Source: Novosphingobium sp. ZN18A2 (lineage in GTDB: Bacteria > Pseudomonadota > Alphaproteobacteria > Sphingomonadales > Sphingomonadaceae). Taken from it: 64,000 nt of DNA. Below are positions 1 to 64,000 of this stretch, piece after piece. The notes beneath the pieces were generated by a model that was given only the letters and a program-made list of their open reading frames with translations, had not been told where the DNA came from and did no database searches. The position numbers were made by a program, and so were the translations under genes. The stretch spans positions 2,790,001 to 2,854,000 of the forward strand of contig NZ_CP136651.1 in assembly GCF_036784765.1 (NCBI RefSeq), given 5' to 3'. Every line of letters begins with the position of its first letter. Position 1 is the stretch's first letter.

Positions 1-220
1 CGCGATATTCGCCCTTCTCCGTCACATTGGCGTGCGTGCAGGTGAGCCCCGAAAGATACCACAGCACCGGCAGCTTCGCGCCGGGCGCATGGTCGGGCAC
101 GAAGACCGAAAAGGTCATCGGCGTGCCCGTCTCGCTCGACTGGTGTGTATAGACGCCCTGCGTACCGCCGTGGCTGCGATTGCTGCTGGCCTGTTCCATC
201 TTCTCGCTCGATTCTCTCAT
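1..220 (-). CDS. fghA: S-formylglutathione hydrolase, 5' part of gene (cut by window edge)
   Basis: Hydrolyses S-formylglutathione to formate and glutathione, the last step of glutathione-dependent formaldehyde detoxification in the cytoplasm. Only the N-terminal 73 codons are in the window. They show the family's start pattern: HGGTQGVYTHQS, then PMTFSVFVP, then LPVLWYLSGLTCTH followed by NVTEKGEY, which carries the oxyanion-hole region of the esterase-D fold. The catalytic Ser, Asp and His lie beyond the edge. The first in-frame ATG is at 220. A second at 199 (MEQASSNRS) gives a length closer to typical family members, and neither has a strong ribosome site. The family assignment is secure; the start is not. 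Confidence 0.88.
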   Translation of the reverse strand, partial: MRESSEKMEQASSNRSHGGTQGVYTHQSSETGTPMTFSVFVPDHAPGAKLPVLWYLSGLTCTHANVTEKGEYR

Positions 221-402
221 GCGTTACGATTGACCGGCTGATGGCCCCTGCGCGGGGGTGAGCGCAAGCCCCGATCACCGCTATGTGCGCGCCATTGGGA
301 ACCGGACGAAGGGAACCAGTGGCCCGAATCGCGGGGGAAGCTGCCGCCGTGCAATTGCACACCCCGCTGCGACTAGCACCGCCTGCGGCGGCGCAAGTCT
401 CG

Positions 403-440
403 CTCCCCTCCCGCTTGCGGGAGGAGTTGCGGGTGGGCCG
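403..440. repeat. REP-like intergenic palindrome, copy 1
   Basis: In the 274-bp gap between fghA and mmsB there is a palindromic core CCCTCCCGCTTGCGGGAGG followed by a G-rich tail GTTGCGGGTGGGCC. The same core and tail occur again at 1373-1407 and, inverted, at 1432-1472. Nothing else in the gap looks functional. Confidence 0.6.
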
Positions 441-494
441 GCGGTATGTCTGCTTGCGGTTAGACAGCGCAGAAAGCTGCCCTTTCCCTCAACC

Positions 495-1364
495 TCAAAC
501 CGTCTTGATGATCGCCGAGAAATCCAGCCCGCCGTTGCCCGCAGCGTCGAAGGCTTCGTAAAGATCGCGCGCGTATTTGCCGATCTTCACGTCGGCATCG
601 GCAACGTCAGCCGCTTCGGCCGCGAGGCGCAAGTCCTTGAGCATCAGAGCGGTGGCGAAGCCGCCCTGGTATTCGTTGTCCGCCGGGCTTTGCGGGCCGA
701 CGCCGGGAAGCGGGCAATAGCTGGTCATCGACCATGACTGGCCCGAAGCCTTGGAACTGATGTCATAGAATGTCTGCGGGTCCAGGCCCAGTTTCCGGGC
801 CAGGGCAAATGCCTCGCAGGTCGCGATCATCGTCGCGCCCAGAATCATGTTGTTGCAGATCTTCGCCGCCTGCCCCGCGCCAGCGCCGCCGGCGTGGATC
901 ACCGCCTTGCCCATCGCCGCAAGGATCGGCTCGGCACGTTTGAAGCCCTCATCGCTGCCGCCGACCATGAACGTCAGCGTCCCGCCGTTTGCCGCCGCGA
1001 TCCCGCCAGATACCGGCGCATCCACCATCGTATAACCGGCAGCGGCAGCGGCTTCCTCCACGCGCCGCGCGGTGGCGACGTCGATGGTCGAACAGTCGAT
1101 CAACAGGGCCGTCGTCGGTGCGCCGTCGATCACGTCGGAAACATAGACGCTTTCCACGATCTTGCCGTTGGGCAGCATGGAAACGATTGCATCTGCGCCC
1201 TGCACTGCATCGGGGACCGAGCCATGGGTGGTGCACCCATTGTCCTTCGCGCGGGCAATAGCCTCTTCGCTAAGGTCGAATGCGTGAACGTCGTGGCCGG
1301 CTTTCACAAGGTTCGCGGCCATGCCGCCGCCCATGTTGCCGAGGCCGATGAATGCGATCTTCAT
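495..1364 (-). CDS. mmsB: 3-hydroxyisobutyrate dehydrogenase
   Basis: Oxidises 3-hydroxyisobutyrate to methylmalonate semialdehyde with NAD in valine degradation. The 289-aa protein has the expected length. The N-terminal Rossmann motif GLGNMGGGMAANL is at residues 8-20, the substrate-binding DAPVSGG at 115-121, and the catalytic lysine is K168 in GAGQAAKICNN. The gene is last in a minus-strand valine run whose upstream members make 3-hydroxyisobutyrate. It is separated from the enoyl-CoA hydratase gene by a palindromic repeat pair (1373-1472), so it may be transcribed with it or separately. The family includes other beta-hydroxyacid dehydrogenases, but the context favours HIBADH. Confidence 0.93.
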   Translation of the reverse strand: MKIAFIGLGNMGGGMAANLVKAGHDVHAFDLSEEAIARAKDNGCTTHGSVPDAVQGADAIVSMLPNGKIVESVYVSDVIDGAPTTALLIDCSTIDVATARRVEEAAAAAGYTMVDAPVSGGIAAANGGTLTFMVGGSDEGFKRAEPILAAMGKAVIHAGGAGAGQAAKICNNMILGATMIATCEAFALARKLGLDPQTFYDISSKASGQSWSMTSYCPLPGVGPQSPADNEYQGGFATALMLKDLRLAAEAADVADADVKIGKYARDLYEAFDAAGNGGLDFSAIIKTV

Positions 1365-1372
1365 GTCAAATC

Positions 1373-1472
1373 TCCCCTCCCGCTTGCGGAAGGGGCCGGG
1401 GGTGGGCCACCTCCCATGGGAGTCTTGCGTGGGCCGCGCCCACCCCTGCCCCCTCCCGCAAGCGGGAGGGGA
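1373..1472. repeat. Inverted pair of REP-like palindromes between mmsB and the hydratase gene
   Basis: Two copies of the element seen at 403-440 face each other: 1373-1407 (plus orientation: CCCTCCCGC core, GGGGGTGGGCC tail) and 1432-1472 (inverted, with CCCGCAAGCGGGAGGGG). About 24 bp separate them. As RNA, the pair can form each small hairpin or one long stem, as in BIME-type composite REP elements. It fills almost the whole intergenic gap and could attenuate or stabilise the polycistronic mRNA. Confidence 0.6.
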
Positions 1473-1478
1473 ACCGAT

Positions 1479-2273
1479 TTACTTGCCCTTCCAGACCCCG
1501 GCGCGCTTTTCTATGAATGCGGCCATGCCTTCGGCCTTGTCCTCGGTCGCGGTGAGCACCTGGAACACGCGGCGTTCGAACAGCACGCCCTGGTCGAGCG
1601 TGGTTTCGAATGCGGCGTTGACCATTTCCTTGTTGGCGATGGTGGCAAGCGGCGGCATTCCGGCGATCGTTTCGGCGGTCTTCATCGCTTCGGAGAGCAG
1701 GTCCGCAAGCGGCACCACGCGTGCGACAAGGCCCGAACGCTCGGCCTCTTCCGCACCCATCATGCGGCCCGTCAGGCACATTTCCATCGCCTTGGACTTG
1801 CCCACCGCGCGGGTCAGACGCTGGCTGCCGCCCATGCCCGGCGCGACGCCGAGCTTGATCTCCGGCTGGCCGAACTTTGCTGTATCGGCGGCGATGACGA
1901 AATCGGCCATCATCGCAAGTTCGCACCCGCCGCCCAGCGCGAAGCCGTTTACCGCCGCGATCCACGGCTTGCGCGTGGTCTTGACCAGGTGGCTGGTCCA
2001 GCGACTGAAGAAATCGTCCGAATAGAATTCGGCTGCCGGTTTTTCCGCCATCTGCTTGATATCCGCGCCCGCGGCAAACGCCTTTTCGCCAGCGCCGGTC
2101 AGCACCGCGCAAAGCTGTGTGGGATCGGCCTCGAACTTCGCGAAAGCATCAATCAGGTCTTCCAGCACGAACGAATTCAATGCGTTCAGCGCCTGCGGCC
2201 GGTTGAGCGTGATCAGCGTGACCGCGCCCCTGGTTTCGACCAGGATGTTTTCGTATTCGGTTTCTGCGCTCAT
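1479..2273 (-). CDS. Enoyl-CoA hydratase
   Basis: Crotonase-fold hydratase, 264 aa. In this context it probably hydrates methacrylyl-CoA to 3-hydroxyisobutyryl-CoA in valine degradation. Family hallmarks are visible: the [10 protein letters not shown] opening, [10 protein letters not shown] (oxyanion loop), [14 protein letters not shown] with one catalytic glutamate, and [13 protein letters not shown] with the second. I place the start at 2273 because this ATG overlaps the stop of the upstream gene as ATGA, the coupling also seen at the next junction; an ATG 12 bp further upstream (2285) is less likely. Broad-specificity crotonases look alike, so the substrate is inferred from the neighbours. 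Confidence 0.9.
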
Positions 2274-3331
2274 AGCGGGGTCCATTCCTCGTTGGCTGGC
2301 AAAGGCGCGAAAATGGCGTCGAGCAGTTCGCTCGTCACGCCTTCCGCCGTGGCCGGGTTCCAGTGCGGGTCATTGGTCTTGTCGACGATCAGGGCACGCA
2401 CGCCCTCGGCAAAATCGGGACGGACGAGCACACGGCTGGCAATGCGGTATTCGTGCCGCATATTCTCCGCGAAGTCCGTTAGCGAAAGGCTTCCATGCAA
2501 CTGGCGCAGGGCTACCTTGCAGGTCTGCGGGCTCTTGGTGGCGAGCGTCCGGAGCTGTTGCGCCGCCCATTCGCCGCCATCCGCTTCCAGCATCGAGAGG
2601 ATTGCCTCATAATCGTCCGAACCGAACAGGCGTTCGATCTCATGGGCTTGCGCTGCGATCTTGGGTTCGGGTGGAACCGCGGACAATTCGCGCAGCGCGG
2701 CCGCGATAACGTCCGGTGCGCCGGCAATGCGCGATTTCGCATCGGCCAGTGCATCGGGCGCCAAATAGTGCGTCGCCATGCCCGCCCACAGGCATTCCGC
2801 CCCGTTCAGCCGCGCGCCGGTGAGCGCAAGGTACTGGCCCAGCCGCCCCTTCAGGCGCGAAAGATACCAGCCTCCGCCGACGTCCGGGAAAAGGCCGATG
2901 CCGGTTTCGGGCATGGCCAGCCGCGTGTTCTCCGTCGCCACGCGGAATGTCGCGGGCAGGCTGATCCCCACGCCGCCGCCCATCGTGATTCCGTCCATGA
3001 AGGCCACGATCGGCTTCGGATACGTGAACATCAGGTGGTTCAGGCGATATTCGTCGTGAAAGAACCTGCGCCCGCTCTCTCCCCCGTCGTTCACGGCAGA
3101 ATTGCGCAGGAATGCAATGTCTCCGCCCGCGCAGAACCCCCTGCCCTCCGCATGGTCGACGATCACCGCCTCGATTGCCGGATCGTCGCGCCACTTCACC
3201 AGCGCATCGGTCATCGCGTGGACCATCGGCAGCGTCAGCGCATGGATCGCCTTGGGCCGGTTGAGCGAGAGAACGCCCACGCGGCCATCCACGCGCGACA
3301 GCACGTCCTGTGTCATCGTATCGGTGCTCAT
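2270..3331 (-). CDS. 3-hydroxyisobutyryl-CoA hydrolase (enoyl-CoA hydratase/isomerase family)
   Basis: Releases free 3-hydroxyisobutyrate from its CoA ester, the step between the hydratase and MmsB in valine degradation. The 353-aa length, [25 protein letters not shown] and [14 protein letters not shown] are typical of the HIBCH subgroup, which is longer than ordinary crotonases and carries the FPDVGG motif. It overlaps both neighbours by ATGA (2270-2273 and 3328-3331), so translation of the three genes is probably coupled. Confidence 0.9.
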
Positions 3332-4473
3332 TGGCGCAACAAGTCCCTTCCCACGATCATGCGCATCACCTGGTTCGTCCCTTCAAGGATCGAATGGACG
3401 CGCAAGTCGCGCCAGAACCGCTCGATCGGATAGTCTTTCAGATAGCCATAGCCGCCGAACAGTTGCAGCGCGCGGTCGACCACAGCGCTGCCGCTGTCGG
3501 TGGCGAGCCGCTTGGCCATGGCGGAAAAGCGGCTCTTGTCCGGCGCGCCCGCGGTCACCTTGCAGGCCGCCAGGTATAACAGCGCGCGCGCCGCTTCCAG
3601 GTCGGTCGCCATGTCGGCAAGCGTAAACTGCGTATTCTGGAAATCGGCAATCGGCTGGCCGAACTGCTGGCGGTCCCTGGTATAGGCAATCGCTTCGTCA
3701 AGGCACCGCTGCGCACCGCCCAGCGAACAGGCGCCGATGTTGAGCCGCCCGCCGTCCAGCCCGGCCATCGCAAAGCGGAAGCCATCGCCTTCGGCACCGA
3801 CGCGATTGGCGACCGGCACCTTCACGTTGTCGAAGATGACCTGCGCGGTGGGCGACGCGTTCCAGCCCAGCTTCTTTTCGGGCGCGCCGAAGCTCAGCCC
3901 TTCCATGCCCTTTTCCACAACAAGGCAGGTGATGCCCTTCGGCCCTTCCGCCCCGGTGCGCACCATCGTGACATAGATATCGTTCACACCGCCGCCGCTG
4001 ATGAACTGCTTCGTGCCGTTCACCACGTAGTGATCGCCTTCCAGCCGCGCCGTCGTTTTCAGCGCCGCCGCGTCGGACCCGGAACCCGGCTCGGTCAGGC
4101 AATAGCTGGCCATCCTTTCCATCGTCACCAGATCGGGAAGGAAGCGCTGTTTCACGTCGGCCGACCCGAAAGTGTCGATCATCCATGAAGACATATTGTG
4201 GATCGAGATGAACGAACTGGTCGCGGGGCAGCCATAAGCCATGGCTTCCATGATCAGCGCCGCTTCGAGACGACCGAGACCGATCCCGCCGCTCTCCTCG
4301 GAAACATAGATTGCGGCGAAACCCAGTTCTGCCGCCGCCTTGATCGTCTCACGCGGGAAAGTGTGATCCTCGTCCCATTGCGCGGCATGGGGCGTGATCA
4401 TGTCGGCGGTGAACCTGCGCGCCATCTCCTGGATGGCAAGCTGGTCATCGGTCAGCGCAAACTGGTCAGTCAT
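3328..4473 (-). CDS. Isobutyryl-CoA dehydrogenase (acyl-CoA dehydrogenase family)
   Basis: FAD enzyme that would oxidise isobutyryl-CoA to methacrylyl-CoA, opening the valine branch. The 381-aa protein contains the family signature YCLTEPGSGSDAAALKT, the FAD-contact motif QLFGGYGYLKDYPIERFWRD, and ILEGTN, where the glutamate is a catalytic-base candidate for this subgroup. It is the first of three genes joined by ATGA overlaps. Short- or branched-chain acyl-CoA specificity is inferred from the HIBCH and hydratase genes behind it. Confidence 0.9.
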   Translation of the reverse strand: MTDQFALTDDQLAIQEMARRFTADMITPHAAQWDEDHTFPRETIKAAAELGFAAIYVSEESGGIGLGRLEAALIMEAMAYGCPATSSFISIHNMSSWMIDTFGSADVKQRFLPDLVTMERMASYCLTEPGSGSDAAALKTTARLEGDHYVVNGTKQFISGGGVNDIYVTMVRTGAEGPKGITCLVVEKGMEGLSFGAPEKKLGWNASPTAQVIFDNVKVPVANRVGAEGDGFRFAMAGLDGGRLNIGACSLGGAQRCLDEAIAYTRDRQQFGQPIADFQNTQFTLADMATDLEAARALLYLAACKVTAGAPDKSRFSAMAKRLATDSGSAVVDRALQLFGGYGYLKDYPIERFWRDLRVHSILEGTNQVMRMIVGRDLLRQ

Positions 4474-4499
4474 CTAAGTCCTGTTTCTGCTTGCCCCGC

Positions 4500-4808
4500 T
4501 CAATTGCAGGAAGCGCGGGTGATCACATAGTTGTCGTCATACGAAACGGTCAGGCGGCCGGAGACATACATCATTGTTACCGCCGTGCGCGGCGGCACCC
4601 AGCGCAAGCTCGTCGCGCCGGACGCCTGCATCATGGCCACGCCGGTTTCGACGCTGGCCTTCCGCCCGATGAACCTCTTCGCCGCGTCCGCATGGCAGGT
4701 GTTTTCCGCCATGCCCTTCGGATGCGGCCGGGCAGGCTCCGCATTCACACTGGCGCAACCGCACAGGGCGAACGTTGCGGCGGCAAGGGCGAATGTCGTG
4801 CGGATCAT
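4500..4808 (-). CDS. I78-family peptidase inhibitor, exported
   Basis: Small protein of about 102 aa with a lipoprotein-like signal (IRTTFALAAATFALCGCA; the lipobox cysteine follows LCG). The mature part has CHADAAKRFIGRKAS, then WVPPRTAVTMMYVSGRLTVSYDD and a C-terminal cysteine, which matches the I78 elastase-inhibitor family pattern. I start at 4808 (MIRTT) rather than at the earlier ATG at 4832, because the signal peptide then begins at residue 1. It would act in the periplasm or on the outer membrane against serine proteases. It sits between metabolic genes in the same direction. Confidence 0.75.
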   Translation of the reverse strand: MIRTTFALAAATFALCGCASVNAEPARPHPKGMAENTCHADAAKRFIGRKASVETGVAMMQASGATSLRWVPPRTAVTMMYVSGRLTVSYDDNYVITRASCN

Positions 4809-4822
4809 GGAACGCCCCTTTC

Positions 4823-5326
4823 TCAACTGCACCGGGCGTAGGTAAGCGGGCCGGTTTCAGCATCGCCGCCCATCCCCGTCAGCACCAGCGACTGGCCCTT
4901 GCCGCCGGCGTCGAGCGAAAGCTCGCGCGACCAGTCCTTGCCCTCGCCCGAAAAGGCAAAAGTCGCCTTCATGTGTCCGTCGGTGTCTTCGGCCACTTTG
5001 GTAAGGCGCGCCATCGATTCATAGAACTTCAAGTTCATCGGGCCGATTTCCAGCAGCCCCTTGGCATCGCCCGCGCTCGAAGTGCAATCGGCCTGCGTCA
5101 GCCCCCAGCGTCCCTGGATCGCGGCCGGAATCTCGTTTGCCACCGGCGATTGCATCGCGCCCCCGGACGCCCCGACGTCAACGCCGCTCATCGCGGATTC
5201 GGCCGGAACAGGCATGCCGCTTGCCGCCGGTGCGTCGCTGCCTTCGGGTGCGGGTTCGCTGGTCTTGGCGCAACCCGCCAGGGCAAGGCTGACGGCTGCG
5301 GCGGCAAGGATCGGACTGAACTTCAC
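4823..5326 (-). CDS. Putative lipoprotein of unknown function
   Basis: Protein of 167 aa with a clean lipoprotein signal: KFSPILAAAAVSLALAGC, then a Ser/Ala/Pro-rich linker and a folded C-terminal half starting GRWGLTQADCTSSAGDAKG, with a pair of cysteines (DC and the terminal RC). I choose a GTG start at 5326 because GGGAGA lies 6 nt upstream and the signal peptide then starts properly; the longer frame to 5410 lacks this. The C-terminal half resembles small outer-membrane lipoproteins of sphingomonads, but I do not recognise a named family. It ends within 15 bp of the I78 inhibitor start, so the two are probably co-transcribed. Confidence 0.7.
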   Translation of the reverse strand: MKFSPILAAAAVSLALAGCAKTSEPAPEGSDAPAASGMPVPAESAMSGVDVGASGGAMQSPVANEIPAAIQGRWGLTQADCTSSAGDAKGLLEIGPMNLKFYESMARLTKVAEDTDGHMKATFAFSGEGKDWSRELSLDAGGKGQSLVLTGMGGDAETGPLTYARCS

Positions 5327-5471
5327 GTTTGTCTCCCATGGACTGACTTCGGAGCCGGGGTTGCGCAACATCTCCCCCCAGCCTCTCCGGGTCAACGCAG
5401 CGATGCGCATTCCTTTCCGCGCAAAGTGCCCTGTCCGCCTCCGTCAGCCATCGAAACCGCCGGTCGCCCTC

Positions 5472-6968
5472 TTATCCCATCGTCGGGATGACGAAAGCGT
5501 TCGATCCGTCGCCGCCGCCGTCGGGCCAGCGCTGGGTCACGGTCTTGACCTTGGTCCAGAACTTCAGACCTTCGGTGCCATACTGGTTGGTGTCGCCAAA
5601 GGCAGACCGCTTCCAGCCTCCGAAGGAGTGATAGCTGACCGGCACAGGGATCGGCACGTTCACACCAACCATGCCCACGTTCACGCGGCTGGCGAATTCG
5701 CGCGCGGCGTGGCCGTTGCGCGTGAAGATCGCCACGCCGTTGCCATACTGGTGGTCGCTCGGCAGGCGCACCGCTTCCTCGAAATCCTTCGCGCGCACGA
5801 TCTGGAGGACCGGCCCGAATATCTCGTTCTTGTAGCTTTCCATATCGGGCGTGACGTTGTCGATCAGCGTCGGGCCGACGAAATAGCCGTCCTCGTGCCC
5901 TTGCAGCTTGAAGCCGCGCCCGTCGATCACGATTTCGCCGCCTTCCTTTTCGGCGGTGGCGATCCAGTTTTCGATGCGCTGCTTGTGCTCTGCCGTCACG
6001 ACCGGACCATACTGCGCTTCGGGATCGGTGGAGATGCCCACGCGCAGCGCGTTGATCGCGGGGATCAGCTTTTCCTTCAGCCGTTCCGCCGTATCATCGC
6101 CCACCGGCACGACCACGGGCAGCGCCATGCAGCGTTCGCCCGCAGAGCCGAACGCGGCACCGGCAAGGTCGTTCACCACCTGGTCCAGATCGGCGTCGGG
6201 CATCACGATGCCGTGGTTCTTGGCCCCGCCCATCGCCTGGACGCGCTTACCGGCGGCGACGCCGCGGTTATAGACATAGTGCGCGATGTCGCTCGATCCG
6301 ACGAAGCTGACCGCCGCGATGTCCGGATGGTCGAGGATCGCGTCGACCATCAGCTTGTCGCCGTGGACAACCTGCAACAGCCCTTCGGGCGCACCCGCTT
6401 CAAGGAACAGTTCCGCCAGCCGCACCGGCACGCTGGGATCACGCTCGCTGGGCTTTAGGATGAAGGCGTTGCCCGCTGCGATCGCCATGCCGAACATCCA
6501 CATCGGGATCATCGCCGGGAAGTTGAACGGCGTGATGCCCGCGCCGATGCCCAGCGGCTGGCGCATCGAATAAACGTCAATCCCCGGCCCGGCGCCCAGC
6601 GTGTATTCACCCTTCTGCACCTGCGGAATGCCGCAGGCATATTCGATCACTTCCAGCCCGCGCTGCACGTCACCCTTGGCGTCGTCGATCACCTTGCCGT
6701 GTTCGCTGGAAAGCAGTTCGGCCAGCGACTGCATATTATCTTCGATCAGGCGCTTGTAGTTGAACATCACCCGGGCGCGGCGCTGCGGATTGGTATTGGC
6801 CCAAGCGGGCTGGACCTTCTTCGCGTTCGCCACGGCCCGATCCAGCAACGCGGCATCGCCCAGCGCGACCTGCGCCTGCACGCCGCCGTTGTTGGGATCG
6901 AATACGTCGCCCTTGCGATCCGCGGCTCCGCCGGCACCGCCGACGATGAAATGATCGATCTGGCGCAT
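5472..6968 (-). CDS. mmsA: CoA-acylating methylmalonate-semialdehyde dehydrogenase
   Basis: Converts methylmalonate semialdehyde plus CoA and NAD to propionyl-CoA and CO2, finishing valine (and thymine/inositol-branch) degradation. At 498 aa it has the family length. It shows the MmsA-type opening IDHFIVGG, ITPFNFPAMIPMWMFGMA, and the catalytic cysteine in SAGERCMALPVVV. The start at 6968 is preceded by AGAGGAAC; the longer frame to 7076 runs into the divergent promoter region. The gene faces away from a LysR gene 106 bp off, the usual arrangement for a regulator and its target. Confidence 0.94.
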   Translation of the reverse strand: MRQIDHFIVGGAGGAADRKGDVFDPNNGGVQAQVALGDAALLDRAVANAKKVQPAWANTNPQRRARVMFNYKRLIEDNMQSLAELLSSEHGKVIDDAKGDVQRGLEVIEYACGIPQVQKGEYTLGAGPGIDVYSMRQPLGIGAGITPFNFPAMIPMWMFGMAIAAGNAFILKPSERDPSVPVRLAELFLEAGAPEGLLQVVHGDKLMVDAILDHPDIAAVSFVGSSDIAHYVYNRGVAAGKRVQAMGGAKNHGIVMPDADLDQVVNDLAGAAFGSAGERCMALPVVVPVGDDTAERLKEKLIPAINALRVGISTDPEAQYGPVVTAEHKQRIENWIATAEKEGGEIVIDGRGFKLQGHEDGYFVGPTLIDNVTPDMESYKNEIFGPVLQIVRAKDFEEAVRLPSDHQYGNGVAIFTRNGHAAREFASRVNVGMVGVNVPIPVPVSYHSFGGWKRSAFGDTNQYGTEGLKFWTKVKTVTQRWPDGGGDGSNAFVIPTMG

Positions 6969-7020
6969 GGGTAATGGTTCCTCTCGATTGCGTTTGCACC
7001 GGGCCTGCACCCGCGAGGGA

Positions 7021-7067
7021 TTGCAGGCAAGCGGCATTTCTGCGACTTGATCCTGCAAAATTGCAGG
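7021..7067. promoter_or_regulatory. Probable LysR operator in the mmsA / lysR divergent region
   Basis: An inverted repeat CCTGCAA-AA-TTGCAGG occupies 7052-7067, just 7 bp before the LysR start. A further half-site TTGCAGG at 7021-7027 lies exactly 40 bp (about four helical turns) from the one at 7061-7067. Paired half-sites on one DNA face are typical for LysR tetramers. The sequence match is direct; the binding protein is inferred. Confidence 0.55.
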
Positions 7068-7074
7068 TGGTTCC

Positions 7075-7974
7075 ATGCACGCAGACGACTGGAGCGATTA
7101 TCAGGCCTTCCTCGCAATCGCACGCGCCGGCCAGCTTGCCCGCGCGGGCGCCGCTCTGGGCGTTGACGCAACCACCGCGGGCCGGCGTTTGCGCAGGCTG
7201 GAGGCGCGACTCGGACTTACGCTGTTCGAGCAGACGCGCGAAGGGCAGGTATTGACCGAGGCGGGCGAAAACCTTCTGGTCGCTGTCGAGGCGATGGCTG
7301 CGGCGGCCGCCGGGATCGGCGAAGCGGCGCATCCGGGCGAAGGGCTTTCCGGCACATTGCGGGTCAGCGTGTCGGAAGGCTTCGGCAGCGCCTTCCTTGC
7401 CCCGCGCATCGGCGAATTCGCCGCACGCCATCCGGCCCTGACGCTGGACCTTGTTGCATCGAGCGGTTTCCTTTCGCCCTCACGCCACGAAGCGGACATC
7501 GCGGTGATGCTCTCGCGTCCGCGCACCGGGCCGGTGGTGGCAAGGAAGCTCTCCGATTATGCGCTGCGGCTCTATGCGAGCCGCGCCTATATCGACCGTC
7601 ATGGCGCGCCCGAACGCGAGGCGGTGCTTGCATCGGGCCACCGCCTGGTCGGCTATATCCCTGACCTGATCTATGCGCCCGAACTGCGCTATCTCGACGA
7701 GATACACCCCGGCCTTGCCGCCACGCTGCGCTCTCCCAGTATCGTTGCGCAGCAGCGCCTTGTCGCCAGCGGCGCCGGGATCGGCGTGCTGCCATGTTTC
7801 ATGGCTGAAGGCGACGCGCGGTTGATGCCCGTCATCCCGCAAAGGCGCATCTTGCGCAGCTTCTGGCTCGTCACCCACAAGGATACGCGGCGCCTCGCCC
7901 GCGTGCGCGCCGCGATGGACTGGCTGATAGAGACGACGGCGAACAATCGCGCCGTGCTCGTGCCGCCCGTTTGA
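7075..7974 (+). CDS. LysR-family transcriptional regulator
   Basis: 299 aa. The N-terminal winged helix-turn-helix (about residues 1-60) contains DYQAFLAIARAGQLARAGAALGVDATTAGRRLRRLEARLG. The inducer-binding domain follows from about residue 90 (LSGTLRVSVSEGFGSAFLAPRI). The helix-turn-helix is a variant, with TTAGRRLRRLE where most LysR proteins have SxxIxxLE. It is divergent from mmsA with a palindrome between them, so it probably controls mmsA and itself. The ligand is unknown; a valine-pathway intermediate would fit the position. Confidence 0.88.
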   Translation: MHADDWSDYQAFLAIARAGQLARAGAALGVDATTAGRRLRRLEARLGLTLFEQTREGQVLTEAGENLLVAVEAMAAAAAGIGEAAHPGEGLSGTLRVSVSEGFGSAFLAPRIGEFAARHPALTLDLVASSGFLSPSRHEADIAVMLSRPRTGPVVARKLSDYALRLYASRAYIDRHGAPEREAVLASGHRLVGYIPDLIYAPELRYLDEIHPGLAATLRSPSIVAQQRLVASGAGIGVLPCFMAEGDARLMPVIPQRRILRSFWLVTHKDTRRLARVRAAMDWLIETTANNRAVLVPPV

Positions 7975-8030
7975 TCCGCTTCACACCGCTTACCGCTTTG
8001 CTATGAACAAGGCGGAGAGAGGGGACACCT

Positions 8031-9413
8031 ATGGACCTGATCGAGGATATTCGCGCCATCGTTGGCGACAACGGCCTGCTTGCCGGCGATGAAGCCGCGG
8101 CACGTCCGGCGGACTGGCTGGGGCAGGCGAAATGCGGGGCGAAAGCCGTGGTGCGCCCGCGTTCGACCGACGAGCTTTCGCGCGTCATGAAACTATGCCA
8201 CGCCGCGCGCCAGCCAGTCGTCGCGGCAGGCGGGCTTACCGGGCTGGTCCATGGGGCAGACGCGCGCGCCGACCAGATCCAGATCTCGTTCGACCGGATG
8301 CGCGCCATCGGCGAGATCGATTCCGTGGGGCGCACGATGGTGGTCGAGGCCGGCGTGCCCTTGCAGGCCGTGCATGAAGCCGCCGCCGCGCACGGGCTGA
8401 TGTATGGCGTGGACCTTGGCGCGCGCGGATCGTGCACGATCGGCGGCAACATCTCCACCAACGCGGGTGGCAACACCGTGATCCGGTACGGCATGACGCG
8501 CGAGAACGTGCTGGGGCTTGAGGTCGTACTGGCAGACGGCACGGTGCTGTCATCGATGAACACGCTGCTCAAGAACAACGCCGCCTATGACCTGAAACAC
8601 CTGTTCATCGGCAGCGAAGGGACGCTGGGGCTGGTCACCCGCGCGGTGCTGCGCCTTCATCCTGCCCCCGCCAGCGATGCGACGGCGATGCTGGCGGTCG
8701 ACGGGTTCGACAATATCAAGGCGCTGTTCGCCCATGTCGGAAAGCGGCTGGGCGGGCAGCTTTCGTCATTCGAGGTGATGTGGCGCGAACACTATGACCT
8801 GATCGCCATCGAAAGCGGCCGGCACAAGGCGCCCCTGACCGCCGGTCATGATTTCTATGTGATCGTGGAAGGCACCGGCACCGATGCGGGGCGCGACGAG
8901 GCCTTGTTCGCCGAGGTGATGGGCGAAGTGCTGGAACAGGGGATTGCGGCGGATGCGGTGCTGGCGTCGTCTAAAGCGCAGCGCAGCGCGATCTGGGGCA
9001 TCCGCGAGGATGTTGAGGGCCTGTTCAGCGCGCTCTATCCCAGTGCGACGTTCGACGTCAGCCTGCCGATCGAGGCGATGCACGATTACGTCAAAACCCT
9101 GAAAGCGGCGTTCGCGCGGGAATGGAAGAACGAAGGCCGGATGGTGGTGTTCGGCCACCTTGGCGACAGCAACCTGCACGTGCTGCTGGCACCGCGTCCG
9201 TGGAGCGAGGAGGCGCGCCACCGCGCCGAGGAACTCGTCTACCGCCCGCTGCAACCGCTACATGGATCGATCAGCGCCGAACACGGCATCGGGCTGGAAA
9301 AACGCGACTGGTTGCCCCTGTCGCGCACGGCAGAGGAAATCGCGCTGATGCGCACCGTGAAGCACGCGCTAGACCCGCTGGGCCTGCTCAATCCCGGCAA
9401 GGTTCTGGCATGA
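8031..9413 (+). CDS. FAD-binding 2-hydroxyacid dehydrogenase (GlcD/DLD family)
   Basis: 460-aa flavoprotein. Residues 35-215 form the PCMH-type FAD domain, with GGNISTNAGGNTVIRYGMTRENVLGLEVVLADG. The C-terminal cap contains VFGHLGDSNLHVLL and EHGIGLEKRDWLPL, whose histidines belong to the metal and substrate site of D-2-hydroxyglutarate and D-lactate dehydrogenases. It probably oxidises a D-2-hydroxyacid and passes electrons to a quinone or to electron-transfer flavoprotein. GGAGAGAGGGGAC upstream gives a strong ribosome site. Exact substrate unresolved. Confidence 0.88.
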   Translation: MDLIEDIRAIVGDNGLLAGDEAAARPADWLGQAKCGAKAVVRPRSTDELSRVMKLCHAARQPVVAAGGLTGLVHGADARADQIQISFDRMRAIGEIDSVGRTMVVEAGVPLQAVHEAAAAHGLMYGVDLGARGSCTIGGNISTNAGGNTVIRYGMTRENVLGLEVVLADGTVLSSMNTLLKNNAAYDLKHLFIGSEGTLGLVTRAVLRLHPAPASDATAMLAVDGFDNIKALFAHVGKRLGGQLSSFEVMWREHYDLIAIESGRHKAPLTAGHDFYVIVEGTGTDAGRDEALFAEVMGEVLEQGIAADAVLASSKAQRSAIWGIREDVEGLFSALYPSATFDVSLPIEAMHDYVKTLKAAFAREWKNEGRMVVFGHLGDSNLHVLLAPRPWSEEARHRAEELVYRPLQPLHGSISAEHGIGLEKRDWLPLSRTAEEIALMRTVKHALDPLGLLNPGKVLA

Positions 9414-9513
9414 CCCGCAAGCCGGAATCCGTGCCAATCGGCGCGCCGTATCCGGGTATCTCCGCCGCACGATAAAACGGCATGGCGGTGCATCACGAAT
9501 ATTCGGTCCAGTG

Positions 9514-9528
9514 CTGCCAAATCGGCAG
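9514..9528 (+). terminator. Possible weak terminator hairpin after the FAD dehydrogenase gene
   Basis: CTGCC-AAATC-GGCAG forms a 5-bp stem followed by TATTT. The stem is short, so termination is only a suggestion. The surrounding gap 9414-9641 shows no gene. Confidence 0.35.
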
Positions 9529-9641
9529 TATTTCCCGCTACCCGCTTCAAATAATTGGCTATCGTGCGCTGCGGGGACTTTTGGCCCGGCCTTTTGAATG
9601 TATAGTATTCGCCGGGACGGTTACGCCAGGGAGGCGTGGAT

Positions 9642-11153
9642 TTGAGGGATCGCTGCAACGTCGCGACGCGCTGCGCAATGGGTTTGGCCGCCCGGCCGAT
9701 ACCAGCGTTGGCAGCCCTGGCGCTTGCCGGATGCGCCGCAAACCTGACTGCTCCCGCGCCGCCGATGGACGTTCCCGCGACGTGGTCGGAAGGCAGCGCC
9801 GCCGATGCAACGCAATCTGCGGCCAACGCAGGCGACGCGGCGAAAGCGGACATTTCGCAATACTGGAAGATGCTGGGCGATCCGGTGCTCGCCTCGCTGG
9901 TGGACGAGGCGATCGCCAACAACCTCGACATTGCGCAGGCCGCCGCGCGGCTTGACCAGGCGCGCGCCACGCTTTCCGGTGCAAGGGCCAGTTACCTGCC
10001 GCAGATCAGCGCCAATGGCGGCGCCAGCAAGGACGTGGGCGATTTCGCGGCGAAAAGCGTACAATACTCGCTTGGCGCGAACGCCAGCTGGGAGGTTGAT
10101 CTTTCGGGTCGCATCGGCGGCAACGTGAAGGCCGCGCGCGCGGACCTTGCCGCCGCCGGATATTCGCTCGCCGATGTCCAGCGCCTTGTCGTCGGGCAAG
10201 TGGCGCTGAACGTGATTTCCGCCCGTGCGACCGCCGCGCAACTGGCCATTGCACGCAACACGCTTTCCAACGACGAGGCGAACCTCCAGATCGCGAAATG
10301 GCGCAACGAAGCGGGCCTTGTCTCCAGCCTGGACGTGGAACAGGCGCGCAGTCGCCGGGCGCAAAGCGCGGCGGCGATCCCCGCGCTCGAGTCCAGCCTC
10401 GCCGCCACAGCCAATGCCATCTCTACCTTGATCGGAGAGCCGCCGGGGCGCGTGCTGTCGCTTATGCAGGACGGGCCGGCAACGGTGCCCGTTCCCGCCG
10501 CGATCGGCGACTATGCGGCGCCGGCCGACGTGCTTCGCCGCCGGCCCGACGTTCGCGGCGCGGAAGCGACCCTGATTGCGCAGAGCGCGCGGGTCGGCGT
10601 CGCGAAGGCGCAGCTTTTGCCGCTTTTGCAGCTTTCCGGGCAGGTTACGACCGGTGCCACCACCATCGGCAACCTGTTCGACGTGATAACCGGCGGCCTG
10701 TTCGCCACGATTTCGCAACTGGTGTTCGACGGCGGAAAGGCGCGCGCACAGGTCCGCGGGGCCGAGGCATCGGCGCGCGGCGCGCTGGCCGCCTGGCACC
10801 AGTCCATCCTGACCGCGCTGTCGGACGTGGAGACGGCGGCAACCGCGCTGCGCACATCGCGCACGCGGGTTGCGGCCAATGAAGAGGCGCTGGACGCCGC
10901 GAACAATGCCGCCATCCTCGCGCGCAGCCAGTACCGCGCCGGGCTGACGGACTTTACCGCGCTTCTGACCGCCGAAACCACGCTGCTTTCGGCTCGCAAC
11001 GCGCTTGTCCAGGCCAGGGCCGGACGGGCCAGCGCATTCGTCCAACTGACCCAGGCGCTGGGCGGCGGATGGTCGACCAGCCAGTATCCCCTGCCCGATG
11101 GTGCCTATGCCCCGGCCCCGACGGCCCCGGCCAACAACAGGACTCCGCGATGA
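9642..11153 (+). CDS. Outer-membrane factor of a tripartite efflux system (NodT/TolC-like lipoprotein)
   Basis: About 503 aa, with a lipoprotein signal ending LAALALAGC, then two repeated outer-membrane-efflux domains rich in long Ala/Gln helices (for example LDQARATLSGARASYLPQISANGG). It forms the outer-membrane exit duct. I prefer a TTG start at 9642, since GGAGG (9630-9634) is then 7 nt away; the GTG at 9636 is too close. It overlaps the adaptor gene by ATGA and heads a four-gene export operon. Confidence 0.9.
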   Translation: MRDRCNVATRCAMGLAARPIPALAALALAGCAANLTAPAPPMDVPATWSEGSAADATQSAANAGDAAKADISQYWKMLGDPVLASLVDEAIANNLDIAQAAARLDQARATLSGARASYLPQISANGGASKDVGDFAAKSVQYSLGANASWEVDLSGRIGGNVKAARADLAAAGYSLADVQRLVVGQVALNVISARATAAQLAIARNTLSNDEANLQIAKWRNEAGLVSSLDVEQARSRRAQSAAAIPALESSLAATANAISTLIGEPPGRVLSLMQDGPATVPVPAAIGDYAAPADVLRRRPDVRGAEATLIAQSARVGVAKAQLLPLLQLSGQVTTGATTIGNLFDVITGGLFATISQLVFDGGKARAQVRGAEASARGALAAWHQSILTALSDVETAATALRTSRTRVAANEEALDAANNAAILARSQYRAGLTDFTALLTAETTLLSARNALVQARAGRASAFVQLTQALGGGWSTSQYPLPDGAYAPAPTAPANNRTPR

Positions 11154-12481
11154 GCGAAACCGATCCCGGGATGAACGGCGATGCCGAACTTGCCGAATTC
11201 CTTGGCGAAAAGCCCCGCCCGCGCTGGCGCCGCTGGCTGAAGTGGGGTCTTGTCGCGCTGGCCGTATTGCTGGTGGTATTGCTGGTTTCTCGCTGCGCGC
11301 GCGGGGACAACGGGCCAAATTATATCTCCGAGCCGGTAAAGCGCGGAGCGCTGAACCTGACGGTAACCGCCACCGGCAACATCCGCCCGACCAACATTGT
11401 CGAGGTCGGCTCTGAAATTTCGGGCAAGATCGACAAGATCTTTGTGGACGTGAACGATCGGGTCAGCGCCGGGCAGGTCGTGGCGATCATCAATACCGAC
11501 GTGATCGACGACCAGATTCGCCAGGCCAACGCCAACCTTGCCGCCGCGCGCGCGTCCGTCGTGCAGTCGCAGGCCACGCTGGACGTGGACAAGGCGCAGC
11601 TTGCCCGCCTGCAAAGCGTGGCAAAGGCATCGGGCGGCAAGGTTCCGTCGAAAACCGAAATGCAGGCGGCCGAGGGCGCGGTAGCGCGCGACAAGGCTGC
11701 TGTCGCATCGGCGAAGGCCAATGTCATTGCCGTGTCGGCCACGCTTTCCACCGCGCAGACGCAGCGATCGCGCGCGGTGATCCGCTCCCCCATCTCGGGT
11801 GTGGTGCTGGCACGCCAGGTCGAACCCGGGCAAACCGTAGCGGCATCGTTCAATACCCCCACGCTGTTCCTGATCGCGCAGGATCTTTCGGCGATGCAAT
11901 TACGCGTTTCGATCGACGAAGCGGACATCGGCCAGGTCCATGCCGGCCAGAAGGCGACCTTCACAGTGGATGCCTATCCCGGCCGCAAGTTCGACGCGAC
12001 CGTGGACAGGGTCGACCTCGCCTCCACCAACACCGCCGCGACGACAAGCAGTTCGGCGAGCGCGTCCTCGTCGTCCGCCAGCACGAGTTCGGTCGTTGAA
12101 TACGAAGCGCGGCTGACGGTGCCCAACCCTGACGGTGCATTGCGCCCGGGGATGACCGCAACCGCCACGATCGCGACGGCCAATACCGGCGAACAGATGC
12201 TCGTCCCCAACGGCGCGCTGCGCTTCAAGCCCGAAGATGCCGGCAAGAAGGCCGATGAAGGCGGCGTCCTCAATCCGCAGATCGGCCTGAAGAAGGACGG
12301 CCAGAAAGCCACCATCGGCGCCGGCAGCACGCAACAGGTCTATGTTCTGGAAGCCGGTAACAAGCTGAAGGCGGTGAACGTGGTTACGGGCGAGAGCGAC
12401 GGACGGCTTACCGTCGTAAAGTCGAAAGACCTGAAACCGGGCATGAAGGTCGTTTCGGGCATCAAGGCCACCGCCGGGTGA
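11150..12481 (+). CDS. Periplasmic adaptor subunit (MacA/RND-type membrane fusion protein)
   Basis: 443 aa. A single N-terminal membrane anchor (WGLVALAVLLVVLLVSRC, about residues 27-45) is followed by the biotinyl-lipoyl half motif (SEISGKIDKIFVDVNDRVSAGQVVA), an alpha-hairpin, the second half motif (AVIRSPISGVVLARQVEPGQTV) and a beta-barrel. It bridges the inner-membrane MacB-like transporter and the outer-membrane factor. A Ser/Thr/Ala-rich insert of about 20 residues near 290-310 interrupts the beta-barrel region. The start is fixed by the ATGA overlap with the upstream gene, and the end overlaps the ATPase gene. Confidence 0.9.
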   Translation: MSETDPGMNGDAELAEFLGEKPRPRWRRWLKWGLVALAVLLVVLLVSRCARGDNGPNYISEPVKRGALNLTVTATGNIRPTNIVEVGSEISGKIDKIFVDVNDRVSAGQVVAIINTDVIDDQIRQANANLAAARASVVQSQATLDVDKAQLARLQSVAKASGGKVPSKTEMQAAEGAVARDKAAVASAKANVIAVSATLSTAQTQRSRAVIRSPISGVVLARQVEPGQTVAASFNTPTLFLIAQDLSAMQLRVSIDEADIGQVHAGQKATFTVDAYPGRKFDATVDRVDLASTNTAATTSSSASASSSSASTSSVVEYEARLTVPNPDGALRPGMTATATIATANTGEQMLVPNGALRFKPEDAGKKADEGGVLNPQIGLKKDGQKATIGAGSTQQVYVLEAGNKLKAVNVVTGESDGRLTVVKSKDLKPGMKVVSGIKATAG

Positions 12482-13191
12482 GCGAAGCGGGCGCATCCGG
12501 GCCGCCGCTGATCGAACTGCGCGGCATCACCAAGGTGTTCGGCTCGGGCGAAGCCGCTTTCCAGGCGCTGCGCGGCGTGGACATGACGGTTGAGCGCGGC
12601 GATTTCGTTGCCGTGATGGGGCCGTCGGGTTCGGGCAAGTCGACGACGATGAACATCCTGGGCTGCCTGGATACGCCCACGTCGGGCACGTTCCGCTTTC
12701 ACGGCATCGAAGTGCAGTCGCTCAACCGCGACCAGCGATCCCTGTTGCGGCGGCGCTATCTCGGCTTCGTGTTCCAGGGGTTCAACCTGCTTGCCCGCAC
12801 CAGCGCGCTGGAAAACGTGGAACTGCCCCTGCTCTATCGCGGCGAGAAAAAGGCCGTGCGCCGGGCCGCCGCGCTCAAGGCGCTGAACCACGTGGGACTT
12901 GTGCCCTGGGCCGACCATACCCCGGCAGAGCTTTCGGGCGGCCAGCAGCAGCGCGTCGCCATCGCCCGCGCGCTGGTGACCGAGCCGGATGTGCTTCTGG
13001 CGGACGAGCCGACCGGGAACCTGGATACCGAACGCTCGATAGAGATCATGGAACTGCTGCGCGACCTGAACCAAAGCGGCATTACCATCCTGATGGTCAC
13101 GCACGAGGCCGAAATGGCCGCTTTCGCGCGCACGATCGTCCATTTCCGCGATGGCGTGGTGGAATCCGTGGAACAGGGAGGGACGGCCTGA
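12478..13191 (+). CDS. ABC transporter ATP-binding protein (MacB/LolD-type)
   Basis: 237 aa with a GTG start overlapping the adaptor stop (GTGA). It has Walker A GPSGSGKST, Q-loop region LGFVFQGFNLL, signature LSGGQQQR and Walker B VLLADEPTGNLD. In this system the nucleotide-binding and permease parts, fused in E. coli MacB, are separate genes. It energises mechanotransmission rather than classic import. It overlaps the permease gene by one base. Confidence 0.93.
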   Translation: MSEAGASGPPLIELRGITKVFGSGEAAFQALRGVDMTVERGDFVAVMGPSGSGKSTTMNILGCLDTPTSGTFRFHGIEVQSLNRDQRSLLRRRYLGFVFQGFNLLARTSALENVELPLLYRGEKKAVRRAAALKALNHVGLVPWADHTPAELSGGQQQRVAIARALVTEPDVLLADEPTGNLDTERSIEIMELLRDLNQSGITILMVTHEAEMAAFARTIVHFRDGVVESVEQGGTA

Positions 13192-14405
13192 TGTCGGGGA
13201 TGATGGGGGCAACCCTGCTGCTTTCGATGCGCCAGATCCGCCGCCATATCCTGCGCTCGTTCCTCACGACGCTGGGCATCGTCATCGGAGTCGCAGCGGT
13301 GATAACCATGGTCACGCTGGGCAACGGCGTGACGGCTTCTGTCCGCAACCAGATTTCCTCGCTCGGGTCGAACGTGCTGATCGTGATCCCGTCGCGCGGG
13401 CAACGGATGATGTCAGCGCCCAAGGCTTTCAAGCAGGCCGATGTAACCGCGGTGGGCGAACAGATCGCCGGTGTGCTTTACGTGGCCGGAACCGTCACGA
13501 AATCGGCAAATGCCTTTCACAACGGACAGGCGTGGCAAACCACGGTGCGCGGCGCGAACATGGATTTCCTGCACGCCCAGTCGATAGAAGTGGAAAGCGG
13601 ACGCGGATTCACGGCGGCCGAGGAAAGCGCGGGCAAGGACGTGTGCATCATCGGTTCGAAGGTCCGTTCGGAGATCTTCGTTCCCGGCACCGACCCAATG
13701 GGCGAATCGATGCGGCTGGACGACGTTTCCTGCACGGTGATCGGCGTGCTGAAAGAACGCGGGGCAAGCGGGCCGAACGGGCAGGACGAAGACAATATCG
13801 TGGTCATGCCGCTCAAGACCGTGCAGCGGCGGTTCACCGGCAACAACGACCTTCAGTATTTCGTGGTGAAGTATTCGCCCGATTATTCGTCCGCCACGAT
13901 CCGGAACGCGCTGGAAGAACTGATGCGCGAAAGGCGGCAGATCCAGCCGGGTGAGGATGTCGATTTCAACATCATCGATACGGCGCAGGTGAACCAGGCC
14001 GTTTCCGCCGCGACCGGCGCGCTTACCGCGATGGTTGCCGCGATCGCCGCCATCAGCCTGATCGTGGGCGGTATCGGGATCATGAACATCATGCTGGTTT
14101 CGGTAACGGAGCGCACGCGCGAGATCGGCATACGCCTCGCCATCGGCGCGCTAGCCCGCGAGGTACGCCTGCAATTCCTTACCGAAGCCGTGGTGCTGTG
14201 CTGCTTTGGCGGCCTTGTGGGAATCGCGCTGGCATTCGGGCTGTCACTGGGTCTTTCCAAGCTGGTCGACGTGCCCTTCGTGTTCGACCCGGTGATCAAC
14301 GTGTTCAGCTTCGTCTTTTCGGCGCTGATGGGGATCGCCTTCGGGTATTACCCGGCGCGCCGCGCATCGCGGCTGGACCCGATAGAGGCGCTGCGCCACG
14401 AATAG
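13191..14405 (+). CDS. ABC transporter permease (MacB-type)
   Basis: 404 aa. TM1 lies near residues 20-45 (ILRSFLTTLGIVIGVAAVI), a periplasmic domain of about 220 residues follows, then three C-terminal TM helices with the FtsX/MacB motif ERTREIGIRLAIGA and the cytoplasmic YYPARRASRLDPIEALRHE tail. With its three upstream partners it forms a complete tripartite pump for an antibiotic, peptide or siderophore-like substrate that the sequence does not reveal. Confidence 0.92.
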   Translation: MSGMMGATLLLSMRQIRRHILRSFLTTLGIVIGVAAVITMVTLGNGVTASVRNQISSLGSNVLIVIPSRGQRMMSAPKAFKQADVTAVGEQIAGVLYVAGTVTKSANAFHNGQAWQTTVRGANMDFLHAQSIEVESGRGFTAAEESAGKDVCIIGSKVRSEIFVPGTDPMGESMRLDDVSCTVIGVLKERGASGPNGQDEDNIVVMPLKTVQRRFTGNNDLQYFVVKYSPDYSSATIRNALEELMRERRQIQPGEDVDFNIIDTAQVNQAVSAATGALTAMVAAIAAISLIVGGIGIMNIMLVSVTERTREIGIRLAIGALAREVRLQFLTEAVVLCCFGGLVGIALAFGLSLGLSKLVDVPFVFDPVINVFSFVFSALMGIAFGYYPARRASRLDPIEALRHE

Positions 14406-14471
14406 GGAGCGCGCTACTCCATCGCGGCTTGAAGCTGAAACGGAAGCGAAGCTGTAGCTGCTTGTTTTCAT

Positions 14472-14516
14472 GCATTTTCGAACCGAAAGACCGGCATCCA
14501 CTTTTTCTGAAAATGC
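14472..14516. terminator. GCATTTTC/GAAAATGC inverted repeat, possible bidirectional terminator
   Basis: Arms GCATTTTC (14472-14479) and GAAAATGC (14509-14516) flank CGAACCGAAAGACCGG and a T-rich stretch. Elements of this form are common between genes in alphaproteobacteria. It lies between the convergent permease gene and tetR. Confidence 0.5.
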
Positions 14517-14517
14517 T

Positions 14518-15156
14518 TTATTCGGCCATAAGGATTGCCGCCAGCGCGCGGGCGATCCGGTCAAGCGTACGATCGCTTTTCCACATCGGGTGGTCGCGCG
14601 TGGTATCGGCCAGTTCGCGTTCGCGGCCCGAAATGATGCCTGCCATCGCCGCGCCCATGAACACAAGGCGCTGGTTCACCTGCCGGGCGGGAACATCGGC
14701 GAGCAGGCGCCGCACATGGTCCTGGCAACGCAGGTAACCCGAATTCCATTTACCCTCGAGCGCGTCCATGAAAAGCGCGTGGTTGGTCAGTTCCACCATG
14801 ACCACGAACCGGTTGTAACACGCGCTCCACGGCGGATTTTCCGGGACGAGCGACGAGCGCACCAGCACATCCGTGACATCCAGGACCGAAGCCGGGCCGC
14901 CCCGCGCTTCAAGCCTGTCCAGCATCCGGTTGCGCAAGTCATCGATCAGGCGCGCGCCATGAACCACGATTGCGCGCACCAACGCTTCCTTCGACCCGAA
15001 GTGATAGCCCACCGCCGCGTGGTTCTTCTGTCCCGCGGCCTCCGCGATCTGGCGCACCGTCACCCCGTCCACCCCGCGTTCGGCAAACAGCGTAAGCGCC
15101 ACCGCCTTCAGGCGTTCGGAGGCATCGGGCAGTGTATCGGACACGGTTGGCTGCAT
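14518..15156 (-). CDS. TetR/AcrR-family regulator
   Basis: 212 aa. The N-terminal DNA-binding domain (residues about 14-60) reads ERLKAVALTLFAERGVDGVTVRQIAEAAG, then NHAAVGYHFGSKEALVRAI, the classical TetR helix-turn-helix ending. The ligand-binding C-terminal half is unassigned. I start at 15156 (MQPTVSDT). An earlier ATG at 15204 would place the start codon inside a perfect palindrome (15196-15213) that looks like the operator. Divergent from the acyl-CoA cluster, it probably represses that cluster and itself. Confidence 0.86.
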   Translation of the reverse strand: MQPTVSDTLPDASERLKAVALTLFAERGVDGVTVRQIAEAAGQKNHAAVGYHFGSKEALVRAIVVHGARLIDDLRNRMLDRLEARGGPASVLDVTDVLVRSSLVPENPPWSACYNRFVVMVELTNHALFMDALEGKWNSGYLRCQDHVRRLLADVPARQVNQRLVFMGAAMAGIISGRERELADTTRDHPMWKSDRTLDRIARALAAILMAE

Positions 15157-15195
15157 CGTGCAAATGATAGCTTGACGGACGCCTACGTCAAACGC

Positions 15196-15213
15196 ATTAT
15201 CCATCTGGATAAT
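15196..15213. promoter_or_regulatory. Palindromic operator between tetR and the acyl-CoA cluster
   Basis: The 18-bp ATTATCCATCTGGATAAT is an inverted repeat with 8-bp arms around a TC centre. It lies 17 bp before the GTG start of the phosphotransferase gene and 39 bp before the tetR start, the expected position for a TetR operator. A second, weaker inverted repeat TTGACG-N8-CGTCAA lies next to it at about 15172-15191. Confidence 0.6.
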
Positions 15214-15230
15214 AAATTGAGAGGATCGGC

Positions 15231-16289
15231 GTGGACGCAGGCGTGGACCTTGCCGCGCTTGCGGCATGGATGGATGGCAAGGGGCTCGGTTCCGGCCAGC
15301 TTTGCGATGTGGAGCGGCTTTCGGGCGGCACCCAGAACATCCTTTTGCGCTTTTCCCGTGCAGGGCGGACTTATGTCCTTCGCCGCCCGCCGCCGCACCT
15401 GCGCGCAAATTCGAACGAGACGATGCGGCGCGAGGCGCGGGTTCTGGCCGCGCTTGCCGGAAGCGCGGTGCCCCACCCCGGCCTGATCGCGGCCTGCCCG
15501 GACGAAAACGTGCTGGGCGCGGCGTTCTATCTGATGGAGCCGGTCGACGGGTTCAACGCGACGCAGGACCTGCCTCCGCTCCACGCGGAAGACCCGGCGA
15601 TCCGGCACCGCATGGGGCTTGCCATGGTCGACGCGATCGCGGCGCTGGGCCGGGTTGATCACGTTGCCGCCGGGCTGGCCGATTTCGGCAAACTGGAAAA
15701 CTGGCTGGGCCGCCAGGTGGGCCGTTGGGCATCGCAGCTTGCCAGCTATGCCGATTTCCCCGGCTGGAGCGGCCCCGAAGCCATTCCGGGCGTGGAACGG
15801 GTCGGCCGCTGGCTTGACGGCAATCGCCCGCAGGATTTCCGGCCGGGCATCATTCACGGCGATTTTCACCTCGCCAACGTGATGTTCCGCCATGACAGCG
15901 GCGAACTGGCCGCGGTGGTCGACTGGGAGCTTTGCACCCTGGGCGATCCGCTGCTCGACCTGGGCTGGCTGATCGCGACATGGCCCGAAGAGGATGCCCC
16001 GCGCGAAACGGACGTCGCGATCCGCCCGTGGGAAGGCTTTGCGACGCCGGCGGAACTTGCCGCGCGATATGGCGAGCAATCGGGGCGCAGCCTTGCCGAT
16101 CTCGACTGGTTCGTGGTGCTGGCCTGCTACAAGCTCGGCATCATCCTTGAAGGATCGCACGCCCGTGCCTGCGCCGGGAAGGCCCCGCGCGAGATCGGTG
16201 ACCGGCTGCACGCCCATACCATCGACCTGTTCGAACGCGCGCTAAGGCGCATCGGCTCACATTCGCAAAAGGAACAATCGCATGATTGA
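15231..16289 (+). CDS. Phosphotransferase family protein (APH fold, LvaA/ACAD10-like)
   Basis: 352 aa with the aminoglycoside-phosphotransferase/choline-kinase fold: N-lobe motif LSGGTQNILLRFSRAGRTYVLRR, catalytic loop HGDFHLANVMF (Brenner motif), and the metal-binding DWELCTLGDPLLDLGW. Relatives that sit beside an acyl-CoA dehydrogenase gene phosphorylate 4-hydroxyacyl-CoAs so that phosphate can be eliminated. That role is inferred here from the neighbours. GTG start with GAGAGG upstream. It overlaps the SDR gene by 8 bp. Confidence 0.87.
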   Translation: MDAGVDLAALAAWMDGKGLGSGQLCDVERLSGGTQNILLRFSRAGRTYVLRRPPPHLRANSNETMRREARVLAALAGSAVPHPGLIAACPDENVLGAAFYLMEPVDGFNATQDLPPLHAEDPAIRHRMGLAMVDAIAALGRVDHVAAGLADFGKLENWLGRQVGRWASQLASYADFPGWSGPEAIPGVERVGRWLDGNRPQDFRPGIIHGDFHLANVMFRHDSGELAAVVDWELCTLGDPLLDLGWLIATWPEEDAPRETDVAIRPWEGFATPAELAARYGEQSGRSLADLDWFVVLACYKLGIILEGSHARACAGKAPREIGDRLHAHTIDLFERALRRIGSHSQKEQSHD

Positions 16290-17022
16290 CGATACCGACT
16301 TCACGGGCAAGCGCGTGCTGGTTGTGGGCGGCTCAAGCGGGATTGGCAACGGCATCGCCCACGGCTTTCGCGAACGGGGTGCCACCGTCCACGTGTGGGG
16401 CACGCGCACCAGCGCCGGTGAATACGACGCGGCGGACGGGTCCGACCTTTCCGAACTTGGCTATACCTGCGTGGATGTAAGCGACGCCGATGCGATTGAA
16501 GCGGCCCCCGCACCCTTTGCCAACGGGCTGGACGTACTTGTGCTCTGCCAGGGCACGGTCGTTTACAAGCGCGGAGAGTTTGAGCGTGCGGGCTGGGACA
16601 AGGTGATGGCGGTCAATCTCGACAGCCTGATGAATTGCGCACGGCGCTTCAAGTCCGCGCTGCTCGAATCGCAAGGCAGCGTGATCGTGGTCAGTTCCAT
16701 TTCGGGGCTGAAGGCCAATATCGGCAACCCCGCCTATGCCGCTTCCAAGGCGGGCGCGATCAGCCTTACCAAGACGCTGGGCCAGGCCTGGGCACCCGAA
16801 GGCATCCGCGTGAACGGTCTCGCGCCCGGCCTTGTCGACACCAAGCTGACCAGGGTCACGACCCGGAATCCCGACAGGATGGCCGCATCGCTGGCCGCCA
16901 TTCCCCAGCGCCGCGCGGGCCTGCCCGCGGATATGGCCGGGGCCGCCATCTTCCTTGCCTCTCCCCTCGCCTCATACGTCACCGGCCACACGCTGGTGGT
17001 CGATGGCGGACTGTCCCTCTGA
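16282..17022 (+). CDS. Short-chain dehydrogenase/reductase
   Basis: 246-aa SDR. The cofactor motif [11 protein letters not shown] is near residue 13; the catalytic Ser is in VVSSISG and YAASK supplies Tyr and Lys. The C-terminal [14 protein letters not shown] is standard for the classical subfamily. In the lva-type pathway this position is filled by a ketoacyl- or hydroxyacyl-CoA oxidoreductase. Overlap with the upstream gene and a 14-bp gap to the next suggest one transcript. Confidence 0.9.
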
Positions 17023-17036
17023 AAGGAAACGCAGAC

Positions 17037-18263
17037 ATGGATTTCGAACATAGCGACAAAGTGAAGAACCTGATCGCCGAAGTCAGCGCCTTCATGGACG
17101 AGCACGTCTATCCGGCAGAACAATCGTATCACGACTGGGTCAACGATCCCGGCAAGCTGTGGCAGGAATGGCCCGGCATGGAAGACCTGAAGGCCAAGGC
17201 TCGCGCCAAGGGGCTATGGAACCTGTTTCTTCCGCACGAATATGGGGAATTCAGCCCCGGTCTCAGCAATCTCGAATACGCTCCGCTGGCCGAGATCATG
17301 GGCCGCGTGCCCTTCGCCAGCCAGGTTTTCAACTGCTCCGCCCCCGACACCGGGAACATGGAGGTGCTGGCGAAATACGGTTCCCCCGAACAGCAGGACA
17401 AGTGGCTGCGTCCGCTGCTCGACGGTGAAATCCGCTCTGCCTATGTGATGACGGAGCCGCAGGTGGCCTCTTCGGACGCCACGAACCTTGAACTGTCGAT
17501 CGCGCCCGATGGCGACGACTATGTGCTCAACGGCCGGAAATGGTGGATTTCCAACGCGATGCACCCGCGCTGCAAAATCTGGATCGTGATGGGCAAGACC
17601 GATTTCGACGCGCCGCGCCACGCCCAGCATTCGCAGATCCTGGTCGAACCCGACACACCGGGCATCACGGTAGTGCGGCACCTGACGGTGTTCGGATCGC
17701 ACAACTCGCCCGGTGGCGAATGCGAACTGCGCTTTGAAAACGTGCGCGTGCCCAAGGAGAACATGATCCTGGGTCCGGGCCGCGGGTTCGAAATCGCGCA
17801 GGGTCGCCTCGGGCCGGGCCGCATCCACCATTGCATGCGCTCCATCGGGCAGGCGCAGCGCGCGCTGGAGATCATGTCGCGCCGCGCCGACAGCCGCGTC
17901 GCCTTCGGCAAGAAGCTCGCCGACCAGTCGTCGATCCGGCAGGACGTGGCGAAGAGCTTCTGCGATATAGAGATGGCGCGCCTGCTGACACTGAAGGCGG
18001 CCGACGCAATGGACCGCCATGGCAACAAGGTTGCCAAGGATCTGATCGCGGCGATCAAGGTGGTCGCGCCGCAAATGGCGCAAACCGTTTGCGACCGCGC
18101 GATCCAGGTCCACGGCGGGATGGGTGTGTCCGACGATACGCCGATTGCGCGTTTCTTCACGCTCAACCGCTTCGTTCGCATCGCAGACGGCCCCGACGAA
18201 GTGCACATGAGCCAGCTCGGCAAGCAGAAGATCAGGGAATACGCGGCGATGAACGAACGCTGA
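17037..18263 (+). CDS. Acyl-CoA dehydrogenase family protein (LvaC/ACAD11-like candidate)
   Basis: 408 aa, with [18 protein letters not shown] (substrate and FAD region), [22 protein letters not shown], and the C-terminal [19 protein letters not shown]. It is longer than straight-chain dehydrogenases and closest in pattern to ACAD10/11-type enzymes, which act on phosphorylated 4-hydroxyacyl-CoAs. GAAAGGAAA upstream supports the ATG at 17037; the open frame extends further upstream but overlaps the SDR gene. Confidence 0.88.
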
Positions 18264-18300
18264 GGCACGCACAGGCGGCGCAATCGGAGAGGAGAGGACG

Positions 18301-19848
18301 ATGGGCCGGATCACGAGCGGCGAACGAACGCTGATGAGCGCGGCGCTGGATGACCGCATCCGGCGCGCCGCGACGGTCCTTGCCGGATACGGCCTTGAAA
18401 AGGGAGATGGCGTTGCGCTCTATCTGCGCAACGACATCGCCTATTTCGAGGCCGCCTTCGGCGCGGGGATGCTGGGTGTCTATCCGGTACCGGTGAACTG
18501 GCACTATACCGTGGACGAGGCGAACTACCTGCTGGTGGACAGCGGCGTAAAGCTGTTGCTGATCCATGCGGACCTGCTGGACGCGGTGCGCGCGGCGATA
18601 CCGCCGGGCCTGCCGGTCGTGGTCGTCCCCACCCCGCCCGAAATCCGTGCGGCCTATGGCCTGCCCGATGCGCCGCCCCCGGCCGACCTTCCGGTCTGGG
18701 ACGATCTTGTCCGAGCCGCGCAGCCCATGCAGGGTGAAGGCGAACCCGCGCCCAGCACGATCATCTATACTTCGGGCACGACCGGTCGGCCAAAGGGTGT
18801 GAAGCGCGGCGCCTTCACGCCCGAACAGGCCGAAGCGGTCAACGTCATGCTCGGCTGGTCATACGGGTTTGCCGACGTGTTGGCCGGAAAGCGCGATCCC
18901 GCCACGATCACAACCGCCGTGATCGGGCCGGTTTACCACTCCGCGCCGAACGCCCATTCGTCTTTCTCGACCAGGCTTGGCGCGAACGTTGTCGTCACGC
19001 CGCGCTTCGATGCCGAAGGCCTGCTGGCACTTATCGAGAAAGAGCGGATCACGCACCTCAACATGGTGCCGATCATGTTCAATCGCCTGTTGCGCCTGCC
19101 CGATGAGGTGAAACGGAAATACGACCTGTCCAGCCTCGAATATGTCACCCACGCCGCGGCCCCTTGCCCGCCGCCGGTCAAACGCGCGATGATCGAATGG
19201 TGGGGCCCGGTGATCTGGGAATACTACGGCTCCACCGAGATGGGCAACGTGACCAACCTGTCCTCGCAGGAATGGCTTGCACACCCCGGCTCCGTGGGCC
19301 GCGTGCAACCCGGCGTAACGCTGCGCGTGGTCGATGCGGACGGAAACGACGTCGCCCCCGGCGAAGTGGGCGAGGTTATCGGCAAGGGCCGTCACGGCAC
19401 GGACTTCACATACCAGAACGCCCCCGAAAAGCGCGCGGCGATGGAAAAGTACGGCCTCGTTACACCCGGTGACATGGGATATTTCGACGAAGACGGGTTT
19501 CTGTACCTGTGCGACCGGATAAACGACATGATCATCTCGGGCGGCGCCAACATCTATCCCGCCGAAATCGAGGCCGAACTGCACAAGTTGTCCGGCGTTG
19601 CCGATTGCGCGGTATTTGGCATCCCGGACGAGGAATTCGGCGAAAGCGTGATGGCCGTGGTCCAGCCGATGCCCGACGCGGACCTGACGGAAGACGCCCT
19701 GAAGGCGGAACTGCGCCGGGTGATGACGGCCTACAAGGTTCCGCGCCGCATAGACTTCGCGGCCAGCCTGCCGCGCGAGGATTCGGGCAAGATATTCAAG
19801 CGCAAGTTGCGCGAACCCTTCTGGGAAGGGCGCGAGCGGCGCATCTGA
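18301..19848 (+). CDS. Acyl-CoA synthetase (AMP-forming)
   Basis: 515 aa of the ANL superfamily: P-loop IIYTSGTTGRPKGVKRG, YYGSTEMGN, hinge region GDMGYFDEDGFLYLCDR, and the C-terminal catalytic lysine in DSGKIFKRKLRE. It activates a carboxylic acid with ATP and CoA, feeding the dehydrogenase and SDR encoded upstream. GGAGAGGAGAGG lies just before the start. The substrate is inferred (a 4-hydroxy or 4-oxo acid) from the operon, not from the sequence. Confidence 0.9.
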   Translation: MGRITSGERTLMSAALDDRIRRAATVLAGYGLEKGDGVALYLRNDIAYFEAAFGAGMLGVYPVPVNWHYTVDEANYLLVDSGVKLLLIHADLLDAVRAAIPPGLPVVVVPTPPEIRAAYGLPDAPPPADLPVWDDLVRAAQPMQGEGEPAPSTIIYTSGTTGRPKGVKRGAFTPEQAEAVNVMLGWSYGFADVLAGKRDPATITTAVIGPVYHSAPNAHSSFSTRLGANVVVTPRFDAEGLLALIEKERITHLNMVPIMFNRLLRLPDEVKRKYDLSSLEYVTHAAAPCPPPVKRAMIEWWGPVIWEYYGSTEMGNVTNLSSQEWLAHPGSVGRVQPGVTLRVVDADGNDVAPGEVGEVIGKGRHGTDFTYQNAPEKRAAMEKYGLVTPGDMGYFDEDGFLYLCDRINDMIISGGANIYPAEIEAELHKLSGVADCAVFGIPDEEFGESVMAVVQPMPDADLTEDALKAELRRVMTAYKVPRRIDFAASLPREDSGKIFKRKLREPFWEGRERRI

Positions 19849-19861
19849 GAGAGGACGGTAA

Positions 19862-20902
19862 ATGAAGGCGCTGCGCTATTACGGGGCACGGGACATCCGG
19901 CACGAAACCATGGACGATCCCCAGCCGCAATCCAGCCGCGATGCAATCGTGAAGGTTGAAGCCTGCTCGATTTGCGGCAGCGACCTTCACATCTACCACG
20001 GCCACGGCTTTTCCGAGGACATGGGGTTCTGCGTCGGTCACGAGGCGGTTGGCGAAATCGTCGAAGTGGGCCGCGGCGTCCACCGGCTGAAACCGGGCGA
20101 CAAGGTGATGATCCCGGCCGCTGTCGGCTGCGGACAATGCCGGTCGTGCCTCGCCGGCGTCGTGAACCTGTGTGAGAACGGACAGGGCGCCTGCTATGGC
20201 CTGTCCGCGAAGCTGCAGGGATCGCAGGCGGAAGCGGTACGCGTGCCCGCTGCCGACATGAATGCCGTGCCTGTGCCGGAAGGCGTGAGCATGGAACAGG
20301 CGCTGATGATGACCGACGCGCTGGCCACTGCATGGTATGGTGCGCGCAACGCCGATATCCAGCCGGGATCGGGCGTCGCGGTCGTCGGGCTTGGCCCGAT
20401 CGGCCTGATGGCGGTGGACAGCGCATTCGTGATGGGTGCGCACGTCGTCTATGCGATCGATCCGGTGCCCGAACGCCGGGCGCTGGCCGAAGAAGCGGGC
20501 GCCATCGCCCTGCACCCCGACGAAGCGATGGAACGGATCAAGCAGGATACGAAAGGCCGCAAGCTCGATTGCGCGGTCGAAGTCGTGGGCAGCGATGCGA
20601 CAGTCGATTTCGCGCTCCGCCTGGTGCGTCCGCGCGGCACGGTATCGGTTATCGGGGTGCAGCAATCGCGACGTTTCGCCTTCCCGCTTGAACGCGCGTT
20701 CGCACAGGGACTTACCTTTCGCGCCGGCACCTGTTCGGTTCCCGAAGAACTGCCCGCGCTGTTCCCGCTGGTGCAGTCGGGCCGCCTCAAGCCGGAAAAG
20801 TATGTCAGCCACCGGATGTCGCTGCGCGACGGGGCGGAAGCCTATCGTCTGTTCGAAGCGCGCGAGGCGGGTGCTCTCAAGTTCGTATTGCGCCCCGATT
20901 GA
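19862..20902 (+). CDS. Zinc-dependent alcohol dehydrogenase (MDR family)
   Basis: 346 aa. Catalytic-zinc ligands are in CSICGSDLH and GHEAVGEIVEVG; structural-zinc cysteines are in CGQCRSCLAGVVNLC; the nucleotide fold is VVGLGPIGLMAVDSAFVMGA. Last gene of the cluster, 13 bp after the synthetase. It could oxidise an alcohol precursor to the acid that the synthetase activates. Confidence 0.9.
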   Translation: MKALRYYGARDIRHETMDDPQPQSSRDAIVKVEACSICGSDLHIYHGHGFSEDMGFCVGHEAVGEIVEVGRGVHRLKPGDKVMIPAAVGCGQCRSCLAGVVNLCENGQGACYGLSAKLQGSQAEAVRVPAADMNAVPVPEGVSMEQALMMTDALATAWYGARNADIQPGSGVAVVGLGPIGLMAVDSAFVMGAHVVYAIDPVPERRALAEEAGAIALHPDEAMERIKQDTKGRKLDCAVEVVGSDATVDFALRLVRPRGTVSVIGVQQSRRFAFPLERAFAQGLTFRAGTCSVPEELPALFPLVQSGRLKPEKYVSHRMSLRDGAEAYRLFEAREAGALKFVLRPD

Positions 20903-20964
20903 CCGGTTGGCGGATTGCATGAATTGACGCGGCCGGACCCGCCCGGCCCGGCCACGTCGTCCCC

Positions 20965-21969
20965 TCAATTCCGTCCGAGCAATTCAAAGCGCATCAGGTC
21001 GCGCCCAACGATCACGTTGCCGTGGAAATAGGTCTTCACGCCCCTTACCAGCTCATCGGCAAGATCGGGGGATGGCGCAGCAACGATATGCGTGAGGATG
21101 ACTGTCCTGACGCCAGCCCTGGCCGCCAGCTTGCCGACCTCTTCCGGCGAAAGATGCTCACGCATCATGTGGTCCGCCAGTTCATCGCGCAGCGCCTTGT
21201 TCGCCGCTGAAATGCTTTCCGCGCCCGGCTGGTCCCTGGGGGCAAGGTAGACTTCGCTGACAAGCACGTCCGCGCCCTTTGCCAGTTCGGCCACGGCATC
21301 GCTGGGGCCGGTGTCCCCGGTAAACACGATGGAGCCGTTCGGCGTGTCGAACCGATAGGACAGTGACATGTCCTTCTTGCCGTCCGGGCCATAAGACGGA
21401 TGCGAAAAGTGCGTGTTTTCGGCCGCCGTGACCTTCACTGTCCCATCGTCGAAAAAGGGCCCGTCCCGATCGATTACGTGCGGCACGAACATCGTGCGCG
21501 AATCCGGAAGGCTGGGAATCCCGGCGCGAAAGATACGCTGCGACGTGCTGAGATAATCGAGGGCCGCGTGCACAAGGTGATCGGTTGCCGGCGGCCCGTA
21601 TATGTTGACGGGCGTATCCTTCCCGAAAAGGCCATTGCCGATCCAGTTCAGACTCATCAACGGTTCAAGCCCGGCGGTGTGGTCAAGATGGTGATGAGTG
21701 AGGAATATCGTGTGGATCGACGGCGGCGGAGCGTCCGCGGCAGCAAGCTGGCGGGCCACACCGGCGCCTGCGTCGATCAGGTACTTGTGCCCGTCGACAA
21801 TCAGCAGGTTGGCCGGTTCGGAACGCTCGGGATCGGCGGTCGGGCCGCCCTTGGTACCCAGAAGCACGACGCTGACTTCGTGCGGTTCGTTCCCTGCCGT
21901 GGCGGCAAGGCCGTTCTGCGAACTCATCCCTGCAAGCAACGCCAGGCCAATGGCAGCGATCTTGAACAT
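20965..21969 (-). CDS. Exported metallo-beta-lactamase-fold hydrolase
   Basis: 334 aa with a Sec signal (residues 1-22, FKIAAIGLALLAGMSS...GLAA). The zinc-binding motif THHHLDHTAG is near residue 90, FTGDTGPSDA supplies a further ligand, and a late histidine is in ILTHIVAAP. It acts in the periplasm. The fold covers lactonases, arylsulfatases and phosphodiesterases, and the substrate is not evident. It lies downstream of a TonB receptor on the same strand, so it may process what the receptor imports. Convergent with the alcohol dehydrogenase gene; between them GGCCGG/CCGGCC can pair as a weak hairpin. Confidence 0.83.
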   Translation of the reverse strand: MFKIAAIGLALLAGMSSQNGLAATAGNEPHEVSVVLLGTKGGPTADPERSEPANLLIVDGHKYLIDAGAGVARQLAAADAPPPSIHTIFLTHHHLDHTAGLEPLMSLNWIGNGLFGKDTPVNIYGPPATDHLVHAALDYLSTSQRIFRAGIPSLPDSRTMFVPHVIDRDGPFFDDGTVKVTAAENTHFSHPSYGPDGKKDMSLSYRFDTPNGSIVFTGDTGPSDAVAELAKGADVLVSEVYLAPRDQPGAESISAANKALRDELADHMMREHLSPEEVGKLAARAGVRTVILTHIVAAPSPDLADELVRGVKTYFHGNVIVGRDLMRFELLGRN

Positions 21970-22156
21970 GCGTGGGTATCCTTTTCGTCGGGAAATCTGG
22001 CTTTTCGTTCGGGAAATTCAGCCGCGCCGTGCAAGCAGCGCTGTTTTCGTTCGTCCGTTCACCGAACCGGGATAAGGCCGGTAAAAAGGTCCGCGTGGAT
22101 CGAACCCGGAGGGGAAGACAAGTCCACGCGGACAGCGGTACGAACGGGGGGAGCGG

Positions 22157-24721
22157 TCAGAATTTCCTCTTGACGGTCAGCGCCCATTCGCGCGGCCGCG
22201 CCGGTGCACCGGTGATCAGGCCGGCGCCCGCACCCGTCAGGTCGAAGGTCTGGTAGAAATAGTACTCGTCGAAAAGGTTGGTGACGGCCAGCGACACCTG
22301 CCAGTTCTCGTCGGGAGTACGATAGGTCAGCCTCGCGTTGGTGAGCGTGTAGGAGGGAACCCCGCCGAACAGTGCCGAGGGCGACCCGGCGGCCGGAACC
22401 GTGTTGCTGCCTGCCATCTTGCCCTGATAGGCAACGTCGACGCGCGGCGTAAGGCTGCCGAGATTGCCCATGTCTATGCGGTACTGCGCACCGACAGACC
22501 ATTGCCATTTCGTCACACCGCGTGGCGGCGCCGCAAGCGCTCCCACGATCGACGGATCGCTCGAACAGATGTTGGCCTCTCCGGGCTGAAGCGCGCGCAC
22601 CACCTGGATCTTCGCGCAGTCCCAGGTCCAGTCCAGATAAGACAGCGAACCGTTGATATCGAGACCGTAGATCGGCGACGCGGTGACTTCAGCCTCGACG
22701 CCCTTGATCGTCGCGTCGCCCGCATTCTGCGGCAGCGCGCACGGCCCCGGCCCGCCGAACTGCGGACAGGACAACAACGACAGCTGCGCATCCTTGAACT
22801 TGTTGATATACCCCGAAACATTGAGCCGCAGCCTGCGGTCGAAAAGGTCCGACTTCACGCCGATTTCATAGGCGGTAAGTTTTTCGGGACCGAACGGCTG
22901 CACTTGTGCCGCGTTGAACGGACGCGGCGCGATGCCACCGCCCTTGAAGCCGGTCGACGTGGTCGCATAGACCAGCAGCGCGGGAGAGAAGCGGTAGTCG
23001 ACACTGGCGCGATAATCGAAACGCGCACCGCTGTATCCGCCGGTCAGGCCGTTAAGCGCCCGGACGATCGTCGATGTTCCGGAGTTGCCGACGTTGAGGT
23101 AATTCGGCCCCACATAGCCGATCCCATAGGCGGCGCCGATCGGATCGACGAAAGCGTTTGGCGTAACGCCGTCGTAGTTGAGCCGCTTGTAGGTCGTCTT
23201 CTTGCTTTCATCGGTATAGCGTCCGCCAAGCGTGATCGTCAGCCCATAGGCAGGCCGGACGAACAGGGTGCCGAAGGCGGCGACCGACTGGACGTTGACC
23301 GGGCCGCCACCGATGAACTGCAACGGATAGATCGGCGAACCGTTGGCCGCGACATACCGGATGTCCGTCCGCGTGGTCTGGTTGGTATCCTCGTTCGAGA
23401 AATAGCCGCCGACAGTCGCTTCCAGAAGATCGCTGAACTTCGCGTTCACGCGCATTTCGTGGCTGAAGAAGCGGCTTCTCAGGTCCACCATCGGTGCATC
23501 GATATTGGCGGGCGAAAGGTCCGTATCGTTCGAGAATGTCGAATCGAAGCCGCGATACGCGGTAATCGTGGTCAAGTTCGCCCAGTCCGAAAGTTCGAAC
23601 CTGGTGTGCAGCGACACGCCCCAGCCTTCATAGAAAGCCCGGTTGTTGTGCGTCGACGGCTGGATCGGAAAGCCCTGCAGCCCCGGTATCAGCCCCGCGA
23701 CAAAGCTGCCCCCCGGCGATGATGTCGTGGAATAGTTGCAGAACCGGCCGCAAATGAACCTGCTGTCATACGGGATGCCGGGTGCAGCTTCCACGTTGGG
23801 GTTCGAGTTGTTGGCGTAGAGCAGCACTTCGCCCGCGTTGTTGGCGGAATCGTGCGTGTAGTCGCCCACCAGCATGATATCGACCGCGCTGCTGGGGTTG
23901 TACCGCATGGCAACGCGCCCGGCATAGTAATCCTTGTTGCCGAAATCCGCCGTCTTGCAGTCCGAAGAGCCGGTTTGCGAGGGTATGCCGCTCGACGGAT
24001 GCAGGCATCCATAGTCATAGCCCTGAACATAACCGTCCTGGCGACCATAGGCCCCGGAAACGCGCGCCGAAAGGTCGCCGATGATGGGGAACTGGATCGC
24101 ACCGCGCAGGTTCACCCTGTCGCGGCTGCCATAGGTTCCCTCGACGAACCCGCCGAACGTCCCGTCGGGCTTCTTGGAGACATACTTGATCGCACCGCCT
24201 TCGGAGTTGCGCCCCGTCAACGTGCCCTGCGGGCCGCGCAGGACTTCGACCCGTTCGACGTCGACCAGCTCGAAGTTTGCCCCTGTCAGGCGCGGGTAAT
24301 AGACATCGTCGATGTACATGCCGACGCCCGGCTCGACGAGCGGATTGAAGTCGATCTGGCCCATGCCGCGGATCGTGGCCGAGATCGACGGACCGAACGA
24401 TGCGGACTGGGGCCTGAGCGAAACACTGGGAGCCTGGTTGGCGATATCCGAAAGGTTTTCCTGGCTGCGCGCTTCCAGCATCGCCGAATTGACGGCCGTG
24501 ATCGCCAGCGGCGTGTTTTGCAGGTTCTGTTTGCGGAACTGCGCGGTGACGACGATTTCGGCGCCTGCGCTGGCGCCGTCCTGAACGGGTGCTTGTGCAG
24601 CCGGCGCGGCATTTGCAGTCCCATCCTGGGCCATGACCGCGCTCGAGCAGAGAGCGATCGCGATCGCGCTCGATCCGGCAAGGATCTTCCGCACAGCCGC
24701 GGGTGACGTAATGCGAGCCAT
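22157..24721 (-). CDS. TonB-dependent receptor
   Basis: 854-aa outer-membrane receptor. The signal peptide covers about residues 1-32 (AIAIALCSSAVMAQ). The plug domain includes EIVVTAQFRKQNLQNTPLAITAVNSA and VEVLRGPQGTLTGRNSEGGAIKYVSK. A 22-strand barrel follows, ending EWALTVKRKF with the terminal phenylalanine. Start at 24721, preceded by GGGGAGAGGAACC. This subgroup is greatly expanded in sphingomonads, where members import complex organic substrates as well as iron chelates. The ligand is not identifiable from sequence. Divergent from a LysR gene. Confidence 0.93.
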   Translation of the reverse strand: MARITSPAAVRKILAGSSAIAIALCSSAVMAQDGTANAAPAAQAPVQDGASAGAEIVVTAQFRKQNLQNTPLAITAVNSAMLEARSQENLSDIANQAPSVSLRPQSASFGPSISATIRGMGQIDFNPLVEPGVGMYIDDVYYPRLTGANFELVDVERVEVLRGPQGTLTGRNSEGGAIKYVSKKPDGTFGGFVEGTYGSRDRVNLRGAIQFPIIGDLSARVSGAYGRQDGYVQGYDYGCLHPSSGIPSQTGSSDCKTADFGNKDYYAGRVAMRYNPSSAVDIMLVGDYTHDSANNAGEVLLYANNSNPNVEAAPGIPYDSRFICGRFCNYSTTSSPGGSFVAGLIPGLQGFPIQPSTHNNRAFYEGWGVSLHTRFELSDWANLTTITAYRGFDSTFSNDTDLSPANIDAPMVDLRSRFFSHEMRVNAKFSDLLEATVGGYFSNEDTNQTTRTDIRYVAANGSPIYPLQFIGGGPVNVQSVAAFGTLFVRPAYGLTITLGGRYTDESKKTTYKRLNYDGVTPNAFVDPIGAAYGIGYVGPNYLNVGNSGTSTIVRALNGLTGGYSGARFDYRASVDYRFSPALLVYATTSTGFKGGGIAPRPFNAAQVQPFGPEKLTAYEIGVKSDLFDRRLRLNVSGYINKFKDAQLSLLSCPQFGGPGPCALPQNAGDATIKGVEAEVTASPIYGLDINGSLSYLDWTWDCAKIQVVRALQPGEANICSSDPSIVGALAAPPRGVTKWQWSVGAQYRIDMGNLGSLTPRVDVAYQGKMAGSNTVPAAGSPSALFGGVPSYTLTNARLTYRTPDENWQVSLAVTNLFDEYYFYQTFDLTGAGAGLITGAPARPREWALTVKRKF

Positions 24722-24808
24722 TGGTTCCTCTCCCCTTGTTTTGAATTGCGGCCCTAATCGTTTGGAAACGCCCTGCGGGGCAACCAATCCAGAGGTGATG
24801 ACAGGCCG

Positions 24809-24822
24809 TAACCTTCAGGTTA
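24809..24822. promoter_or_regulatory. Palindrome between the TonB receptor and LysR genes
   Basis: TAACCTTCAGGTTA, with 6-bp arms around TC, resembles a LysR recognition box. It lies 88 bp from the receptor start and 15 bp before the favoured LysR start. Confidence 0.4.
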
Positions 24823-24836
24823 TGAGTCGGAGCAGG

Positions 24837-25793
24837 ATGCCGACCCTGCCTTTCACCCTGCGCCAGCTCGATGTGTTCGGAACGCTTTGCAAAACCATGT
24901 CTTTTCGCAAATGTGCCGATGAACTGGGCGTTTCGCAGGCATCGATAAGCAACCAGATAAAGGTGCTGGAAAACCAGCTGGGATTTCGCCTGTTCGCGCG
25001 GCCGGCCGGTCTGCCGCCTTCGTTGACGCGCGAAGGGCTGGCTTTCTTGTCCGATCTGGGTGCATTTCAGGATGCAGCCGCGCGCCTGGCGGCCCATCGC
25101 CGCAAGACCATCGATGAACGGCAGGTGCGCTCGTTCCGCATACTCATCGCGAACGGCATCATGGAGCGATACATCAAGCCAAAGCTGGATCGCTTCATTG
25201 CCAAGAACCAGTTCGTGGAGTGCGATTTCGTCACGCAGCATCCGCGCGCCTTGCCGATCCGATCGATCGCGGGCGGGCAATATGACTTCGCGCTGTATCA
25301 TGCGCAGGAAATGGCCGCCGTCCCCGAAGGCCAGACGGTCCTGGCTCACCTCGAGACCGGCATCATCGGTCACAACAGGCTTGTTGCGGGGCGGCCCTTG
25401 CCACTGAGCGCGGACGAGCTGAGCGATCTTCCGATGGTCCTGCCGCCGAAGTCCAGCGAACTGCGCCAGCGCGTGTTATCCGCGCTTGCCCGGAAAGGCG
25501 TAATTCCGCGTAACGTAGTGGGAAACACGCAGTATCATGAGGTCATGGCGCAAATGATCGAACGCGGCGTGGGCGTCGGCCCCCTCCCCATTGCCATGAT
25601 CAACCGCGAAGCGCGGGCCAATGTCTCGCAAATATTCCCGGTCACCAAATGGACGCTTCTCTGGTACCGCAAACCCGGACTTGACGGAGACGAAGCGGAT
25701 GCGGTCGAGCGTTTCATGAAATCGTCCGTGCTTGCCGATCCCGATTACGCCAGCAGCGCGACAATCGCCCCGGAATTACCAGCGCGATCCTGA
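24837..25793 (+). CDS. LysR-family transcriptional regulator
   Basis: About 318 aa from MPTLPFTLRQL. The helix-turn-helix segment MSFRKCADELGVSQASISNQIKVLENQLGFRLFARP is canonical, followed by a substrate-binding domain (SFRILIANGIMERYIKPKL onward). Alternative ATGs at 24798 and 24822 would put the palindrome 24809-24822 inside or at the start of the gene. Divergent from the TonB receptor gene, which it probably regulates. Confidence 0.84.
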   Translation: MPTLPFTLRQLDVFGTLCKTMSFRKCADELGVSQASISNQIKVLENQLGFRLFARPAGLPPSLTREGLAFLSDLGAFQDAAARLAAHRRKTIDERQVRSFRILIANGIMERYIKPKLDRFIAKNQFVECDFVTQHPRALPIRSIAGGQYDFALYHAQEMAAVPEGQTVLAHLETGIIGHNRLVAGRPLPLSADELSDLPMVLPPKSSELRQRVLSALARKGVIPRNVVGNTQYHEVMAQMIERGVGVGPLPIAMINREARANVSQIFPVTKWTLLWYRKPGLDGDEADAVERFMKSSVLADPDYASSATIAPELPARS

Positions 25794-26032
25794 CCGCCGA
25801 CACGCGGAGTGTGATCGACGGCACCCGTTGCAACATGTTGCCGTTCGGCATCGTGATTACCGCAAAGCCGACGCACGCCGACGGAATTCCCCTTTTTCGC
25901 AAGCCAAGAGCGAATTCCCGGCCTATGGGGTGCGGCAAATACGCAATCGCGATTGCGTCAGCACTCAATATCCCAACCGTGATTGCGCCGTTCGCAACGA
26001 ACCGGCGCCCCCTCTTTTATTAGGCCATCGCC

Positions 26033-27820
26033 ATGACATTCCCCCCGCTTCCTTCCAGCCTCGAGGCCGCCCTTGCCGAGCGAGGTTATGACACGGCCAC
26101 TCCGGTGCAGGCCGAAGTCATGCGTGCGGAGGCAGCCGGGCGCGACCTGGTCGTTTCGGCCCAGACCGGATCGGGAAAGACAATCGCCTTCGGCCTTGCC
26201 ATAGCCCGGGAACTGCTGGGCGAAAGCGATGCCATTCCCTTCTCGGAAGGGCCGCTTGCGCTGATCATCGCACCGACACGCGAACTTGCCTTGCAGGTCA
26301 GTCGCGAGCTGGCGTGGCTTTACGGCAAGGCCGGCGGACGTATTGCAACCTGCGTTGGCGGAATGAACCCGCAGCAGGAACGCAGGGCGCTGCGTTCCGG
26401 CGCGAACATTGTCGTCGGCACGCCGGGCAGGCTTCGCGACCATCTTGAGCGCGGTGCGCTCGACTTGTCCGGGCTGAAGGCCGTGGTGCTCGATGAAGCG
26501 GACGAAATGCTCGACATGGGCTTTCGCGAAGAACTCGAAGAAATCCTGGATGCGATGCCTGAAACGCGCCGGACATTGCTGTTTTCCGCAACGATGCCCC
26601 GTCCGATCGAGGCAATTGCCCGCCGATACCAGCGCAATGCCTTGCGGATTGCGACGATCGACGAAGGGCGCGGCCATGGCGATATTTCCTATCAGGCCGT
26701 AACGGTTTCCCCGCCCGAGATCGAAAACGCCGCGGTCAATCTGCTGCGCTTTCACGAGGCGGAAACCGCCATCCTGTTCTGCGCGACCCGCGAAAACGTC
26801 CGCCACCTGCACGCCACGCTGCAAGAGCGCGGGTTTGCGGTTGTCGCACTCTCTGGCGAACATTCGCAGTCTGAACGGAACCAGGCGCTACAGGCGCTGC
26901 GCGACCGTCGCGCACGCGTGTGCGTTGCCACCGATGTCGCTGCACGCGGGATCGACCTGCCGACGCTGAGCCTTGTCATCCATGTGGAAATTCCGCGCGA
27001 CGCGGAAACACTGCAACACCGTTCGGGACGCACGGGCCGTGCGGGGAAAAAGGGCACCGCCGTGATGATCGTGCCGTTCTCGCGGCGCAAGCGCGTGGAA
27101 TCCATGCTTCGCCATGCGAAGATCACCGCGGACTGGACCGATGCGCCCGACCGCGAAGCCATCAAGACAAGGGACCGGGAGCGTTTGCTCGAAAAGCTGC
27201 TCGAACCGGTCGAAGTCGACGAAGGCGACCGCGAACTGGCGGAACGACTTCTGGCCGAGCGCACGCCGGCGCAAATCGCCGCGATGCTGGTGCACGCGCA
27301 CCGCGCAAGCATGCCCGAACCCGAAGACCTTATCGCAAATACGGCCGAAGCCAGGCGCGAGGCACAAAAGGAGCGCCACCGCCCCGGCTTCGAGGACACG
27401 GTCTGGTTCCGCATGGCACTGGGCCGACGCCAGAACGCCGACCCGCGCTGGATACTGCCGCTACTGTGCCGTCGCGGCCACATCACGCGCAACGAGATCG
27501 GCGCGATCCGTATTGCGCCTGACGAGACGTATTTCCAGATTCCGCGCCGTATCGCCGAAAAATTCGCCGATGCTGCCGCACGATCGGCCAAAGACGACGG
27601 CGACGATGAACCTGTTGCTATCGAAATGTCGGAAAGCGGCCCACGCGACGCGGCAAGAACCAATCGCAAACGCCACCATGCCCACGGCAAGGCCGATACA
27701 CAGCGAGCGAAGGCAAAGCCTGCCTTCAGGAAATTCGACAAGGCGAAAGGCAAGAAAGACGGAAAGCCCGGCAAGCCGCCAAAGGGCGCAAAAGGCATGC
27801 CCAAAAGCAAGAAGCACTAG
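26033..27820 (+). CDS. DEAD-box ATP-dependent RNA helicase (CsdA/DeaD-like)
   Basis: 595 aa. Helicase core: AQTGSGKT, PTRELALQ, VLDEADEMLDMGF, SATMPRP, then VATDVAARGIDLP and HRSGRTGRAGKKG. A DbpA/CsdA-type RNA-binding domain follows at about 455-525 (WFRMALGRRQNADPRWILPLLCRRGHI...). A Lys-rich tail (KGKKDGKPGKPPKGAKG...) completes it. It unwinds structured RNA in ribosome assembly or mRNA decay. Its TAG stop (27818-27820) is part of the CTAG target duplication of the insertion sequence behind it, so the protein appears intact. Confidence 0.93.
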   Translation: MTFPPLPSSLEAALAERGYDTATPVQAEVMRAEAAGRDLVVSAQTGSGKTIAFGLAIARELLGESDAIPFSEGPLALIIAPTRELALQVSRELAWLYGKAGGRIATCVGGMNPQQERRALRSGANIVVGTPGRLRDHLERGALDLSGLKAVVLDEADEMLDMGFREELEEILDAMPETRRTLLFSATMPRPIEAIARRYQRNALRIATIDEGRGHGDISYQAVTVSPPEIENAAVNLLRFHEAETAILFCATRENVRHLHATLQERGFAVVALSGEHSQSERNQALQALRDRRARVCVATDVAARGIDLPTLSLVIHVEIPRDAETLQHRSGRTGRAGKKGTAVMIVPFSRRKRVESMLRHAKITADWTDAPDREAIKTRDRERLLEKLLEPVEVDEGDRELAERLLAERTPAQIAAMLVHAHRASMPEPEDLIANTAEARREAQKERHRPGFEDTVWFRMALGRRQNADPRWILPLLCRRGHITRNEIGAIRIAPDETYFQIPRRIAEKFADAAARSAKDDGDDEPVAIEMSESGPRDAARTNRKRHHAHGKADTQRAKAKPAFRKFDKAKGKKDGKPGKPPKGAKGMPKSKKH

Positions 27821-28669
27821 GCTGTGGTGACATTTTAGGGATTCACGGCGGCTGAGATTTCTGATTCAACGCTGGCTTTTGGAGGCTGGTGTGGAAGGCG
27901 AGGTTCTCAGGGACGATCAGTGGGAGCGGTTGCGCGAGTTTGTGCCTGGCGGGCGCAAGGGCAAGCGCGGCCCGCGCAGCGATGGACGGCGGTTTCTGGA
28001 TGCCTTGCTGTGGCTGGCGCGTTCAGGTGGGCGCTGGCGCGATCTGCCAGAGAAGTTCGGGCCGTATCAGACCGCGAAGCGACGCTATTATCGCTGGGTC
28101 GAGCAAGGGGTGATCGACCGGATTTTCGAGGCGGTGTCCGACGATCCTGACATCGAGTGGCTGGCGATCGATGCGACCGTGATCCGCGCTCAGGCCCAAG
28201 CTGCCGGAGCACGGGTAAAAAGGGGGGCGCTCAAGCCCAGGCTCCTGGGCGATCCAGAGGAGGGTTCGGCACCAAGGTCCACGCCGTCGTCGACGCCCTC
28301 GGCTTGCCGATCCGCTTCATCCTCGGTCCCGGCCAGCAGAACGACATGGCGCCGGCCTGCGACCTGATCCGAGGCATCCCGGCTGGCCAGGTTCTGGCCG
28401 ACCGGGCCTACGATGCCGACAGCTTGCACGACTTGATCTACGAGCAAGGCGGCGAACCAGTCATCCCGCCCCGCCGCCACCGCAAATACCAGCACCACTA
28501 TGACCGCATCGCCTACAAACAGCGCTGGGGCATCGAGGGTTTCTTTGCCAAGCTCAAGCAATGGCGGCGCATCGCAACTCGCTATGACAAGCTCGCCGCC
28601 AATTTCCTCGGATTCGTCAAACTCGCCAGCATCATGCTTTGGCTGAAATGATTAAATCGTCACCACAGC
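27821..28669 (+). mobile_element. IS5-family (IS427-group-like) insertion sequence, 849 bp
   Basis: Terminal inverted repeats GCTGTGGTGAC (27821-27831) and GTCACCACAGC (28659-28669) are perfect over 11 bp. The element is flanked by CTAG at 27817-27820 and 28670-28673, a 4-bp target duplication of the kind made by IS427-type elements. It carries one transposase in two overlapping frames. Intact ends, a perfect target duplication and an intact frame pair suggest a recent, possibly active copy. Confidence 0.88.
27879..28651 (+). CDS. IS5-family DDE transposase, made by -1 frameshift from two overlapping frames
   Basis: Frame A (27879-28367, TTG start) encodes the N-terminal domain (LRDDQWERLREFVPGG...) and the first catalytic Asp in LAIDATVIRA. 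Frame B (28157-28651) is shifted by -1 and encodes the second Asp in VLADRAYDADSL and the Glu in QRWGIEGFFAKLKQ. The frames join at an A5G6 run near 28217-28227 (GTAAAAAGGGGGGCG), a plausible slippery site in which AAA and GGG can re-pair one base back. The fused product would be about 258 aa, the family length. Programmed frameshifting is known in this group. A disabling mutation is the alternative, but the homopolymer at the exact junction favours frameshifting. Confidence 0.85.
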
Positions 28670-28673
28670 CTAG

Positions 28674-28874
28674 CCGATTGCATGCTAGGGAAATGGTAGC
28701 GGAGGAGGAGTATTTTCTAGACATCTATTATATTGATACATAATGATTTTTGTAATTATCGCACTCAAAATACCCCCACTGATACCCCCAGATTTCCGAT
28801 GCGGCGAAACGCATGTTTTATGCGGCGGTTTGCCGATTTTTCAGCCCAGATCGCGACACCTTCCGTTTCGGCAA
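28674..28874. other. AT-rich island edge without a recognisable gene
   Basis: Apart from the att-like repeat at 28691-28708, this stretch holds no convincing gene. The part 28709-28790 is much richer in A and T than the surroundings (for example TATTATATTGATACATAATG), as expected for acquired DNA. Confidence 0.5.
28691..28708. repeat. att-like direct repeat, distal copy
   Basis: AAATGGTAGCGGAGGAGG, identical to 36972-36989, where it forms the 3' end of tRNA-Met. Here there is no tRNA body next to it. It lies 17 bp after the right target duplication of the IS. Confidence 0.7.
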
Positions 28875-29266
28875 TCACCCACCAGCGCATTCGGCTTCCA
28901 GGTAGCGCCGGACATGCATGATGTCCGCCAGCTCACCGTCCAGCATGAGATGAAGTGCGCTCACGCCATCAAAAGCGCCATTGTCCGTTCGTTTCCACGA
29001 ATAAGCTCGCCCCGACTCCCGGAAAATCATCCTGAGCGCTCTGTCAATGCTCATCAAATTCAACAATCGAGCATGACACTCGGAAGAACACTTGCCGCCC
29101 CCTGCCCCTTCCAGCGCCGATAGACCCGCAATTCCATGCCTAACAGCATGGCCGCCTGCTCGTCCGTAACGCCCCATTTCTCGAACAGGCTCAGGCTCGC
29201 GCGAAAGAGCGCGGCAGCTTCCTGCTGGGCAGTGACGGAATTAACTTCGCCGAGCATTTGCACCAA
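28875..29266 (-). pseudogene. Frameshifted antitoxin of the Xre/MbcA/ParS (DUF2384) type
   Basis: The N-terminal part (29266 down to about 29100) reads LFRASLSLFEKWGVTDEQAAMLLGM, then VYRRWKGQG, the helix-turn-helix half of such antitoxins. The C-terminal part, in another frame, reads LLNLMSIDRALRMIF...AFDGVSALHLMLDGELADIMHVRRYLEAECAG, the DUF2384 toxin-binding domain. The frame change falls in a G-rich stretch around 29080-29115. No RES-domain toxin gene is found beside it. It is therefore either a decayed orphan or a gene with a sequencing-level indel. Confidence 0.72.
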
Positions 29267-29364
29267 ATCCCCGCGAAAATCGAAATCTGCTCCGAGACTT
29301 CATAACATGAGGGCATGGTGTGATCCACACGGCGGCGGCCACCCAATCCATTCCCATCTCATCA

Positions 29365-29403
29365 AGTGTAGCCATTGACTACATTGAAGCCATGAGCTAC
29401 ACT
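29365..29403 (+). promoter_or_regulatory. Promoter and operator of the RelE/Xre toxin-antitoxin pair
   Basis: A sigma-70-like promoter TTGACT (29375-29380), 17-bp spacer, TACACT (29398-29403) is flanked by perfect 8-bp inverted arms AGTGTAGC (29365-29372) and GCTACACT (29396-29403). The right arm covers the -10 box. That is the usual layout for autorepression by an antitoxin dimer. The predicted start of transcription falls at about 29409-29411, on the toxin ATG. Confidence 0.65.
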
Positions 29404-29410
29404 GCAGGAA

Positions 29411-29662
29411 ATGAAGCCAGTCACCTACACGCGGGCAGCACTGAAGACCCTACGCAGGATGCCTGCGGACGTAGCGGAACGGATCATAGGGAAAATCGAG
29501 CAATATGCCGCCGCCCCAGCCTCGCAGGCCAACAATGTTACGGTTCTCAAGGGACGAGAAGGTATCCGTTTAAGAGTGGGTGATTGGCGTGTGATCATGA
29601 ATGATGACGGCGTTGTTCTGGCGGTTCTCGATATAGGACCGCGCGGAAGCATCTACGGTTGA
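29411..29662 (+). CDS. RelE/ParE-superfamily toxin
   Basis: 83 aa. It opens KPVTYTRAALKTLRRMP with the basic helix, continues with VTVLKGREGIRLRVGDWRVIM and ends in a short LDIGPRGSIYG, the compact ribosome-dependent mRNA nuclease fold. It is followed, with 11 bp between its stop and the preferred antitoxin ATG, by a helix-turn-helix antitoxin gene. That is a toxin-first order as in higBA. Only 7 bp separate the -10 box from the ATG, so the mRNA may be leaderless or nearly so. Confidence 0.85.
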   Translation: MKPVTYTRAALKTLRRMPADVAERIIGKIEQYAAAPASQANNVTVLKGREGIRLRVGDWRVIMNDDGVVLAVLDIGPRGSIYG

Positions 29663-29673
29663 TGGAGGCAGAT

Positions 29674-30015
29674 ATGGGTGAAATGATTTCGATCCCGCTT
29701 GAGGAATACCGCAGCTTGCAGGCCGCTGCCGAAGAACTGGCCGATCTGCAAGCTTATGACCGTGCCTTGGCGCAGTTGGCAAACGGCGATGAGGAACTGC
29801 TTCCTGCCGAATTGGTGAAGCGCATGCTCTCCGGCGAAAGCCCTCTACGCGTCTGGCGGGAATACCGAGGTCTTACCCAGACCGCCCTCGCTGAAGCTTC
29901 GAGCGTCAACCGGGTGCAGATCGCGGATATCGAGTCTGGACGGAAGAGCGGTTCGATTGAGACGGTCAGGAAGCTGGCTGAAACCTTGGGCATTACTCTC
30001 GATGAATTGATTTAA
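29674..30015 (+). CDS. Xre-family (helix-turn-helix) antitoxin
   Basis: 113 aa. The N-terminal segment (ISIPLEEYRSLQAAAEELADLQAYDRAL) probably wraps the toxin. The C-terminal domain (about residues 55-113) is an Xre helix-turn-helix: LRVWREYRGLTQTALAEASSVNRVQIADIESGRKSGSIETVRKLAETLGITLDEL. I choose the ATG at 29674 because GGAGG (29664-29668) is 5 nt upstream; earlier starts at 29659 and 29662 overlap the toxin stop. It represses the pair's promoter and neutralises RelE. Confidence 0.87.
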   Translation: MGEMISIPLEEYRSLQAAAEELADLQAYDRALAQLANGDEELLPAELVKRMLSGESPLRVWREYRGLTQTALAEASSVNRVQIADIESGRKSGSIETVRKLAETLGITLDELI

Positions 30016-30103
30016 GAGCAAATCCATTCTGCAAAGACAGCACTTGCCGCCCGCTCGTTAAGTGCAACAATCAGTCTTCACCTGTCTGAGTAGCTTTCGT
30101 CAC

Positions 30104-30200
30104 AAGAAAAGCCGGTTCCCGAAGGAACCGGCTAAAATGATTTTGTGGATCAAATCCTTGTTAACGGAAAGACCACGCTGCTTGGACTGCTACATCAAGC
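30104..30200 (-). ncRNA. tracrRNA (short form, about 97 nt)
   Basis: Read on the minus strand. The anti-repeat begins at about 30196 (GATGTAGCAGTCCAAGCAGC) and pairs 17 nt without a break with the array repeat; its 3' side CCGTTAAC pairs with the repeat start GTTGCGG apart from one bulged U. A nexus-like hairpin GGAT-TTG-ATCC follows. A Rho-independent terminator closes it: GCCGGTTCC-TTCG-GGAACCGGC (30132 to 30111) then TTTTCTT. The promoter TTGACG-N17-TAACGT (30235-30230 and 30212-30207) predicts a start near 30200. Position and orientation (upstream of cas9, opposite strand) match other tracrRNAs. It guides RNase III processing and Cas9 loading. Confidence 0.88.
30111..30132 (-). terminator. 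tracrRNA terminator with UUCG tetraloop
   Basis: A 9-bp perfect stem GCCGGTTCC/GGAACCGGC closes a TTCG loop in minus-strand reading, followed by TTTTCTT. The T-run is on the minus-strand side, which sets the direction of transcription. Confidence 0.88.
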
Positions 30201-30206
30201 AAAACT

Positions 30207-30235
30207 ACGTTAGACTGCTGAAAACGCCGCGTCAA
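30207..30235 (-). promoter_or_regulatory. Promoter of the short tracrRNA
   Basis: Minus-strand TTGACG (30235-30230), a 17-bp spacer, TAACGT (30212-30207). The predicted start is 3-5 nt before the anti-repeat. Confidence 0.6.
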
Positions 30236-30268
30236 CGATCTGCGCAAATTGGCCCAGACCACATATGA

Positions 30269-30304
30269 GACTCAGCAGTGCAAGCAGCCTGGGCCAACCG
30301 CAAC
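30269..30304 (-). repeat. Degenerate CRISPR repeat upstream of the tracrRNA (crRNA-like half of a natural single guide)
   Basis: 31 of 36 positions match the array repeat. In minus-strand reading the first 14 nt, GTTGCGGTTGGCCC, are unchanged, while changes cluster further in. The unchanged part is what pairs closest to the guide in the crRNA:tracrRNA duplex. On one minus-strand transcript the order is 12-nt guide, this repeat, 72-nt linker, tracrRNA anti-repeat, so repeat and anti-repeat can fold back on each other (8-bp GCTGCTTG and 6-bp ACTGCT blocks plus the lower GTTGCGG stem). Confidence 0.75.
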
Positions 30305-30316
30305 TAAAATGGAGGA
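30305..30316 (-). other. Guide (seed) of the proposed long tracrRNA
   Basis: In minus-strand reading TCCTCCATTTTA lies immediately 5' of the degenerate repeat, the place of the PAM-proximal seed in a crRNA. The same 12 nt occur on the plus strand at 30438-30449 in the cas9 promoter. The match stops exactly at 12 nt; the next four bases all differ. Confidence 0.7.
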
Positions 30317-30352
30317 AACCACACGCACCTCCGCTTCAGCCTCTTGCAGTAA

Positions 30353-30391
30353 GGTTTGGACGCTCACCCAAGCCATCGACAGGTTCGATGG
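30353..30391. other. Two hairpins in the tracrRNA-cas9 gap
   Basis: GGTTTGG/CCAAGCC (30353-30359 with 30368-30374) and CCATCGA-CAGGT-TCGATGG (30373-30391) can form stems. They share two bases, so they are mutually exclusive or stacked. Neither has a T-run. They may be 5' structure of the long tracrRNA or a regulatory site of cas9. No ORF with family resemblance lies here. Confidence 0.4.
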
Positions 30392-30419
30392 CAGCAAGAT
30401 TGCATTCCGGATAGCATCG

Positions 30420-30448
30420 TTGACACAACGGATCAACTCCTCCATTTT
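30420..30448 (+). promoter_or_regulatory. Probable cas9 promoter
   Basis: A perfect -35 box TTGACA (30420-30425) lies inside the hairpin CGTTG-ACA-CAACG. A 17-bp spacer leads to CATTTT (30443-30448) as a weak -10. Transcription would begin near 30455, 35 nt before the cas9 ATG. Other -10 candidates in the AT-rich 30455-30469 stretch remain possible. Confidence 0.5.
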
Positions 30449-30450
30449 AG
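30438..30450 (+). promoter_or_regulatory. Self-target site of the long tracrRNA in the cas9 promoter
   Basis: TCCTCCATTTTAG (30438-30450) is the exact inverted partner of CTAAAATGGAGGA (30304-30316). As a protospacer seed it would read TCCTCCATTTTA with GAAAACAT on its 3' side as PAM region. It overlaps the proposed -10 box, 40 bp before the cas9 start codon. Confidence 0.68.
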
Positions 30451-30489
30451 AAAACATAAATTGTATTAAGAACGACGGGAGCCAAGAGC

Positions 30490-33400
30490 ATGGTTGATCA
30501 GCAGGGCACAACCCAAAAGCGCTGGCGCCTCGGAATCGACCTGGGAACCAATTCGATCGGCTGGGCAGCTTTGTCGCTTGGTGCCAATGGCAAGCCCGAT
30601 GGCCTGCTCGACATGGGCGTGCGGATTTTCTCCGACGCACGCGATCCGCAAAGCCGGGAATCCAATGCCGCCACCCGTCGCGGGCCGCGCGGGGCGCGCC
30701 GCAACCGCGATCGTTATCTGCAACGGCGCGAACAATTTCTGCGCACGCTAACAGAAGCCGGACTATTGCCCGCGGACAAGGCGGCACGCCAAGCACTTGA
30801 GCGGCTCGACCCATGGATCTTGCGCGCCCGCGCCCTGACCGAACCGCTAGACCGACATGAAGTCGGACGCGCGCTGTTCCATTTGCAGCAGCGGCGCGGC
30901 TTCAAGTCCAACCGCCTGACAGACAAGGGCAGCGATGAAAAGGGCGCAGTGGAAAGCGGTGCGGCGGCCCTTCGCGCCGATATGGATGCTGGCGATGCAG
31001 CAACGCTTGGTGAGTTAAAGGGGAACCCGCGCCAAACCATCGCCGAAGAAAACCACAGCCTGCCCAAGGGTGCGCGTAGTCCAATGCCGCTGGCCCGCGT
31101 CCGTACGCACAGCGAAGGCGCGAAGATGGTCTACGACTATTATCCGCTACGCGAGATGATCGAGCAGGAATTCGACGCGATCTGGCAAGCCCAGGCGCGC
31201 CATCACCCGGATGTCATGACCGAAGATGCGCGCACCGCCCTGCGCGACGTTCTCCTGTTCCAGCGCCCGCTCAAGCCGCAGCCGGTCGGGCGCTGCACTT
31301 TCGAGAATGAAGAAGAACGCGCCCCCAGCGCCCTGCCCTCGGTCCAGCAGCTGCGCATCTATCAGGAACTCAATAATCTGCGTGTCTCCGCACGGCCGGG
31401 CGAACCGCAGTTGCCCCTCTCCCCGGCGGAGCGCGACGAGCTGGCCGGGATTGCGCTGAGAAAGGTCAAATTTAGCCTGCGCGATATGCGCGGAGCGCTG
31501 GGCTTGACCGAGGCCGCCATCTTCAGCATCGAAGCGGGCGGTCGCGATTTTCTGGATGGCGACAAGACGCACGACATCATCACCAGGAACCGCAAGAACA
31601 ATACTGGAAACTGGCCGGACTGGGCCGAGTTGCCGCTGGCGGAGCAGGACGCGCTCACCGAAATCCTGCTGGGCCGCGTCGCGCCGGGCCGGGGCAGCCA
31701 CCAGGCGGTGGTCGCGACGCACGAACGCGTGGTCGCACGCATCGTCGCAGGTCTCGGCCTGTCCGAAAGCCGGGCACGCGAATTGCTGGCAGCGAAGGAC
31801 GAGGATGAGATCGCCGCCTTCCTTGCCGAACGGTATGGGCTGGAGCCTTCCCATGCCGCCCGCATTGCCGGCCTGCGCCTGCCCGATGGCCACGGCCGCC
31901 TCAGCCGCACGGCAGGCGACAAAGTGCTGGCGCAACTGATCGAGCCGGACGCCGATGCTCGCTTGCGGACCTATGACCGCGCCGTCGTCGATGCCGGATA
32001 CTTCCACCACAGCCTGAAGGGCACCGGCGAGGTGTTCGACCACCTGCCCTATTACGGCGTGGTGCTCGAACAGTCGGTTGCCTTCGGCTCCGGCGATGCG
32101 AGCGACATCGAGGAAAAGCGGATCGGCAAGCTGGCCAACCCCACCGTCCATGTCGCGCTCAACCAGTTGCGCCGGGTGGTCAACGCGCTGATCGACCGCT
32201 TCGGCCCACCTGCGGAAATCGTGGTGGAACTGTCGCGCGATCTGCCGCTGGGCGCGTTCGACTTGGGCAAGTTAAAGAACAAGCAAAACGAGAACCGGAA
32301 GGCCAATGAAAAGCTTTCTGAAAGGCTTGCCGAGTTTGGAGCACCAAACAATTATAATAACCGCCTGTTTCTGCGCCTTTGGGATGAACTGGATGCGTTA
32401 GGCCGCAAATGCCCCTTCACCGGGCAGCACCTGTCGCAAGAACTGCTTGTCAGGAGTCTCAAAGGTTCCGGCGAACTCGAGGTTGAACACATCCTCCCCT
32501 TCTCCCGCACGCTCGACGATGGCTTTAACAACAAGGTGCTGGCCCTGCGCGAAGCCAATCGCCGCAAGGGCAGGCTCAGCCCATGGGAAGCGGTGGAAAA
32601 CGGCATTTTCGACCGCGAGACGATCGAAAACTCTCTGCGCGATCTGCCCCCTGCGAAGGCCTGGCGCTTCAGCCCCGATGCGATGGAGCGGTTCGAGAAA
32701 GAGGAACGCGATTTCCTCGACCGGCAGTTGAATGACAACAAGAATATCTCGCGCCTCGCCGCGCAATATCTCAAAAGCCTGGGTTCCGATGTCTGGGTCA
32801 TCAACGGCCGTCTCACCGCCGATCTGCGCCACCATTGGGGGCTGAATAAGGGCTGGCGTGGAGACAACCGCAACCCGGCGGATAGCGAAGCGGATGAGGT
32901 AAAGAAAAACCGCAACGATCACTGCCATCACGCAGTCGACGCCTTCGTGATCGCCTGCACCGACCGCGCGATGGTCAAGGCCGCGGCGGATGAGGCGAAG
33001 AAAGTGGAAGAGGAATTCACCGCCGGGAGGCGCGATCATCGACGCCTCCTGGCTGGGTTGCCCGATCCCTTCGATGGCTATCTGCTTGCGGTGAAGGAGG
33101 CAGTCGGCAAAATCGTGGTCAGCCACAAGCCCGATCACGGCATTGAAGGCAAGCTGCACGAAGCCACCAATTACGGCGTTGTGCAAACACAGGCGGGCGA
33201 GACTCGGCTCGCCACCCGCAAGCCCATTATCGACCTTACCCCCGGCGAAGTAGCCAGTATCGGCGATGACCGCATTCGCCGCGAACTTGTCGCACTGACC
33301 GATGGACTTGGCGACAAGGAGCGCAAGCAGGCATTGCTCGAATACAGCCAGCGCACCGGCCACAAGCGCGTGCGCGTCCACAAGGTGCAGGCCAGTTTCG

Positions 33401-33870
33401 AACGGATCGCGCACGGGCCGGACAGCAAGGGCAAATCCCACACCCGCGCTGTCATTCCGGGCGACAACTATTGTATGGACATCATCGAAACGCCGGACGG
33501 CAAATGGCACGGCGTCGCCGTCACCCGATTTCAGGCGCACAAGTTCAAGAAGGATGATGCGTGGAAGACACTCTGGCGCAAGGACTACCCCGATGGGCGC
33601 CTTACCATGCGCGTTCGCAATGGCGACCTGCTGATGCTAGAACATGAAGGCGAAGAAAAGGTGATGCAGGTGGTGCGCCTTAACCCGTCCGGCAATCGCC
33701 TTTATCTTGCGCCTGCTTATGAAGCAGGGAAATTCGCGGATCGTCACAAGGATACAGACGATGAATTCCGCTGGGATCTCGCCGGCATAAGCGGGCTGAA
33801 ACCCCGCAAGGCTCGCCTCGTGCGCGTGACACCCGATGGGCAGTTGCTGGATCCCGGACCTCCCGCCTAA
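30490..33870 (+). CDS. cas9: Type II-C CRISPR-associated endonuclease Cas9
   Basis: 1126-aa RNA-guided DNA nuclease. RuvC-I is RLGIDLGTNSIGWA with catalytic D17. The arginine-rich bridge helix covers about residues 56-82. RuvC-II is EIVVELSRDL with E580. The HNH core is LEVEHILPFSR with H667 and N690 in REANRRKG. RuvC-III is HHAVDAFVIA with H814 and D817. All catalytic residues are present, so the enzyme looks active. A wedge/PAM-interacting region fills the C-terminus from about residue 900. Size and the absence of csn2 and cas4 place it in subtype II-C. GGGAG lies upstream of the ATG. The PAM cannot be read from sequence alone. Confidence 0.97.
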   Translation: MVDQQGTTQKRWRLGIDLGTNSIGWAALSLGANGKPDGLLDMGVRIFSDARDPQSRESNAATRRGPRGARRNRDRYLQRREQFLRTLTEAGLLPADKAARQALERLDPWILRARALTEPLDRHEVGRALFHLQQRRGFKSNRLTDKGSDEKGAVESGAAALRADMDAGDAATLGELKGNPRQTIAEENHSLPKGARSPMPLARVRTHSEGAKMVYDYYPLREMIEQEFDAIWQAQARHHPDVMTEDARTALRDVLLFQRPLKPQPVGRCTFENEEERAPSALPSVQQLRIYQELNNLRVSARPGEPQLPLSPAERDELAGIALRKVKFSLRDMRGALGLTEAAIFSIEAGGRDFLDGDKTHDIITRNRKNNTGNWPDWAELPLAEQDALTEILLGRVAPGRGSHQAVVATHERVVARIVAGLGLSESRARELLAAKDEDEIAAFLAERYGLEPSHAARIAGLRLPDGHGRLSRTAGDKVLAQLIEPDADARLRTYDRAVVDAGYFHHSLKGTGEVFDHLPYYGVVLEQSVAFGSGDASDIEEKRIGKLANPTVHVALNQLRRVVNALIDRFGPPAEIVVELSRDLPLGAFDLGKLKNKQNENRKANEKLSERLAEFGAPNNYNNRLFLRLWDELDALGRKCPFTGQHLSQELLVRSLKGSGELEVEHILPFSRTLDDGFNNKVLALREANRRKGRLSPWEAVENGIFDRETIENSLRDLPPAKAWRFSPDAMERFEKEERDFLDRQLNDNKNISRLAAQYLKSLGSDVWVINGRLTADLRHHWGLNKGWRGDNRNPADSEADEVKKNRNDHCHHAVDAFVIACTDRAMVKAAADEAKKVEEEFTAGRRDHRRLLAGLPDPFDGYLLAVKEAVGKIVVSHKPDHGIEGKLHEATNYGVVQTQAGETRLATRKPIIDLTPGEVASIGDDRIRRELVALTDGLGDKERKQALLEYSQRTGHKRVRVHKVQASFERIAHGPDSKGKSHTRAVIPGDNYCMDIIETPDGKWHGVAVTRFQAHKFKKDDAWKTLWRKDYPDGRLTMRVRNGDLLMLEHEGEEKVMQVVRLNPSGNRLYLAPAYEAGKFADRHKDTDDEFRWDLAGISGLKPRKARLVRVTPDGQLLDPGPPA

Positions 33871-33926
33871 CACACTGTTAACCATATTCTGCGACAACCG
33901 GTGCGCTTCATTTGGGAGTGGACCTG

Positions 33927-34835
33927 ATGCAGCAGCGCATCGTCGAAATCGCAAGCGACGGGATACACCTGTCCGCCTTCCGCGGCTTCATGCGAATTTC
34001 CCGTGCGGATGAGGAACTGGGCCGCGTGCCCTTTGCCGACATCGGCGCGGTCATCCTGCGCGGGCATGGCAGCACGCTTTCGGTCAATCTGTGTACGCGC
34101 CTGTCTGATGCCGGCGCACCGCTGGTCATCTGCGGCTCGAACCAGTCCCCCGCCTCGCTGCTCTGGCCAGTGCGCGGACACTACGAACAGGGCCGCCGCA
34201 TGGAAGCGCAGGCAGAGGCCTCCCGCCCCTTGCGCAAGCGTGCATGGCGCGACCTCGTCAGCGCCAAGATCGCAGCTCAGGCGGCAGTTCTCGAAGCGAC
34301 CACGGGCAAGGATGCGCGCCTCGATCGGATGGCGCGGGAAGTGAAATCAGGCGATAGTGACAATCTCGAAGCACAGGCCGCGCGGCGCTATTGGAATGCA
34401 CTGTTCGGGCCGGATTTCCTGCGCGATCGGCAGGCAGAAGGCATCAATTCCGCGCTCAATTACGGCTATACCGTACTTCGCGCGGGCACTGCTCGCTCAA
34501 TCCTTGCCGCGGGGCTTCACCCATCGCTTTCCATCCATCACACCAGCCGGGGCGATGCCCTGCGCCTAGCCGACGATCTGATGGAACCGTTCCGGCCCTG
34601 GCTCGACCTGCTTGTTTGGCGAATGACCCGCGAAGAACCCGTTTCGGAACTTACAAGCGCGATGAAAGGCCATCTCGCCGAAGTGCTCACGCTCGATCTT
34701 CCGGGGACTGATGGTGTCAGCCCCATCCAGATCTGGCTCGATCGCCTGGCGCTTTCCTGGGCAAAGATCTGCATGGGTGAAGCCGGAAAGCTGGACCTGC
34801 CCGGCCAGCCCTCGCCGCTGGAACTCAGCACGTGA
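33927..34835 (+). CDS. cas1: CRISPR integrase Cas1
   Basis: 302 aa. It opens QQRIVEIASDGIHLSAFRGFM (N-terminal beta domain). Metal ligands are expected in LEAQAARRYW (Glu), SIHHTSRGDA (His) and ADDLMEPFRPW (Asp/Glu), all present. It inserts new spacers with Cas2. I use the ATG at 33927, with GGGAG upstream and an N-terminus aligning with type II Cas1; the TTG at 33912 adds five residues. Ends overlapping the cas2 GTG (GTGA). Confidence 0.95.
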   Translation: MQQRIVEIASDGIHLSAFRGFMRISRADEELGRVPFADIGAVILRGHGSTLSVNLCTRLSDAGAPLVICGSNQSPASLLWPVRGHYEQGRRMEAQAEASRPLRKRAWRDLVSAKIAAQAAVLEATTGKDARLDRMAREVKSGDSDNLEAQAARRYWNALFGPDFLRDRQAEGINSALNYGYTVLRAGTARSILAAGLHPSLSIHHTSRGDALRLADDLMEPFRPWLDLLVWRMTREEPVSELTSAMKGHLAEVLTLDLPGTDGVSPIQIWLDRLALSWAKICMGEAGKLDLPGQPSPLELST

Positions 34836-35164
34836 CGCACCTCAGCGGGTATCGGATCATGTGGATAATGGTGCTGTTCGATCTTCCTGTCCTGACGCCC
34901 GAAGAGCGTAAGGCAGCCACTGGCTTCCGCAACTACCTGCTCGATGAAGGCTTTGAAATGGCGCAGTTTTCGGTGTATCTTCGCTGTACGCCAAGCAAGG
35001 AAGCCGCAGCTGCCTATATCCGCCGAATCGAGACAGCAGTCCCGAGCGACGGCAAGGTGGACATTCTGCAATTCACGGATCGTCAGTATGAAAATATCAT
35101 CTGTTTTCGCGGGCGGATGCGCGAATCAAGCCCGGAAAAACCGAGCCAGCTCCTCCTTTTCTAG
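34832..35164 (+). CDS. cas2: CRISPR-associated Cas2
   Basis: 110 aa with GTG start overlapping the cas1 stop. MVLFDLPVLTPEERKAATGFRNYLLDEGFEM is the ferredoxin-like first half; the C-terminal tail PSQLLLF is typical for type II Cas2. It forms the Cas1-Cas2 spacer-integration complex. The last gene of the cas operon, closed by a terminator that begins within it. Confidence 0.95.
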   Translation: MTHLSGYRIMWIMVLFDLPVLTPEERKAATGFRNYLLDEGFEMAQFSVYLRCTPSKEAAAAYIRRIETAVPSDGKVDILQFTDRQYENIICFRGRMRESSPEKPSQLLLF

Positions 35165-35182
35165 GTGGAACTGGCTCGTTTT
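35142..35182. terminator. Bidirectional terminator between cas2 and the CRISPR array
   Basis: CGAGCCAG (35142-35149) and CTGGCTCG (35171-35178) form an 8-bp stem with a 21-nt loop containing the cas2 stop. TTTT follows on the plus strand, and the minus strand reads GTTTTTCC after the stem. It can therefore stop both cas transcription and array transcription arriving from the right. Confidence 0.68.
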
Positions 35183-35236
35183 CCAGTGGCAGGAAGCCAA
35201 GTTTTTCTTTTCCCTCCAGCCATTTACCGCAATTCA
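35183..35236. other. Short flank between terminator and first repeat
   Basis: 54 bp with a pyrimidine run (TTTTTCTTTTCCCTCC on the plus strand). It is the only candidate leader-like flank of the array, since the other end is cut off by the integrase remnant. Leader function is not demonstrated. Confidence 0.3.
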
Positions 35237-36779
35237 GATTTAGCAGTCCAAGCAGCGCGGGCCAACCGCAACAGCCGTCAAGCGCCTATCTCCGCTGCCA
35301 GTGATTTAGCAGTCCAAGCAGCGCGGGCCAACCGCAACAAGGCGGCCCAGCGCGGCGTTGCTGATTTGGATTTAGCAGTCCAAGCAGCGCGGGCCAACCG
35401 CAACATCACCAGCCTCCATGCGCTTCGCTGGTTGATTTAGCAGTCCAAGCAGCGCGGGCCAACCGCAACTCACCGACGTGAATGGCATCACCTATTACGG
35501 ATTTAGCAGTCCAAGCAGCGCGGGCCAACCGCAACGCACATGACGCGAGGCAACGCAGCGCAACGATTTAGCAGTCCAAGCAGCGCGGGCCAACCGCAAC
35601 CAGCGTCCTCGTCACGCCATCTATAGAAAGGATTTAGCAGTCCAAGCAGCGCGGGCCAACCGCAACTGACGTGGAAGTTCTCCGGCTCGAGGTAGGCGAT
35701 TTAGCAGTCCAAGCAGCGCGGGCCAACCGCAACGATCACACCGATCTCGAATTTCAGGGGATCGATTTAGCAGTCCAAGCAGCGCGGGCCAACCGCAACT
35801 GGCGGGATCGGGCCATGTAGAACCCGGTCGATTTAGCAGTCCAAGCAGCGCGGGCCAACCGCAACGCTTACGTCCGTCTCATCTCGATCAGCGACGATTT
35901 AGCAGTCCAAGCAGCGCGGGCCAACCGCAACGAGAGGGCCAGCAGCGCGAGCACCGCCAGCGATTTAGCAGTCCAAGCAGCGCGGGCCAACCGCAACTAG
36001 GGCAACCATGCCCATCTCCTCGATTGTGATTTAGCAGTCCAAGCAGCGCGGGCCAACCGCAACGCTGCCCTTGCCTGCGCATCGCCACTATCAGATTTAG
36101 CAGTCCAAGCAGCGCGGGCCAACCGCAACACCGATAACGGACGCGCCTTCGCCAGCAAGATTTAGCAGTCCAAGCAGCGCGGGCCAACCGCAACTCAGGT
36201 TTTCTCCGCCTTCCAGGCGATCGCGATTTAGCAGTCCAAGCAGCGCGGGCCAACCGCAACAAGTTGGCGCGACTGCCGGCGTGCCGCCTGATTTAGCAGT
36301 CCAAGCAGCGCGGGCCAACCGCAACGCCAAGCGGTTATTCAAGACGCTTGGCAGGGATTTAGCAGTCCAAGCAGCGCGGGCCAACCGCAACCTTCCATCT
36401 TTACGCCGTGTATCTTTGCGTGATTTAGCAGTCCAAGCAGCGCGGGCCAACCGCAACGGCCTTCCTGATGCCGATCAATGACGATCAGATTTAGCAGTCC
36501 AAGCAGCGCGGGCCAACCGCAACGCGCGATGTAGTTCGCCGTGCCTGCCGCCGATTTAGCAGTCCAAGCAGCGCGGGCCAACCGCAACAAGTACTTTATG
36601 GTAGTGGTCACCCTTTAAGATTTAGCAGTCCAAGCAGCGCGGGCCAACCGCAACGGCCGGGATATCCTCGGGCTCAATCCCGTTGATTTAGCAGTCCAAG
36701 CAGCGCGGGCCAACCGCAACCAGATGCGGAACAGCGCCGCGCCATAGTCGGATTTAGCAGTCCAAGCAGCGCGGGCCAA
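35237..36779 (-). CRISPR. CRISPR array, 24 repeats (last one truncated) and 23 spacers
   Basis: The 36-bp repeat (plus strand starts GATTTAGCAGTCC, ends CCAACCGCAAC) is identical in all 23 complete copies. Spacers are 30 nt, except 29 nt for numbers 3, 5, 14, 16 and 20 and 31 nt for number 7, counted from the cas2 side. Repeat 24 (36751-36779) keeps 29 nt and lacks CCGCAAC. The crRNA sense is the minus strand: the repeat then starts GTTGCGG, as in II-C systems, pairs with the minus-strand tracrRNA, and ends in TGCTAAATC, an extended -10. With TTGGCC 17 bp upstream, each repeat carries a possible promoter, giving crRNAs with about 24 nt of spacer. Confidence 0.97.
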
Positions 36780-36906
36780 GGGACTCACCGATGACGAGAT
36801 CGCCAGAGTGGTCGGTTGGACCGCCAAACGCGTCTCCAAAATCCGTGCCAGATATGTCGACGAAGCCCGCGTCGTGATCAGCCTGGTCGAACGCCTGAGC
36901 GCGTGA
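36778..36906 (+). pseudogene. C-terminal remnant of a tyrosine-type integrase
   Basis: 42 codons before TGA: KGLTDDEIARVVGWTAKRVS, then KIRARYVDEARVVISLVERL. GW followed by RYVD fits the end of tyrosine recombinases, where Trp replaces the second His and Tyr is the nucleophile. The Arg and His-x-x-Arg parts are missing. The fragment starts directly at the truncated 24th repeat and ends 68 bp from the tRNA-Met 3' end, the expected site of an island integrase gene. Confidence 0.72.
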
Positions 36907-36918
36907 CACGAAGCGACA

Positions 36919-36942
36919 AAGTTTACAGGCAAGTGTAAACTT
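36919..36942. repeat. Inverted repeat between integrase remnant and att site
   Basis: AAGTTTACA (36919-36927) and TGTAAACTT (36934-36942) are perfect 9-bp arms around GGCAAG. The place, between an integrase stop and the att core, suits an integrase or excisionase arm site. A terminator is less likely because no strong T-run follows. Confidence 0.45.
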
Positions 36943-36971
36943 AGTTTCAAGGACGCTTCTAAGTCATTGAA

Positions 36972-36989
36972 AAATGGTAGCGGAGGAGG
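36972..36989. repeat. att-like direct repeat, tRNA-side copy
   Basis: AAATGGTAGCGGAGGAGG, identical to 28691-28708. Bases 36975-36989 are the last 15 nt of tRNA-Met including CCA. Confidence 0.7.
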
Positions 36990-37051
36990 GACTTGAACCC
37001 CCGACACGCGGATTATGATTCCGCTGCTCTAACCAGCTGAGCTACTCCGCC
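36975..37051 (-). tRNA. tRNA-Met (anticodon CAT)
   Basis: 77 nt in minus reading: GGCGGAGTAGCTCAGCTGG opening, D-loop GGTTAGAGC, anticodon stem GCGGA/TCCGC with loop ATCATAA (anticodon CAT), T-arm GGGGGTTCAAGTCCCTC, and encoded 3' CCA. The features suit elongator methionine tRNA; a lysidine-modified isoleucine tRNA also carries CAT and cannot be fully excluded. Its 3' end is the integration site of the CRISPR island. Confidence 0.93.
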
Positions 37052-37135
37052 CCGAAAGGCTCCGGCGGGCGCGAACCCGCGAGGCAGGCGGCGCTATTAG
37101 GCGGCGGCGGCGGCGCGGTCAAGCCGCGAAATCGC

Positions 37136-37651
37136 CTAGGCCTTCCCTCGGAACGGCCAGCGTCCCACCGCCTCCCACGGACCGCCGCGATAGATGTGCA
37201 GGCCAAGCCCCCGGAACGCGAAGTCGCGCGACCGGAAAGCGGCCGAAAGTTCCGCCTGCAGCGCCTTTGCCTTGTCGACGCCAACCTTGTTCTGGATGGT
37301 GATGTGAAGGCGCAACGGATGGTTGTCCTGCGCGGTCAGCGCGCCGTGGAAGTGTTCCGCAATGTCTTCGCGGATCGCGGTCATGCCGGGGCTTTCGATC
37401 CTCAGCGCCGTGCCCTTCCCCAGCGGCATGATCCCGGTGATCCGCGCCGGCTGGGGCGGATGTTCGGCAACGATCCGCTGCAACAACGGCTTCAGTTCCT
37501 CGAACAGCGACGGCGCGAGCGCGTGGAACAACGTTACGTGCGCTTCCAGGTGGTTGCGTTCGGGCGGAAAGTGCGCACGGCGCAATCCGTCGGCCCATGC
37601 AAACACGTCGCGCGGCAATTCCGCAGTCACGATGAAGGGTTCGAACGGCAT
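37136..37651 (-). CDS. 2'-5' RNA ligase / 2H phosphoesterase family protein
   Basis: 171 aa with the two HxTx motifs of the 2H superfamily: HVTLF near residue 38 and HITIQ near residue 115. Members act on 2',3'-cyclic or 2'-5' phosphodiester bonds in RNA. The true substrate in bacteria is generally uncertain. It stands alone between tRNA-Met and mltG. Confidence 0.85.
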   Translation of the reverse strand: MPFEPFIVTAELPRDVFAWADGLRRAHFPPERNHLEAHVTLFHALAPSLFEELKPLLQRIVAEHPPQPARITGIMPLGKGTALRIESPGMTAIREDIAEHFHGALTAQDNHPLRLHITIQNKVGVDKAKALQAELSAAFRSRDFAFRGLGLHIYRGGPWEAVGRWPFRGKA

Positions 37652-37723
37652 CGTGCCTTACTTGCCGCATTCGGACCGACAGGCAAGGTGCACAGGCACC
37701 TCGCCCCGGCGCCAGAATGGACG

Positions 37724-38695
37724 TTACAGGTCGCCGCGCGCCTTCCTGATGGCGAACCACTTGGCGACGTTGGCGTTGTGCTGTTCAAGCGTCTCTGCAA
37801 ACACGTGCCCGCCTGTGCCGTCCGCCACCATGTACAGCGCCTTGGTGCTGGCCGGATGCAGCACCGCTTCGATCGAGGCTCGCCCCGGATTTGTGATCGG
37901 CCCGACAGGCAGCCCGACACGGGTATAGGTATTGTAATCGTTCACCGCCTGAATTTCCGACTGGCGGATACGCCGGCCGAGCGGTTTGCCCTTTGTGATC
38001 GGGTATATGATCGTCGGATCGGCCTGAAGCAGCATGCCTTCCTTGAGGCGGTTTTCGTAAAGCCCGGCAACCAGCTTGCGTTCGCCCGGCTTTCCGGTTT
38101 CCTTCTCGACGATGGAGGCCAGCGTCACGGCCTCCTCAGGCGTCTTGACGGGCAGGTCTTTTGCCCGCTTTGCCCATAGCTCGGCCACGGTCTTCTTCAT
38201 CGCGTCCTGCATGCGCTTCAGCACTTCGGCGCGCGATTCGCCGCGCTCATAATCATAGCTGTCGGGCAGGACCGATCCTTCGGGCGGCACCGCGATCTTG
38301 CCGGTCAGCAGCGGCGTGGCCATCAACCGGTCATAGACCATCACCGAAGGCATCCCTTCGGGAATTGTCACCATGCGCCGCAGCGGCTTGCCCGTTTGCA
38401 GGATGGACAGGATCTGTGCCGGGCTGGCGTGCGCCGGCAGGCCGAATTCGCCCGCCTTCACCGGAGCCGGGCTGCCCAGCACCCGCGCATGGACGCGGAA
38501 CGAATTGGCCGAGGCGATCGCGCCTTCCTTTTCCAGCTTCTGCGCGACGCTGGTCAGCGTAGAGCCGTCAGGAACAAGAAAGGTAGCCTCCTTGCCCAGC
38601 GGCCCGGGGCCGTACCACTTGTAAAGGAAGCGTCCGCCGGCAACGGCAAACGCCAGGACCAGCAACACCGCCAGCATGCGGCCCCTGCCGCGCAT
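37724..38695 (-). CDS. mltG: Endolytic murein transglycosylase MltG
   Basis: 323 aa: an N-terminal TM helix (MLAVLLVLAFAVAGGRFLY), a LysM-like segment, then the YceG domain with the catalytic Glu in TLASIVEKETGKPGER and the conserved DPTIIYPIT. It cuts nascent peptidoglycan strands in the inner-membrane periplasmic face. 13 bp after fabF, an order common in alphaproteobacteria. Confidence 0.94.
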   Translation of the reverse strand: MRGRGRMLAVLLVLAFAVAGGRFLYKWYGPGPLGKEATFLVPDGSTLTSVAQKLEKEGAIASANSFRVHARVLGSPAPVKAGEFGLPAHASPAQILSILQTGKPLRRMVTIPEGMPSVMVYDRLMATPLLTGKIAVPPEGSVLPDSYDYERGESRAEVLKRMQDAMKKTVAELWAKRAKDLPVKTPEEAVTLASIVEKETGKPGERKLVAGLYENRLKEGMLLQADPTIIYPITKGKPLGRRIRQSEIQAVNDYNTYTRVGLPVGPITNPGRASIEAVLHPASTKALYMVADGTGGHVFAETLEQHNANVAKWFAIRKARGDL

Positions 38696-38708
38696 AGCCT
38701 TGCGTTCC

Positions 38709-39965
38709 TCAGACCTGCTTGAGGATCAGGCTGGCGTTGGTGCCGCCGAAACCGAAGCTGTTGTTGAGAACGGCCCGCACGGCCCGCTTCCTGGCGACCT
38801 TGGGGACAAGATCGACGCCTTCCGTCCCTTCGTCCGGATTGTCGAGATTGAGCGTCGGCGGAACGATCTGGTCGCGAATGGCAAGAATGCAGAAAATCGC
38901 TTCCACTGCACCGGCGCCGCCCAGCAGGTGGCCGATGGCGGACTTCGTGCTGCTCATCGAAGCGCCGGACAGATCGTTGCCCAGCACGCGCTTTACTGCA
39001 CCCAGTTCGATCGTGTCGGCCATGGTCGATGTGCCGTGCGCGTTCACATAGTCGATATCGCCCGGCTCCATTCCGGCCTTGCGCATCGCCATGCGCATCG
39101 ACAGTTCCGCGCCCTTGCCCTCAGGATGCGGCGCGGTGACGTGATAGGCATCGCCCGAAAGGCCATAGCCCACCACTTCGGCATAGATCTTCGCGCCGCG
39201 CGCCTTGGCGTGTTCATACTCTTCCAGCACGACAACACCCGCGCCTTCGCCCATGACGAAACCGTCGCGGTCCTTGTCGTAAGGGCGGCTCGCTTCGGTG
39301 GGACGGTCGTTATAGCTGCAGTTGAGCGCGCGCGCCTGCGCGAACCCGGCAACGCCCAGCGGATTGATCGTGCTTTCCGCGCCGCCCGCCAGCATCACGT
39401 CGGCATCGCCGTCCTTGATCATCCGCGCGGCATCGCCGATCGAGTGTGCGCCGGTGGAACAGGCGGTTACCACCGCGTGGTTCGGCCCCATCAGGCCGTA
39501 CTTGATCGAAACCTGGCCGGAGATCAGGTTGATCAGGCGGCCATGCACGAAGTGGGGCGAGACGCGGCCCGGCCCCTTTTCGTGCAGCACAATCGACTCG
39601 CTCTCGATCCCCGGCAGCCCGCCGATTCCCGAACCGATCGAGCAGCCGGTGCGCAGCTTCAGGTCATCGTCCATGTCGGCAAGGCCGGCATCCTCGATCG
39701 CCTGACCGGCCGCATCGATGCCATAGACGATGAAGGGATCGACCTGGCGCTGGATCTTGTGATCGACACGCTTCGACGGATCGAAACCGTATTCGTGATC
39801 GGCCGGCTTCACCTCGCACGCAATCGTGCACTTCTGCCCTTCGGTATCGAAACGGGTGATCGTCCCCGCGCCCGACATTCCGGCCAGAAGGTTCTTCCAC
39901 GTCGTCTCGACGTCGCCCCCCAGCGGGGTGACAAGGCCAAGTCCGGTTACGACCACACGGCGCAT
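38709..39965 (-). CDS. fabF: Beta-ketoacyl-ACP synthase II
   Basis: 418-aa condensing enzyme of fatty-acid elongation: RRVVVTGLGLVTPLGG start, catalytic Cys in VVTACSTGAHSIGDAAR, active-site His in NAHGTSTMADTIE and STKSAIGHLLGGAGAVE. The start at 39965 has GGAGAG upstream. It works with AcpP, whose gene is immediately upstream. Confidence 0.96.
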   Translation of the reverse strand: MRRVVVTGLGLVTPLGGDVETTWKNLLAGMSGAGTITRFDTEGQKCTIACEVKPADHEYGFDPSKRVDHKIQRQVDPFIVYGIDAAGQAIEDAGLADMDDDLKLRTGCSIGSGIGGLPGIESESIVLHEKGPGRVSPHFVHGRLINLISGQVSIKYGLMGPNHAVVTACSTGAHSIGDAARMIKDGDADVMLAGGAESTINPLGVAGFAQARALNCSYNDRPTEASRPYDKDRDGFVMGEGAGVVVLEEYEHAKARGAKIYAEVVGYGLSGDAYHVTAPHPEGKGAELSMRMAMRKAGMEPGDIDYVNAHGTSTMADTIELGAVKRVLGNDLSGASMSSTKSAIGHLLGGAGAVEAIFCILAIRDQIVPPTLNLDNPDEGTEGVDLVPKVARKRAVRAVLNNSFGFGGTNASLILKQV

Positions 39966-40070
39966 GCAACTCTCTCCAAAATCACGAAAGGCCCAGCCCA
40001 CGCGGGAACTGAGCCTGTCGTCACCCGCCCGCGCCCGCAACGGGGCAGGCGCAGCCGGGGTTGCGGGCGA

Positions 40071-40307
40071 TCAGCCCTTGTTTTCGTCGATGTACTTGAT
40101 CGCGTCGGACACGGTGGAGATCTTCTCCGCCGCATCGTCGGGAATCTCGACACCGAATTCTTCCTCGAACGCCATGACGAGTTCGACGATGTCGAGCGAG
40201 TCGGCGCCCAGGTCGTCGATGAAGCTTGCATCTTCGGTGACCTTGTCGGCCTCGACCCCCAGGTGCTCGACAACGATCTTCTTAACGCGGTCGGCAGTAT
40301 CGCTCAT
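40071..40307 (-). CDS. acpP: Acyl carrier protein
   Basis: 78 aa, acidic. The phosphopantetheine serine is in [23 protein letters not shown]. It starts [16 protein letters not shown] at 40307, with AAAGGGGC upstream. It carries acyl chains for FabF and the other FAS II enzymes. Encoded 105 bp before fabF and probably co-transcribed. Confidence 0.97.
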
Positions 40308-40487
40308 TGATTGCCCCTTCAAAGGAAAGCGGTTGGAAATGCTGTTCGGCATTCGCCCTAGTCAACCGGCATGCGGCTGGCAAGAGGCATGCCCGATGTA
40401 CCGGCCCGTGGATCGGGCACATCGATGCGGCCCGTGCCAGCGATCGCGGCGCAACCAGCCGCCCGCCGAACGCGATTTTCGCGGCCG

Positions 40488-42317
40488 TCAGCCCGCGTCC
40501 GGCGCCACGACCCTTGCCGTCGCCTGGCCGCCAGCGGCGGGCTTGTTCGGCTCGACGATGCGCACGTGCAGTTCGCGCAACTGCCGGGGCGCCGCCGGCG
40601 AAGGCGCGCCCATCAACAGGTCTTCGGCGCGCTGGTTCATCGGGAACAGCGTGATCTCGCGAAGGTTCTGCGCGCCGCACAGCAGCATCACGATCCGATC
40701 GACCCCCGCGGCCATGCCGCCGTGCGGCGGCGCGCCATACTGGAACGCGCGATAGAGCCCGCCGAAGCGCTCTTCCACGTCCTGCTTCGAAAGGCCGACC
40801 TTTTCGAACGCCGCAACCATCAGGTCCGGGCTCTGGTTACGGATAGACCCCGATGCGATCTCGAATCCGTTGCACACGAGGTCGTACTGATAGGCTTTCA
40901 GCGAAAGCGGGTCTTGCGAGGAAAGCGCCTCCATCCCGCCCTGTGGCATGGAGAACGGGTTGTGCGCGAAATCGACGCGCTTTTCGTCCTCGTCCCATTC
41001 GTAGAACGGGAAATCCACGATCCACGCAAGGCGGAAGGCGTCCTTCTCTACCAGGTCGAGCTGTTCGCCCACGCGAACACGCGCATGACCGGCGAGCTTC
41101 GCGGCATCGGCTTCCTTGCCGGCGGCGAAGAACACGCCGTCGTCCGGCCCCAGGCCAAGCGCCTCGACCAGTCTGGCCGTCGGTTCTTCACCGTGATTCT
41201 TGGCGATCGGACCGGCGGGCGTACCGTCCTTGATGTTGATATAGCCAAGCCCCGCATAGCCTTCGCCGCGCGCCCATTCGTTCATGTCGTCGAAGAACTT
41301 GCGCGAAAGCTTGCCCGCGCCCGGCGCGGGAATGGCGCGAACCACGCCGCCACTTCCGGTGATCTTGTCGAACAGGCCGAAGCCCGACCCCTTGAAGTGC
41401 TCGGTAACGTCCGAAATCTCGATCCCGATGCGCAGGTCCGGCTTGTCGCTGCCGTATTTCAGCATCGCTTCGGCATAGGGGATGCGCGGGAATTCGCCCG
41501 CCGGCGTCACCTTGCGACCCTCGGCGAATGCTTCGAACACGCCGGCCATCACAGGCTCCATCGTGTTCCACACGTCTTCCTGGGTGACGAAGCTCATCTC
41601 GAGGTCGAGCTGATAGAACTCGCCCGGCAGCCGGTCGGCGCGCGGGTCTTCGTCGCGGAAGCACGGCGCGATCTGGAAATAGCGGTCGAAACCCGCGACC
41701 ATCAGCAACTGTTTATACTGCTGCGGAGCCTGCGGAAGCGCATAGAACTCGCCGGGATGGATGCGGCTTGGGACGAGGAAATCGCGCGCGCCCTCGGGCG
41801 AGGACGCGGTCAGGATCGGCGTCGAATATTCGGTGAAGCCGATCGCGTTCATCCGTTCGCGCATGTCGGCGATGATCTTCGTACGCTTGACGATATTGGC
41901 GTGCAGCGTCTCGCGCCGCAGATCGATAAAGCGATAACGCAGGCGGATATCCTCGGGATAATCCTGCTCGCCCGCCACTGGCAGCGGCAATTCGTCTGCC
42001 GCGGACAGCACCGTGGCTTCCTGCGCGCGCAATTCGATCTCGCCGGTCGGAAGGTTCTGGTTGATCGTGTCGAGCGTGCGCGCCACGACCTTGCCCGTTA
42101 CCGTCACCACGCTTTCCACGCGCAACCGCTCGAACAAGGGGAAGCAATCGCTGTCGGTATCGATCACGACCTGGGTCAACCCGTAGTGGTCGCGCAGGTC
42201 GACGAACAGCAACCCGCCGTGGTCGCGCTTGCGGTGGACCCAGCCCGAAAGTCTGGAGATCGTGCCGACGTCGCTGGCGCGAAGCTGGCCGCAGGTATGA
42301 GAACGATAGGCGTGCAT
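40488..42317 (-). CDS. aspS: Aspartyl-tRNA synthetase (probably non-discriminating Asp/Asn type)
   Basis: 609-aa class II synthetase: N-terminal OB-fold ([27 protein letters not shown]), motif 2 [13 protein letters not shown], a bacterial insertion domain, and motif 3 [15 protein letters not shown]. It charges tRNA-Asp. Many alphaproteobacterial AspRS also charge tRNA-Asn; this cannot be settled here. The start at 42317 gives the standard N-terminus ([11 protein letters not shown]). Confidence 0.95.
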
Positions 42318-42403
42318 GGAACGTCCGTGAATCTGGTGAGGATCGCGGGCATCCTTTCGGCCCCGCGCGAAAGGCGCCCTAACACAGGGCGCGCGGGCGT
42401 TTG

Positions 42404-43561
42404 TCAAGCGTTGGCGGCGGCCCCGGCCCGAACTCTGCCGCGCAAATCCTCTACCGTACCGAACGCGCGGAAGGCGGCGCGGCGCAGCGGACCGCCCAGA
42501 GCGACCCGCCCCTCCACCAGCGTGCGCCGCCCCGGCCACATGCGGCTGACCGGTTGCTGGCCGGGTGCGCTGCAGCTGTCGACCTGCGGAACGCCCAGTT
42601 CGGCGAAGCGCCGCGTCAGTTCGTCAAGCAGGAGGACGCCCGGCGCATAGCAGCCGAATGCCTCGTCATAGGCCATCTTGAAGCCGAACCCGCGCATGGG
42701 GCCAACAAAATGCGTGGACATGGCCAACGGGACGCCTCCGGCGCGCAAGGTCAGGGCATCCAGCGTGCCCTCGCTGGCGGCAGAGGCCATCACGGACGCG
42801 AAAAAGCCGCCGGTATCCTCAGAACTTGTCAGCGAGGAACCCTGCAGCCCCTTCCAGCCGGAATGCTCAAGCGCGAGGAATTGCCCGACCAGTGCCGGAA
42901 CGTCGTCACCCTGTCGCCAGCCGATAAATTCGACCGGGCCGACCTCTCGCTCAAGCTTGCGGCGCAGACTGGCGAGACGGCGACGATCTTTCGGCCGTGG
43001 CTCCGGCGCCTGTCCTGCACAAGCCAGCATCGCTCGTTCGAACCTGTGATCGACATGGAATTCGCGCCCCTCGCTCCGGCAGCAATCGGAGAGCGCCGCG
43101 TTGACCGGATCGTCGGCAGGCAGATCGAACAGGCGCAATGCGGCAGCAGCGGCATTCTCCTTGTCCAGGAACGCCAGCAGGGCCGACCAGAACGCACCTT
43201 CGCAGCCACGGCGCACAAGCGGCGTGCCCACGAACTGGTTCGCATGGCGCCAGGCAGACCAGTGCGGCAGCGGCGCGCGCCCGTATAATCGCGCGAAGAC
43301 CAGCGGGATAACCCCCGTCCATTCGCCCGATGCGTCGCGTGCCACGGCCAGCCGCGCTTCGCCCTTTGGATCGAAACACGCCAAAGAATGGCGCAGGAAC
43401 CAGGGCCGGGAGAACACATTGCCTGTCCCCGCGCCCGTGGCCAGCCGATCCCATGCGGCAAGATCGTCCGCACCAAGCGCCGCGAGCGGCAAGAGCGCCA
43501 TGCTGTTTGCCGGGGTCATGCCGCCATAGCCGGCGGCATCGCACGACAGCACGGCATTCAC
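42404..43561 (-). CDS. GNAT/CelD-like acyltransferase (FemAB-related)
   Basis: About 385 aa of the BioF2/CelD-like acetyltransferase family: an N-terminal [20 protein letters not shown], and a second GNAT-like half with [14 protein letters not shown] and [22 protein letters not shown]. Related proteins transfer acyl or aminoacyl groups in polysaccharide or envelope synthesis. I favour the GTG at 43561, which overlaps the stop of the upstream JmjC gene as GTGA; an ATG at 43519 is the alternative. Acceptor unknown. Confidence 0.72.
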
Positions 43562-44445
43562 CCTGCCGCATCCCCGCCCAGGCCTGCACGATTCAGCACG
43601 CGCCACCCCATTGCCTTGGCGAACGTGACCGGCGATCGCATAGCGGGTGCCCGCAACGCCAGACCTTTCGCGCGGCTCCAGCCGTTGAAGCGCCAGGCAT
43701 CGTCCTGCGCCTGGCTTTGGCGCGAACACCATGTCAGCGACAGCGAGACCGAGGGTTCCTCCCCAACGCGGACCCAGTGCGGCGATTTGAACGGAACGTA
43801 AAGCGCATCGCCGGGATCAAGCACGTTCGCCTGTCCCACAAGTTCCGCGCCGGTGTGCCAGGGCAGAAGGTTGTCGCCGTCACGGTGGAAGCGTTCCTGC
43901 TTTTCGTCGGTCAGATACGGCGGCCCCGGAGAATAGACGGTGAAGTACTTGCGACCCGAGATCTGCATCAGGATGTTGTATTCCGGATCGAAATGGAACG
44001 GGGTCAGCGTGTCGGGAGAGGACACGAAGATAAACCCCTGCAACCGAACCGGCTCGCCCGTGCTCTGCCGGATGACCGGCGCGATCTCTGCCAGGGTGTC
44101 GGACAGCAGCGCCCGGTATTCGGGCAACTGCTCGACAAATCGCAGCATCACCCAGCGGCCCGCTTCGCCGATCGCGCGGATCGTATCGTGCGGCCCGCAG
44201 CCGGCAGGCGCGGCGAACGCAAATTCCTCTCCGTTGCGGTTTTTCGCCGCCCGCACCTCGACATGGCGCGGATTCATCCGTGTCGCCGCATCGGCGAGCG
44301 CGTCGGTCGTCAGCAGCGGATGTCCGGCAAGCAGATGGCTGAATCGACCGGACACGGCCGGATAGAGGCGCGCGAACTGCGCCTGCGCCGTGTCGTCAAG
44401 GGCAGCGGACGCCGCCCCGCGTTCGGGTGGCCGGTGAACGGACAT
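43558..44445 (-). CDS. JmjC/cupin-8-type Fe(II)/2-oxoglutarate oxygenase
   Basis: About 295 aa. The iron triad is visible: HFDPEYN (His and Asp) at mid-protein and the distal His in DALYVPFKSPHWVRVG. FTVYSPGPPYLTDEKQERF lies between. Proteins of this group hydroxylate protein side chains or small metabolites. The start at 44445 is tentative; 44475 is also in frame. It overlaps the downstream acyltransferase gene, so the two products may act in one pathway. Confidence 0.78.
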   Translation of the reverse strand: MSVHRPPERGAASAALDDTAQAQFARLYPAVSGRFSHLLAGHPLLTTDALADAATRMNPRHVEVRAAKNRNGEEFAFAAPAGCGPHDTIRAIGEAGRWVMLRFVEQLPEYRALLSDTLAEIAPVIRQSTGEPVRLQGFIFVSSPDTLTPFHFDPEYNILMQISGRKYFTVYSPGPPYLTDEKQERFHRDGDNLLPWHTGAELVGQANVLDPGDALYVPFKSPHWVRVGEEPSVSLSLTWCSRQSQAQDDAWRFNGWSRAKGLALRAPAMRSPVTFAKAMGWRVLNRAGLGGDAAG

Positions 44446-44600
44446 GCGCGCTACATGCCAGTCACATCTTAACATCTTGCGTGGATTGGCGCTTGTTACT
44501 GCGCCATATTGGAAGCTATGGCCGTTGGATTGACCCGCCGGAACACTGGTGGAGCACAGTCCCGAAACCGCAAATCGCAAAGAACGTCGCAACCGTTTCC

Positions 44601-45815
44601 ATGAAGATCCACCCGCTGATCACCACGACCGAGGCCCTGGCCGAGCTGTGCGAGCGGCTGGCGAAGGCGGAATTCGTGACCGTCGATACCGAATTCATGC
44701 GCGAAAACACCTATTGGCCGGAACTGTGCCTGGTGCAGATCGCCGACACCAACGAGGCCGCCGCGATCGATCCGCTGGCGCCGGGCATGGACCTTTCGCC
44801 ACTGCTGGACCTGCTGGTGGACAACGAAGACGTGCTGAAGATCTTCCACGCCGGCGGGCAGGACGTGGAAATCGTCTATAACCTGACGGGAAAGACCCCG
44901 CACCCGATCTTCGACACCCAGATCGCGATGATGGCGATCAGCCAGTCCGAACAGATCGGATATTCCAATCTTGTCGAAGCGTGGCTGGGGCTGACGATCG
45001 ACAAGGGCGCACGCTTTACGGACTGGTCGCGCCGCCCGCTGACCGAACGGCAGATCGAATATGCGATCGGCGACGTTACGCATCTTTCCAAGATATTCCC
45101 GCGCATCCTCAAACGCCTGATCAAGACCGGGCGCGGCGAATGGCTGAATGCCGAAATGGAGCGACTGGCTGACGTGGAAAACTACCGGTCCGATCCGAAT
45201 GCGGCCTGGCAGAAGGTGCGCGCGCCCAACCGCAACCCCACCGTGCTGGGCCGGCTGAAGGCGCTGGCCGCGTGGCGCGAGCGCGAGGCGATGGACAAGA
45301 ACATCCCGCGCGGACGCATCATGCGCGACGAAACGCTGGCCGATCTTGCCAGCCACCCGCCCAAGCAGCAGGCCGAACTCGCCAAAGTACGCGGTCTTTC
45401 CGCGGGCTGGCGCGATAACGAAATCGGCAAGCGGCTGATGGGCGTTCTGGCCGATGCGCAGCCGCTCGACCCGTCGGAAATTCCCGCGCGCAGTTCGCGC
45501 GGCGCACCGCTTGGCAAGGAAGGCGCGCTTGTGGCCGACCTGCTGAAGCTGCTGCTGAAGATCCGCGCGCGCGAGATCGACATCGCCGCCCGCCTGCTTG
45601 CCCGAAGCGACGATCTTGAAGCCCTTGCCGCCGGGCAACGCAAGGATGTCGCCATCCTGAAAGGCTGGCGTTACGAACAGTTCGGACGCGATGCGCTGGA
45701 CCTTGTCGAAGGAAAACTGGCCTTCGCGGTGGTCGAAGGGAAGTTGAAGATGGCGCACATCGACGACATCGGCAGCAGTCCGGGCGACGAGGCGGTCGCG
45801 CACGTGGACGGCTAG
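44601..45815 (+). CDS. rnd: Ribonuclease D
   Basis: 404 aa. DEDDy 3'-5' exonuclease: VDTEFMRENTYWPELCLVQIAD (Asp and Glu), GGQDVEIVYNL, and YAIGDVTHL with the Tyr/Asp of motif III. One or two HRDC domains follow from about residue 210. It trims tRNA 3' ends. The start KIHPLITTTEALAEL at 44601 fits the family; the open frame upstream does not. Confidence 0.93.
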   Translation: MKIHPLITTTEALAELCERLAKAEFVTVDTEFMRENTYWPELCLVQIADTNEAAAIDPLAPGMDLSPLLDLLVDNEDVLKIFHAGGQDVEIVYNLTGKTPHPIFDTQIAMMAISQSEQIGYSNLVEAWLGLTIDKGARFTDWSRRPLTERQIEYAIGDVTHLSKIFPRILKRLIKTGRGEWLNAEMERLADVENYRSDPNAAWQKVRAPNRNPTVLGRLKALAAWREREAMDKNIPRGRIMRDETLADLASHPPKQQAELAKVRGLSAGWRDNEIGKRLMGVLADAQPLDPSEIPARSSRGAPLGKEGALVADLLKLLLKIRAREIDIAARLLARSDDLEALAAGQRKDVAILKGWRYEQFGRDALDLVEGKLAFAVVEGKLKMAHIDDIGSSPGDEAVAHVDG

Positions 45816-45822
45816 CCGGTCG

Positions 45823-46719
45823 ATGAGCACATACCTGCCCACGCTCAAGCAATTGCAATACCTTGTTGCATTGCACGAGCACGGGCACTTCGGCCGCGCC
45901 GCCGAATCCTGCTTCGTTTCCCAATCCACGCTGTCGGCCGGATTGCGCGAGCTTGAATCGCTGCTGGGCGTTACGCTTGTCGAACGCACCCGCCGCGTGG
46001 TCCGCTTCACTCCGCTAGGCAACCAGGTGGTGGCCAAGGCGCACCGCCTGCTGCGCGAGGCGGAGGAACTGTCGGAACTGGTGCAGTCGCAGGGCCAGCC
46101 GCTGGCCGGAGAACTGCGGATGAGCGTGATCCCGACAATCGCACCGTTCCTTCTGCCGCGTATCCTGCCACGCCTGCGCCGCGAACGCCCGTTGCTGAAA
46201 CTGTTCCTGCGCGAAGAGCCCAGCGCGGCGGCCATCGAATCGCTGCACCACGGGCGCGCCGATTGCGTGCTGCTGGCCCTGCCCTTCGCGACCGGCGAGG
46301 TGGAAACCGCGCATATCTGCGACGACGCGCTTTACGTCGCCTTTCCCCAGGACGATCCGCGCGATCCGCCGCGCGAGGTAGATCCGATGGTGATCGACGA
46401 GAACCGCCTCCTGCTTCTGGAAGACGGGCATTGCCTGAAGGATCACGCCCTCGCCGCGTGCAACCGGCCCGAATTGCGCGCCAGCGCGACGATGGTCGGC
46501 ACCAGCCTGCACACGCTGGTCCAGATGGTGGACAACGGGCTGGGGCTGACGATGCTGCCCAGGATGGCGATCGACGCGGGAATCCTCAACGAAACGAACA
46601 TCGTCGCCCGCCCGCTCCATGCGGAACACGCTGCGCGCGAAATTGCGCTTGTCTGGCGCAAGAACAGCCCGCGCGCCGGTGAATTCGAGCTTCTGGCCGA
46701 AGAACTGCGCGCCGGCTGA
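45823..46719 (+). CDS. oxyR: Hydrogen-peroxide-sensing LysR regulator OxyR
   Basis: 298 aa. Helix-turn-helix: HFGRAAESCFVSQSTLSAGLRELESLLGVTLVERT. The redox segment LEDGHCLKDHALAACNRPE contains C204 and C213, nine residues apart like C199 and C208 of E. coli OxyR. It senses H2O2 by disulfide formation and activates antioxidant genes. It begins 7 bp after rnd. Confidence 0.92.
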   Translation: MSTYLPTLKQLQYLVALHEHGHFGRAAESCFVSQSTLSAGLRELESLLGVTLVERTRRVVRFTPLGNQVVAKAHRLLREAEELSELVQSQGQPLAGELRMSVIPTIAPFLLPRILPRLRRERPLLKLFLREEPSAAAIESLHHGRADCVLLALPFATGEVETAHICDDALYVAFPQDDPRDPPREVDPMVIDENRLLLLEDGHCLKDHALAACNRPELRASATMVGTSLHTLVQMVDNGLGLTMLPRMAIDAGILNETNIVARPLHAEHAAREIALVWRKNSPRAGEFELLAEELRAG

Positions 46720-46769
46720 CCGGCGCGACCCGATCCGCCGCCAGACGCCCTTGCATCAATCCCGGTATC

Positions 46770-47363
46770 TCAATCCATGTGCTTCAGGCCGACGCGCAGA
46801 TAATCCCACCCTGTAATCAGCGTCAGCACCGCCGCGCCCCAAAGGGTGGTCAGCCCCACCGTGTGCGGCACGTTCGCCTCCACACCGCCGATCACGACAT
46901 TCCACTGCGGCATGGCGCCCCCAAGGATCAGCGCGCCCAGCGCAACCATCTGGAATGTCGTCTTCCATTTGGCGAGGCGGCTGACCGGCACCGAAACCTG
47001 GATACCGCCCAAAAACTCTCTCAGGCCGGAAACGGCGATTTCGCGGATCAGGATGATCAGCCCGGCGATCACGTGCGCATCGCCCACATAGGGGCCGGTC
47101 AGGACGCCCTGCGCGGTCAGCACAAGGATCACCGCGGCGACCATGATCTTGTCCGCGATGGGATCGAGGAACACGCCCAGCTTGGAAACCGTTCCCTGCG
47201 CGCGGGCAAGGTAGCCGTCGAAATAATCGGTCACGCCCATCAGCACGTACATTGCGAAGGCCAGCGCATATCCGGTCGTCCAGTCGGACCACCACAAGAA
47301 GAAGGCCAGGACCGGAACCGCGACGATTCGCGACAGCGTAAGGATGTTCGGCAAGGTCAGCAT
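46770..47363 (-). CDS. pgsA: CDP-diacylglycerol-glycerol-3-phosphate 3-phosphatidyltransferase
   Basis: 197-aa membrane protein with the CDP-alcohol transferase signature DYFDGYLARAQGTVSKLGVFLDPIADK and about five TM helices. It makes phosphatidylglycerol phosphate. It opens LTLPNILTLSRIVAVPVLAFFL, typical for PgsA. Convergent with oxyR, divergent from the MFS gene. Confidence 0.93.
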   Translation of the reverse strand: MLTLPNILTLSRIVAVPVLAFFLWWSDWTTGYALAFAMYVLMGVTDYFDGYLARAQGTVSKLGVFLDPIADKIMVAAVILVLTAQGVLTGPYVGDAHVIAGLIILIREIAVSGLREFLGGIQVSVPVSRLAKWKTTFQMVALGALILGGAMPQWNVVIGGVEANVPHTVGLTTLWGAAVLTLITGWDYLRVGLKHMD

Positions 47364-47477
47364 CGCGATGCCTCTTACGCCGCCTGACGGCTGTGTGAAA
47401 AGGCCGATTGTCCCTTGTTCCTGTCCGTCATGGGGCTAAGGGTCGAAATAAATCGCAACGGGTGCGGCAAGGACGGG

Positions 47478-48806
47478 ATGACAACTTCCACAAAACTGAT
47501 CCATTCGCGCCGATTTCTGCCGTTGTTCGTCACCCAGTTGCTGAACGCGTTCAACGACAATCTCTTCAAGAACGCGATGGTGCTGTACGTGGTTTACAGC
47601 ATCTACAATTCGGAGGCGGCCGAAGCCCGCTTTTCCGCCATCGCTTCTGCCCTGTTCATCCTGCCTTTCTTCCTGCTTTCCGCGCTTGCCGGCCAGCTTG
47701 CCGACATGCGCGACAAGGCGAAGATCATCCGCATCATCAAGGCCTGCGAAATCGGCATCATGGCCGTCGGCGGCGGCGGGCTGGTGCTCGCCTGGATGCA
47801 CATAGAGGTGAACGCGCTGGCAATCCCGCTGATGCTGGCCGCTCTGCTGGCGATGGGCGTCCACTCCACGTTCTTCGGGCCGATCAAGTATGCGATCCTG
47901 CCGCAACATCTTGAAAAGGACGAAGTGCTGGCGGGCACCGGGCTGGTAGAGGCAGGAACGTATATCGCGATCCTTGCGGGCACGATCCTGGCCGGCTGGA
48001 TTCCCGTGGAATGGGCGGCAGCGGCCGTGGTGATAACCGCGCTGGTCGGATACGCGACCAGCCTTTCCGTCCCCCCCGCCCCGCCCGAGCATGAACCGGA
48101 CCCGCTCGATTTCCATATCGTGCGCGCCTCGATCCGGCTGGTGGCGAATTCGATGCACCACAGCCGCGTGTTCCTCGCGATCATGGCGATCAGCTTTTTC
48201 TGGACCATCGGTGCGGTGCTGTTCATCCAGTTCCCGCCGCTTGCGAAGAACGTGCTTTATGCCAGCAAGGAAGTGGCGAGCCTGTTCCTGGTGATATTCT
48301 CCATCGGTATCGCGATCGGCTCGATGTCGATCAATGCACTGCTCAAGGGCCGCGTCTCCGCACGGTTCGCCCCCGCGTCGGTGCTGGTCATGGCGTGTTT
48401 CGTGGTTGCCTTCCACGTTGTCTGCAAGCTCTGGGTCTCGGTGCCGAACGAAGCGTTGATGGACGTTCCCACCTTCATCACGCAGCCTTTGGCGGTGCCC
48501 CTTCTGATCAGCCTGCTGGGCATTGCAGTGGCAGGCGGCATGTTCGTGGTGCCGCTCTATGCCTTCCTGACCACGATTGTCGAAAAGTCGGAAACCGCCC
48601 GCACCATTGCGGCCAACAACATCGTCAATTCAGGGGCGATGGTGGTGGGCGCGGTCATCGCCGTGGGGCTGACCGCGCTGGACGTGGCCGTGGTGGACCA
48701 ACTGTTGCTCGGCGCGGCGATGTGCCTGGTTTCCGCATGGCTGGGATGGCTGCTTTACAAGGCAGAGAAGGAACATTCGGAAATCGAACACCACGTGTTC
48801 GATTGA
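47478..48806 (+). CDS. MFS transporter, LplT-like (lysophospholipid transporter family candidate)
   Basis: 442 aa with about 12 TM helices. The N-terminus RRFLPLFVTQLLNAFNDNLFKNAMVLYVVY and the motif FFGPIKYAILPQHLEKDEVLAGTGLVEAGTY are characteristic of LplT and the related MFS–acyltransferase proteins. Here no acyltransferase part is fused. The start at 47478 follows AAGGACGGG. It lies beside pgsA, consistent with phospholipid work. Confidence 0.86.
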   Translation: MTTSTKLIHSRRFLPLFVTQLLNAFNDNLFKNAMVLYVVYSIYNSEAAEARFSAIASALFILPFFLLSALAGQLADMRDKAKIIRIIKACEIGIMAVGGGGLVLAWMHIEVNALAIPLMLAALLAMGVHSTFFGPIKYAILPQHLEKDEVLAGTGLVEAGTYIAILAGTILAGWIPVEWAAAAVVITALVGYATSLSVPPAPPEHEPDPLDFHIVRASIRLVANSMHHSRVFLAIMAISFFWTIGAVLFIQFPPLAKNVLYASKEVASLFLVIFSIGIAIGSMSINALLKGRVSARFAPASVLVMACFVVAFHVVCKLWVSVPNEALMDVPTFITQPLAVPLLISLLGIAVAGGMFVVPLYAFLTTIVEKSETARTIAANNIVNSGAMVVGAVIAVGLTALDVAVVDQLLLGAAMCLVSAWLGWLLYKAEKEHSEIEHHVFD

Positions 48807-48845
48807 ATCACGGGTTTCATCCTTCGGCCCCGCCGCGCCATGCAT

Positions 48846-49088
48846 TCAGGCGATGAAGATCATCACCGCCATGAAGCAGGCAAAATAGGCCAGCAGGAAA
48901 TCCTTCACGTCCTGCCGGGTGATCCGCCGGGGATCGACATCAGGCGAACGCAGGCGCGTTTCCGCACGCGCAATTGCGGCCTGCACCTCAGGTTCGAAAA
49001 CAGGCAAAGCGCGCGTCACATGCGCGGGAAGCGTCTGCCGATAGGGATGACGCGTATGCTCCGAGGTCTGGACAAGCGCTCTGTTCAT
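48846..49088 (-). CDS. Small hypothetical protein with C-terminal membrane helix
   Basis: 80 aa: a soluble N-terminal part with many Arg and Pro residues and a C-terminal hydrophobic helix (FLLAYFACFMAVMIFIA), as in tail-anchored proteins. No family recognised. Coding status rests on length and the membrane segment. Confidence 0.55.
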   Translation of the reverse strand: MNRALVQTSEHTRHPYRQTLPAHVTRALPVFEPEVQAAIARAETRLRSPDVDPRRITRQDVKDFLLAYFACFMAVMIFIA

Positions 49089-49205
49089 AACGCTGTCTTA
49101 ACGCTCGATTCACCATTTGGGCACTGCCCCGGCCGCACTTTTACGCAGCCGTTCCGCGGCGGGACATTAACCTTTTCGGATAACCGATTGCCGGCCCGTC
49201 CGCGG

Positions 49206-49676
49206 TCAGGCGCCGTCTGTCTGCGCCATGGCGATCACGCGGTCCCATTCGTCCTGCTTCACCGCGCATACCGACAGGCGCGAAAGCCGCACCAGTTCCA
49301 TGTCAGACAGTTCGGGCGTCGCCTTGATCTGCTTCAGGCTGACCGGGTGCGGCAGCTTTTCCACCGGTTTCACCTTGACCGCCGCCCACTTGTTTTCCGG
49401 ATCGGTGGGGTCGGTGATGCCGGCGACTGAAATTTCCACGATGCCCACAACTTCGCGCCCGATATTCGAGTGGTAGAAGAACGCACGGTCACCCACCTGC
49501 ATCGTGCGCAGGTTCTTCGCGGCAAGGTGGTTGCGCACACCGTCCCACGTGCCTTCGCCCTCTTCGAGCAGGTCGTCCCAGCCATAGACGTCGGGTTCCG
49601 ACTTCATAAGCCACAGACCTGTACTTTGTGCCTCACCGGTGTCCTTGCCCTTGGGGGAGTTTTTGATTTTGCTCAT
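49206..49676 (-). CDS. EVE-domain protein (THYN1-like)
   Basis: 156 aa. GLWLMKSEPDVYGWDDLLEEG, then WDGVRNHLAAKNLRTMQVGDRAFFYHSN and RLSRLSVCAVKQDEWDRVIAMA match EVE proteins, PUA-like readers of modified bases in DNA or RNA. The start at 49676 is the nearest upstream ATG of suitable length; an extension to 49907 overlaps the divergent oxygenase gene. Confidence 0.9.
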   Translation of the reverse strand: MSKIKNSPKGKDTGEAQSTGLWLMKSEPDVYGWDDLLEEGEGTWDGVRNHLAAKNLRTMQVGDRAFFYHSNIGREVVGIVEISVAGITDPTDPENKWAAVKVKPVEKLPHPVSLKQIKATPELSDMELVRLSRLSVCAVKQDEWDRVIAMAQTDGA

Positions 49677-49740
49677 GCCTCGCTCGTCCAAACCGTCTAT
49701 GGGCGCGTCCATAGACAGATTTATACCGGACACGCAAAAC

Positions 49741-50679
49741 ATGCCTCTTTCCACCCTCCCCGTCCTCTCGCTTGCCGACGACAAGGCCGGCTTCGCCCGG
49801 AAGATAGGTGACAGCTTCAAGACCTTCGGTTTCGCGATGGTGAAGGACTTCGATATCGACCGCGCGCTGATCGACCGCGCCTGGGCGCTTTCCGAAGCGT
49901 TTTTCACGCTGCCCGAGGAAGAGAAGCGCCGCTATTTCAATCCGGCGATTGCCGGTGCGCGCGGTTACACCCCCTTCGGCACCGAGATCGCCAAGGATGC
50001 CAGGGTCCATGACCTTAAGGAATTCTGGCACATCGGACGCGACCTGCCCCAGGGCCACCCGCTTGCCGACGCCTCGATGCCGCCCAACGTCTGGCCCGAC
50101 CGGCCCGAGGGTTTCAGGGAGACATTCAGCGAGCTTTACCGCCAGTTCGACGCAACCGGCGCAACGATACTTTCGGCAATCGCGCTGTACCTGGGGCTGG
50201 ACGAGCACTGGTTCGACCGCCCGATAGAAGACGGCAACTCCGTCATGCGGCTGCTGCACTATCCGCCGCTGACCGACGTCGATGGCGAAGCGATCCGCGC
50301 GGGCGCGCATGGCGATATCAACCTGATCACGCTGCTGCTGGGTGCGGAGGAAGCCGGGCTGGAACTGCTGACCCGCGAAGGCAAGTGGATACCCGCCTCG
50401 CCGCCCGAAGGTGCAATGGTTATCAACGTGGGCGACATGCTGGAGCGGCTGACCAACAACGTGTTGCCGTCAACCGTGCACCGCGTGCGCAACCCGAACC
50501 CCGAACGCGCGCGCTACAGCCGCTATTCCATGCCGTTCTTCCTGCATCTGCGCAGCGACTTCGCGTTCCACACCCTTCCGCAATGCATCACGCGGGAAAA
50601 TCCAGACCGGTATCCGGTTTCGATCACCGCGGACGCGTTCCTGCAACAACGCCTGCGTGAGATCGGCCTGAAGAAATAG
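49741..50679 (+). CDS. 2-oxoglutarate/Fe(II) dioxygenase, isopenicillin-N-synthase family
   Basis: 312 aa. N-terminal DIOX_N segment (FAMVKDFDIDRALIDRAWALSEAFF), then the iron motif AHGDINLITLLLG (His, Asp), distal His in STVHRVRNP and 2OG-binding RYSRYSMPFFL. It oxidises an unidentified small molecule. A common housekeeping-type gene in sphingomonads. Confidence 0.88.
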   Translation: MPLSTLPVLSLADDKAGFARKIGDSFKTFGFAMVKDFDIDRALIDRAWALSEAFFTLPEEEKRRYFNPAIAGARGYTPFGTEIAKDARVHDLKEFWHIGRDLPQGHPLADASMPPNVWPDRPEGFRETFSELYRQFDATGATILSAIALYLGLDEHWFDRPIEDGNSVMRLLHYPPLTDVDGEAIRAGAHGDINLITLLLGAEEAGLELLTREGKWIPASPPEGAMVINVGDMLERLTNNVLPSTVHRVRNPNPERARYSRYSMPFFLHLRSDFAFHTLPQCITRENPDRYPVSITADAFLQQRLREIGLKK

Positions 50680-50713
50680 GTACGGCGCAAATTCGCGCCA
50701 CTGGCGACCGGCC

Positions 50714-51433
50714 TCACCCCGCGGGCATCGTCCGGGGCATCACGTTGTACTTCCGCACTTCGTCCTGGCTCAGGCAATAGCGCGTAGAACGGTCGGCATC
50801 GGTGGCCACGGCCTGCTGGCGATACATGATATCGGTCAACAGCTTGCGACTGATCCCCATCCGGATCAGGAAATCGTTGTCCGCGCTGGCCAGCATCGCG
50901 CTCGATTGTTCGATCTGGCCGATCAACTTGGTTGTTTCGGTCGCGCCTTCGTCCACCGAAAGGTCGATCGCGTCGCGTTCGCTGGTCGTGTGGGTGAACA
51001 TGTGGACCATGAAGATCCCGCCCGGATCGACATAACGCAGGTCGCCGCCCATGAACACGAAGTTGCAGGCGGAAAAGCATGTCCAGCCGGACGGGATGCG
51101 CGTGGTCATGCCCGGGTACTGCTTGCGGATCAGCAGGCCCGTGGCATTGCCCGCCTTCGCATTTCCGCCGCGCGATTTCAGCCAGATCTCCGATATCCGG
51201 GGATCGGCGTCCAGCGCCGCCTTCATCCGTTCCGGCAGGCGGGAATCGATAATGCCGTCGGCCAGAAGAACGTGCTTGCCGCCGCGGTCCGCGGGCGTGA
51301 GGGTCATCGCTTTCGGTTGCCCCCAATCGACATCGGCCGGACAGGTAGGATTGTCCTTGTCCATCGCCGGTGCCGCCGCCGCACCGCAGGCCAGTGCGGC
51401 GAGGATGACCGCCATTGGCTTGAGCATCCGCAT
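50714..51433 (-). CDS. Periplasmic ClpP/crotonase-fold protein (COG3904-like)
   Basis: 239 aa with a signal peptide (MLKPMAVILAALACGAAAAPA). The core IWLKSRGGNAKAGNATGLLIRK, then WTCFSACNFVFMGGDLRYVDPGG and IFMVHMFTH resembles the ClpP-like serine-protease arrangement: glycine oxyanion turn, Ser in SACNFVFMGG, His in VHMF. No specific substrate can be named. GAGG lies 7 nt before the ATG at 51433. The gene starts 9 bp downstream of its neighbour's stop. Confidence 0.72.
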   Translation of the reverse strand: MRMLKPMAVILAALACGAAAAPAMDKDNPTCPADVDWGQPKAMTLTPADRGGKHVLLADGIIDSRLPERMKAALDADPRISEIWLKSRGGNAKAGNATGLLIRKQYPGMTTRIPSGWTCFSACNFVFMGGDLRYVDPGGIFMVHMFTHTTSERDAIDLSVDEGATETTKLIGQIEQSSAMLASADNDFLIRMGISRKLLTDIMYRQQAVATDADRSTRYCLSQDEVRKYNVMPRTMPAG

Positions 51434-51441
51434 GGCCCGCC

Positions 51442-52032
51442 TCACGCCATCAGCGAATAGCGCGCGCCGCCGGGCGGCTTGCACATCTTCTTGTTGGCGG
51501 TCGTCTCCTCCCCGTTCACGATGATGACATCGGTGACCATGATGCATTTCATGCCCGTCGCCCGGTCATCGTTGCGCGCCGTTACCGTGGAGCTTCCCGA
51601 CACGTTCTTGCGCGATTGCGACGTCCACGACGCGCTTGACCCGACCGTTTCGCCACGCGTCGCCTCAAGCGTGGCATCGGCGGCCTGCTTCTGCTCTTCC
51701 GGGTCAAGCCGGCAGGCGATCGCATTGGTCAATTGATCGGCAACTTCGGCGGATGGCACCCAGCTGGAAATGCCTGCCGACCCCGCCGCCTTGTTCACCG
51801 CGCGTCCCAGGAAACCGCCAAGGATGGATGAGCCCGCACTTTTGCTTTCCCCTTTGGGGCACCCGTCCGAACTCTTCGCCGCGTTACCGGAGCTGCTGGA
51901 CGGAACAGGGATCGATGGCAGGCCAAGGCCGCCGAACTGGGCATGGGCCGGCGCGGCGGAGACAATGCTCGCCGCGATCACGGCTGCCCCAAGGACAGAC
52001 CTTGCCGGAATAGAAGGATTTTGACCGGGCAT
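51442..52032 (-). CDS. Exported hypothetical protein
   Basis: 196 aa. Signal peptide (SVLGAAVIAASIVSAAPAHAQ), a Gly/Ser-rich stretch, a glycine-zipper-like GGFLGRAVNKAAGSAGIS, and a C-terminal domain with cysteines (TGMKCIMVTDVIIVNGEE...KKMC) resembling the tail of 17-kDa surface-antigen-like proteins. Encoded directly before the ClpP-like gene, so they may work together in the envelope. Confidence 0.65.
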   Translation of the reverse strand: MPGQNPSIPARSVLGAAVIAASIVSAAPAHAQFGGLGLPSIPVPSSSSGNAAKSSDGCPKGESKSAGSSILGGFLGRAVNKAAGSAGISSWVPSAEVADQLTNAIACRLDPEEQKQAADATLEATRGETVGSSASWTSQSRKNVSGSSTVTARNDDRATGMKCIMVTDVIIVNGEETTANKKMCKPPGGARYSLMA

Positions 52033-52233
52033 CGCAAGCCTTTCGCTGGAAAACAGCGGTTTGTGCTGGCGTCGGCTTCTTTCACACGAGCTGGCCTGTC
52101 TGCCTGCCCGAAGCAGCGTCAGTTCTTCTGCTTCCTGTTCCCGACCCGATGGAGAGAGAGGCTATGCAATGCGGCGGTGTCCGTCAATCGCACCGCGGCG
52201 GACGCCGGGTTCCACGGCGACCCGCAACAGAAA

Positions 52234-52264
52234 GGGGCCGGAAAGCAATGCGCTTTCCGGCCCC
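52234..52264 (-). terminator. Rho-independent terminator of the Flp pilin gene
   Basis: Perfect 12-bp stem GGGGCCGGAAAG / CTTTCCGGCCCC with loop CAATGCG. In minus reading it is followed by TTTCTG. It lies 24 bp after the pilin stop. Confidence 0.82.
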
Positions 52265-52287
52265 CGTCGTGTCAGATCAGACGCTGC

Positions 52288-52470
52288 TTAGAGCGTGCCG
52301 TCCTGGGCGTTGTCCATCTTGCCCGAAACGGTCTGGAAGGTGTTCTTCACCGAGTTGCCGAGCGAACCCATCGCGACGGTCGCGGCAACGGCGATCAGGG
52401 CGGCGATCAGGCCGTATTCGATCGCGGTGGCGCCTTCATTGTCCTTAAGCAGGTCACGGAAAAACTTCAT
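52288..52470 (-). CDS. flp: Flp-family type IVb pilin
   Basis: 60 aa. The prepilin motif GATAIEYGLIAALIAVA has the Glu-Tyr pair typical of Flp pilins after the processing Gly. It would assemble tight-adherence pili in the envelope, but no tad/cpa genes are in the window. AGGAGACC upstream. Confidence 0.93.
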   Translation of the reverse strand: MKFFRDLLKDNEGATAIEYGLIAALIAVAATVAMGSLGNSVKNTFQTVSGKMDNAQDGTL

Positions 52471-52790
52471 GGTCGGTCTCCTGTTTTGTCCCCCGCCCGC
52501 CAGGGAACCCCGGCGGGACGTGGATCGGGCTAAGCCCTAACCCCTAAGCCGAAGTTAATGGTTGCATCGGAAATCATCTGGGGCGAATAGCGGCACCGTG
52601 CCCGCCGTGGATGGATGACGACTGCGCCGGGCACAGGATGCGCGGCGGGTGGAGTCGCGCCCCGCGCGTCCACGACTTATCAATCTCTTTGAGAAACAAC
52701 CGGTATGGACAGAACTGCCGAGTTCCCTAGACTCGCCAGTCAACACACACCCCCCGGAAAAAAGAGCCGGGTCGCAGGGGGCGGAATACA
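52471..52790. other. Intergenic stretch upstream of pilin and kinase-like genes
   Basis: 320 bp between divergent genes. It contains a TTAGGG-type direct repeat (minus reading TTAGGGGTTAGGGCTTAG near 52533-52552) and CCCGG-N9-CCGGG near 52761-52780. No gene and no clear promoter pair could be assigned. Confidence 0.45.
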
Positions 52791-53828
52791 ATGATGCAGT
52801 CGGGGATGGCGCACGCACTGGTCGTGCGCGAACGCGGTCTTGCCAAACAAATCACAATCGCGGTGTTGCTGGTCTGCGGTTCCACATTCCTGCGGTTCTT
52901 CATCGATCATGGAAGGCTGGGCGTGCAATTCGTTTCGGTCTTTCCGGCCATCCTGCTTGCTTCGCTGCTGCTTGACCGGATCTTCACCGTGCTGGTCGCC
53001 ATCGGCGCGGTCGCGCTGGCCCAGTGGCTGCTGGTCGGGGAGCGATGGTTCACGCGGGTGGATGCCGAACATGTGTTCGTGGCCGGGATCTTCTTTGCAT
53101 CGCTGGCGATCATCGTGGTCGCCGGACACTCGCTTCGCGCGGTGTTGCGGCGGCTGGACGTTCTTACCGCACAGCAGGACCGGCTGAACGACGAACTGCG
53201 CGAACGTGCGCGCGACAGCCTGGGCATGATCCGCTCGGTCGTAGCCTCGGTGCCGCAGGATCTGCCGCAGGACACCGTCCGGCGCGAGATCCTGTTGCGC
53301 ATAGAAGCGATGGCCTCCGCGTGCGAGATGCTCAATGCCGACGATGCGCAATTGTGCCGGCTGCCGGACGGATTGCGCAACAACCTGGCCCCGCTCAACC
53401 GCGACGGACGAATCGCGCTGGACGGGCCGGATTGCACGTTGGACCTGCGCAGTGCGGTTGCGCTCAATTCCGCGATCCACCGGCTCGCGGCCGAATCGGC
53501 CCAGCGCGGCGCGCTCGCGTTGCTTGACGGCTCGGTCCACGTCGGCTGGACGATCCGCGCGCGCGGCGATCTGGCGGTGCGCTGGACGGAAGCGGGCCGA
53601 CAGGCCGCGGGACGATGCCGCGATGCGGGGCCGCTTCTGGCCCAGTTCCCCAGCGTGCTGACCGCGGATTTCGAGGAATTGCGCGACGGCCTTGCCTGCA
53701 ACCTCCTGGTCCGGCGCGCCGTCACGTCAACGCGCATCTCCGAATCCGGGACAAAAGCTCCCGGCGCGCGCAGCAAGGCGGCCGATCGGCAAAAGCTTGT
53801 CTTCGAGGCCACCCGCACCAACGGGTGA
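52791..53828 (+). CDS. Membrane protein with degenerate HWE/HisKA_2-type kinase domain (pseudokinase candidate)
   Basis: 345 aa. About four TM helices (residues 20-115) form a DUF4118-like sensor. LNDELRERARDSLGMIRSVVAS aligns with the HWE-kinase dimerisation helix ELNHRVKNTLA, but Glu replaces the phospho-accepting His. The later AIHRLAAESAQRGAL stands where HELATNAAKYGAL (N box) is expected and lacks the key Asn. The ATP site is therefore probably weak or lost. It may regulate a true HWE kinase, for example in the general stress response. Function inferred only from this pattern. Confidence 0.62.
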   Translation: MMQSGMAHALVVRERGLAKQITIAVLLVCGSTFLRFFIDHGRLGVQFVSVFPAILLASLLLDRIFTVLVAIGAVALAQWLLVGERWFTRVDAEHVFVAGIFFASLAIIVVAGHSLRAVLRRLDVLTAQQDRLNDELRERARDSLGMIRSVVASVPQDLPQDTVRREILLRIEAMASACEMLNADDAQLCRLPDGLRNNLAPLNRDGRIALDGPDCTLDLRSAVALNSAIHRLAAESAQRGALALLDGSVHVGWTIRARGDLAVRWTEAGRQAAGRCRDAGPLLAQFPSVLTADFEELRDGLACNLLVRRAVTSTRISESGTKAPGARSKAADRQKLVFEATRTNG

Positions 53829-53856
53829 ACAATCTTTTGAATGGATATTCGGTGGA

Positions 53857-53932
<76 letters not shown>

Positions 53933-54122
53933 ATATTCCATCTCGCATGCCCTGGGAGGCATGCCGGCCCGGCGAATGGCGACTTCGTCACCGCGTCGGG
54001 AAGCGGCCCTTTAGTCGAAGGGCCGCGATACTGGCAAGCGGCTTTTTCGCATCACCTGCCGATTATTTGCCTTCCAACCGGCCACGCGGCGCCCGCGATG
54101 CGCGGGCCCCGCGTGTGTCCGG

Positions 54123-54440
54123 TCAGGTATCGTCCTTGTCGTCGTCGTCGCCGGCCGAAACGCCCAGATCGTCGTCACCGCCAAGGTCGACATCGTTATC
54201 GGGCGAATCGCCGTCCTCGTCGATGTCCAGATCGTCATCGGCCAGATCTTCGTCCGATTCCTTCTTCTTGTCCTTCTGGACTTCCTCATAGGGAATCGGC
54301 TGCTTGGACTTCAGCACCGGCTCGGGATGCCAGGCATGGCCGCACTCGACGCATGTGACCGGGTCATCCTTGCCCAGGTCGTAGAAACGGGTGCCGCACT
54401 TCGGACAGGTGTGCTTGGCGCCCCACTCTGGCTTGACCAT
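54123..54440 (-). CDS. TIGR02300 (FYDLN acid) family protein
   Basis: 105 aa. A zinc-ribbon-like N-terminus KHTCPKCGTRFYDLGKDDP with CVECGHAW, then a very acidic Asp-rich tail. The family is restricted mainly to alphaproteobacteria and its function is unknown. The start at 54440 has GAGGAAA upstream. Confidence 0.92.
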   Translation of the reverse strand: MVKPEWGAKHTCPKCGTRFYDLGKDDPVTCVECGHAWHPEPVLKSKQPIPYEEVQKDKKKESDEDLADDDLDIDEDGDSPDNDVDLGGDDDLGVSAGDDDDKDDT

Positions 54441-54651
54441 GAAATTTCCTCGTCTGCGCCCGCGAACCGGGAAGGCGGCGGGCGGAAAAAACTTTCGCGT
54501 TGATGGTGATGCCGGGCCGGCTTGGCAAGACCTGATCGCAAGCCTTGGTCCGGGCGCCGGTATCGTGCGCGGCGCGCGCCTTGCCATAGGAGGCCCGCGC
54601 TGTCAAAAGCCGCGCGCATTTCACCCCCGCGCGTAACGGAAGCCCAGACCT

Positions 54652-56001
54652 TTGAGCACGACCGATTCCCCGCAGCCACGCCCGCGCCGCTTTGCCGCAT
54701 CAGGGCCGCTGACCGGACGCATCCGCGTGCCGGGCGACAAGTCGATCAGCCACCGGTCGCTTATGCTGGGCGCGCTGGCGGTGGGCGAGACGCGCGTGGC
54801 CGGCCTGCTTGAGGGTGAGGACGTGCTGGCGACCGCTGCCGCCATGCGCGCGATGGGCGCGCAGATCGAACGGCGCGGCGATGGGGAATGGCGCATCCAC
54901 GGCGTTGGCGTTGGCGGATTGATGCAGCCCGCCGGCGCTCTCGACATGGGCAATTCGGGCACGTCGACGCGCCTGTTGATGGGCCTTCTTGCCAGCCACC
55001 CGTTGACCGCGACCTTCATTGGCGATGCCAGCCTGTCGAAGCGCCCCATGGGGCGGGTGACAGAGCCGCTCAGCCGCATGGGCGCGGATTTCACAGGCGC
55101 CCCCGGTGGCCGGCTGCCGCTGACGCTGCGCGGCCTTTCGCCCGCGGTGCCGATCGAATACCGCCTGCCGGTCGCCAGCGCCCAGGTGAAAAGCGCGGTT
55201 CTTCTGGCAGGGCTCAACACGCCGGGCATCACCACGGTGATCGAGCCTGTGCCCACGCGCGACCATTCCGAACGGATGCTGCGCGGCTTCGGCGCACACC
55301 TTGAAGTAGAGCGCGATGCGGACGGTGCCCGCGTGATTCGGCTGACCGGCGAGGCCGAGCTGCGTGCGCAGGACATCGTGGTGCCGGGCGATCCTTCGTC
55401 CGCCGCCTTCTTCGCCGTTGCCGCGCTGCTGGTGCCGGGCAGCGACCTGACCATAGAGAATGTCGGCCTCAACCCCACGCGCGCCGCGTTGTTCGATGTG
55501 CTGCGTGCGATGGGCGGCAACATCGAAGAGATCGACCGGCGCGACGTGGGCGGCGAACCGGTGGCGGACCTGCACGTGCGCCATTCGGTGCTGACGGGGA
55601 TAGAGGTCGATCCGGCGGTGGTGCCCAGCATGGTGGACGAATTCCCCGTTCTGTTCGTCGCCGCGTCGCTCGCGCAGGGCCGCACGGTAACGCGCGGGCT
55701 GGAGGAACTGCGCGTCAAGGAATCGGACCGGATCGCGGTCATGCGCGCGGCGCTTGACCTTGCCGGTGCGCGCGTTACCGAGACCGAGGACGGGTTGATT
55801 ATCGATGGAACAGGTGGCGATCCGCTGCACGGCGGCAGCAATCGGCCTGTGCCGACGCACCTCGATCACCGCATCGCGATGAGCATGGCCGTGGCAGGGC
55901 TTGCCAGTGCGAACGGCGTTGAGGTTGACGATACGCGCCCCATCGCCACCAGCTTCCCCACGTTCGAAAGCCTGATCGACCAGGCGGTCACGGCATCATG
56001 A
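54652..56001 (+). CDS. aroA: 3-phosphoshikimate 1-carboxyvinyltransferase (EPSP synthase)
   Basis: 449 aa, TTG start. [41 protein letters not shown] and [16 protein letters not shown] are the PEP- and shikimate-phosphate-binding segments. The pattern fits class II synthases of alphaproteobacteria. It makes EPSP in the shikimate pathway. Overlaps the next gene by ATGA. Confidence 0.96.
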
Positions 56002-56252
56002 TCCAGATTGCCGCCAACGCCGCCGGGTTCACGGGGATGGCCTGCATCATCTTCGCCTATGCCTATGTGACGAAGCAGGATCGGCCCAATCCGTTCATCC
56101 AGCACGGCGTGAACCTTGCAGGCGCGATGCTGCTTACCCTCTCCCTGCTGGTGAACCTCAACCCCGCATCGCTGACGTTGGAATTCTTCTGGGCCACTAT
56201 CGCGATCTGGGGACTGGCCAAGGCCGTCCGGGCGCGGAAAGGCGCGTCGTGA
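55998..56252 (+). CDS. Small membrane protein, CBU_0592-like family
   Basis: 84 aa with three hydrophobic segments ([47 protein letters not shown]). Short proteins of this pattern recur in proteobacteria; function unknown. It overlaps aroA and cmk by 4 bp each, so it is translated with them. Confidence 0.8.
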
Positions 56253-56869
56253 TCATCGCGGTCGACGGTCCCACCGCATCGGGCAAGGGCACGATTGCCA
56301 AGGCGCTGGCCGCGCATTTCGGCCTGCCGCATCTGGACACGGGCCTTCTCTACCGGGCCGTGGGGCGTCAGGTGTTCCTGAACGGCGGCAACCCGGACGA
56401 CCCGGACGATGCGCTTGCCGCCTGTTCCTTCCCCGACAGTCTGCTGGACGATCCCGAACTGCGCAGCGAAGCAAGCGGCAGCCTTGCCAGCCGGTCGTCG
56501 GTCCACCCGGCGGTGCGGAAGGCGCTTTATGACCGCCAGCGTGCGTTCGCCATGCAACCCGGCGGTGCGGTCCTCGACGGGCGCGATATCGGCACGGTGA
56601 TCGCGCCGGAGGCTGACGCCAAGCTCTTCGTTATCGCCAGCGTGGAAGCGCGCGCGAAGCGGCGCTGGCTGGAAATGCAATCGCAGGGCCGCGACGTGGC
56701 GCTGGATGCCATCGAAGAAGACCTGCGGATTCGCGACGCGCGCGATTCGGGCCGCAAGAATGCGCCGCTGCGTGCCGCAGACGATGCCGTCACGCTCGAT
56801 ACGTCGGACATGGATCGCGATCAGGCGATCGCCGCCGCCATCGCGCTGGTCGAAGCCAGACGGGCGTAA
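56249..56869 (+). CDS. cmk: Cytidylate kinase
   Basis: 206 aa, GTG start in a GTGA overlap. P-loop VDGPTASGKGTIAKALA, HLDTGLLYRAVG and LDGRDIGTVIAPEA are the NMP-kinase signatures for (d)CMP. It phosphorylates CMP and dCMP. In many relatives rpsA follows; here the next gene is convergent. Confidence 0.95.
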   Translation: MIIAVDGPTASGKGTIAKALAAHFGLPHLDTGLLYRAVGRQVFLNGGNPDDPDDALAACSFPDSLLDDPELRSEASGSLASRSSVHPAVRKALYDRQRAFAMQPGGAVLDGRDIGTVIAPEADAKLFVIASVEARAKRRWLEMQSQGRDVALDAIEEDLRIRDARDSGRKNAPLRAADDAVTLDTSDMDRDQAIAAAIALVEARRA

Positions 56870-56889
56870 CGGGCAGCCCAAAAGGAAAA

Positions 56890-56910
56890 GGGGCCGCGAA
56901 GCGCGACCCC
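56890..56910. terminator. Bidirectional terminator between cmk and the cyclophilin gene
   Basis: GGGG-C-CGCG-AAG-CGCG-A-CCCC forms an 8-bp stem with one mismatch. AAAAGGAAAA precedes it, giving TTTTCCTTTT after the hairpin on the minus strand; CCCCTTAT follows on the plus strand. Confidence 0.65.
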
Positions 56911-56938
56911 TCCCCTTATCCTGCAATGGTGAAGCGGA

Positions 56939-57409
56939 TCAGCCTTCGCTGATCGTCGCCTTCACGATCTTGCCGGGGTTTGCCGGCGGCTCGCCCTTGG
57001 GCAGCGCGTCCACGTTTTCCATGCCTTCGACGACCTGGCCCCAGACGGTGTACTGGCGATCGAGGAAGGTCGCATCGTCGAACACGATGAAGAACTGGCT
57101 GTTGGCCGAGTGCGGTGCGCTGGTGCGCGCCATCGAGCATACGCCGCGCACATGCGGCTCTTCATTGAACTCGGCCTTGAGGTCGGGCTTGGACGAACCG
57201 CCCATGCCCGTGCCGTTGGGGCAGCCGCCCTGCGCCATGAAGCCGGGGATCACGCGGTGGAACTTGATACCGTCGTAAAAGCCTTCGTTGGTCAGTTCCT
57301 TGATCCGCTCGACATGGCCCGGCGCGAGATCGGGGCGCAGTTTGATCTTCACGTCGCCGCCCTGGCCATTGCCGGCATCGAGCGTGAGGGTCAGGAATTC
57401 GTCGGCCAT
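56939..57409 (-). CDS. Peptidyl-prolyl cis-trans isomerase (cyclophilin type)
   Basis: 156-aa cytoplasmic cyclophilin without signal peptide: FYDGIKFHRVIPGFMAQGG with the catalytic Arg, then SANSQFFIVFDDATFLDRQYTVWGQVVEGM. It speeds proline isomerisation in folding proteins. The start at 57409 (MADEFLTLTL) has AGGAG upstream; the longer frame is unsupported. Confidence 0.92.
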   Translation of the reverse strand: MADEFLTLTLDAGNGQGGDVKIKLRPDLAPGHVERIKELTNEGFYDGIKFHRVIPGFMAQGGCPNGTGMGGSSKPDLKAEFNEEPHVRGVCSMARTSAPHSANSQFFIVFDDATFLDRQYTVWGQVVEGMENVDALPKGEPPANPGKIVKATISEG

Positions 57410-57424
57410 CAAAATTCTCCTCAT

Positions 57425-57480
57425 GGTGCCGGCACAGGCCGGCCATCCTGTAAATGCCGGCAAGGGCCGGCGGGGGCCGG
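57425..57480. repeat. Short GC-rich repeats upstream of the cyclophilin and mgtE genes
   Basis: Two near-copies TGCCGGCACAGGCCGGC and TGCCGGCAAGGGCCGGC, each with a palindromic GCCGGC core, lie 30 bp apart in the divergent region. No Mg2+ riboswitch fold was recognisable before mgtE. Confidence 0.4.
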
Positions 57481-57587
57481 GGCAGCACCCGGATCACGCC
57501 GCCGATATAGGGTCTTGCGCAACAAAGTCACCGCCTGATGCCCGAACCCGGTTGCTTTTGCTTGTCAGCCGCCTATCCCCGCCTGCG

Positions 57588-59030
57588 ATGAGCGAACGCG
57601 AGGAAGAAGGGGTCGGCGTGCTGGCCGACGGGGGCGAGATGCCGCCGGCGGACGACCAGCAGCGCAACTCCGAAAGCCTTGACGAGGAAAACACGCTCAA
57701 GGCCTCGTTCGTGCGCAAGGTAGTCGAAGCGCTCGAAGAAGGTGACACCGGCGCGGTCTACGACCTTGTGGAGCCGCTCCACCCCGCCGACATCGCGGAC
57801 CTGTTCGAACTGGTAGAGGCGGACGAACGTCCGGCACTTGCCCGCGCGATCACCGACCTGATGAGCAGCGAGGTGATCGCCGAGCTCAACGACCACGTGC
57901 GCGAACTGCTGGTCGAATCGCTGCCCGCCGGCATGGTCGCCGACATCGCCGAGCAGCTGGAGACCGACGACGCGGTCGCCATGCTGGAAGACCTCGACGA
58001 GGAAGACCAGCAGGCCGTCCTGGCCGAGATGGAGCCGGAAGACCGCGCGGCGATCGAAACCGCGCTATCCTATCCGGAGGAAACCGCCGGCCGCCTGATG
58101 CAGCGCGACCTGATCGCGGTGCCAGAACACCTGACTGTCGGCGACCTGATCGATTACCTGCGCGAAAACGCGGACCTGACGACGGAGTTCTGGGAAGTCT
58201 TCATCGTCGATCCCGCGCATCGCCCGGTCGGCACCTGCCAGCTTTCGTGGGTTCTGCGCACACCGCGACACATCGCGCTGGCGGACGTGATGAAGCGCGA
58301 CCAGACGCTGATCCCGGTAGAGATGGACCAGGAGGAAGTCGCCCTGCGCTTCCAGAAATACGCGCTGATCTCTGCCGCCGTGGTGGACGAAAGCGGGCGG
58401 CTGGTCGGCCAGATCACGGTCGACGACGTGGTCCACATCATCCAGGAAGAGGCGAGCGAGGATATCCTGCGCCTGTCAGGTGCGGGCGACGGCGACATCA
58501 ACGAACCGATCATGCTGACCGTGCGCACCCGGCTGACCTGGCTGGTGGTGAACCTTGGCACGGCGGTCATCGCCTCGTCGGTGGTCGGGCTGTTCCAGGG
58601 CGCGATCGCGAAATTCGCGCTGCTCGCGGTGCTGATGCCAATCGTTTCCGGCATGGGGGGCAACGCGGGGACGCAGACGCTGGCCGTCGTCGTGCGCGCG
58701 CTCGCCACCAACCAGCTGACCAGTTCCAACACACTGCGAATGATCGCCCGCGAACTGCGCATCGCCATCGCCAACGGCGCCACGCTGGGCGTGCTGATCG
58801 GCGGGGCGACCGCGCTGCTGTTCCATAACCCGCTGCTGGGCGCGGTGATCGGAAGCGCGATGGTCATCAACAACCTGACCGCGGGGCTTGCGGGTATCGC
58901 CGTTCCAGTCACGCTGGACCGGTTGAAGATAGATCCGGCGGTATCGTCGGCGGTCTTCGTGACCACCGCGACAGACGTGATGGGGTTCTTCTCTTTCCTT
59001 GGCCTTGCCGTACTGACGGGACTGGCATGA
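57588..59030 (+). CDS. mgtE: Magnesium transporter MgtE
   Basis: 480 aa. N-terminal superhelical domain (LHPADIADLFELVEADERPALARAI...), two CBS domains (residues about 165-285, ending GQITVDDVVHIIQEEASEDI), a connecting helix, and five TM helices with the pore segment LMPIVSGMGGNAGTQTLAVVVRA, where MGGNAGTQ is the selectivity motif. Imports Mg2+ and gates through its own cytosolic domain. ATG at 57588. Confidence 0.95.
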   Translation: MSEREEEGVGVLADGGEMPPADDQQRNSESLDEENTLKASFVRKVVEALEEGDTGAVYDLVEPLHPADIADLFELVEADERPALARAITDLMSSEVIAELNDHVRELLVESLPAGMVADIAEQLETDDAVAMLEDLDEEDQQAVLAEMEPEDRAAIETALSYPEETAGRLMQRDLIAVPEHLTVGDLIDYLRENADLTTEFWEVFIVDPAHRPVGTCQLSWVLRTPRHIALADVMKRDQTLIPVEMDQEEVALRFQKYALISAAVVDESGRLVGQITVDDVVHIIQEEASEDILRLSGAGDGDINEPIMLTVRTRLTWLVVNLGTAVIASSVVGLFQGAIAKFALLAVLMPIVSGMGGNAGTQTLAVVVRALATNQLTSSNTLRMIARELRIAIANGATLGVLIGGATALLFHNPLLGAVIGSAMVINNLTAGLAGIAVPVTLDRLKIDPAVSSAVFVTTATDVMGFFSFLGLAVLTGLA

Positions 59031-59064
59031 TTGCACCGCTGCCGCGCCGCCCTATCTAGGGCAC

Positions 59065-59460
59065 ATGCCGCTGCACATGACCAAGGTCGCCTACGGGGCG
59101 CAATCGCTGGAGGAAGTCCACGGCTGGTTCAAGGCGCGTGGCGACACGGCGCGACTCACAACGCGCTATCTGCCCAAGCGGCATGAAGAGATGGTCGGCG
59201 GATCGCTGTTCTGGATCTTGAAGCACCAGCTTGTCGCCCGAAGCGAAATCCTTGGCTTCGAGGAAGCCGAAGGCGGCCGCACGCACATCGTGATCTCCAC
59301 GAAGCTGATCGACGTCCGGCCCAAACCCAAGCGCGCGCACCAGGGCTGGCGCTACCTGGAAGACAAGGATGCCCCGACCGACCTTGCCGACGGCGCGCAG
59401 GGAGACGACGTGTTGCCCGGCGGACTGGCAAGCGAGCTTGCGCGGCTGGGCCTCGTCTAG
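59065..59460 (+). CDS. DUF1489-family protein
   Basis: 131 aa: LHMTKVAYGAQSLEEVHGW, then RYLPKRHEEMVGGSLFWILKHQLVAR and HIVISTKLIDVRPKPKRAHQGWRYLE. The family is conserved in alphaproteobacteria with no known function. In the same direction as mgtE and tesB. Confidence 0.88.
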   Translation: MPLHMTKVAYGAQSLEEVHGWFKARGDTARLTTRYLPKRHEEMVGGSLFWILKHQLVARSEILGFEEAEGGRTHIVISTKLIDVRPKPKRAHQGWRYLEDKDAPTDLADGAQGDDVLPGGLASELARLGLV

Positions 59461-59490
59461 GCGGAGTTGACGTTTACGTAAAGGAGATGC

Positions 59491-60408
59491 ATGGGCCTTG
59501 CCATGAGCGAAGACCCCACGCGCCCCGACCAGACGCCGCGCCAACTTGTAGACGACCTGATCCACCTGCTTGAAGTGCAGGTGACGGGCGAGGACACGTT
59601 TCTTGGCCGCAAGAAGCCCGATGGCGTGGGCCGCGTGTTCGGCGGCCAGGTGATCGCCCAGGCGCTCGCCTCTGCCGAAACAACGGTCGACCCGGCCCGC
59701 CCCGCACACTCTCTCCACGCCTATTTCCTGCGCGGGGGCAGCGAAGGAATCGACATCGATTACCGCGTGGAACGCGATTTCGACGGCGGCAGCTTTTCCA
59801 ACCGCCGCGTCGTGGCAAGCCAGCAGGGCCGCCCGATCCTGAACCTTACCGCCAGCTTCCAGCGGCACGAGGACGGGCTGCACCATGCCGACGCACCGAT
59901 GCCGGACGTGCCCCCGCCCGACGATCTTGAACCGGAGGCCGAAGTGCGCCGGCGCTTTGCCGAGCAGGCCCGGCCCGAAGCACGGCACCATTTCCTCAGC
60001 CCGCGTCCCATCGAAATGCGCGCGGTCGAGGGACGGCACTGGCTGAACGAAGGCCCGGCCGCGCCCGTCTCGCATTCGTGGTTCCGCACTGTCGCGCCCC
60101 TGCCCGACGATCCGCGCATTCATCGTGCGGTCCTGGCCTATGCCAGCGACATGAGCCTGCTGGGAACATGCGCCCTGCCCCACGGCCTTTCATGGGCGCG
60201 CGGCGAGATCATCAGCGCCAGCCTGGATCACGCCTTGTGGTTCCACGAACCGTTCCGCGCCGACGAATGGCTGCTTTATGCCACCGATTCGCCGTGGAGC
60301 GGGAATGGGCGCGGGTTCAACCGGGGGCGCGTGTTCACGCGCGACGGACGCCTTGTAGCCAGCGTGGCGCAGGAAGGGATGATCCGGCGCGCGAAGGCGA
60401 AGGACTGA
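59491..60408 (+). CDS. tesB: Acyl-CoA thioesterase II
   Basis: 305 aa with double hot-dog fold: VGRVFGGQVIAQALASAE (first hot dog), HSLHAYFLRGG, and SLDHALWFHEPFRADEWLLY near the end with the Asp of the catalytic set. Hydrolyses medium- to long-chain acyl-CoAs. AAAGGAGA 4-5 nt upstream supports the ATG at 59491. Confidence 0.93.
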   Translation: MGLAMSEDPTRPDQTPRQLVDDLIHLLEVQVTGEDTFLGRKKPDGVGRVFGGQVIAQALASAETTVDPARPAHSLHAYFLRGGSEGIDIDYRVERDFDGGSFSNRRVVASQQGRPILNLTASFQRHEDGLHHADAPMPDVPPPDDLEPEAEVRRRFAEQARPEARHHFLSPRPIEMRAVEGRHWLNEGPAAPVSHSWFRTVAPLPDDPRIHRAVLAYASDMSLLGTCALPHGLSWARGEIISASLDHALWFHEPFRADEWLLYATDSPWSGNGRGFNRGRVFTRDGRLVASVAQEGMIRRAKAKD

Positions 60409-60419
60409 ACGCGCCGCGA

Positions 60420-61118
60420 TCAGTCCTTGCGGTTGTTGCGGGGCGGCTCTTCCACCGCCAGACGGCTCGCGATGCGGGCGGTCTGCACGATGAAGAACAC
60501 GATCAGCAGCAGCCCCACACCGCCGACGAAAAGATCGAACCATGAAAGCCCCGCGATCACGCCCTGTTCCGGTCCCACCGCCATCATGGAGAAGGTGAGC
60601 GCCAGCAGGACGAAGCGCAGTTCGGTCGGCCCGGCATAGGCATAGGACAGCTTCATCTCGCCCAGCACGCGGACCGACAGGAACGCGTGGATCGACAACA
60701 GCAGGTATCCGGTCAGCGCGACCAGCGCGACGGAAAGCTGCACGTATGGGCTGAACCCGATCCCCGCGACAACCAGGGTGGTCGCCAGACCATCGCAACT
60801 ATGATCGAGGAAATAGCCATAGCGCGGCCGCTCGATCTTGCGGAAGCGCGCAAGGCTGCCGTCCATCGAATCGCCAAACCATTGCACGAAATATCCGGCG
60901 ACGGAGAGCCACAGCCATTCGGCGCCAAGGTTGCTGGTGACATAACCGGCGAACACCGCCAGCGCGCCGACCATGCCGATCGCGGTAAGCATGTCTGGCG
61001 TCACCCATCGGGGCATTCGCGCGCATAACCAGTTGAGCAAGCGTCGTTCCTGCGCCGCAAGGAGGTTTTCCTGAATTCGGTTTATCTGCCTTGCGTTATC
61101 GCCGTGAAGTGTCGCCAT
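60420..61118 (-). CDS. CDP-alcohol phosphatidyltransferase family protein
   Basis: 232 aa. WFGDSMDGSLARFRKIERPRYGYFLDHSCD fits the signature DGxxAR...G...D...D with its metal-binding aspartates. About six TM helices. Transfers a phospho-alcohol group to or from a CDP-activated lipid; the alcohol is unknown. The start at 61118 (MATLHGDN) is chosen over 61151 for its length. Confidence 0.85.
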   Translation of the reverse strand: MATLHGDNARQINRIQENLLAAQERRLLNWLCARMPRWVTPDMLTAIGMVGALAVFAGYVTSNLGAEWLWLSVAGYFVQWFGDSMDGSLARFRKIERPRYGYFLDHSCDGLATTLVVAGIGFSPYVQLSVALVALTGYLLLSIHAFLSVRVLGEMKLSYAYAGPTELRFVLLALTFSMMAVGPEQGVIAGLSWFDLFVGGVGLLLIVFFIVQTARIASRLAVEEPPRNNRKD

Positions 61119-61294
61119 GCCAGCCCTTGCATCCGGGACCAGCCCCGCCATCCGGTCTTCGGATGGGGTCCGCCCCTCGCAAGCCTTGTTGCATAATTAT
61201 TGCAAAAGTCCATGATTTGCCGCTGGAATGGACATTTAGATTGATCTGCCCGTTGCAGCCTGCCCGCTAACGGTCGCCCAACCCGGCAGCCGCT

Positions 61295-63238
61295 TCACCC
61301 GCCCGGATGATAGAAATCATACACTGTTTGCGCCACCGCCGCGCTCACGCCCGGTGCGCGTTTCAGGTCGTCCAGTGCCGCCGCCCTCACCTTGCCAGCC
61401 GTGCCGAAATGCAGCAGCAGCGCGCGCTTGCGCGCCGGGCCGATGCCCGGAATCTCGTCCAGCGGGCTGGCCGTGATCGCGCGGCTGCGCTTTGCGCGGT
61501 GCGCGCCGATCGCATAGCGGTGCACCTCGTCGCGCAGGTTCTGCAAATGGAACAATAGCGGGGAATTTACCGGCAGCGTCTTTTCGCGCCCGTCGGGAAA
61601 ATGGAATACCTCGCGTCCCTCGCGCCCGTGATGCGGCCCCTTTGCGATGGCGATCAGCGGCACGTCCTCGATTCCCATTTCCTCCAGCGTCTCGCGCGCG
61701 GCCGTCATCTGCCCCTTGCCGCCATCGATCAGGACAAGGTCGGGCCACATGCCGCTGTCCCGGTCGGGATCTTCCTCTGCCGCGCGGGCGAAGCGGCGCT
61801 GGAACACCTCGCGCATCATGCCGAAATCGTCGTTGGTCTGCGCGCGCTTGATGTTCCATTTGCGGTACTGGCCCTTCACGAAGCCCTCCGGCCCCGCGAC
61901 GATCATCGCGCCCAGTGCCTGCGCGCCCTGGATGTGGCTGTTGTCGTAAACCTCGATCCGTTCGGGCGGCTCGGCCAGTTCAAGGAACTCCGCCAGATCG
62001 CGGTTGATCTTCGCCTTCGTGCCACTTTCCACCAGCCGCCGGTCAAGCGCCTCCACCGCGTTTCGCGATGCCTGCTCCACCAGCCGCCGCCGGTCGCCGC
62101 GCTGCCCCTGCGCGATTTCCACCTTGCCGCCGGCCAGTTCTCCCAGCGCTTCGGCCAGAAGGTCGCCTTCGGGCAGTTCCCGGTCGACCAGCACGGTGCG
62201 CGCGGGCGGCACTTCTTCATAGAACTGGGCAAGGAAGCTGGTCAGCACGGCGGCCTCGTCCAGCCCGTCGGTATGCGTGGGAAAGAACGCGCGGTGCCCC
62301 CAGTTCTGGCCGCCGCGAATGAAGAATGCCTGGATGCCGTATTGCCCGCCCTTGGCGGCGATGGCGAACACATCCGCATTCTGCAACGCGCCCGCGTTGA
62401 TCGCCTGGCTTCCCTGGATGAAGGTCGCCGCCCGCAACCGGTCACGCAGCATCGCCGCGCGCTCGAAGTCCAGGTCTTCGGCGGCCTTGCCCATCTGCGC
62501 TTCCAACTCGCGCTGCACGTTTGACGACTTTCCGCCCAGGAAATCCTTCGCCTGGCGCACCAGTTCGGCATAGCCCGTTTCGTCGATCCGTCCGACGCAG
62601 GGGGCCGAGCAACGCTTTATCTGGTAAAGCAGGCAGGGCCGGTCGCGCCGCGAAAAGAAGCTGTCGGTGCAACTGCGCAGCAGGAACAGTTTCTGCAACG
62701 CGTTGATCGTCGTGTTGACCGACCCGGCGCTGGCGAAGGGGCCGTAATAGCTGCCCTTCGCCTTGCGCGCGCCGCGATGCTTCATGATGCGCGGGAAAGC
62801 GTGATCCGCGCGCAGCAGGATAAAGGGGAAGCTCTTGTCGTCGCGCAGAAGCACATTGTAGGGCGGGCGGAAGCGCTTGATCAGCTGCGCTTCCAGAAGC
62901 AGCGCCTCGGCCTCGCTGTTGGTGGTGACGATCGTCATCGAGCGCGTCTGGCTCACCATGCGCTTCAGCCGGTTGGAAAGCCGGTCCACCTGCACATAAT
63001 TCGCCACGCGGTTCTTCAGCGCACGCGCCTTGCCGACATAAAGTACATCACCGCGCGCGTCGCACATCCGATAAACGCCGGGGCGCGGCTTCAGCGTCTT
63101 CAACGTATCGCGGATTGCCGCGATGCCAGCTTCGATATCGGGCTGGTCCGATCCGCGCAGGGTCAGGCTCGCGCGGTCCTCGTTGAACCGTTCGGCGCCT
63201 TTCGGATGGTCTGGAGTTCCGGCGGGAGTGCGGGCCAT
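61295..63238 (-). CDS. uvrC: UvrABC system protein C (excinuclease subunit)
   Basis: 647 aa. GIY-YIG domain (PGVYRMCDARGDVLYVGKARALKNRV), a UVR segment (LEAQMGKAAEDLDFERAAMLRDRLRA), the RNase H-like endonuclease half (EVYDNSHIQGAQALGAMIV ... DLVLIDGGKGQM), and a C-terminal helix-hairpin-helix (DEIPGIGPARKRALLLHFG). Makes both incisions in nucleotide-excision repair. The start at 63238 gives the family length; the frame continues to 63556 without resemblance. Confidence 0.95.
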   Translation of the reverse strand: MARTPAGTPDHPKGAERFNEDRASLTLRGSDQPDIEAGIAAIRDTLKTLKPRPGVYRMCDARGDVLYVGKARALKNRVANYVQVDRLSNRLKRMVSQTRSMTIVTTNSEAEALLLEAQLIKRFRPPYNVLLRDDKSFPFILLRADHAFPRIMKHRGARKAKGSYYGPFASAGSVNTTINALQKLFLLRSCTDSFFSRRDRPCLLYQIKRCSAPCVGRIDETGYAELVRQAKDFLGGKSSNVQRELEAQMGKAAEDLDFERAAMLRDRLRAATFIQGSQAINAGALQNADVFAIAAKGGQYGIQAFFIRGGQNWGHRAFFPTHTDGLDEAAVLTSFLAQFYEEVPPARTVLVDRELPEGDLLAEALGELAGGKVEIAQGQRGDRRRLVEQASRNAVEALDRRLVESGTKAKINRDLAEFLELAEPPERIEVYDNSHIQGAQALGAMIVAGPEGFVKGQYRKWNIKRAQTNDDFGMMREVFQRRFARAAEEDPDRDSGMWPDLVLIDGGKGQMTAARETLEEMGIEDVPLIAIAKGPHHGREGREVFHFPDGREKTLPVNSPLLFHLQNLRDEVHRYAIGAHRAKRSRAITASPLDEIPGIGPARKRALLLHFGTAGKVRAAALDDLKRAPGVSAAVAQTVYDFYHPGG

Positions 63239-63364
63239 GCTTGCCAGATAGTCGCAGACGTCCCGTTTTGGGAGCCCCTCAATCCACCGCAGTCTGTCGC
63301 CTTGCCATGCCCATGCGTTACAGTAAGCTTTTGCGGGCGGACGCCATTGGGGGGCTTCTGGGCC

Positions 63365-64000
63365 ATGGCCGTCGAGATCGAACTCAAGCTTGCCATTGCG
63401 CCGGACGCGGCGGCGCGGCTTTCGCGCGCGTCTTTCCTTGGCAAGCCGCAGCGCACGCGCCACCTTGCCGCGACCTATTACGATACGCCTTCGCAGTCGC
63501 TGCGTACCGCCGGATTCAGCCTGCGCGTGCGGCGCGAGGATCATGCGCTGGTGCAAACGGTGAAGCGTGCGAACGGCGCCGGCGCCGGGCTGATGAAGCG
63601 CGGCGAATGGGATATACCGCTGGACGCGCCCACGCCCGTTATCGACGCGCGCACCGGTGTTCCCGACCTGTTAGAACGCTCAGGCGAAGATCTGCTGCCG
63701 CAGTTTACCGTAACCGTCAGGCGCGAACTGCGCAATCTGCCGCTGACCGACGGGGGCAGCGTGGAAGTCGCGCTCGATACCGGGGTTGCCGAAGCGGACG
63801 AACGCGAGGATCACTTCGCCGAGATCGAGCTGGAGCTTCGCAAGGGCGATCCCGCGGGGCTGTTCGCCCTCGCCCGGCAGGTTGACCGTGTGGTGCCCGC
63901 GCGGCTTGGCGTCACCACCAAGGCCGGGCGCGGCTGGCGCCTGCTCGGCCCGATGGCGAATGCGGTGCGGACGGACCCGCCGACGCTCGACCCCGCGATG
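63365..64000 (+). CDS. CYTH-domain phosphatase, 5' part (cut by window edge)
   Basis: 212 codons, still open at the window end. AVEIELKLAI is the ExExK metal-binding signature of CYTH enzymes, followed by YYDTPSQSLRTAGFSLRVRRE and FAEIELELRKGDPAGLFALA with the later acidic pair. The family includes inorganic triphosphatases, often with a C-terminal CHAD domain, which would lie outside this window. Confidence 0.87.
   Translation, partial: MAVEIELKLAIAPDAAARLSRASFLGKPQRTRHLAATYYDTPSQSLRTAGFSLRVRREDHALVQTVKRANGAGAGLMKRGEWDIPLDAPTPVIDARTGVPDLLERSGEDLLPQFTVTVRRELRNLPLTDGGSVEVALDTGVAEADEREDHFAEIELELRKGDPAGLFALARQVDRVVPARLGVTTKAGRGWRLLGPMANAVRTDPPTLDPAM

Follow-up and report, generated by a model that had tools for sequence, protein, structure and literature searches.

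A predicted natural single-guide RNA for repression of cas9 in a type II-C locus of Novosphingobium sp. ZN18A2, with counterparts in related loci

Our analysis of a 64,000-nucleotide stretch of the Novosphingobium sp. ZN18A2 chromosome (the window) suggests that its type II-C CRISPR-Cas locus encodes a natural single guide resembling tracr-L, with which Cas9 would repress its own promoter. We put the probability of this reading, which draws on sequence and on analogy with a known system, at roughly 85%. What the sequence itself provides is the anatomy of the putative guide, a unique match, a predicted fold, a co-change of guide and target, a flank common to the targets and a candidate internal promoter element at a constant position. 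An earlier note on this DNA had proposed, for a II-C system, a natural single guide whose short seed matches the cas9 promoter, and the proposal is supported by the comparison of related loci, where 15 of 31 candidates have such a match against 3 of 930 control comparisons, and where a guide and its target appear to have changed together.

The locus gave profile matches to TIGR01865, TIGR03639 and TIGR01573, and comprises the following genes and array:

30490-33870, plus strand: cas9, 1126 aa, with both HNH and RuvC domains found
33912-34835, plus strand: cas1, type II family TIGR03639
34832-35164, plus strand: cas2
35237-36786, minus strand: CRISPR array of 24 repeats, the minus-strand repeat being GTTGCGGTTGGCCCGCGCTGCTTGGACTGCTAAATC

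Between cas9 and the array there is no further cas gene, neither csn2 nor cas4. Because cas9, cas1 and cas2 are followed by 24 repeats, Cas9 has both nuclease domains and csn2 is absent, we classify the locus as type II-C. Its Cas9 is divergent, with the best relative at 53% over aligned columns. A pair of genes for a ParE-like toxin and an HTH antitoxin (29411-30015) directly adjoins the terminator of the tracrRNA, and two overlapping ORFs at 27879-28651, with matches to IS4/5-type transposases (DUF4096, DDE), probably represent a single insertion sequence whose reading is split over two frames.

The putative single guide is laid out on the minus strand, upstream of cas9:

30305-30316, minus strand: 12-nt guide seed TCCTCCATTTTA, on the 5' side of the putative single guide and unpaired in the predicted fold
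30269-30304, minus strand: degenerate CRISPR repeat GTTGCGGTTGGCCCAGGCTGCTTGCACTGCTGAGTC, 36 nt, 31 of them as in the array repeat and the first 14 nt identical
30197-30268, minus strand: linker of 72 nt, the loop of the single guide in the predicted fold
30230-30235, minus strand: TTGACG inside the linker, putative -35 of a short tracrRNA
30160-30196, minus strand: tracrRNA antirepeat, leading into the conserved core GTTAACAAG (30165-30157)
30104-30159, minus strand: 3' part of the tracrRNA, with a hairpin and an intrinsic terminator (10-bp stem, 30133-30110)

This order of seed, degenerate repeat, linker and tracrRNA, already described in the earlier note, held when the sequence was re-checked. 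At its 3' end the degenerate repeat has lost the TGCTAAAT found in the array repeat, which resembles an extended -10. A weak -10 (TAACGT, 30212-30207 on the minus strand) stands 17 nt beyond the TTGACG of the linker, and a promoter scan revealed no clear sigma-70 promoter in the window from which the long form could start. The tracrRNA has no match to a tracr family in Rfam; a sub-threshold match to ncS025 (Burkholderia sRNA 25), at 30103-30203 on the minus strand, spans the whole model, and ncS025 might itself be tracr-like or the match might be due to chance.

When the minus strand from 30316 to 30104 is folded, its minimum free energy is -81.9 kcal/mol against -60.1 for shuffled sequences (z = -5.2), and the folding check recommended at the outset returned a single-guide structure with a free seed: the 12 nt are unpaired, the degenerate repeat pairs along the antirepeat, the linker loops and the terminator hairpin stands separate. 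A 107-nt form without the degenerate repeat adopts a tracr-only fold. About half of the folded loci, ZN18A2 among them, pair nucleotide 1 of the repeat with tracr-core position +5, and the guide is largely paired with the 3' part of the tracrRNA in the minimum-energy structures of several (L033, L109, L181).

The second copy of the seed sequence lies on the other strand, in front of cas9:

30438-30449, plus strand: target, identical to the 12-nt guide and placed 40 bp ahead of the cas9 start, within the cas9 promoter region
30420-30425, plus strand: TTGACA, putative cas9 -35, 12 bp upstream of the target
30450-30458, plus strand: PAM-side flank GAAAACATA, which fits GNNAACNT; a putative PAM only

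In a pattern search of the complete 3.3-Mb genome the 12-mer occurs in exactly two copies, guide and target, which bears out the plus-strand occurrence already reported and makes it the only other copy; the reversed 12-mer, used as a control, has zero copies in the same genome. The probability of such a match by chance had been estimated at about 1 in 100,000, and our recalculation (12 nt, fixed end, about 150 bp, both strands) gives about 2 in 100,000, which is of the same order. The placement of the target behind the TTGACA at 30420 was correct, and the target can safely be said to overlap the core promoter region of cas9. That it also overlaps the -10 box, as had been claimed, is something that we infer from a poor hexamer (CATTTT, 17-nt spacing, 3/6), in a cas9 upstream region where a strict promoter scan found no plus-strand promoter.

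The decisive evidence for the predicted pairing of guide and promoter is comparative. Cas9 loci came from whole genomes sampled at the levels of order, family, class and phylum, from GTDB contigs and from plasmids, and 165 related type II-C loci were kept, near-duplicates being dropped from the main set, not from the last 20 added; the G922 family contributed no additional homologue. Two features were required of candidates: a minus-strand tracr core close to cas9 and, on the 5' side of this core at a distance of 25-260 nt, a start similar to the first 14 nt of their own array repeat or, for loci in which no array was found, of any collected repeat. They were picked without regard to targets, and the match was defined as the longest exact word directly 5' of the repeat start, sought from -600 to +30 of cas9. 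A tracr core near cas9 was found in 128 loci, 31 of which have a degenerate repeat start, with none detectable in 97. Fifteen of the 31 candidates have an exact match of 9-12 nt to their own guide upstream of cas9, of 12 nt in ZN18A2, L033, L046 and L171, of 11 nt in L052, L053, L095, L109, L113, L125, L126 and L193, of 10 nt in L096 and of 9 nt in L181 and L197. Guides compared with the regions of other loci gave words of at least 9 nt in 3/930 cases, and shifted positions within the same loci in 19/713. In every one of the 15 positive loci the longest shared word stops at 0 or +1 nt relative to where the repeat begins, and the sequences of guide and target differ from locus to locus. Since the final candidate rule was fixed after the pattern had already been noticed in some of the loci, the argument is carried by these controls and not by the rule. 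Earlier and looser scans gave the same picture, with matches of 10-12 nt followed by a gap down to about 7-8 nt, and in them repeat-like starts on the plus strand (n=15) had no match of 9 nt or more. A word search that ignored the repeat gave noisy results, owing to palindromes and to matches that can extend one base into the repeat.

Other loci come close to the rule or depart from it. L103 is an extra 11-nt case with a more diverged repeat, and L034, L118, L077, L098 and L048 match at 10-11 of 12 positions, with flanks that resemble those of the exact cases. A degenerate repeat kept without its match, which the earlier note had regarded as contrary to its proposal, does occur in a few loci: L044, L114, L116 and L179 retain the repeat while giving no convincing match, a situation that fits decay or other targets. 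Several of the other apparent failures amount to one or two mismatches and retain the common flank motif. The closest view of a guide and its target changing together comes from L109 and L181, whose Cas9s are 79% identical and whose regions can be aligned: read on the plus strand, the guide is CAACAAACTTC in one locus and CAACAGACTTC in the other, and the target has the same A-to-G difference, the evidence for co-change being this one pair of loci and one shared change. Together with the different match that each of the 15 loci has of its own, this pair answers in the affirmative the question of covariation that the earlier note had raised.

The targets have further sequence in common around the match. 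The base adjoining the seed on the target 3' side, among nine flank bases examined, is a purine in 15/15 positive loci, and the motif [AG]GGN[AT]T, derived from the same flanks on which it was scored, is present in 7/15 against 0.06 expected (0/20,000 random draws). The flanks of ZN18A2, L197 (GCGAACGT) and L171 (GCAAACTT) all fit GNNAACNT, a likeness noticed post hoc in three flanks. The likeness of some flanks to ATTGA may come partly from overlap with a -35 (TTGAC), as in L096. The array spacers of ZN18A2, L109, L052, L096 and L125, searched against phages and/or plasmids, gave matches at the level of chance, with the exception of a Ruegeria phage protospacer for L109 with the flank CTGGTATTC, a single weak case; six spacer patterns gave two matches in viral contigs, of 19-20 nt only and chance-like, and the phage, plasmid and viral-contig searches with its spacers yielded no PAM for ZN18A2 Cas9. 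Promoter-like elements recur as well. Within 45 nt of the target, 9/15 loci have a TTGAC on the plus strand (1.4 expected). On the minus strand, 11/15 loci, ZN18A2 included, have a TTGAC that precedes the tracr core by 55-58 or 67-70 nt (1.2 expected); with its fixed spacing in the linker, this second TTGAC is a putative promoter element of the short tracrRNA. The target is 22-149 nt before the cas9 start in most loci, among them ZN18A2; in L033, L171, L053 and L197 it is 316-416 nt before the called start, and the promoter that would be repressed is less certain there for that reason.

We propose that a single locus could encode two forms of tracrRNA. The short form, made from the linker promoter, would serve normal crRNA-guided immunity. 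The long form would start further upstream and contain the guide and then the degenerate repeat, and because this repeat is predicted to fold back on its own antirepeat, the long form would be a natural single-guide RNA. Cas9 is not known to cut at a match as short as 12 nt. Carrying the long form, it would be directed to the cas9 promoter by a PAM-proximal seed of 11-12 nt, a match sufficient for binding and too short for cutting, so that Cas9 would occupy the promoter and repress cas9-cas1-cas2. The outcome would be a negative feedback on the level of Cas9. The match lengths in type II-C loci, 9-12 nt, agree with the 11-nt match of tracr-L in Streptococcus pyogenes (PMC8616872). Transcription of a long form, its loading into Cas9, binding without cutting and repression are predicted here by analogy with that RNA.

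Other explanations of the same sequences have to be weighed against autorepression. The degenerate repeat could be a fossil of an array, of the kind from which tracrRNA genes arise, with a 12-nt match that is there by chance. The 97 of 128 loci with a tracr core and no detectable degenerate repeat are compatible with this idea, as are the few loci with a repeat and no match, which decay would be expected to produce. It is nevertheless contradicted by the 15 of 31 matches that end exactly at the repeat edge, a frequency that excludes chance given the 3/930 of the control, and chance fails to explain the common target flank or the co-change of guide and target, so we consider a fossil very unlikely. 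The guide could also have another or an additional target, namely the promoter of the long RNA itself or a divergent pair of promoters for cas9 and the long tracrRNA. This is suggested by L033, whose target is just upstream of a good minus-strand promoter (TTGACT-N17-TACTCT) able to make the long RNA, and by L171, whose target is close to a minus-strand TATAAA, but it is unlikely as a general account, since the short distance to the cas9 start in most loci, ZN18A2 included, and the plus-strand TTGAC that often stands beside the target point to cas9.

A word common to two regulatory regions is typical of operators, and the 12-mer might be the binding site of a protein regulator at two divergent promoters. 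We rejected this explanation, which no result of the analysis favours and which is scarcely credible for a word that varies between loci, has its 3' end always at the repeat edge and is accompanied by a common flank on the target side only. Alternatively, the long RNA might guide Cas9 to RNA, or base-pair as an sRNA, in the manner of the scaRNAs of Francisella and Neisseria; PMC13431127 describes a type II-C scaRNA of Neisseria meningitidis that is sgRNA-like and regulates the efeO mRNA. In ZN18A2, however, as wherever the target is on the plus strand, the guide shares its sense with the cas9 transcript and is unable to pair with cas9 mRNA. Targets are found on both strands among the positive loci (8 plus, 7 minus), which fits DNA and not mRNA targeting, and they share a PAM-like flank. 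Targeting of mRNA was rejected on these grounds, and we regard it as extremely improbable.

Autorepression of Cas9 by a natural single guide is a mechanism already known from type II-A. tracr-L is the natural single guide of the S. pyogenes type II-A system (Workman et al. 2021, via PMC8616872 and PMC11417352), and these two sources describe an 11-nt match to the cas promoter and binding without cutting. Its occurrence in type II-C seems to be new, since PMC8616872 places tracr-L in some II-A systems and reports its absence from other subtypes, and since full-text searches of journal papers, without those of most subscription titles and without Workman et al. 2021 itself, found no II-C case. 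Like type II-A tracr-L, ZN18A2 would have a long tracr form with its own guide and a short form from a putative internal promoter, and it has a seed match of about 11 nt to the cas promoter beside a putative PAM, with binding without cutting predicted. As in RNAs of the tracr-L type, a guide and a repeat-like sequence lie 5' of the antirepeat and are predicted to fold as a single guide, and the PAM-proximal seed ends at the repeat edge. Unlike tracr-L, the ZN18A2 element belongs to a II-C cas9-cas1-cas2 locus with an array read opposite to cas9, and its guide and promoter sequences are unrelated; the upper stem in II-C is a recognisable degenerate array repeat, and the elements are scattered on the II-C Cas9 tree. 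In the strict sense, which reserves the name for II-A loci homologous to streptococcal tracr-L, ZN18A2 falls outside the group. Given the II-C locus, and guides and promoters that differ even among II-C relatives, the element would work like tracr-L and is not demonstrably the same gene.

Other small RNAs share some of these features. The scaRNA of Francisella novicida (type II-B) redirects Cas9 to repress transcription by partial complementarity, but it targets lipoprotein-gene regions and works as a scaRNA:tracrRNA pair, whereas ZN18A2 would use one RNA aimed at the cas promoter. The scaRNA of N. meningitidis is likewise a CRISPR-associated small RNA of a type II-C system with an sgRNA-like structure; in contrast to what we propose for ZN18A2, it base-pairs with efeO mRNA with no detectable Cas9 contribution in vivo, and the accessible part of PMC13431127 reports no seed match to a cas9 promoter. 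CreA-type RNAs and regulatory mini-arrays of type I systems (PMC9458426) also combine a degenerate repeat outside the array with a guide for transcriptional repression by an effector. These are Cascade-based and apart from tracrRNA, whereas in ZN18A2 repeat and tracr would be one RNA.

On a quick tree of II-C Cas9 the positive loci are scattered, and setting them against the other labelled rows takes at least 8 changes; among them are Sphingomonadales, a Rhodobacterales MAG, Phreatobacter, a relative of Zavarzinia and an Acidovorax MAG from the Betaproteobacteria. A long tracrRNA with a built-in address for the cas9 promoter seems, judging from such matches, to be present in about 15 other bacteria as well, and since many sister loci are without it, the element must have been gained or lost often. 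In L171 a compact hairpin RNA (GTTGCGAGTGGATCCTTTTGGCAGGGTCCTCTCGTTAACAAG...) at -527 to -400 from cas9, with a poor match to the array repeat, stands beside a normal tracr core at -156, with the 12-nt match at -406; it looks like a dedicated natural sgRNA gene. In L045 the guide region 5' of the degenerate repeat and the sequence upstream of cas9 (-116) share an 18-nt identity that leaves a gap of 2 nt to the repeat start; it looks as though copying of the promoter had produced a new guide, which was then altered at its seed end. A standalone degenerate repeat about 190-240 nt before cas9 in L043 is on the plus strand, convergent with the tracrRNA, and has no match nearby for its guide, and L050 has a second tracr-like copy of antirepeat and core downstream of cas9 (+7144, plus strand).

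On balance we favour the broader view that autorepression by natural single guides is a recurrent layer of control of type II-C Cas9 that Alpha- and Betaproteobacteria have gained or redirected on many occasions, with a guide and promoter pair particular to each lineage, split off in some as a compact sgRNA gene (L171) and with new guides that are maybe copies of the promoter (L045). If our reading of the locus is true, repression of Cas9 by its own natural single guide would recur in type II-C with a different sequence each time, and would be no streptococcal or II-A oddity. The many natural pairs of seed and PAM would then lend themselves to the study of how short a match permits Cas9 to bind without cutting, the target flanks would hint at the PAMs of uncharacterised II-C Cas9s, and L171 and L045 would suggest how natural sgRNA genes arise.

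Follow-up and report, generated by a model that had tools for sequence, protein, structure and literature searches.

A type II-C-like CRISPR array joined to an integrase remnant in a tRNA-Met island of Novosphingobium sp. ZN18A2

The CRISPR-Cas9 locus

The window analyzed here is a 64,000-nucleotide stretch of the Novosphingobium sp. ZN18A2 genome (contig NZ_CP136651.1, positions 2,790,001 to 2,854,000). On its plus strand lie cas9 (30490-33870), encoding a 1126 aa protein with HNH_4 and RuvC_III domains (TIGR01865, 537 bits against a cut-off of 100), a type II cas1 (33912-34835; TIGR03639, 230 bits against 120) and cas2 (34832-35164; TIGR01573 and PF09827). A tracrRNA is encoded on the minus strand at 30110-30196, with its antirepeat at 30173-30196 and a terminator hairpin at 30110-30133. 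In the open reading frame list, neither csn2 nor cas4 is present between the cas genes and the array (35164 to 35237). A Cas9 with HNH and RuvC domains, a set of cas genes limited to cas9-cas1-cas2, 36-nt repeats and a tracrRNA with a matching antirepeat are all features of type II-C systems; the PADLOC Cas9 models matched here do not separate subtypes, and the locus is described as type II-C-like. The closest Cas9 proteins found are 51-53% identical.

The array extends from 35237 to 36779, with its crRNA strand on the minus strand, and consists of 23 whole repeats, 23 spacers of approximately 30 nt and one cut repeat. The 36-nt repeat, GTTGCGGTTGGCCCGCGCTGCTTGGACTGCTAAATC, occurs in 23 exact copies on the minus strand between 35237 and 36720, where none would be expected by chance, and the original prediction that all other repeats are identical is thus correct. 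The 24th repeat, at the leader-distal end (36751-36779, minus strand), is exact over 29 of 36 nt and stops there, as had also been proposed; the genome contains this 29-nt form, TTGGCCCGCGCTGCTTGGACTGCTAAATC, 24 times, all within the array, the final copy being the one at 36751-36779. Spacer 23 (36721-36750, minus strand) is located between the cut repeat and the intact repeat 23 (36685-36720), which provides its crRNA handle. New spacers probably enter at the cas2 side, so the repeat 24 end would be the oldest end of the array, and spacer 23 the oldest spacer retained.

Viral contigs contain no exact match to spacer 23, and the matches to phages are partial, chance-like and unconvincing. The exact repeat was not found in a collection of 84,980 species genomes, a Cas9 peptide scan of genome contigs did not recover the array elsewhere, and a plasmid search for it returned only distant Cas9s.

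The integrase remnant

Past position 36779, the plus strand continues as GGGACTCACC..., and the junction is sharp. The frame 36778-36903, followed by a TGA stop codon at 36904-36906, encodes K-GLTDDEIARVVGWTAKRVSKIRARYVDEARVVISLVERLSA, the 42-codon C-terminal end of a tRNA-Met tyrosine recombinase; the AA at 36778-36779 is common to this tail and the repeat. The cut repeat does therefore run straight into the recombinase tail, as predicted. The stub matches the C-terminus of proteins of approximately 345-398 aa from the same genus, the closest with 66-78% identity. Two full-length relatives were profiled and both are PF00589 phage integrases, and most of the best full-length matches end approximately 70-95 bp from a nearly identical tRNA-Met in members of the genus. 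A helix-turn-helix identity for the stub (HTH_23, Pfam) was rejected, as the match is below the curated cut-off.

Tyrosine recombinases are recognized by Arg, HxxR, His/Trp and Tyr residues, of which the stub keeps only the Trp, in a GW box, and the catalytic Tyr, in an RYVD box. The HDLRG (His-x-x-Arg) box and all preceding integrase sequence are missing from the window. Comparison with the full-length relatives thus bears out the claim that the GW and RYVD motifs were kept and the Arg/His part was lost. At E<=0.001, the window's genome contains no further pieces of the integrase. A search of plasmids for the tail found none, and a 53% relative of the complete integrase was found in one viral contig.

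CRISPR-free stubs of this family are present in four other genomes (G027, G162, G168 and G218). In G027 (L040), the stub is followed by TGGTAGCGGAGGAGGGA and then by non-tRNA DNA, and this flanking sequence fits the expectation for an att site. The window stub and the L040 tail are separated by 20 synonymous and 5 other codon differences, with 10, 4 and 21 differences at the first, second and third codon positions. Because these differences are mostly synonymous or in the third position, the stub diverged as coding DNA, still bears a signature of coding selection and was cut late. Three of the stubs (at 36778 in the window, L051 in G162 and L049 in G218) have breakpoints that fall within approximately 7 nt of one another and adjoin unrelated DNA. 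Simulation puts the chance of this clustering at 0.01-0.08, which is too weak, and it was dropped as a signal.

The tRNA-Met island

The integration target is an intact tRNA-Met (CAU) on the minus strand at 36975-37051. Its 3' end carries the attachment-site repeat AAATGGTAGCGGAGGAGG (36972-36989), and a second copy, matching over 18 bp, is located at the far island end (28691-28708). The 15-bp att core occurs at exactly two places in the 3.30-Mb single-contig genome, 28694 and 36975. The att repeats bracket an 8.3-kb island containing a toxin-antitoxin pair, the tracrRNA, cas9, cas1, cas2, the array and the stub, with a G+C content of 59.4% against 63.6% for the window. The pair consists of a ParE-type toxin (29411-29662, plus strand), encoded between the far att copy and the tracrRNA, and its partner HTH antitoxin (29659-30015, plus strand), and may stabilise the island. 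The tRNA-Met is an integration hotspot, because relatives carry many different sequences there. Of the features expected of a tRNA island, direct repeats of the tRNA 3' end at both ends and different DNA at the site in relatives are both present, and the functional integrase beside the tRNA is represented only by the 42-codon stub. The window locus is the remnant of a tRNA-integrated genomic island.

An IS5-like insertion encoding a DUF4096 transposase (27821-28669, plus strand), with 10-bp inverted ends and a CTAG target duplication, is positioned just outside the far att copy. Beside the same copy, the sequence at 28760-28800, AAAATACCCCCACTGATACCCCCAGA, resembles by eye the left side of the same tRNA in G208 (L070), a hint that the island could be a composite of two elements. 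The gene dbpA was considered as the ancestral left neighbour of the tRNA and rejected, as G036 has dbpA at that position but in the opposite orientation.

In a survey of Vibrio species, type II-B systems adjoin tRNA-Met with an integrase, and type I-F systems also adjoin tRNA-Met (PMC6360697). The window resembles these islands in that a CRISPR-Cas system is located in an island with att repeats and an integrase. However, its system is type II-C-like, the island is 8.3 kb long, and the integrase is a 42-codon stub fused to the array.

Array ends in related loci

A total of 54 related Cas9 loci were fetched, and 34 arrays, including that of the window, show the cas2-distal end within the fetched DNA. 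By the author's tally, the final repeat, placed at spacer distance, is partial or degenerate in 14 of these 34 arrays. The cut repeats retain 31 nt in L204, 29 nt in L207, 25 nt in L218, 23 nt in L125, 21 nt in L192 and 14 nt in L128, and the retained part is in each case the side facing the last spacer, as the geometry requires. A cut last repeat is common in related arrays and is not special by itself. This is also the view of a review in which terminal repeat changes at the trailer end are described as common (PMC8047081). The window array is like these in having a truncated last repeat and identical internal repeats, but unlike them in that the cut is traceable to an integrase-gene junction. 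The case is ordinary in kind, with a well-preserved array-end origin.

A tRNA gene is located within approximately 3 kb in 9 of 55 Cas9 loci (L128, L192, L132, L123, L129, L199, L207, L202 and the window), and its 3' end faces the CRISPR locus in all nine. This orientation fits the expectation for tRNA-integrated islands, and the nine loci suggest that Cas9 is regularly carried by such islands in this bacterial class. The closest parallel is L192 (G822), in which 38 bp, containing no integrase, separate the cut repeat from a tRNA-Met. A second, distantly related Cas9 locus occurs at the same tRNA-Met in G046 (L128, 7069-13349). There, the region from array to tRNA contains the 14-nt repeat remnant, the remains of a phage baseplate gene and, beside the tRNA, an N-terminally cut integrase. 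In another of the loci, on an Azospirillum thermophilum plasmid (L154, 3992-7236), cas9 is annotated as two overlapping pieces, probably reflecting a frameshift or a split gene.

Transcription of the terminal spacer

In crRNA polarity, the 29 nt that were kept read TTGGCC-N17-TAAATC. The original prediction saw in them a minimal repeat promoter, and this proposal fares poorly. Within the -10 region, T31 and A32 do not vary among 24 related repeats, and the -35-like block is unconserved: it begins with T in 11 repeats and with C in another 11, and most of the repeats match just 1-3 of its 6 bases. The -10 of the window repeat matches 3 of 6 bases, and a consensus promoter scan found none. The TTGGCC block does lie within the 29 nt, as claimed, although what was kept is just the part adjoining the last spacer.

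Other type II-C systems have documented -10-like starts within their repeats (PMC7038990). The window array is similar to those of Neisseria and C. cellulolyticum (PMC7038990, PMC10309648), both in being read opposite to the cas genes and in the -10-like end on each repeat; unlike in those systems, the promoter here is putative, with a weak -10 match (3/6). By analogy, transcription of spacer 23 from the cut repeat is possible. Read-through from the tRNA-Met, which points the same way, could be an alternative source of the transcript. From these considerations we infer that crRNA production from spacer 23 may have continued, and the crRNA, if made, would be normal, because its handle comes from the intact repeat 23.

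Origin of the junction

A tyrosine recombinase would have inserted the 8.3-kb island, with its type II-C-like locus, at the tRNA-Met 3' end, with the integrase gene originally located between the array and the tRNA and pointing toward the tRNA. A rearrangement, most simply a single deletion, would then have removed the integrase start, the HxxR box and the intervening DNA. This event would have fused codon 42 from the integrase end to the middle of an array repeat, leaving spacer 23 as the last retained spacer. The whole account, in which a rearrangement truncated the integrase of a tRNA-Met island and fused the remaining stub to the oldest array end, is given a probability of about 75%. The join is clean, and the repeat end GGGCCAA and the integrase sequence CAAGGGACT (as in L043 and L044) have CAA in common. 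It may be that this reflects illegitimate joining at a microhomology, with the integrase bases taken from L043 and L044 and not from the ancestor. The sharp deletion proposed originally is thus supported as regards the sharpness of the junction. A single event is less secure: the comparison with related islands that had been suggested as a check did find full-length integrases at the same tRNA-Met, but none of the relatives has this array beside a whole integrase.

The main rival to one deletion, the simplest account, is an older stub. The integrase could already have been a stub at the tRNA when CRISPR DNA with a pre-cut last repeat was joined to it, the two truncations being independent. Same-family stubs without CRISPR exist in G027, G162, G168 and G218, which would allow the stub to predate the junction, and truncation or degeneration of the last repeat is frequent, as 14 of 34 array ends show. 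However, both sides end at one base position without filler, and the possible CAA microhomology suits a single joining event; this history is considered unlikely. The left and right island ends could also come from different tandem elements, a reading to which the G208-like DNA beside the far att copy lends some support.

Selection offers a different explanation, in which the 29 nt are maintained as a promoter for spacer 23 and the stub and att site as a site for a related integrase acting in trans. The kept part of the repeat does span the -35-like and -10-like boxes with their 17-nt spacing, neither att core is damaged, and the stubs of the window, G162 and G218 break close together. Against this, the -35 block is unconserved and the -10 is weak, the clustering has the chance probability given above, and geometry makes every cut distal repeat keep the same side; selection of this kind is very improbable. 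Scarcely better placed is the related idea that the integrase tail and att core form a recurrently kept module, leaving the CRISPR cargo movable in trans by intact relatives. An assembly or sequencing artefact is the most remote of these explanations, as the genome is complete in a single contig and the join unites two parts that are expected at this tRNA; nothing was found in its support.

If the rearrangement took place as proposed, the island could no longer excise by itself, although both att cores persist. The suggestion that the deletion locked the island in place is a fair one, given that tRNA-derived direct repeats bracket the island and its own integrase is gone, and the island is probably unable to leave by itself, a common outcome for loci of this kind. 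The rearrangement would explain one CRISPR array end and illustrate how a mobile immune locus can become chromosomally fixed.

A putative single guide upstream of cas9

On the minus strand, a degenerate repeat (30269-30304) lies upstream of the tracrRNA antirepeat, with which it can pair; the z-score is -6.3 when the stretch scored includes the terminator and -2.5 when a shorter one lacking it is used. Immediately 5' of the degenerate repeat are 12 nt, TCCTCCATTTTA (the two together spanning 30269-30316, minus strand), that have a second exact copy at 30438-30449, downstream of the TTGACA at 30420 and 40 bp short of the cas9 start. Equivalent layouts occur in G101 (L123), with a different 12-nt pair, and in G1105 (L190), a closer Cas9 relative, with a 9-nt pair. 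Leaving aside copies inside the second array of L125, the search showed a degenerate repeat at this position in three loci only (the window, L123 and L190), and all three have the guide match. The expected frequency of a random match in a 230-bp segment is approximately 5e-4 for a 12-mer and 6e-3 for a 9-mer.

The layout is that of tracr-L, which in the type II-A system of S. pyogenes serves as a natural single guide repressing the cas genes (PMC11417352). A tracr-L-like natural single guide before cas9 is therefore possible, and would point to autorepression by Cas9 in a system of the type II-C-like kind. A scaRNA of the N. meningitidis type II-C system is reported to act post-transcriptionally (PMC13431127). 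If confirmed, the putative guide would matter more than the array end, because the literature covered places cas-repressing natural single guides in type II-A only; it may also interest specialists more than the array-integrase junction. Immediately after the putative guide targets, GAAAACAT in the window (30450-30457) and GCGAACGT in L190 (past the 9-nt target) share GNNAACNT, which may hint at a PAM, as the Cas9 proteins of the window and L190 are 51% identical.
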